IMG/VR virus record: IMGVR_UViG_3300044638_004203
Span: 1 to 22,021 of that record
Source of the DNA: a virus
Reading direction: 5' to 3' (one strand)
Length of the DNA stretch: 22,021 nucleotides
How positions within the stretch are numbered: the first letter of the stretch is position 1; every line of letters begins with the position of its first letter. Of the stretch, positions 1 through 22,021 are shown piece by piece. The position numbers were made by a program, and so were the translations under genes. The notes below the pieces were generated by a model. It was given only the letters and a program-made list of their open reading frames with translations, ran no database searches and had not been told where the DNA came from.

Positions 1-2137
1 CTTTGATTGATGAATTTTTAGCAACCTCTGCATACAATACGGTATTCAAATTCTTTCTGAAACCAAGTATGTATTCATCAATTTCGTTTTTATCTTTACC
101 TTTCAGAATATCAATCATCACATCCTTCATACACTTCTGAAATGATTTGGGGAATGATGAACGAACAATGTCCAAACCTTTAACTTCCAACTTATCCATT
201 GGAACACCGTTGTCCGAAATAATCCAAAGTGCATATCTCTTTTTCTTTTGCCAGAATCCTGTTCTACCAATCATTTCTTGTTTAATTTCCAAACGATGTT
301 TGTCAGTATTGAATATCTTTTTGGCAAATACATCATAGAATTGATTTACATAATCTTGGACTTCCGTTGCAATCTCGTAAATCTTCGGTGTCATTATTTC
401 AATATCATTTGTATCAATGTCCGGAAATCTATTCTTCACCAAAGGTAAACAAGAAACAAAAACGGAATCGGTATCAACATACTGCACATAATCAATATCA
501 TCTGTTTTCAATTCTTTATTGTATTTCATATTGATAGCAGCTTCTGTTTTCTTAATAACGGTTTGACCGGAAAGTGTAACGGCTTCCGCATTATCAATAT
601 CATAAAAACGAAACGCGGGCAAACCTAAGATACCATACATACTATTCAAAAGAATCTTTTGAACAAGTTGTCTTTTCTTATAGAACTCATACTTGTCTGT
701 ATCACCGGCTTTACCCCACTTCTTCATTTCATTTTTATACTCAACCCTTTTGTCAAACCAATCAGAAAGAATTGCAGGAATGAGACCAGTTTTATCTGAA
801 CTATACATAACACCATTTGATGCAACCGTGTATTTGTATTTGTCCAAGAATGCTTTTAACTTTTCTTTTGATACCTTTTCACCACCAACAATATATTCAT
901 CTTTTCTTTCACGGTTGAAATCTTCAGCATTCCAATCTTCAATCTTAGCAATCTTTGTTTCTGGAGAAATGTTTAGCGTCATAATGATTGATGGGTATAG
1001 TGATGTCAAATCCAAGTCATACATCCAATCATATCTACCAGGAACAGGATCCTTAACGAATGCACCGATAAATCCTTTCTCACCACTATCTTTTAATTCT
1101 TGCATCTTCTCTTGTCTATCCGCCGGTTTGTTTGGAGCAACAACACCACCAATATGTTTAAGATAAGTTAGCATAGCTCCTTCCAAATACTTTGATGAAT
1201 ATACAAAGTCTTCATACGGAACATGACCAACATGAGCGATACCACGAACCAAATCAATATACTGCAACTTCTTGTCCAACTCAATCACCAACTCAACGTC
1301 AGTAATGTTATATTCGATAAATGTATCAATATCATTTTCCATCAAGTCATCAAGGTTTCCTTCGTATTCAATCTTACCACGACCAAGCTCTGTCATACAA
1401 ACTGCATTTAGAGCATAGGATGGCAATTCTTTATATGAGAATTTTTTATACACCGTCATATAATCCAATACGGATGTTCCACCGATTGTATAACGATTAC
1501 GATATGGTGAATAAAACATTTCACCAATCACAGAAAGATTGTTTGCATGTTTCTTACCAAGAACTCTTTTTATACGGTTGTGTAAATATGGAATATCGAA
1601 TGCATCACAATTCCAACCAGTCATAACATGGGGTTGTATTTCTTGAATTGCATCTATGAATTTAAGTAGTAAAGTTTTTTCATCATAACAAGGTATTACA
1701 GTTTTGTTATCCGTAGTTTTGTTTTCCAACTTTCTTTTCTTATCCAAAACAAGAATGGTATAATGATTGGTTGCGGAATCATGGTAAGCAATTGATGTAA
1801 CTTCGTTATTACCTTGTGTTGGATCAGGAATACCGGTAATCATTTCAACCTCAATATCGAATGTCATTGTGACAATTCCCTTCGAGGGCATATCGGAATC
1901 GCCATACATATCAACAAGAATACGAGTTGTCTCTGCAATATCAGATTCAAATAGGTCTGGATCATTCTTTATGAAATTTGTAACCTTTGACAGTTTATCA
2001 CCGTATAGAGAAATATATTTACCATTAGGATCTTTCTTGTAAGCATAGGGCGTATATTCAAAGTGCATTAAACCTTTGGTATCATCCCATACCCATGCTT
2101 CTTTTGTATTTGTTTTAACGAAAATGTTTTGATACAT
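1..2137 (-). CDS. 43: DNA polymerase, family B (T4 gp43-like), 3' end cut by window edge
   Basis: Replicative DNA polymerase with proofreading exonuclease. About 712 residues are visible and the C-terminus lies beyond base 1; T4 gp43 is about 900 residues. In one continuous frame I read the exonuclease motif FDIEVE (D94, E96), NCDAFDIPYL (Exo II), YNITDVELV (Exo III), then polymerase motif A DLTSLYPSI (D376), motif B KILLNSMYG (K494-G502) and motif C YVDTDS (D555, D557). Exonuclease and polymerase are therefore in one chain, unlike phages with a split enzyme. The ATG at 2137 is one base past the stop of the methyltransferase gene, with AAGG upstream inside that gene's end, which suggests translational coupling. 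The family call is certain; only the end is unseen. Confidence 0.97.
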   Translation of the reverse strand, partial: MYQNIFVKTNTKEAWVWDDTKGLMHFEYTPYAYKKDPNGKYISLYGDKLSKVTNFIKNDPDLFESDIAETTRILVDMYGDSDMPSKGIVTMTFDIEVEMITGIPDPTQGNNEVTSIAYHDSATNHYTILVLDKKRKLENKTTDNKTVIPCYDEKTLLLKFIDAIQEIQPHVMTGWNCDAFDIPYLHNRIKRVLGKKHANNLSVIGEMFYSPYRNRYTIGGTSVLDYMTVYKKFSYKELPSYALNAVCMTELGRGKIEYEGNLDDLMENDIDTFIEYNITDVELVIELDKKLQYIDLVRGIAHVGHVPYEDFVYSSKYLEGAMLTYLKHIGGVVAPNKPADRQEKMQELKDSGEKGFIGAFVKDPVPGRYDWMYDLDLTSLYPSIIMTLNISPETKIAKIEDWNAEDFNRERKDEYIVGGEKVSKEKLKAFLDKYKYTVASNGVMYSSDKTGLIPAILSDWFDKRVEYKNEMKKWGKAGDTDKYEFYKKRQLVQKILLNSMYGILGLPAFRFYDIDNAEAVTLSGQTVIKKTEAAINMKYNKELKTDDIDYVQYVDTDSVFVSCLPLVKNRFPDIDTNDIEIMTPKIYEIATEVQDYVNQFYDVFAKKIFNTDKHRLEIKQEMIGRTGFWQKKKRYALWIISDNGVPMDKLEVKGLDIVRSSFPKSFQKCMKDVMIDILKGKDKNEIDEYILGFRKNLNTVLYAEVAKNSSIK

Positions 2138-2138
2138 A

Positions 2139-3365
2139 TTATACCTTTTTGAACATCCATATTGGTTCACAAAACTTTTTATCTTTATTATCTTCGGCGA
2201 ACTGAACACTATTATCGAGAAAGTGTCCGTCTCTTGTGGCAGTTCCTGCACCAGCAGAGTTTGGTCTTTTAGACATTTCCATTCCAATACATCCCAAGTA
2301 TTCCATTCCACTCTCTACAAGAAAATCATTCATTGGATTTGTTATCTCCAACCATTGTCTACCGGTAGACCATGCAGAATTTGTGTAAACATCTGCAATG
2401 TTTATCGCCATCACACCACCAACTCTTAATGATGGTATAATGTTTCCAAGTGTCTTTTGTAGAAAATCTTTATTCCACATATCAATTCCTTTGTATCGAA
2501 CCCAACTCTGTGTATCGGATTGAGAATACTTTTCAACATTGAAATATGGTGGTGATGTAAATACCAAATCAAAATGTTCTGGATATTGTGAGAAATCAAA
2601 ATCCTCGGCAGGTGATTTGTAGAAATTTGTTTTCTTCTTTCCTTCAAAGAAACCTAAATTCTTTTCATAAAACTCAACTTGTTCATCATATATCGGATGA
2701 TTCTCTACTCTTGGATCCAATCCAACATAATGTTCGGTGCATGATGCCGCATAAAATCCAGCAAGTCTATCACCCCATCCCATAGAAAAATCTAATACAT
2801 TTTTTGCACCTAACATTTCATACATACACTTTGCAACATTAGGTTTGAATTGGGAACAAATGTATTTACGCAGTCCTAACATTGTTCTCAATTCTGATTT
2901 ACCGAGTGTTTCCATTTTAAGAGAATACATAGAACCCATGAGTGACTTCATAAACTTATGGTTTTGCCATGTTCTAGCAGGACCTGGTGATACGGATGCA
3001 TCAACTTCCCAACGGTTCTTTTGTTGGAAATAGTTTGATGCATCGTTACCAGTATTAAGACGACTGAAATATAACTGTTTTCCACCATAAGTCAAAGCAT
3101 ATTTTGGTTCGGATGCTTTTCTTGGAAACCACTCACCTTCTTTTAGAATTTCATTCCAACGAATACCTTTCAATTTTAAGAACTCACTTTGAGCACTTTG
3201 GATTGTAATATCCGCATAAGGTAGTGGATATGTCATTGCTATTTCAGCCAGACGGTCTTTTACATATTCTTTATCAAAGTTTTCTTTTATGTATGTTATT
3301 TGTTCGGCAGTTATGGATAAATACGGATCCATTCCGTAAAATTGTTGGAAGTAATCTTGTTCCAC
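2139..3365 (-). CDS. DNA methyltransferase-like protein (TSPPY motif)
   Basis: Protein of 408 residues with a SAM-dependent methyltransferase core. VLDFSMGWGDR (190-200) is the SAM-binding motif I, GLDPR (215-219) fits motif II and TSPPYF (270-275) is motif IV, the catalytic signature of N4-cytosine/N6-adenine DNA methyltransferases. About 190 residues precede motif I and match no domain that I recognise; they may hold target recognition. No restriction partner lies beside it, so self-modification or protection against host restriction is more likely than a restriction-modification pair. The start is uncertain: the frame begins at a GTG (3365) with only a weak ribosome site, and an ATG lies ten codons further in. 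It lies 13 bases after the gene at 3379 and one base before the DNA polymerase start. Target base and sequence cannot be read from here. Confidence 0.85.
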   Translation of the reverse strand: MEQDYFQQFYGMDPYLSITAEQITYIKENFDKEYVKDRLAEIAMTYPLPYADITIQSAQSEFLKLKGIRWNEILKEGEWFPRKASEPKYALTYGGKQLYFSRLNTGNDASNYFQQKNRWEVDASVSPGPARTWQNHKFMKSLMGSMYSLKMETLGKSELRTMLGLRKYICSQFKPNVAKCMYEMLGAKNVLDFSMGWGDRLAGFYAASCTEHYVGLDPRVENHPIYDEQVEFYEKNLGFFEGKKKTNFYKSPAEDFDFSQYPEHFDLVFTSPPYFNVEKYSQSDTQSWVRYKGIDMWNKDFLQKTLGNIIPSLRVGGVMAINIADVYTNSAWSTGRQWLEITNPMNDFLVESGMEYLGCIGMEMSKRPNSAGAGTATRDGHFLDNSVQFAEDNKDKKFCEPIWMFKKV

Positions 3366-3378
3366 AAAACACCATTTG

Positions 3379-3675
3379 TTAATCCATTGAATAAAAACTT
3401 CCTATGCGGTCACGTAGGTCATACACTATTTGGTATTTTGTAACAAAATCTTCCTGTGTGTATACAACTGGTTTGTTTTGTTCCATTACAATATACGAGT
3501 TTGGAAAACATTTCTGACCATCACCAAATGTAATTACATATTTGTTATCAAAATTTTCATTTCTACCTATGATACATTCCCATTTTTCCGATGCTTCCTT
3601 TGCGGATTTTTCACTACCATTGAAGTGATATGCACCAAATTTACTTTTTTTGGGTTCGACCATCATAAAATCCAT
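3379..3675 (-). CDS. Small hypothetical phage protein
   Basis: A 98-residue protein that I do not recognise. It is soluble by composition, with no membrane segment or signal peptide. The N-terminal half is lysine-rich and contains the aromatic stretch FGAYHFNG; the C-terminal half alternates beta-like hydrophobic stretches (KYVITFGDG, NSYIVME). ATG at 3675 has GAGG about 12 bases upstream, inside the end of the preceding gene. It sits in a tight run of small genes (gaps of 5 and 13 bases) leading to the methyltransferase, so it is probably co-transcribed with it. No function is assigned. Confidence 0.7.
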   Translation of the reverse strand: MDFMMVEPKKSKFGAYHFNGSEKSAKEASEKWECIIGRNENFDNKYVITFGDGQKCFPNSYIVMEQNKPVVYTQEDFVTKYQIVYDLRDRIGSFYSMD

Positions 3676-3680
3676 AACAA

Positions 3681-3965
3681 TTATTTCCTCATAATTTTTG
3701 TTTTAACTTCTTTCATAAATTCCGTATCATCATCGCGTATTATTGGATCAATATATGTCTTTCCATCTTTTGATGATGTCCAAGGATCAGAAATTTCATC
3801 TTCTTTTGGCATCATTATTTCTTCTAACAATTCCAAGTCACCATGAGTTGCAGTGATATTGTCTTTAATTTGTTTTCTTGTCTTTCTGTGAGCATGCACT
3901 TTATCGTATTTTTCGGATGTTCCTGCATTGCCTATTATAGGATTTTTTCTATATGAACGGCTCAT
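3681..3965 (-). CDS. Small basic/acidic hypothetical protein with MSRSYRKNPI start
   Basis: A 94-residue protein. The N-terminus MSRSYRKNPIIGNAG followed by a basic stretch with HAHRKTRKQIK resembles a widespread family of small uncharacterised phage and bacterial proteins that begin MSRS-(Y/R)-(R/K)-(K/H)-TPI. I recall the family but know of no established role. The C-terminal two thirds are acidic with a tryptophan (DPWTSSKDGK), so the protein has a basic head and an acidic body. The basic head could bind nucleic acid, which is inference only. ATG at 3965 has AGG upstream. It precedes the gene at 3675 by five bases. Confidence 0.7.
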   Translation of the reverse strand: MSRSYRKNPIIGNAGTSEKYDKVHAHRKTRKQIKDNITATHGDLELLEEIMMPKEDEISDPWTSSKDGKTYIDPIIRDDDTEFMKEVKTKIMRK

Positions 3966-3985
3966 AATAATACCTGTAATAAAAA

Positions 3986-4633
3986 TTAAATGTCAATGTC
4001 TTTCCAATCACCATTTGCAATAGTCTTTGTTGCCCACTTGCCCATTATGTTTGCATTCTTATAGTAGTTATCTTCAACTACTGTTTCGAGTAGAGTTGAT
4101 TCAAACATGAATGGTCTTCCACTAACTTTTGTCATAAACTCACCACCTTGCCCCATCTTTCTATCATTGAATTTAACTTCTTTGCCAAATCCAGGATAAG
4201 AATTTGGACAATCGTTTGTTCCAATCAAAATAGAACCCGCACCACCAACTGATATAAACAATATGGAATCTTGCTGATACTTGCTACCGAGTTTTACCAA
4301 ATCATCTCTTAATCGTCCTGTGTCTTTAATATCAACAACAAAATATACATTTTCTCTAACTTCTTTTGCATCAGGTGTTCCATAGTTTTCAATATAAGCA
4401 CCATGAACTGCAGTGGCCGCATATCCCATCATTTGAAGATTAGCATACAACTGTCTATTTCTTTTTTGATTATCGGCACGGGTGTAAGGCATATCTTCGG
4501 GACCAGCACATCCTTCTTTTGATCTAAATGCGGTTATAGTTCCACAGTCATGTTCTGCCATGTGTTTTGCCAAACGAGCAAGTCCACTCTCGTTTAATTG
4601 TTTATCTGGTAATAAATGTTTTAACTTTGCCAT
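3986..4633 (-). CDS. Hypothetical protein, possibly DUF3293-like
   Basis: A 215-residue protein, not firmly recognised. Readable landmarks are GTITAFRSKEG (31-41), GAYIENYGTPDAKEV in the middle, KYQQDSILFISVGG, and RPFMFEST near the C-terminus. The pattern 'ITAFR ... E.Y ... QDSILFI' recalls the small DUF3293 family, but this is a memory-based resemblance. The N-terminus MAKLKHLLPDKQLNESG is a short basic amphipathic stretch ending in LNE, like other proteins in the window (see findings on capsid targeting). GAGAG lies upstream of the ATG at 4633. It is the first gene after a promoter-like motif and palindrome in the 44-base gap downstream of dut, so it probably starts a transcription unit. 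Confidence 0.75.
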   Translation of the reverse strand: MAKLKHLLPDKQLNESGLARLAKHMAEHDCGTITAFRSKEGCAGPEDMPYTRADNQKRNRQLYANLQMMGYAATAVHGAYIENYGTPDAKEVRENVYFVVDIKDTGRLRDDLVKLGSKYQQDSILFISVGGAGSILIGTNDCPNSYPGFGKEVKFNDRKMGQGGEFMTKVSGRPFMFESTLLETVVEDNYYKNANIMGKWATKTIANGDWKDIDI

Positions 4634-4648
4634 TGTTTCTCTCTGTTA

Positions 4649-4664
4649 TGTAAAATATTTTACA
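4649..4664. promoter_or_regulatory. Perfect 16-bp palindrome, candidate operator
   Basis: TGTAAAATATTTTACA reads the same on both strands. It lies between the ATATTTAT motif (4665-4672) and the start of the gene at 4633, where a repressor or activator site would be expected. No binding protein is identified. Confidence 0.4.
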
Positions 4665-4672
4665 ATAAATAT
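4665..4672 (-). promoter_or_regulatory. ATATTTAT promoter-like motif, copy a
   Basis: Minus-strand ATATTTAT, 32 bases upstream of the ATG at 4633. It is one of six exact copies that I found in gaps between genes. A phage late or middle promoter element is inferred from position only. Confidence 0.4.
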
Positions 4673-4677
4673 CAAAA

Positions 4678-5172
4678 TTATTTCTTATCTGTTGAACCGA
4701 AACCACCATTACCTCTGTTACTATCCGATAGTTCTTCTACTTCTTCCATGTGAACCGTTGGATATGGTATAACTAATAGTTGAGCAACTTTGTCACCAAC
4801 AACTGGAATGTTTCCTCCTGTGTGTCCTGAATATGGTAATTCAAACCTAACAAGAATTTCACCACGATAATTTGAATCAATAACACCAACTGAATTTTTA
4901 AGTGACACACCTGATGCTGATTTTGTGATTGAACTTCTTGGGAAAAGTAGTCCAACATGACCATGTGGAATTTCTACTGCAATGCCAGTTCCAAATTCAA
5001 TAAAAGTCTCGGTTACTCTAAACGATGTTGCAGTCAAATCCATACCAGCATCACCGTCTTGTGCACATTGTGGTGTTATTGCTTCTGGAACTAACTTACG
5101 AAATTTTACCGTTAGATCAAAATCATTTTTATAGTTTACTGTAACATTCGGATTTGATGTATGCCAATCCAT
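4678..5172 (-). CDS. dut: dUTPase (deoxyuridine triphosphate nucleotidohydrolase)
   Basis: Trimeric all-beta dUTPase that hydrolyses dUTP to dUMP and pyrophosphate, keeping uracil out of DNA and feeding thymidylate synthesis. It has 164 residues, normal for the family. All five motifs are present in order: DAGMDL (41-46), PRSSI (78-82), GVIDSNYRGEI (96-106, with the catalytic Asp), GDKVAQL (126-132) and the glycine-rich P-loop-like RGNGGFGST (153-161). A strong AGGAGG lies in the last codons of the upstream PLP-like gene, whose TAA is one base before this ATG, so the two are probably translationally coupled. An N-terminal extension of about 20 residues precedes the first strand. Confidence 0.97.
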   Translation of the reverse strand: MDWHTSNPNVTVNYKNDFDLTVKFRKLVPEAITPQCAQDGDAGMDLTATSFRVTETFIEFGTGIAVEIPHGHVGLLFPRSSITKSASGVSLKNSVGVIDSNYRGEILVRFELPYSGHTGGNIPVVGDKVAQLLVIPYPTVHMEEVEELSDSNRGNGGFGSTDKK

Positions 5173-5173
5173 T

Positions 5174-5923
5174 TTAACCTCCTACATTCCAAAATAATGC
5201 ATCATTTGATGCGTGTTCTTTAATAAATGACCAAACTTTTGAGTCATAGTAATCCGAAGATGGAAACGGTGGTTTCTCTGCGGGTTTACATTTTTGTTCA
5301 AATTTATATTTCGATAAGAATAATTCGGCTCTACCACGTTCTCTATCTGTTGTATTATGGCCAACTCTAACACCATATACTTTCGCATCTGGCCACGCCT
5401 TTTGTAATCCTCTTGAAAGAACACCTGAACTTATGCAAGACCAAACTTCTTTGGGTTTGATTGGCAATTGACTAGCAATTCTGGCAACTTCATCAATCAC
5501 AACAGGATGGTCAAGACCGAATGGTAATAATTGTGTGTCAGGTGTTTCGAGTGCATACTTTTTAGCAACATGCTGAATGTGAGTGAGGAATCCCATAGGA
5601 ACCTCTATAATGTTTGCACCAATAGATAGTGCTTCTGTTGTTAGTGGTAAGTGTTTACCCTTTGGAATAACAACGGTTGCTTTCAATCCTAAATCTTTAC
5701 AAGCATAAGCAAGTGCAACTTGAGCATAGCCAACTCTTGGTGAGGCATAAACCCATTCACGAACATGGGACTGTGATTGAAGATAACGATAGAGGAAACG
5801 TCTTTTTGTTCCACCTGGAAGTAAATCGTCACGAACTACCCAAATATTTTCATGTTTTTCAATGACAACATCTGGAAGATTTACGGTGACATCTTTCGTT
5901 GGATATTGAAAGAAGTCAGACAT
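5174..5923 (-). CDS. PLP-dependent enzyme-like protein (fold type II, ACC deaminase / cysteine desulfhydrase family)
   Basis: A 249-residue protein resembling tryptophan-synthase-beta-fold enzymes. VVRDDLLPGGTKRR (29-42) matches the 'KRDDL..GGNKxRKL' segment, with K40 at the position of the PLP Schiff-base lysine. SCISSGVLSRGL (162-173) resembles the phosphate-binding loop, and the terminal DALFWNVGG matches the 'LFxHTGG' motif near the C-terminus of ACC deaminase/D-cysteine desulfhydrase. It is roughly 80 residues shorter than those enzymes, and the usual 'GGxxSNH' substrate loop reads YASPRVGYAQ, so the activity may be altered or lost. GAGG lies nine bases before ATG 5923, eight bases after the thioredoxin stop. 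Neighbours are thioredoxin and dUTPase. The substrate is unknown. Confidence 0.7.
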   Translation of the reverse strand: MSDFFQYPTKDVTVNLPDVVIEKHENIWVVRDDLLPGGTKRRFLYRYLQSQSHVREWVYASPRVGYAQVALAYACKDLGLKATVVIPKGKHLPLTTEALSIGANIIEVPMGFLTHIQHVAKKYALETPDTQLLPFGLDHPVVIDEVARIASQLPIKPKEVWSCISSGVLSRGLQKAWPDAKVYGVRVGHNTTDRERGRAELFLSKYKFEQKCKPAEKPPFPSSDYYDSKVWSFIKEHASNDALFWNVGG

Positions 5924-5931
5924 GAATCACC

Positions 5932-6189
5932 TCAAATGGATGTGATAATTGATTGATAGTATGATTTTTGATTTACGCCAATTACTTGTTGGACTACCGT
6001 TCCATTCTTTTCAAATATAATAGTTGGAACAGCACGGACACCATATCTTTGTGCAACATCTGGATTATTATCAATGTCAATTTTTTGATAGCCAACTGAC
6101 GGGTTCTCTCCACGCAATTCATCAATGATTGGTGTTAAATGTTTACATGGTTGGCACCAAGATGCAGTGAAATGTTTAATTGTAACCAT
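5932..6189 (-). CDS. Thioredoxin / glutaredoxin-like redox protein
   Basis: An 85-residue thioredoxin-fold protein. It has the active site WCQPC (W11, C12, C15), the KIDIDNNPDVAQRYGVRAVPTIIF core and the conserved cis-proline P55. It is shorter than E. coli thioredoxin (about 108), as phage thioredoxins often are. The open frame extends 22 codons upstream, but I place the start at ATG 6189: the fold begins there and the upstream codons overlap a promoter-like site (6225-6255). A likely partner is the class II ribonucleotide reductase in this window, which needs a dithiol reductant through its C-terminal cysteines; this pairing is inference. The ribosome site is weak. Confidence 0.93.
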   Translation of the reverse strand: MVTIKHFTASWCQPCKHLTPIIDELRGENPSVGYQKIDIDNNPDVAQRYGVRAVPTIIFEKNGTVVQQVIGVNQKSYYQSIITSI

Positions 6190-6224
6190 AATCGTATCTA
6201 ATAGTGATAAATTTTTATTGTAAC

Positions 6225-6255
6225 CAAATATACAAATTTTGTAAATATAAAACAA
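6225..6255 (-). promoter_or_regulatory. Promoter-like site upstream of thioredoxin (TTG-N20-TATATTTG)
   Basis: Minus-strand TTG (6255-6253), 20 bases, then TATATTTG (6232-6225), an exact match to the Bacteroidetes TAnnTTTG element. It can also be read as TTGTTT-N17-TATATT in sigma-70 terms. The element ends 36 bases before ATG 6189, in the gap after the structural gene. It probably drives thioredoxin, the PLP-like gene and dut. Confidence 0.55.
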
Positions 6256-6263
6256 GCAAAAAG

Positions 6264-9116
6264 TTACTTACCCAATTTTATTTTTATGAAAATATCGTCA
6301 TCATAAGATTTTTTAACCGGGCTACTTAATTTAGCAACCGCTAATAAATTCTTTGAATCATCATAAAGTCCAATCGAGGTTAAATAAGTAACTGGTTGAT
6401 TGGCAAAACAAGAATATTTTAATTGATAATCTTCATAAATTTTTAGAGCAGTTGGATTGTTTGAATAATTTGCTTCAGTATATGGTAATCTAACATAATA
6501 ATAGTTGGTGCCATATTGTTTTATTCTACGACTTTTCATAGATTGTCCGGCAGCAGCTGCACCACTTATAGATGTAAATAATTTATACGCATTATCACCA
6601 GCAATGTTACTGCCTGTTACAGTATTAAAAGATAAATACTCGTTTAATTGTGTTGAATTTAAAACAACCAATCCTTGAGCAGGATAAACTTTGCCGTAAG
6701 TTGTCAAGTTTGTATTTGTTATTATGCTTCCAGTCCCACTATTATGTATTCCATCATCTAAACTTCCACTAACTAAATCATATGATGCATAGGGATCCTC
6801 AACACAATATGTATCATTTACATATATCGAATTATCAACTAATGAAAGTATAAGAGGACTTGATCCGGAAACCTTTACGTTACTTCCAGTATGAACATTA
6901 TTGTTAAAATAACTTCCGGATAGTTGTGCTAGATTTAATTCAAAGTTACCTATATCTAATCTATCACCAAAATGATGTCTATTAAATTTAATGACGTATA
7001 CATCTTTTGGAATATCAATTATACCGTTATTAAATGATACAAATCCAGGAGAAGATTCATCCAGTGCCATCAATTTATATTGCGTATAAATTCCCTTTGT
7101 TAATGGTTTATTATTATTTTCCGAATCAAATAAAGATCCAGATCCATCTTCATTCCCATACCATACCGAAAAATAAGGTTTAGATTTATCACAATCATTA
7201 CATCCAACTATATCATAGTAATAATTTTTTAGAGAAGATGTTTGGAATGAACTTGTTGAATAACAATCAACATACTCTTGTGAATTGAATAAACCTCTGG
7301 TTTCAGTTTCAATATGTGCCTTTATCATATCATTTTCTGCAAACGAATGATATATGTATGTATCTCTATCTTCAAAATCAACACTTTTACATTTTGATAT
7401 TTTTACAGTTTTATCTCTCATGTAAGGTGAAACATCAGGTGGTTCCGGCATACCGAATACTCTCTTGTTTTCATCAGCAGCATGAGCATACATTTTAAAA
7501 ATATCTTCTCGAATGCCACCTCTACAAATTGTGTAAAAGTTTGCAGTTGTTATTTCTCTACATCCACAATTAGGCACATCTGTTTGTATTGGATCATTTT
7601 CAACTACTATATCCAAACATTCACAATCTGGTAAAGAATTATTTAATGCCTGGTCTTCCCAATCTATTATAGTCTTGACAACATTTTCAGTAGTTGTTCT
7701 ATATTGCATGACAACTTCGCCCGTTTTTGGATCAACAAGACATGGCTGCTGTCTTTGCCATTTTATCTCATATTCTTCATTTATAGCATATTCGGTTCTC
7801 AATCCCTCGTAACAATCCCTATATGGAACAGGTTCTAATTTACGAACATCCAATATCATTCTCAACCCAACAGGAAGTTCTTGTGTTGTTGCAGTTGGAA
7901 ACGCTTCATATTTTTTTTCGTCAATAAGTTTTAGAGAAATATTCTTTATTCCTGTTTTTGTAGTGAACGCTACATCATTCTGTATTGCATAATTTACAGT
8001 TTCTAAATTCGGTTCTATTATCTGAAATAAACCTTTTGCATAGTTTCCACCAATCATCAATCCAGTTTGAAATTGTTTTACTTCGTCTGCTAATAAATTT
8101 ATTCTTGATGGTGTGTTTGAAAATATTAATTCAGGAGTTGTTGCTCCGCCATTTGAATTTAAGTAAGTTAATCTCCCATCGGTTTCTACTCTGACATGAC
8201 ATTCACCACCGTTTATGATATAAAGTATTGGTTGTCTCCAAGGACCTAATGGGTTTGCTGAAATTAATCCGTTGGTTGTTGGATCAGCAATATTATATTT
8301 TGCAACACGTTCTAATGTATCAAACCATGTATATTCCGGCCTTACTACTTTCTCCGCCTGTGTTACAACATAAGTTTTACTATTTACTTTATTGTTCAAC
8401 ACTCCGGTGTCTAAAATAGTTTGAGTATTAAACTCATTTATTTTATATGTCCAAGGACTTGTTCTTGTATCATACCATTCAACTGTAACAAAAAGGTTTT
8501 TATACGGCGTTGTTCCTTTTATCCATATAAAATTTTTATTGTCTATTCTATAACTTATACCCTCTTTTAAATAAACTCGTCTATCCAAATCCAAAATAGT
8601 TATTGATTTTATTTTAGATTGTGGTATCATAAATTCTGCACCATCAAGTGCGGGAGTTAATTCACCAGTATCATCCCCTAATAGTTTTTGATTTTTTTTA
8701 TCATATTTAAAAGGCAATCTATACTTGTTGTATAAAACTAATCTTCCAGATATACTAGATTGTTTAAACTTTCTACTAACTTCTACCCAAGGAATGCCAT
8801 CACACGGTGATATTCCTTTTGGTGGCGGTGGTGGAGCTTGTTGTGGGACACCTGAATTATCAACTATTATATTTTCATCTTCTATTGGTATACCATTCTC
8901 ACCAATCAGACGAGGACCAAGACCCTGTTCTTGAATCAGAATCAACTGTTTGGTCATAAAATCTAATTGATCAAAAGGAACATTTGCATAATAATTCACT
9001 TTTGGTGCATTATTACCATATACTTTATCCATATACGGAACATTACCTTCAGCATTTTTTTGCAGAGTTTCTTGTGTGTATTCTATACCGTCAGATATAA
9101 CTTTTTTAAGTGCCAT
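6264..9116 (-). CDS. Large virion structural protein (tail/baseplate-type)
   Basis: A 950-residue protein. The composition is typical of phage tail or baseplate proteins: rich in Asn, Ser, Thr, Gly and Tyr, beta-like, with no enzyme motif seen. The N-terminal 70 residues contain the helical FDQLDFMTKQLILIQEQGLG. A flexible linker with five prolines lies at 95-99. Two CxC pairs (CEC, CGC) and a CxxC (CNDC) occur in the middle and could bind metal. The C-terminus (TSIGLYDDSKNLLAVAKLSSP, then a basic beta strand) resembles, from memory, the C-termini of large structural proteins of marine T4-like phages. A fibre, collar or wedge role cannot be told apart. GGAAAATTTT precedes the ATG. It lies isolated among DNA-metabolism genes. 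Confidence 0.7.
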   Translation of the reverse strand: MALKKVISDGIEYTQETLQKNAEGNVPYMDKVYGNNAPKVNYYANVPFDQLDFMTKQLILIQEQGLGPRLIGENGIPIEDENIIVDNSGVPQQAPPPPPKGISPCDGIPWVEVSRKFKQSSISGRLVLYNKYRLPFKYDKKNQKLLGDDTGELTPALDGAEFMIPQSKIKSITILDLDRRVYLKEGISYRIDNKNFIWIKGTTPYKNLFVTVEWYDTRTSPWTYKINEFNTQTILDTGVLNNKVNSKTYVVTQAEKVVRPEYTWFDTLERVAKYNIADPTTNGLISANPLGPWRQPILYIINGGECHVRVETDGRLTYLNSNGGATTPELIFSNTPSRINLLADEVKQFQTGLMIGGNYAKGLFQIIEPNLETVNYAIQNDVAFTTKTGIKNISLKLIDEKKYEAFPTATTQELPVGLRMILDVRKLEPVPYRDCYEGLRTEYAINEEYEIKWQRQQPCLVDPKTGEVVMQYRTTTENVVKTIIDWEDQALNNSLPDCECLDIVVENDPIQTDVPNCGCREITTANFYTICRGGIREDIFKMYAHAADENKRVFGMPEPPDVSPYMRDKTVKISKCKSVDFEDRDTYIYHSFAENDMIKAHIETETRGLFNSQEYVDCYSTSSFQTSSLKNYYYDIVGCNDCDKSKPYFSVWYGNEDGSGSLFDSENNNKPLTKGIYTQYKLMALDESSPGFVSFNNGIIDIPKDVYVIKFNRHHFGDRLDIGNFELNLAQLSGSYFNNNVHTGSNVKVSGSSPLILSLVDNSIYVNDTYCVEDPYASYDLVSGSLDDGIHNSGTGSIITNTNLTTYGKVYPAQGLVVLNSTQLNEYLSFNTVTGSNIAGDNAYKLFTSISGAAAAGQSMKSRRIKQYGTNYYYVRLPYTEANYSNNPTALKIYEDYQLKYSCFANQPVTYLTSIGLYDDSKNLLAVAKLSSPVKKSYDDDIFIKIKLGK

Positions 9117-9149
9117 TTAAAATTTTCCACTATTCTTAAAATACAAAGA

Positions 9150-9503
9150 TTATGACATGGATTGTATAACTGCACCATATTCTTTTGAATCAAACTTTTC
9201 TCTAGCAGTATCCATCAAGCATTTTTCAATTTCTTTTTTATATTGATCAATAAAATATGGAGTTCCTTCTTCAACTTTTTCTATTTCTTTTATTGCTTCT
9301 AATTTTTTAACACATTTTTTTTCATCAAGCGCTTTTGCCAATTCAATTAATGCTTGTGTTGTATCACCCTTTTCTTCTAATGCAGTTTCTATTTTTTTGA
9401 TAGCAGCTTTAACTTTTTTATCCAATCCTTCGTCTACTTCACGAATAATAGTCAATACTTTATCTGCTTCTTCTAAAAGTTGTTTTCTTGATGAAATACC
9501 CAT
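9150..9503 (-). CDS. Small helical, Lys/Glu-rich hypothetical protein
   Basis: A 117-residue protein, almost entirely charged amphipathic helix (heptad-like KKVKAAIKKIETALEEKG, then ALIELAKALDEKKCVKKLEAI), so a coiled coil or helical bundle is expected. There is no membrane segment. A strong GGAGG stands eight bases before ATG 9503. It is 12 bases after the membrane protein gene at 9516 and 33 bases before the structural gene, so it probably shares their transcript. I do not recognise a family. Confidence 0.75.
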   Translation of the reverse strand: MGISSRKQLLEEADKVLTIIREVDEGLDKKVKAAIKKIETALEEKGDTTQALIELAKALDEKKCVKKLEAIKEIEKVEEGTPYFIDQYKKEIEKCLMDTAREKFDSKEYGAVIQSMS

Positions 9504-9515
9504 CGTTTCCTCCGA

Positions 9516-9719
9516 TTATTTACGGGATAATATGAAATAAAGTCCAAAAAAGAATAGAGCTACCGAGTAAAATATAATATCGGTAACGATGTAACTCTTG
9601 GTAAGTTTTGTTACTAAAGCAAAAGCCGCATCGAATCCAAGCGGATTGAAGAAAGTCCCTAGTATTAAACATACTTTTGCCAACACATCTTTGTAATCTT
9701 TTGGTTTTTTTTCTGACAT
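9516..9719 (-). CDS. Small membrane protein with two transmembrane helices
   Basis: A 67-residue protein with a basic/acidic head (MSEKKPKDYKD), a first hydrophobic helix (about 13-36, VLAKVCLILGTFFNPLGF) and a second (about 44-65, VTDIIFYSVALFFFGLYFIL), ending in SRK. The size and two-helix hairpin shape would fit a class II holin, but I see no endolysin nearby and such small membrane proteins are common in phages, so holin is only one possibility. GGGATGG lies upstream of ATG 9719. It is preceded by an ATATTTAT motif and a terminator, so it probably begins a transcription unit running into the structural gene. Confidence 0.7.
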   Translation of the reverse strand: MSEKKPKDYKDVLAKVCLILGTFFNPLGFDAAFALVTKLTKSYIVTDIIFYSVALFFFGLYFILSRK

Positions 9720-9767
9720 TACGCCATCCCATTTGTTTGCCTTGTTGTGAAAAATACCATTGTAAAT

Positions 9768-9775
9768 ATAAATAT
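9768..9775 (-). promoter_or_regulatory. ATATTTAT promoter-like motif, copy b
   Basis: Exact minus-strand ATATTTAT, 48 bases upstream of ATG 9719 and just after the terminator hairpin at 9791-9810. It occupies the place of a promoter for the membrane-protein/structural-gene unit. Confidence 0.45.
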
Positions 9776-9780
9776 GTTGT

Positions 9781-9810
9781 AAACAAAAAAGGGTGATGTT
9801 TCCACCACCC
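9781..9810 (-). terminator. Rho-independent terminator after the gene at 9831
   Basis: On the minus strand a GGGTG/CACCC stem (9810-9791, ten-base loop) is followed at once by TTTTTTGTTT (9790-9781). A weaker AT-only hairpin (9818-9839) overlaps the preceding stop codon. Confidence 0.7.
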
Positions 9811-9830
9811 TAAACTTAATTCATATTTTA

Positions 9831-10013
9831 TTATGAATTTTTTGCTTCTTTTGCCTCAGCAACAGATGCTTGATTATACGGTGTAATCAATTTCTTAATT
9901 GCGCTTGCCGCTTTACGAGCAATAGCAGCATCTTTCTTTTTTGTTGAATTATGTGCAACTGTAAACTCATTAAATAAGTTTGTTAGTTGGGCATAGATTT
10001 CTTGTTTTGACAT
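9831..10013 (-). CDS. Small basic protein, possibly histone H1 (Hc1)-like
   Basis: A 60-residue helical protein with a basic middle (STKKKDAAIARKAASAIKKL) and an alanine-rich end. The layout of a short helix, a linker with lysines, then 'ARKA..AIK.L' resembles bacterial Hc1-like proteins ('GTRARKALQEIK'), which are common in Bacteroidetes and bind DNA. The similarity is over a very short span, so I hold it loosely. A strong AGGAGG stands six bases before ATG 10013. It is 24 bases after the nucleotidyltransferase-like gene and is closed by a good terminator, so it is the last gene of its unit. Confidence 0.6.
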   Translation of the reverse strand: MSKQEIYAQLTNLFNEFTVAHNSTKKKDAAIARKAASAIKKLITPYNQASVAEAKEAKNS

Positions 10014-10037
10014 AAAACCTCCTGTGTGTAATACAAC

Positions 10038-10913
10038 CTACATTATTTCCGGTATAGGTAATTTTGCATCGGTTATACTTTGTATAAAAAACTTGCGAAT
10101 TGTATCTCGCATTCCTGAAACTTTACTTTGTTTGTTAAATACAACATCATATAATTTTTCAAATGATGCCGCATCTGCGATAGTGTATTGGTCTCCCAAA
10201 AAGAAATGTATCATTTCTTCTGGTGTTTGTGTAACAAAACTCTCACTACCTGCGATAGTTTTACCGGCTTTAATAATACTTCCACCTTTACCAGCATAAC
10301 TTTTTGTCAATCTATAAATTCCCCTATCGTGTCTCATAACATATTTTTCAACTTCAATCGGAACATCTTTATCAGTTTTCTTCAATACTTTGTAATCAAC
10401 TGCAGAAACAACCGCAGCCAATAAAAAGTTTCTATATGCTCCCTTATATTTAGATTCACCCTTTGAATAATCTGGAGATGAATATACAAATTGTGTCCAA
10501 TTAACATTGTTTGATAACATGAAATCAACTTGCACAGGTTCTTCGGTAACTCTGCCGACTATTGGAAACGGAATAGAAACTTGTGAGAACCCACGAAGTG
10601 GCTTTGCATCATACCCCATTTTTTCTAATTCTTTTATCAACCAATCCAATACATCACTCAATTTCAAACTGTTAGCAGATGCCAATTGATCCATAGAAAC
10701 ACCAATGTCCAAGTCACCTGATAATTGGTCAGCGGGTTTCTTTCCTGCACTACCGAGTATGAAGCAATCTGTTCCAAAACCGATAAGACCGAGTGGTTTC
10801 AAAACAACCGTCTCAATTTTTGAGACAGTTGCCGGTATCTCATTCTGTTTGATACCAACTGCATCGGGAAACATATTCCCACCCTCTGTCAATAATTTCT
10901 TTAATTTAATCAT
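10038..10913 (-). CDS. Nucleotidyltransferase-fold protein (pol beta superfamily)
   Basis: A 291-residue protein with the superfamily signature: FILGSAGKK (51-59, helix-turn GS at 54-55) followed by SGDLDIGV (65-72, metal ligands D67 and D69) and a third acidic strand PVQVDFML (D130). Members transfer nucleotides to RNA, proteins or small molecules (CCA-adding enzymes, antibiotic NTases, MNT toxins); the acceptor here is unknown. No HEPN partner gene lies beside it, which argues against a MNT/HEPN toxin pair. The N-terminus MIKLKKLLTEGG resembles a capsid-targeting sequence with an LxE cleavage site (see findings). No clear ribosome site precedes ATG 10913. The start lies 17 bases past a 17-bp inverted repeat arm. 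Confidence 0.75.
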   Translation of the reverse strand: MIKLKKLLTEGGNMFPDAVGIKQNEIPATVSKIETVVLKPLGLIGFGTDCFILGSAGKKPADQLSGDLDIGVSMDQLASANSLKLSDVLDWLIKELEKMGYDAKPLRGFSQVSIPFPIVGRVTEEPVQVDFMLSNNVNWTQFVYSSPDYSKGESKYKGAYRNFLLAAVVSAVDYKVLKKTDKDVPIEVEKYVMRHDRGIYRLTKSYAGKGGSIIKAGKTIAGSESFVTQTPEEMIHFFLGDQYTIADAASFEKLYDVVFNKQSKVSGMRDTIRKFFIQSITDAKLPIPEIM

Positions 10914-10929
10914 GTTATATCAAAAATAT

Positions 10930-10946
10930 GTGTTATAGTTCTTTGG
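10930..10946. repeat. Left arm of perfect 17-bp inverted repeat
   Basis: GTGTTATAGTTCTTTGG, whose exact reverse complement lies at 11371-11387. The arms enclose 424 bases containing the membrane coiled-coil gene. Confidence 0.85.
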
Positions 10947-10978
10947 ATAATGTGTTTAATAATAATTATACTTTATTT

Positions 10979-11353
10979 TTATTTTACTTTACCCAAACCA
11001 GCAATTTCCAAACCAGCAATTTTAGCACCTACCCTATCAATTCTTTCATGCACGAATTTTATTTCATCAACAACTTCTTGTTTTGATTTATCAATTCTTT
11101 CATGTATGAACCGCTGTTCTTTTTCAATAGCTGAACGCCCACTATCAACTCTGGAATCAATCATTCGTCTAAAATCATCCTCTGTTGATGTAATTCTTCT
11201 ATCCAAATTATCGAAAACAGTATTAACTACGCCCTCTAAATTATTTAGTTCTTTGTTTAATCTACTAATCTTGAACATACCCACAACTACAACCGTAACT
11301 GCCGTTAAGACTGTAACTGCACATACACCCAACCAAAATGAAGTTATATCCAT
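10979..11353 (-). CDS. Membrane-anchored coiled-coil protein
   Basis: A 124-residue protein. An N-terminal transmembrane anchor (about residues 4-27: SFWLGVCAVTVLTAVTVVVVG) is followed by a long charged coiled coil with internal repeats. FIHERIDKS and FVHERIDRV recur 18 residues apart, and the end has IAGLEIAGLG. I start it at ATG 11353, which has AAGGAG at good spacing; the frame runs seven codons further up to a TTG that overlaps this ribosome site. The topology (one anchor plus extended helix) fits an inner-membrane spanin or superinfection-exclusion protein, but nothing specific shows either. The gene is bracketed by a perfect 17-bp inverted repeat (10930-10946, 11371-11387). Confidence 0.75.
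   Translation of the reverse strand: MDITSFWLGVCAVTVLTAVTVVVVGMFKISRLNKELNNLEGVVNTVFDNLDRRITSTEDDFRRMIDSRVDSGRSAIEKEQRFIHERIDKSKQEVVDEIKFVHERIDRVGAKIAGLEIAGLGKVK
10993..11022. repeat. Tandem 15-bp repeat, two exact copies
   Basis: CCAAACCAGCAATTT occurs at 10993-11007 and again at 11008-11022. In the minus-strand protein it gives the five-residue repeat IAGLE/IAGLG near the C-terminus. Confidence 0.85.
11035..11104. repeat. Direct repeat, 16 bp exact, 54 bp apart
   Basis: TATCAATTCTTTCATG at 11035-11050 and 11089-11104. The 54-base spacing equals 18 codons and reflects a repeated coiled-coil segment (F-I/V-HERID), so it arose by in-frame duplication. Confidence 0.8.
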
Positions 11354-11370
11354 AACTTTTCTCCTTATTC

Positions 11371-11387
11371 CCAAAGAACTATAACAC
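11371..11387. repeat. Right arm of perfect 17-bp inverted repeat
   Basis: CCAAAGAACTATAACAC, exact reverse complement of 10930-10946. It lies between the ribonucleotide reductase stop and the start of the membrane coiled-coil gene. Confidence 0.85.
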
Positions 11388-11393
11388 TATTAT

Positions 11394-13247
11394 TTATTTT
11401 ATTTCACAAGCACCACCAGCACAAGCCAATTCGCCAGTCAAATCTGTATTGTCTTCCAACTCAATTACATTACTCAAATCAACATCGTGTAATGTTTCCA
11501 TTAACTTATTATACTTTTCTTCATCAATATCTTCAAACGGTGCCTGTATGTATGTTCCGCCGTCATAAGGCAATACGGAAAGACCGTTGAAGTGTTCTTT
11601 ATTTTCCCACATCCAATTACCAACGGCATCCCATTCGTGTTCACGAATTGAAACTGTTGCAGATATGTTGTGAGTATTCATACCTGTTCTATGACCTGGC
11701 TTAATCCAATTCTGATTGAACCACTTTACTCTTTCCAACAACTGTAAAGGACTTTCACTACGAAGTATTGAACCCTCTGGTGCCTTTTGTGGAACGCCAA
11801 TTACAGCAGTATCATGTGGGCGGAAGTATTCATCTTCTACCAATTCAGGATGATTGATTGCGAGATAAGTATAAATTGCCTCATTCTTACCAACACGAAC
11901 ACGGCGTAGATAATAGTCATTGTGCCAAGCATGAATACCAGATGAACAACCCAATGTCAATGATGATGTTCCAGCAGGTTTAATCGTTGTTGTTCTTGCG
12001 GATTTATTTATACCGATAAGTTCAGCAACTCTTTCGTTTTCTTCTCTTGATGCCTTAGCAGCAGCTTTCAAATCCAACTTTTGAACTTTACCAGAACCGA
12101 TACCTGTCATACCAACACCGAGAAGTGCATCCTTTTCAGTTGTTCTTTGCCAGATTGGGCGAAGATAATGAAAATCCGTATAACCTGCCTGCAATGTTCC
12201 GATGAAAGAAGCAGCACGAACTCTCTCCTCTAAATCTTCTTGACTTTCAACATCGGAAACATTTACCTCACACAAGTTACAGAATTGGAATGGTCGAAGT
12301 GCAATCTCACAACAAGGATTTGTCCCCCAATCTTTATCATTGGAAAGATAAATACCTGGCTCACCTGCATTTGATAATTCTATTTTCTTCCAAAGTGATT
12401 TGAAAAATTCTTCTGTTACCTTACTACGAAGAAGAACTGCCGAGTTATTGGCTCTGCCTCTTTGTGGATTGAGTTCCCACCAATTTCCAAACTTACATGA
12501 AATCATATCATCATCATCTGCAGAAAAAAGAGAAATAAGAGCAGCACGGCGAATACCACCGGCAAGAACTGCATCTGCAATATGACAAACAATATCGTGA
12601 ACTTCGATGGGTGATAATTGTTCACCGTCATTTTTAAGGTCAAGTATTGCTCTAATCTTTTCAATACAAATACGAAGTGGCTCTGGACCTGGTGCCTTAC
12701 CACCACTTGTAATTAAACGAGCACCTTTGTGGCGAATATCTGAATAATCAAAACGAATAGATGAACCACCAGTGAAATATGATTTCATTACGGCTTTAAT
12801 TGCATCTGCCCAACCTTCAATCGAATCACTAACTAAAAATCTTCTTTCTTTTGATTTAGGTCTGTGTATTGGTGGCAAACTTTCAACATGATGTTTTTGA
12901 ACTGAATATCCTACACCAGTTCCACCAAGAAGAAGAAACATCACTTCACCGAATGCACGCCAGTCATCTATCGGAAGATATGCACAGTTGTAAATTCTGT
13001 TTGGAGAAATTTCAATTGGTTTTCCACCAAACTGCAATGAACGCATTGATGGTAATACTTTTTTATCATATACCATCTTATACACATTCTCTATTTCATC
13101 CACCAGTTGTGGGTATTTTCTTTGGTGCATTTCTTTATTTCGTGTCACCAATTCTTCCCAAGTTTCTCTACGATTCTTTTCGGGTATGAAACGAGCATAC
13201 TTCATATAGACAGTAATTTCAGACAGAATGCGATTGCTAATGTCCAT
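11394..13247 (-). CDS. nrdJ: Class II ribonucleotide reductase, adenosylcobalamin-dependent, monomeric type
   Basis: Reduces ribonucleotides (NTPs in the monomeric family) to deoxyribonucleotides using adenosylcobalamin as radical source. It has 617 residues, shorter than the L. leichmannii enzyme (739). The visible catalytic set is C88 (YNCAY), the NPCCEI finger loop with the thiyl-radical cysteine C312 and E314, C323 (FCNLCE) as the redox partner of C88, and the C-terminal pair C609/C614 (CAGGAC), spaced by five as in the C731/C736 pair of L. leichmannii. GGIRRAALISLF and LGVGMTGIG are further family hallmarks. GGAG stands eight bases before ATG 13247. T4 uses a class I enzyme, so class II suggests a host with access to B12. 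The thioredoxin of this window is a plausible reductant. Confidence 0.95.
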   Translation of the reverse strand: MDISNRILSEITVYMKYARFIPEKNRRETWEELVTRNKEMHQRKYPQLVDEIENVYKMVYDKKVLPSMRSLQFGGKPIEISPNRIYNCAYLPIDDWRAFGEVMFLLLGGTGVGYSVQKHHVESLPPIHRPKSKERRFLVSDSIEGWADAIKAVMKSYFTGGSSIRFDYSDIRHKGARLITSGGKAPGPEPLRICIEKIRAILDLKNDGEQLSPIEVHDIVCHIADAVLAGGIRRAALISLFSADDDDMISCKFGNWWELNPQRGRANNSAVLLRSKVTEEFFKSLWKKIELSNAGEPGIYLSNDKDWGTNPCCEIALRPFQFCNLCEVNVSDVESQEDLEERVRAASFIGTLQAGYTDFHYLRPIWQRTTEKDALLGVGMTGIGSGKVQKLDLKAAAKASREENERVAELIGINKSARTTTIKPAGTSSLTLGCSSGIHAWHNDYYLRRVRVGKNEAIYTYLAINHPELVEDEYFRPHDTAVIGVPQKAPEGSILRSESPLQLLERVKWFNQNWIKPGHRTGMNTHNISATVSIREHEWDAVGNWMWENKEHFNGLSVLPYDGGTYIQAPFEDIDEEKYNKLMETLHDVDLSNVIELEDNTDLTGELACAGGACEIK

Positions 13248-13297
13248 TTATTTCTCCATTGATTTTTTTTATTGAAAACGTTATTTTTTAGGTCTAA

Positions 13298-13327
13298 ACT
13301 AAAACCATATACGAATAAGTATATGGT
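13298..13327 (-). terminator. Hairpin between helicase and RNR genes, possible terminator
   Basis: A perfect nine-base stem (ACCATATAC/GTATATGGT, 13304-13312 with 13319-13327) and six-base loop. The minus-strand continuation TTTTAGTTT is only a partial U-tract, so this may be a weak terminator or an RNA-processing or stability hairpin ahead of the RNR leader. Confidence 0.45.
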
Positions 13328-13369
13328 CTTGGATAAAAAAATTGAGTTTTTTGAAAAATTATTTTTCCA

Positions 13370-14722
13370 CTAAAACCCTTCTAATTCTTTGAATTTTTGT
13401 GAAAGAGCTTTCTTAACATTCACATCACCTTTCATTGATGTCTGAACACTTTGTCCCATATCAGAACTTGGTTCATATATTTCAATATGGCCAGTCATTG
13501 TATTTATTTTACTTGGGAATGTCATTCCATCTGGACCGAAACGATTTTTGATAATATGCCATCTGCCTGTTCCACCAACCTTATCATTAAGTTTTCTTGA
13601 TAGTGACATGATGAAATCTGCAATCATAATCTTATTATATGATTCTGAAACCTTACCACCTTCAATTACATCATCTTCAAGAGCAGAACGATTTGCCTGT
13701 GATGCAGTCCAAATAGGTATTCCATATGTTCCACCAACACCACGCAAGTCCTCGTAAATATCATTCAGTTCCAATCTCTTATCACCGGCTTTAGCAGGTC
13801 TAAGCAAATCTGCATAATCAACTATAACCAAATCTGGTGGTTTTCCTTGACTAATACATTTCTCAATGTGTGATGTGATTGTTGTGATACTTGCAGTTTT
13901 GGTTGGATAATACTTTACAATCAAGTCACCTTTTATGGTTTCCATTGTATCACGGATTTTTTCTTGTGCATGTTCTTCGTTTAGATTTTGAAATGCAATC
14001 TTCGTAAAGAACGCATCAAATCTTCTTGCAACATAAAACTGATTGAGTTCAAGTGTATAATAAACAACTCTCTTACCGGCCTTGACTGCTTGAGCAGCTA
14101 TACTTACCAATCCCCAAGACTTACCGCCACCGGCAGGAGCAATGATAACACCCAACTCACCAGCAGCCAAACCACCGTTTGTAATATCATCAACAACATT
14201 CCAACCAGTAGATACACAACTTCTTGCACCTTCTTCATAACGAGCAATAATATCTACAAGATATTCATGTCCAATATCTTTATCAGTTCCGGCTTTGAGT
14301 GCATTATCAACTTTCTTTTTAATAAGGTCATACTTACCACTCTTAAGCAAATCAACCGACTCAATAATTGCAACTTTCATCTTTTGATTTTTACAAAATT
14401 CAAGAGTAGTTGATTTAACATATTCTGCATCAGAACTATCTTTATACTTTGCACTTTCTTTCAGAGCATCTGCAATAGTGCTCTTCAAAACTTTATCTTC
14501 AACGGCAATCAATTCAGACTTAAAAACTTCAGCAGTTGGTGCAGTTTTATACTTCTCATAATAGGACATTATCTTTTCAACAACCCAATTATTTGCCTGA
14601 GACTCAAAATAATTTGGCTCAATAATATCGGAAACTTGTTGTAAAAATGCTCTATCGTTTAATAATGAAGTGACTACTTTTGTCTGAAATGTATGACCAT
14701 ACTGGGATAAATTATCCTGCAT
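13370..14722 (-). CDS. 41: Replicative DNA helicase, DnaB/T4 gp41-like
   Basis: Hexameric 5'-3' helicase that unwinds the fork ahead of the polymerase. It has 450 residues (T4 gp41: 475). The N-terminal helical domain (1-150) is followed by the RecA-type motor: Walker A APAGGGKS (195-202, K201), YYTLELNQ with the catalytic Glu (about 221-227), Walker B LVIVDYADLL (298-307), the TASQANRSA motif and a C-terminal KNRFGPDG that would hold the arginine finger. The ATG at 14722 overlaps the last 11 bases of the exonuclease gene and uses AGGA inside it, indicating coupling. No separate primase is visible in this window. Confidence 0.95.
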   Translation of the reverse strand: MQDNLSQYGHTFQTKVVTSLLNDRAFLQQVSDIIEPNYFESQANNWVVEKIMSYYEKYKTAPTAEVFKSELIAVEDKVLKSTIADALKESAKYKDSSDAEYVKSTTLEFCKNQKMKVAIIESVDLLKSGKYDLIKKKVDNALKAGTDKDIGHEYLVDIIARYEEGARSCVSTGWNVVDDITNGGLAAGELGVIIAPAGGGKSWGLVSIAAQAVKAGKRVVYYTLELNQFYVARRFDAFFTKIAFQNLNEEHAQEKIRDTMETIKGDLIVKYYPTKTASITTITSHIEKCISQGKPPDLVIVDYADLLRPAKAGDKRLELNDIYEDLRGVGGTYGIPIWTASQANRSALEDDVIEGGKVSESYNKIMIADFIMSLSRKLNDKVGGTGRWHIIKNRFGPDGMTFPSKINTMTGHIEIYEPSSDMGQSVQTSMKGDVNVKKALSQKFKELEGF

Positions 14723-15758
14723 ATTTTTTCCTAATGGAATTTAATGTTGTAAAATTCTTTTGAATCCATACATCCCAATTCAATAAAACATTTTGTAATT
14801 TATCTTCTACAAATAGTTTATCCAATTCTACTTTATTGATACCGTCAATTTCACCATCAACTAAATGTCTTATCGTTGATTTGGTGCTCTGTGAAATATC
14901 AACATCACTCAATTGCATAATTCTGTGATTGGTTTGCAATACATTTAGGTTGTTCTTTAATTCTTGAATTGCTTTGGATTTATTATCATGTAATTTACAA
15001 ATTTCTACGAACATTTCCAAATTTATTTTTCTTTTTTCTGATAATTCTGGAAAGAATTTTAGTATAGTTTTGTCACCAAGTCCACGAATGCCAACTACAT
15101 TGTCACTCTTATCGCCAAGTAACGATTTGTATATGATATAATTCTCACACCATATACCAGTTTCTTCCAATAGATTTTCTGGTGTATACATTTTCTTTTT
15201 GGTTGGCAGATAAACACTAACTTTGTCCGAAACTAATTGTAAAAAATCTCGGTCATTGGAAAGTATTACACATTTTTCTTTGAAATAAGAAGAAAGGTAG
15301 GCAATCACATCATCTGCCTCGATTTTATCAATGGAGATTATAGTAAGTGGCAGATTTTGTAGGTATGAAAAAACACGAAACAGTTGATACTTCATTGAGG
15401 ATTGTTCATCATCAATATCTTCAAACCCAACTACTCTATTCAATTTTGATTTTATTGCTCTACCTTCCTTGTAATTTGAGTAAATTTCTTTTCTTCTTTG
15501 TGAACCGCCTTTACCATCAAAAACGATAACTACACGGGTTGGGTTTACCATACGAATTGTTGCCCCAAGAGATTTTAAGAAACCAGAAAGTCCACCAACA
15601 TGAACACCATCTTCATTTAATGTTGGGATTGCAGAGAATGTTCTAATAAACAAATTCATCCCATCAACTATCAAAACCTTACTATCACGATGTAGGTTTT
15701 CTTGTTCTTGTTTTTCTGTTTCTATTTCTTGTAAAAGTCTTTGATATTTACGGTTCAT
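14712..15758 (-). CDS. rnh: RNase H / 5'-3' exonuclease (T4 rnh, FEN-1 family)
   Basis: Structure-specific 5' nuclease that removes RNA primers and flaps from lagging-strand fragments. It has 348 residues from ATG 15758 (T4 RNase H: 305). Acidic metal ligands appear in the family order: VDGMNLF (D32), FDGKGGSQRRK (D81), KIEADD (147-150) and SNDRDF (D169, D171), then the H3TH DNA-binding segment GDKSDNVVGIRGLGDK (215-230). An N-terminal extension of about 25 residues rich in Glu/Gln precedes the core. The frame is open 27 codons further upstream, but that part crosses a promoter-like site and a terminator, so ATG 15758 is preferred. It overlaps the helicase gene by 11 bases. Confidence 0.93.
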   Translation of the reverse strand: MNRKYQRLLQEIETEKQEQENLHRDSKVLIVDGMNLFIRTFSAIPTLNEDGVHVGGLSGFLKSLGATIRMVNPTRVVIVFDGKGGSQRRKEIYSNYKEGRAIKSKLNRVVGFEDIDDEQSSMKYQLFRVFSYLQNLPLTIISIDKIEADDVIAYLSSYFKEKCVILSNDRDFLQLVSDKVSVYLPTKKKMYTPENLLEETGIWCENYIIYKSLLGDKSDNVVGIRGLGDKTILKFFPELSEKRKINLEMFVEICKLHDNKSKAIQELKNNLNVLQTNHRIMQLSDVDISQSTKSTIRHLVDGEIDGINKVELDKLFVEDKLQNVLLNWDVWIQKNFTTLNSIRKKYAG

Positions 15759-15789
15759 CGTAACAGTTCCATATATTATTTTATCAATA

Positions 15790-15819
15790 CTAATATACGA
15801 AAAAAATATGACATTGCAA
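15790..15819 (-). promoter_or_regulatory. Promoter-like site upstream of rnh (TTG-N19-TATATTAG)
   Basis: Minus-strand TTG (15819-15817), 19 bases, TATATTAG (15797-15790), ending 31 bases before ATG 15758. The 14-mer GTATATTAGTATTG (15798-15785) is identical to one upstream of the ssb gene. It lies just after a strong terminator, so it should drive rnh and helicase. Confidence 0.6.
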
Positions 15820-15820
15820 A

Positions 15821-15851
15821 ATAAAAAAAAGAGAATCATACGATTCTCTTT
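15821..15851 (-). terminator. Strong rho-independent terminator after the gene at 15872
   Basis: A perfect ten-base stem (AAAGAGAATC / GATTCTCTTT, 15828-15837 with 15842-15851) and four-base loop. On the minus strand it runs into TTTTTTTTAT. Confidence 0.9.
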
Positions 15852-15871
15852 GTATAGTTTTTAATGGATTA

Positions 15872-16309
15872 TCACACAGATGTGGCATCGGGAGGAATCC
15901 CTAATCTTTTACTTATACGGATAATGCTTTTTCTGACCTCTTTTGATTCGGATGATCCCGCATATTCACCTGCATATATCTGCAAACTTACCAATTCAGA
16001 TACCAATTCAAAATATGGTGCACCCTTCATTTTTATTATTAGTTGTTCTAATGGTTCTATTAGCGGTGCATCTCCAGATTCCCCCATTTCTACGTCATAC
16101 CGGGTTTGAGCATAGTCCTTAACCAATTCATTAAAATTGGCATATTGATATTGACCATCTGGAGACATCATTCCACCCGGTGCATTTCCGAGAGGCGATA
16201 TTCCACCCGGTGCATTTCCGAAAGGCGCTTCATTGATTTTTTTGTTAAACTTTTCATGTATGGTTCTGCCCTCTTGAACCAAATCTTTTACTTTTAGTTT
16301 CTTACCCAT
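15872..16309 (-). CDS. Hypothetical protein with GNAPGG tandem repeat
   Basis: A 145-residue protein that I do not recognise. A basic N-terminus (MGKKLKVKDLVQEG) is followed by a Gly/Pro-rich linker with a duplicated decapeptide (PFGNAPGGIS, PLGNAPGGMM), then a helical acidic domain (FNELVKDYAQTRYDVEMG, LIEPLEQLIIKMKGAPYFELVSELVSL) and a basic tail. I start at ATG 16309, eight bases after GGAG; a GTG three codons earlier would sit on that ribosome site. It is a single-gene unit: a terminator and an ATATTTAT motif precede it and a strong terminator follows. The position between recombinase and RNase H suggests a DNA-replication role, which is inference. Confidence 0.75.
   Translation of the reverse strand: MGKKLKVKDLVQEGRTIHEKFNKKINEAPFGNAPGGISPLGNAPGGMMSPDGQYQYANFNELVKDYAQTRYDVEMGESGDAPLIEPLEQLIIKMKGAPYFELVSELVSLQIYAGEYAGSSESKEVRKSIIRISKRLGIPPDATSV
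16171..16230. repeat. Tandem 30-bp repeat, two copies, 27/30 identical
   Basis: Copies at 16171-16200 and 16201-16230; the first 20 bases (TTCCACCCGGTGCATTTCCG) are identical. They encode the in-frame decapeptide duplication around GNAPGG and point to a recent slippage duplication. Confidence 0.9.
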
Positions 16310-16345
16310 ATCAAACACTCCAAAAAAAAAATTATCCGTTTAGAA

Positions 16346-16353
16346 ATAAATAT
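16346..16353 (-). promoter_or_regulatory. ATATTTAT promoter-like motif, copy c
   Basis: Exact minus-strand ATATTTAT beginning immediately after the terminator stem at 16354-16375, 36 bases upstream of ATG 16309. Confidence 0.45.
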
Positions 16354-16375
16354 GGGGATAAAGAAATTTATCCCC
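16354..16375 (-). terminator. Terminator hairpin after the recombinase gene
   Basis: A perfect nine-base stem GGGGATAAA/TTTATCCCC with a four-base loop, seven bases past the recombinase stop codon. The following minus-strand bases ATATTTATTT form an imperfect U-tract and are also the promoter-like motif. Confidence 0.75.
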
Positions 16376-16382
16376 GATATAA

Positions 16383-17531
16383 TTATACTTCATCTTGTAA
16401 TAATGGTTCATTTGAAAGTGTTACATCATCAATTCTTGCTTCATCAAGTTTCTTATATTTCATAATTACTTTCTCGGCGATTTCATCATAAACTATGTCA
16501 TACAATTGAGGATTACTCATAATCTTTTCAACAAATTCTTTGGATTGAAATTTGATTACCTCACCAGTTCTTTTGTCTGTCCATTGATACCAAGCACCTG
16601 ATTGTGAAACAAGATTGTGTTCCTTCATAACAGTTAGCCATGAAGAATAGTCATCTATACCACTATCAAAATAAACTTCATATTCACACTCACGAAGTGG
16701 AGGACCACATCTATTTTTGACGAGTTTTGCTTTAACTCTCGAACCAACAATTTCATCACGACCTTCTCTCTTTGCCTTAATAGCACCGATTGAAGATAGA
16801 CGAAGACGAACAGACGCATGGAAAGGAATACCTTTGCCGCCTGGTGTTGTCCAAGGATCAGAGAATGCCGGAGCATTAAGTTTCTGACGAAGTTGGTTTG
16901 TGATAATCAAGCAAATACGCTCTCTACCGATAAGATTTGTAATCTTTCTCATTGCCTTTGAAATGATAAGTGCCTTTGCCGTAGCATAACCATCCTTATC
17001 AAAGTCTGCAGCCATTTCTGTTTTAGTGGATGCACCTGCGATTGAATCAACTACTATCGTTACCAATCTATCTTTATCGGATGAACGAACTTTGTCAATG
17101 ATAACATCAACTGTTTCAAAAATATCTTCTACGGTTTCCAATGGAATGTATAACATATCTTTTAAGTTCAATCCAATTGCAGTTAGATATTCGGTTGCGA
17201 TTGCATTCTCGGTATCAATATAAACAGCAAGACCACCTTTCTTTTGTGTGTTAAGAAGTGCATGGGCTGCCAACAATGATTTACCAGATTGTTCGAGACC
17301 TGTTATTTCAGATACACGACCAACAGGAAAACCACCATACTTACGATTGGAAATGGCCAAGTCTAACATGGTTGAGCCAGTTCCTACCCATTCTTTTACT
17401 ATCGTAGGTGCATCGCTATCACCTTCAAGAAAGTAAGCGGTCTTAATGTTTTGAGATTTGAATTGTTTGTTTATAGTTTCGGCAATGAGTCCACCGAGTT
17501 CATCGGAAAGATCACTCTTTGATTTTGCCAT
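16383..17531 (-). CDS. uvsX: RecA/UvsX-like recombinase
   Basis: ATP-dependent strand-exchange protein for recombination-dependent replication and repair. It has 382 residues (T4 UvsX 391, E. coli RecA 353). Walker A is GLEQSGKS (78-85, K84), YIDTEN (104-109) follows, Walker B is LVTIVVDS (156-163), and TNQLRQKL (211-218) with TPGGKGIPFHASVRL (229-243) matches the L2 DNA-binding region and following strand of RecA. The C-terminal part is acidic. It lies 12 bases after the ssDNA-binding protein gene, with GGGG upstream of ATG 17531, so both come from one transcript, ending in a terminator just past its stop. RecA and UvsX are hard to tell apart here; the phage context favours a UvsX role. Confidence 0.93.
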   Translation of the reverse strand: MAKSKSDLSDELGGLIAETINKQFKSQNIKTAYFLEGDSDAPTIVKEWVGTGSTMLDLAISNRKYGGFPVGRVSEITGLEQSGKSLLAAHALLNTQKKGGLAVYIDTENAIATEYLTAIGLNLKDMLYIPLETVEDIFETVDVIIDKVRSSDKDRLVTIVVDSIAGASTKTEMAADFDKDGYATAKALIISKAMRKITNLIGRERICLIITNQLRQKLNAPAFSDPWTTPGGKGIPFHASVRLRLSSIGAIKAKREGRDEIVGSRVKAKLVKNRCGPPLRECEYEVYFDSGIDDYSSWLTVMKEHNLVSQSGAWYQWTDKRTGEVIKFQSKEFVEKIMSNPQLYDIVYDEIAEKVIMKYKKLDEARIDDVTLSNEPLLQDEV

Positions 17532-17543
17532 AACATACCCCTA

Positions 17544-18299
17544 TTAAAATAAATCATCAAATGTAACACCAGCATCTTCAGCAGATGTATATGTCTTCTC
17601 ACTCTTTTCTTGTTTGTAATTGAGGTCTTTGGAATCTTCTTCTTGTGATGAAGCACCCATCCAAGTTTGCAATTGAATCTTCAAATCATCATACGATGGT
17701 TCTGGATACAATTCTGTAATTTGTGGTTGAGACTTAATCTTTTCAAGAACATCTGCACTTTCTGTAATAGGTGTTTCTTTTGGTTTAACACGAATACTTG
17801 TTTCTGCATAAGTCTTACCAGCTTCTTCTGGTGACTTAACGGTAACAACAATGTCACGACCAGATTTTGGATCAGACAAATCACCGTAATCGGGATCAAC
17901 AAAGAAAGCAAGCAGTTCTTCATAGATTTGTTTACCAAATCCCCAAAACTTTACACCTTCATTTTCTTGACCACGAACAATAACAGGAACATAGATACGC
18001 ATTTTGGGTTCCAATTTTCTACCCATTACCCAATCTTCTTTATCACCAGTTTGTTTAAGTTTTTCTGCAAACTCAACCACTGGATCAGGACGACCAAATG
18101 ATGCGGGAGAAAGAATAGACCTCTTACCCAAATTGTAATGGAAATACAATTCGATGAATGGATTTTCTCTGTTGTGGATGTAGGGAACAATTCTGATTTG
18201 GGTTTCACCCGGATCGGGTTTCCAAATGTTAGATGTGCGATTGTTTGTGTTTTTTAGAGAGTTCAAACGACTCTTGATTGCATCGAGGTTGATACCCAT
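17544..18299 (-). CDS. 32: Single-stranded DNA-binding protein, T4 gp32-like
   Basis: Coats single-stranded DNA during replication and recombination. It has 251 residues (T4 gp32: 301). The N-terminal basic segment (IKSRLNSLKN) leads into the OB-fold opening IWKPDPGETQIRIVPY, typical of phage gp32-like proteins. FIELYFHYNLGKRSILSP and MRIYVPVIVRG follow, and the C-terminus is acidic, ending DAGVTFDDLF, the type of tail that recruits partner proteins. The zinc-binding Cys/His set of T4 gp32 is absent: I see no cysteine. GGAG stands upstream of ATG 18299. A promoter-like site 73 bases upstream of the start and the following recombinase gene define an ssb-recombinase unit. Confidence 0.88.
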   Translation of the reverse strand: MGINLDAIKSRLNSLKNTNNRTSNIWKPDPGETQIRIVPYIHNRENPFIELYFHYNLGKRSILSPASFGRPDPVVEFAEKLKQTGDKEDWVMGRKLEPKMRIYVPVIVRGQENEGVKFWGFGKQIYEELLAFFVDPDYGDLSDPKSGRDIVVTVKSPEEAGKTYAETSIRVKPKETPITESADVLEKIKSQPQITELYPEPSYDDLKIQLQTWMGASSQEEDSKDLNYKQEKSEKTYTSAEDAGVTFDDLF

Positions 18300-18371
18300 G
18301 ATGTTTCTCCAAATGTGTAATAAATAATGTTTAATCGTTACTAAAAGAATGTTATGTCTAATAGAACAATA

Positions 18372-18402
18372 CTAATATACTAATTTAATGTTTAATAAGC
18401 AA
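18372..18402 (-). promoter_or_regulatory. Promoter-like site upstream of ssb (TTG-N20-TATATTAG)
   Basis: Minus-strand TTG (18402-18400), 20 bases, TATATTAG (18379-18372); also readable as TTGCTT-N17-TATATT. It contains the 14-mer GTATATTAGTATTG shared exactly with the rnh promoter. It leaves a leader of roughly 65 bases before ATG 18299. Confidence 0.65.
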
Positions 18403-18423
18403 GCAATTTTTTTATTTCTATAA

Positions 18424-18431
18424 ATAAATAT
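18424..18431 (-). promoter_or_regulatory. ATATTTAT promoter-like motif, copy d
   Basis: Exact minus-strand ATATTTAT directly abutting the terminator stem at 18432-18451, 125 bases upstream of ATG 18299. With the site at 18372-18402 it would give ssb two promoters of different types. Confidence 0.45.
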
Positions 18432-18451
18432 GGGGAATCCGAAGATTCCCC
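18432..18451 (-). terminator. Terminator hairpin with TTCG loop after the ParB-like gene
   Basis: A perfect eight-base stem GGGGAATC/GATTCCCC. On the minus strand the loop is TTCG, the very stable UUCG tetraloop. It starts six bases past the stop codon. The tail ATATTTATTTATAG is an imperfect U-tract. Confidence 0.8.
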
Positions 18452-18457
18452 ATTTTA

Positions 18458-19294
18458 TCATTTATTGTATTTCATAAGATGTTTAAGTCTGCGAACAACT
18501 GATTCTGGTAATTTTTCAACATTAAATGTTTGATCCACCCATTCTGGAGCATCGTCTGTCTGTGGCATCTTTTCTCTGTTTGGCTTTGGATCAAGTGGTT
18601 TGTTATCTGTTTTCAACTTCTTAACATTACCCCAAATATAGTTGGCGATTTCTTCTTTGGTTTCGCCTTTTCCATATTTTTTGAATACTTCAACTACTGG
18701 ATCCTGTATTTTTTCAATAACATATTTTTTCAGAGTTCCTTCATCTATTGTAAACAAATTGACACCACCACCTTTTGCAATTGGAACTTTACCAAGTTGA
18801 GCAGCAATACCAAGTTGAGTTGCTTTTAATGCGTCTGTTGGATCAGTGATTTGTCCCAAATCTATTGCCTGTATTTGAGCATCAGGATTCAAACAAAAAA
18901 CTTGCGACCATCTATGGTGTCCATCTATAATAAATTTACCGCCACCGCCGGTTACTATACTTCTGCCACCTGGAGCAACAACACCGCCTTTCAAATTGGC
19001 CTCAGCACTTGCTGGGTCCTTCATGGGGTAACTTAAAGAATTATCTAAAACAACTTCATTTTGAGTTGGTCTTAAATCTGAACATTTTGGTGTCATCTTA
19101 GCAGTATTAACCGGAAGTTTGTCCGATAGTGATTCTATTGCGGAAACAAACTTTGGATCCTTTATATGTTTACCCAAAGCTACTATAAACTGTTTGTAAT
19201 CTTTTTTCAGAATTGATTTTAGTATGTTCGTTCCCTTGTCCTCAATCAATCCAATTTTAACCTCGTTTGCCAAGGACTTTAATGAATTTTTCAT
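18458..19294 (-). CDS. ParB/Srx-fold protein (putative ParB-like nuclease type)
   Basis: A 278-residue protein. LRPTQNEVVLDNSLSYPM (74-91) followed by GGGKFIIDGHHRWSQVF (117-133) is the ParB/sulfiredoxin-fold core; the DGHHRWS motif is the hallmark of the stand-alone 'ParB-like' families. Members use this pocket to bind nucleotides or cleave nucleic acids. No DNA-binding HTH of true ParB and no ParA partner is visible, so partitioning is unlikely. The N-terminus is basic and amphipathic, ending LIE (residues 16-18), like the presumed capsid-targeting sequences of its neighbours. The C-terminus (LPESVVRRLKHLMKYNK) is basic. GAGAG stands upstream of ATG 19294, overlapping the end of the hydrolase gene. 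A terminator follows. Confidence 0.75.
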   Translation of the reverse strand: MKNSLKSLANEVKIGLIEDKGTNILKSILKKDYKQFIVALGKHIKDPKFVSAIESLSDKLPVNTAKMTPKCSDLRPTQNEVVLDNSLSYPMKDPASAEANLKGGVVAPGGRSIVTGGGGKFIIDGHHRWSQVFCLNPDAQIQAIDLGQITDPTDALKATQLGIAAQLGKVPIAKGGGVNLFTIDEGTLKKYVIEKIQDPVVEVFKKYGKGETKEEIANYIWGNVKKLKTDNKPLDPKPNREKMPQTDDAPEWVDQTFNVEKLPESVVRRLKHLMKYNK

Positions 19295-19305
19295 AAATAA
19301 TCTCT

Positions 19306-19950
19306 CTAAATTGTATTAACAAATTCTTCTTGTATTTTTAGTTCTTCCGCAGATGCTTGACCTGTTTTACCCCAATCTGGAAGAACAGACATTATATGAA
19401 ATGCCTTAGCACTTCTAACGTCTTTAATCCACTTTCCTGATGTTGGATTGTCTTTATTTTTTAATATGTTTACATGATTTGCACCAGGAAAAACATATAG
19501 AGACATACCACTTTCTTTTGCCAACATTACAGAATGTTTCAATGGAACTATATTATCACTACCACCGTGAATAATTGCCCCATTTCCACTAACTTCCGAA
19601 CCAGTCAATGTTACAGTTGGCCATTGTCTATTCCATGCAGGAGCAACGAGATAAACGGTATCTGGTTTTTTAGCACCCATTGACAATGCCTGAAGAAGTA
19701 TTGCTCCACCGCGTGAATAGGCAATTAATGTTTTAGGCATTTCTTCATTTAGATATAAAATGGCCTTATCAATGTCTTCGTTTGTTATGGAGGTTGAGTC
19801 AGAAAATGCAGGACATCCTGTGTCTTGTTCAGGATCCGTCCATTCTACATTACATGCATCAACTCTCATATCTTTTGGTTTCATTCCGAAACCATGAAAC
19901 GCACCCTTTTCTATTTCAATTTCTTTTAATATATCTGATAGTTTTATCAT
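19306..19950 (-). CDS. Alpha/beta hydrolase-like protein
   Basis: A 214-residue protein with a full candidate Ser-Asp-His triad in family order. The nucleophile S79 lies in IAYSRGGAILL (the usual GxSxG with Ala at the first position), D132 in HGGSDNIVP, and H159 in FPGANHVNIL. A strand YLVAPAWNR lies between them. Substrate class (ester, lipid, peptide) cannot be told. There is no signal peptide: the N-terminus MIKLSDILKE is a short amphipathic stretch with an LxE site, shared in pattern with the nucleotidyltransferase (MIKLKKLLTE). The ATG overlaps the stop of the upstream gene as ATGA, so translation is coupled. It is unusual among DNA-replication genes. Confidence 0.78.
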   Translation of the reverse strand: MIKLSDILKEIEIEKGAFHGFGMKPKDMRVDACNVEWTDPEQDTGCPAFSDSTSITNEDIDKAILYLNEEMPKTLIAYSRGGAILLQALSMGAKKPDTVYLVAPAWNRQWPTVTLTGSEVSGNGAIIHGGSDNIVPLKHSVMLAKESGMSLYVFPGANHVNILKNKDNPTSGKWIKDVRSAKAFHIMSVLPDWGKTGQASAEELKIQEEFVNTI

Positions 19951-20555
19951 CTGTATTTCGCATTAATCAAATTTGTTCGGACTATTTCTTTTATTTTTTT
20001 CTTCAATTTATTACGCATCCTTTCAGACACTTTTTTTTCTTCTGGCTTTTCTTCAACTGGCGGTTCTTCAACTTCTACTGACATTAACGATTCAACATCA
20101 GAGTTCATTTTTTCTGATATTTTTTCTGCAACATGATTTATTTCAGAAGATAATTGGTCGAGTATTTCAACATCAATATCTGTTAATCGTCTTTTTATGT
20201 ATAATGATATTTTTTCAATCAATTTTTGAATGTCTTTTTCATGTTGTTCCTTTTCACTTTCAGTATAGGGCATTTTTTTTATTTTATTTAATGTAATCAC
20301 CAATGAAGTTAATTGTGGATTTCCAAAAAATCTAGAAGAAAGTGATTCCAATTTATCCTTATTTTCACCATAAAATTCCGAATTTATCAATTTTTTAAAC
20401 CAAGATTTTATTACATCGGGATTATCAGATGGAAAAATCATACGAAGATAGCTTTTAACTTTTCCTATTGATTTAGATGCGTCTATCAATATAATATAAC
20501 TCAATGGACTAATGGCCGATGATTCAATTGATTCTGATATTTTGTTTTTTTTCAT
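19947..20555 (-). CDS. Hypothetical charged helical protein
   Basis: A 202-residue protein, not recognised. The N-terminal part has mixed hydrophobic helices (PLSYIILIDASKSIGKVKSY); the middle is a long charged helix likely to form a coiled coil (about 100-155). An acidic proline-rich hinge (EVEEPPVEEKPEEK) and a strongly basic C-terminus (RMRNKLKKKIKEIVR) follow. The acid-then-base ending looks like a scaffold or internal-protein tail that could contact DNA; this is inference. It is the first gene of a three-gene run with the hydrolase (ATGA overlap) and the ParB-like gene. It lies nine bases after the gene at 20565. GAGA stands upstream of ATG 20555. Confidence 0.7.
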   Translation of the reverse strand: MKKNKISESIESSAISPLSYIILIDASKSIGKVKSYLRMIFPSDNPDVIKSWFKKLINSEFYGENKDKLESLSSRFFGNPQLTSLVITLNKIKKMPYTESEKEQHEKDIQKLIEKISLYIKRRLTDIDVEILDQLSSEINHVAEKISEKMNSDVESLMSVEVEEPPVEEKPEEKKVSERMRNKLKKKIKEIVRTNLINAKYR

Positions 20556-20564
20556 GGTATTATC

Positions 20565-20891
20565 TCACGGCATTAATGTTATTTTTAAACCATTTTGTAT
20601 CAAATATACACTAATACTTGTTTTTTTATTGAAGAAGTGTAATTTTCCGGACATTGGTTTTTTGTATTCATATCCCATGGATTTCAATACATTTATTATT
20701 TCATGTTCTTTATACATACTGGCATCAATAACATTATCCGGTAATATTGTTATATTTTTTAATTTGATTTTCAATTCTTCAAAAATAGAATCAAATCCGG
20801 TTGCTTCAAATACTTCCGTTGATTCTAGTATTTTTTTAGCTAATTTACTAGAAACTGTGTCTACTATATTTTGAAATTGTTTCTTTTGCAT
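20565..20891 (-). CDS. Small hypothetical protein
   Basis: A 108-residue protein, not recognised. A basic amphipathic N-terminal helix (KKQFQNIVDTVSSKLAKKILES) is followed by an acidic stretch and a C-terminal alpha/beta part (EHEIINVLKSMGYEYKKPMSGKLHFF, then ISVYLIQNGLKITLMP) that looks like a small complete fold. The ribosome site is poor (AT-rich, no GGAG) before ATG 20891, with an ATATTTAT motif 37 bases upstream, so it probably heads the unit 20891-18458. The low-GC sequence suggests an accessory gene. Confidence 0.65.
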   Translation of the reverse strand: MQKKQFQNIVDTVSSKLAKKILESTEVFEATGFDSIFEELKIKLKNITILPDNVIDASMYKEHEIINVLKSMGYEYKKPMSGKLHFFNKKTSISVYLIQNGLKITLMP

Positions 20892-20927
20892 TATATTATC
20901 TTTTTTTATTACAAAATGTTACATATA

Positions 20928-20935
20928 ATAAATAT
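20928..20935 (-). promoter_or_regulatory. ATATTTAT promoter-like motif, copy e
   Basis: Exact minus-strand ATATTTAT, 37 bases upstream of ATG 20891. It sits inside a small inverted repeat (TACATAT-AATAA-ATATGTA). Confidence 0.4.
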
Positions 20936-20938
20936 GTA

Positions 20939-21328
20939 TTAAATAGAATATACTCTAACCAAATATATCTTAACAACTCTAAATCCTTCTTTATTTTTTA
21001 ATAAAGCACAATTTTTATATCGTTCCCATTCAATCGGATATTTTTTATCAAGAATACCGTTGTTCAAGTTCATTATCAATTCATTAAGAGCATTTATTGT
21101 ATAAATCGTATTTGTTTCTCTTTTTTGATGAACCATTATTGAATTTGGTAAGAATTTTTTGTAGGTGTCCATTACTATATTATAGGACAATATAGCATCT
21201 TCGCGAGTATCGAATGATTTGAAATGAAATATTTTATTATTTAATATAGAAAAATTTTGTTTTATATCGTCAATTGTTTCTTCAACTTGATGCTTGCGGG
21301 TAAATGTGCATACTAATTGTGTCTTCAA
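20939..21328 (-). CDS. Small hypothetical phage protein, TTG start
   Basis: A 129-residue protein of unknown function. The opening TFTRKHQVEETIDDIKQNF and NNKIFHFKSFDTREDAILSYNI resemble, from memory, an uncharacterised family in marine T4-like phages. The second half repeats a compact alpha/beta pattern ending EGFRVVKIYLVRVY. The only upstream in-frame start is a TTG at 21328, preceded by a GAGAGAGG purine run at short spacing; no ATG follows until well inside the protein, so a TTG start is the best reading. An ATATTTAT motif lies 39 bases upstream. It does not overlap its neighbours. Confidence 0.65.
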   Translation of the reverse strand: MKTQLVCTFTRKHQVEETIDDIKQNFSILNNKIFHFKSFDTREDAILSYNIVMDTYKKFLPNSIMVHQKRETNTIYTINALNELIMNLNNGILDKKYPIEWERYKNCALLKNKEGFRVVKIYLVRVYSI

Positions 21329-21366
21329 TACCTCTCTCTCTATTCTTGTAAATTGTTATACTTCAT

Positions 21367-21374
21367 ATAAATAT
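21367..21374 (-). promoter_or_regulatory. ATATTTAT promoter-like motif, copy f
   Basis: Exact minus-strand ATATTTAT in the 50-base gap after the polymerase A-like gene, 39 bases upstream of the TTG start at 21328. Confidence 0.4.
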
Positions 21375-21378
21375 CATC

Positions 21379-22021
21379 TTAAATTTGTTTAATGTGACCA
21401 AAATCATCACCAACGTAAATTTTTATTGACATATTATCAGTCTCAAATGCAGATTGCAAAGTATCAATTAAATGCATTTCATCCGGATGAATATCGAAGA
21501 TAAATGCATCATAAAGATACATCATAAACACAGACTTCTTATTCTGCAAATGTGGTAGAATGCTCTTTATCTTACGAACATTATATTCAGTTTCCAACGA
21601 TTGAAGCACATAGTTGAATACTTTGTTTGGTGTTGCATCTTGAATGTCTCTGAAAATTTTTTCGTAAAACCAAGATTTTACCACGCCATCATTTTGATAC
21701 CGTTCATATAATTCATCTATAAGTGCCTGAACAGAACGGAAAAATGTATGGTTCATAAATTCAGGAGTTATTGTTCCGTATATGTTTTGGAATACTTTAC
21801 CTTTGAATTGGTCATAATCCATATCCATTCCCAAATCATTTCGTATTTGTTCGTATGGGTGATATTCAAACTTATAGTCTAATATCTTTGCCAATAGTTT
21901 TATGTGAAATGCATCATAATCAAATTGAACTATTTTCCCACCTTCAAATCTTGAACAAATTTTATCTCTACTTCCATCTTTTTTATTCATTGCAGAAAAA
22001 TTAAAACCATCCCAAGCATTA
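21379..22021 (-). CDS. Family A DNA polymerase-like protein, C-terminal part, 5' end cut by window edge
   Basis: The frame is open to the right edge, so the internal ATG at 21990 is probably not the start. Residues below count from that ATG. VQFDYDAFHIKLLA matches family A motif A (DYSQIELRxLA) with the metal-binding Asp at D24, but His replaces the Glu. KGKVFQNIYG (63-72) matches the O-helix K-x3-F-x3-YG, although its first Arg is absent. NYVLQ (126-130) fits the N-x3-Q of Klenow N845/Q849. YLYDAFIFD (158-166) fits motif C with the second Asp at D161, His and Glu being replaced by Tyr and Ala. Spacings between motifs are shorter than in Klenow. This suggests a reduced polymerase or an inactive relative. 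It coexists with a family B polymerase. Confidence 0.72.
   Translation of the reverse strand, partial: NAWDGFNFSAMNKKDGSRDKICSRFEGGKIVQFDYDAFHIKLLAKILDYKFEYHPYEQIRNDLGMDMDYDQFKGKVFQNIYGTITPEFMNHTFFRSVQALIDELYERYQNDGVVKSWFYEKIFRDIQDATPNKVFNYVLQSLETEYNVRKIKSILPHLQNKKSVFMMYLYDAFIFDIHPDEMHLIDTLQSAFETDNMSIKIYVGDDFGHIKQI

Follow-up and report, generated by a model that had tools for sequence, protein, structure and literature searches.

The gene that runs off the right edge of the viral DNA analyzed here (22,021 nucleotides of IMG/VR record IMGVR_UViG_3300044638_004203, hereafter the window) encodes a member of divPolA1, a group of divergent family A DNA polymerases; this kind of protein has already been published under that name (PMC11348598). 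On balance, we favor the prediction that divPolA1 acts beside the replicase (a separate PolB, PolA, or PolC) as an accessory polymerase that is catalytically active but distributive and that fills gaps or carries out recombination-linked synthesis.

A sequence-only reading of this DNA had noticed an unannotated-looking frame at the right edge, and both the open reading frame listing and the continuation of the frame in a second IMG/VR contig (L001) bear this out. The minus-strand frame (22020..21379) comprises 213 codons, terminates in a stop, and is open at the edge of the window; contig L001, with 100% protein identity over the overlap, supplies the upstream part and gives a complete protein of 403 to 404 aa, a length common to nearly all of 35 close relatives, leaving aside two that are clipped by contig ends. 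The T-x-T-G-R motif that carries R668 (TATGRPSN; Klenow numbering is used for the active site throughout) lies just beyond the window edge. The ATG at 21990 is internal and not the gene start. It is the codon from which the first residue numbers had been counted, and D24, K63, F67, Y71-G72, N126, Q130, and D161 of that count correspond exactly to D224, K263, F267, Y271-G272, N326, Q330, and D361 of the complete 403-aa protein. The features of the window that bear on the argument are collected in Table 1.

Table 1. Location of the divPolA1 gene, its catalytic codons, and the associated replication genes in the window
Feature	Position	Strand	Evidence or conservation
Family B DNA polymerase (regular replicase), cut at left edge	2..2311	-	PF00136 1.7e-40, PF03104 1e-23
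DnaB/gp41-type replicative helicase	13370..14722	-	Database match; 116/123 loci
Pol I-type 5'-3' exonuclease, separate gene	14712..15839	-	PF02739 1.6e-33, PF01367 9e-8; 117/123 loci
UvsX/RecA recombinase	16383..17531	-	Database match; downstream in 120/123 loci
gp32-type single-strand DNA-binding protein	17544..18299	-	PF08804 1.6e-12; downstream in 120/123 loci
p129, 129-aa partner protein (proposed), unmatched alpha/beta fold	20939..21328	-	Reciprocal linkage with divPolA1
divPolA1-type family A polymerase, C-terminal half (palm and fingers, most of catalytic core)	21379..22021	-	Open reading frame, contig L001, profile, model
Motif C Asp codon (D882), flanked by Tyr (H881) and Ala (E883)	21508..21510	-	78/79 clusters; control 45/45
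Gln codon (Q849)	21601..21603	-	78/79 clusters; control 45/45
O-helix Tyr codon (Y766)	21778..21780	-	79/79 clusters; control 44/44
O-helix Lys codon (K758)	21802..21804	-	79/79 clusters; control 43/43
His codon at the E710 (steric gate) position	21904..21906	-	His in 79/79 clusters; control 43/43
Motif A Asp codon (D705; D224 of the protein)	21919..21921	-	Asp in 79/79 clusters; control 43/43

The fragment in the window is nearly invisible to direct searches, and it is the distant relatives that bridge the gap and thereby link it to family A. Taken alone, the window protein remained below every Pfam threshold, a search of the fragment against the PDB was unproductive, and PHROGs returned a single weak DNA polymerase match (E = 8e-4). 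The distant relatives found by tblastn are those of Microcystis phage Mel-JY01 (53% identity), the 484-kb uncultured phage record LR756508 (29%), and the Flavobacterium immuto phages (34%), whose homologues carry the annotation "DNA polymerase family A." The immuto founding members align with the window protein at a tblastn E value of 3e-20 over 83% coverage (27 to 34% identity, conserved columns aligned), and the immuto protein itself scores above the Pfam DNA_pol_A cutoff. This Pfam family (PF00476) is matched by 47 of 75 relatives (best E value, 2e-12). A profile of these 75 relatives against the PDB retrieved the Klenow fragment with an E value of 6e-5, the top matches being solely family A polymerases, and the independent alignment placed D705, K758, F762, Y766, N845, Q849, and D882 where the sequence-only reading had proposed them. 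An hhalign comparison with one full-length immuto PolA gave no significant score. The AlphaFold model of the full protein (pLDDT, 94.9; pTM, 0.91) had Klenow as its best Foldseek match in the PDB (E = 6e-14; TM score, 0.71 by query length), with an alignment that covers nearly the whole Klenow fragment, and the top 50 matches were exclusively DNA polymerases, including Pol nu and Pol theta. A different fold, which had been named as an outcome that would speak against a polymerase, is ruled out by this model and its matches.

Conservation was counted over 79 sequence clusters at 75% identity. R668, D705, K758, and Y766 are present in 79/79 clusters and N845, Q849, and D882 each in 78/79, the sole exception among the catalytic Asp residues being a Thr at D882 in one cluster (L150); F762 is kept in 77/79 and is Trp in the other two. 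Hence, both metal-binding Asp residues are retained, as had been stated from the letters alone. Of the O-helix signature R-x3-K-x3-F-x3-YG, the K, F, Y, and G are retained and the Arg is replaced: R754 is Tyr in 78/79 clusters and Met in one, never Arg. The other replacements are just as fixed, with E710 being His and H881 being Tyr in 79/79 clusters, Q708 being Ala or Gly in 79/79, and E883 being Ser or Ala in 78/79. The window protein itself has His, Tyr, Tyr, and Ala at positions 710, 754, 881, and 883, again in agreement with the first reading. Because motifs A and C had been part of the seed for the main scans, a control sample of 45 further sequences was taken from loci found via the neighboring gene p129. 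In this sample, the six residues with codons listed in Table 1 were invariant, and R754 was again never Arg. A chance motif match is ruled out by the conservation in the 79 clusters together with the control sample. Furthermore, a comparison of 40 close relatives gave an overall dN/dS of ~0.11, with 0.09 for the polymerase portion. Since the active-site residues are near-invariant and dN/dS is this low, the "regulatory remnant" that the sequence-only reading had offered is not borne out; its other suggestion, a divergent accessory family A polymerase beside another replicase, is supported by the profile, by the fold, and by the PolB genes in the window and in relatives. Replacement of R754, E710, H881, and E883 could mean weak or different chemistry.

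In the model, an exonuclease-like N-terminal domain is followed by two long helices and immediately afterwards by the palm; palm and fingers are present. The region where ordinary Pol I has its thumb, bounded by TxTGR and by a conserved Glu that closes the second helix, is only 20 to 38 residues long in 79/79 clusters, and in the model the residual stretch contains no helices, so that almost nothing of a thumb is left. A thumb is usual in family A polymerases, yet it is a variable part, and its loss is no bar to membership. The N-terminal part has no conserved DxE column; in the 79 clusters and the sample derived via p129, positions 47, 82, and 129 alone are acidic in most clusters. By its sequence, the exonuclease-like domain is degenerate, the acids of the 3'-5' exonuclease being replaced. 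This anatomy bears on the strongest alternative to an active enzyme, a pseudo-polymerase that no longer catalyzes and whose fold serves the replisome as a DNA-binding or scaffold subunit. The family-wide replacement of four active-site residues, the degenerate exonuclease part, the absent thumb, and the strict association with the small partner p129 all agree with it; however, the metal-binding Asp residues and R668, K758, Y766, N845, and Q849, which hold the dNTP and the template, are practically invariant over a very large divergence, and we regard the loss of catalysis as unlikely.

p129 lies downstream of divPolA1 in 207/207 loci with enough sequence and, in the reverse test, divPolA1 was found in 32/32 p129 loci having at least 5 kb of upstream DNA. 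Among 50,697 phage records, p129 occurs in 6, the same six that have full-length divPolA1 relatives. The protein carries the motif HRKKxxNTxYTxNALN, and its structural model is confident (pLDDT, 93.9); a Foldseek search of the model against solved folds gave no match (best E value, 0.095). We propose p129 as a dedicated partner of divPolA1, with a putative contact suggested by the linkage. It is imaginable that the two proteins are obligate subunits of a single polymerase, with the new-fold p129 replacing the thumb and a His-gated, sugar-tolerant site serving a dedicated step of recombination-dependent replication with any replicase family, but we consider this far-reaching version decidedly unlikely.

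The favored role as an accessory polymerase is suggested by the genomic setting. Among 30 long contigs with divPolA1, 14 have PolB, 10 have a separate full-length PolA (~780 to 800 aa), and one has PolC; the other 5 are without a regular replicase, and those contigs are incomplete. PolB together with full-length PolA was found in none of the 30. The constancy of a second polymerase, while the main replicase varies between families B, A, and C, speaks for a distinct step of DNA synthesis that a large group of aquatic phages cannot do without. The PolB of the window had been taken for a complete replicase; its 770 aa are in fact clipped by the left edge, and in full-length relatives the open frame spans 897 aa. 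A minus-strand gene (2139-3365) overlaps the start of PolB; its 408-aa product carries an SPPY motif and is probably a DNA methyltransferase (weak PHROGs support). In L028 (record G008, 53555-55532), PolB falls into two open frames of 610 and 306 aa, which an intron or insertion may have separated. LR756508 (L355, L356) has divPolA1 and two PolB-matching frames ~4 to 5 kb apart, as well as a 575-aa frame matching PolC (2.5e-42) that adjoins a frame resembling a translation-factor-like GTPase by eye.

divPolA1 is the first gene of a block in which gp32, UvsX, the 5' nuclease, and the helicase follow downstream, all on the same strand, each in 116 to 120 of 123 loci (Table 1). Other minus-strand genes of the window encode a 278-aa protein (18458-19294) whose GGGGKFIIDGHHRW stretch recalls ParB-like nucleases (weak PHROGs match); a compact, B12-dependent (class II) ribonucleotide reductase of 617 aa (11394-13247); a 291-aa protein (10038-10913) in which GS...DLDIG resembles a Pol beta-type nucleotidyltransferase signature by eye, with no Pfam match; and a threonine dehydratase-like phage protein (5174-5923; phrog_7093, 2e-36). 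The replication block is no proof of gap filling, because a 5' nuclease, gp32, and UvsX also occur in many phages, such as T4, that lack a polymerase of the divPolA1 type.

According to our preferred model of an active accessory polymerase, divPolA1 would be a compact enzyme (~404 to 450 aa) built from a degenerate exonuclease-like domain, palm, and fingers, with the thumb reduced to a short linker. Nucleotide transfer via the two-Asp metal site is still predicted, and with neither thumb nor proofreading, synthesis would be distributive and error prone. The enzyme may make short stretches, filling the gaps that are left after primer removal by the neighboring Pol I-type 5' nuclease; D-loops produced by UvsX and gp32 may be an alternative substrate. 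The arrangement would amount to a phage "split Pol I," its Klenow-like part and its 5' nuclease being encoded by separate genes, and p129 perhaps stands in for the missing thumb or ties divPolA1 to the replisome.

Two further roles have to be weighed against this model. Loss of the steric gate E710 and of E883 may make the site sugar permissive, and divPolA1 might then use ribonucleotides and make RNA or mixed primers. Position 710 is always His and position 883 almost always Ser or Ala, and T7-type RNA polymerases likewise lack Glu at both positions. Moreover, the sister group divPolA2 is suggested as a possible RNA polymerase in the main text of PMC11348598. Against this stand the Foldseek matches, which are DNA polymerases only among the top 50, and a DnaG primase of the T4 gp61 type, which is encoded in 8 of 21 records, namely, the complete Mel-JY01 and immuto genomes, LR756508, and five more large contigs; none of the named genomes checked that are complete or very large is without it. 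The presence of this primase weakens a role of divPolA1 as the sole primase, which we consider unlikely, and synthesis from ribonucleotides or of primers as a whole appears improbable. A lesion-bypass polymerase, one of the roles raised in the sequence-only reading, is equally improbable: it would agree with the absent proofreading site and thumb, the altered nucleotide-binding pocket, and the fold matches to Pol nu and Pol theta, family A enzymes known for lesion bypass, but the gene heads a core replication and recombination block instead of lying among repair or damage genes, and it is kept in nearly every sampled relative, the pattern of a core function.

At least 565 relatives of the divPolA1 type were found in viral sequences. 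A tree was built from 28 divPolA1 proteins; in it, the PolA-bearing phages make up a single clade (support, 100/100), and the relatives of the window protein group with Mel-JY01 on a separate, deep branch (length, 1.82; support, 100/100). A cellular origin was rejected: a search of 84,980 genomes gave 3 hits only, all in metagenome bins, and 2 of these 3 have p129 alongside, one of them with the whole phage block. The name divPolA1 was introduced by Yutin et al. in 2024 (Virol J 21:200, PMC11348598; preprint PMC11188092) for 14 phages including immuto, and the authors consider in the main text that divPolA1 has accessory status and has probably retained polymerase activity. A full-text literature search found the name in no other paper. 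The fixed replacements of E710, R754, H881, and E883, the reciprocal linkage with p129, the size of the family, and the Mel-JY01 branch go beyond what we found in the main text of PMC11348598. The function of divPolA1 is without experimental assignment in the papers found, and the p129 linkage and the fixed replaced residues offer handles for biochemistry.

Compared with known systems, the window protein resembles the Klenow fragment in overall fold, in motif order, and in the metal-binding Asp residues, R668, K758, F762, Y766, N845, and Q849. It differs in being ~200 residues shorter, with a linker in place of the thumb, in the replacement of E710, R754, H881, E883, and the exonuclease acids, and in having the 5' nuclease on a separate gene. 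The full-length immuto PolA replicase (immuto35A_71) also belongs to family A (PF00476, 2.8e-56), but it has 777 aa, a recognizable exonuclease (PF01612), and a stretch of thumb length and, unlike divPolA1, keeps E710, R754, and H881 (by eye). By eye, a full-length immuto PolA (L274:16855-19188) has Gln at E883 and apparently no Phe at F762. The divPolA2 of barbaviruses, as described in the main text of PMC11348598, is likewise an accessory, thumbless family A polymerase beside PolB, but its N-terminal domain is unrelated and its gene neighborhood is variable. The divPolA1 proteins described there coexist with a regular PolA, PolB, or PolC and have conserved catalytic residues in the palm and replication genes downstream; their thumb is truncated and their exonuclease inactivated. 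The window protein differs from these founders in having Glu instead of His at the H734 position and in its place on the deep branch with Mel-JY01, which is absent from the 14 genomes listed in the main text of that paper; it is like them in its kept palm residues, its truncated thumb, its replaced exonuclease acids, the regular replicase encoded elsewhere, and the replication genes downstream.
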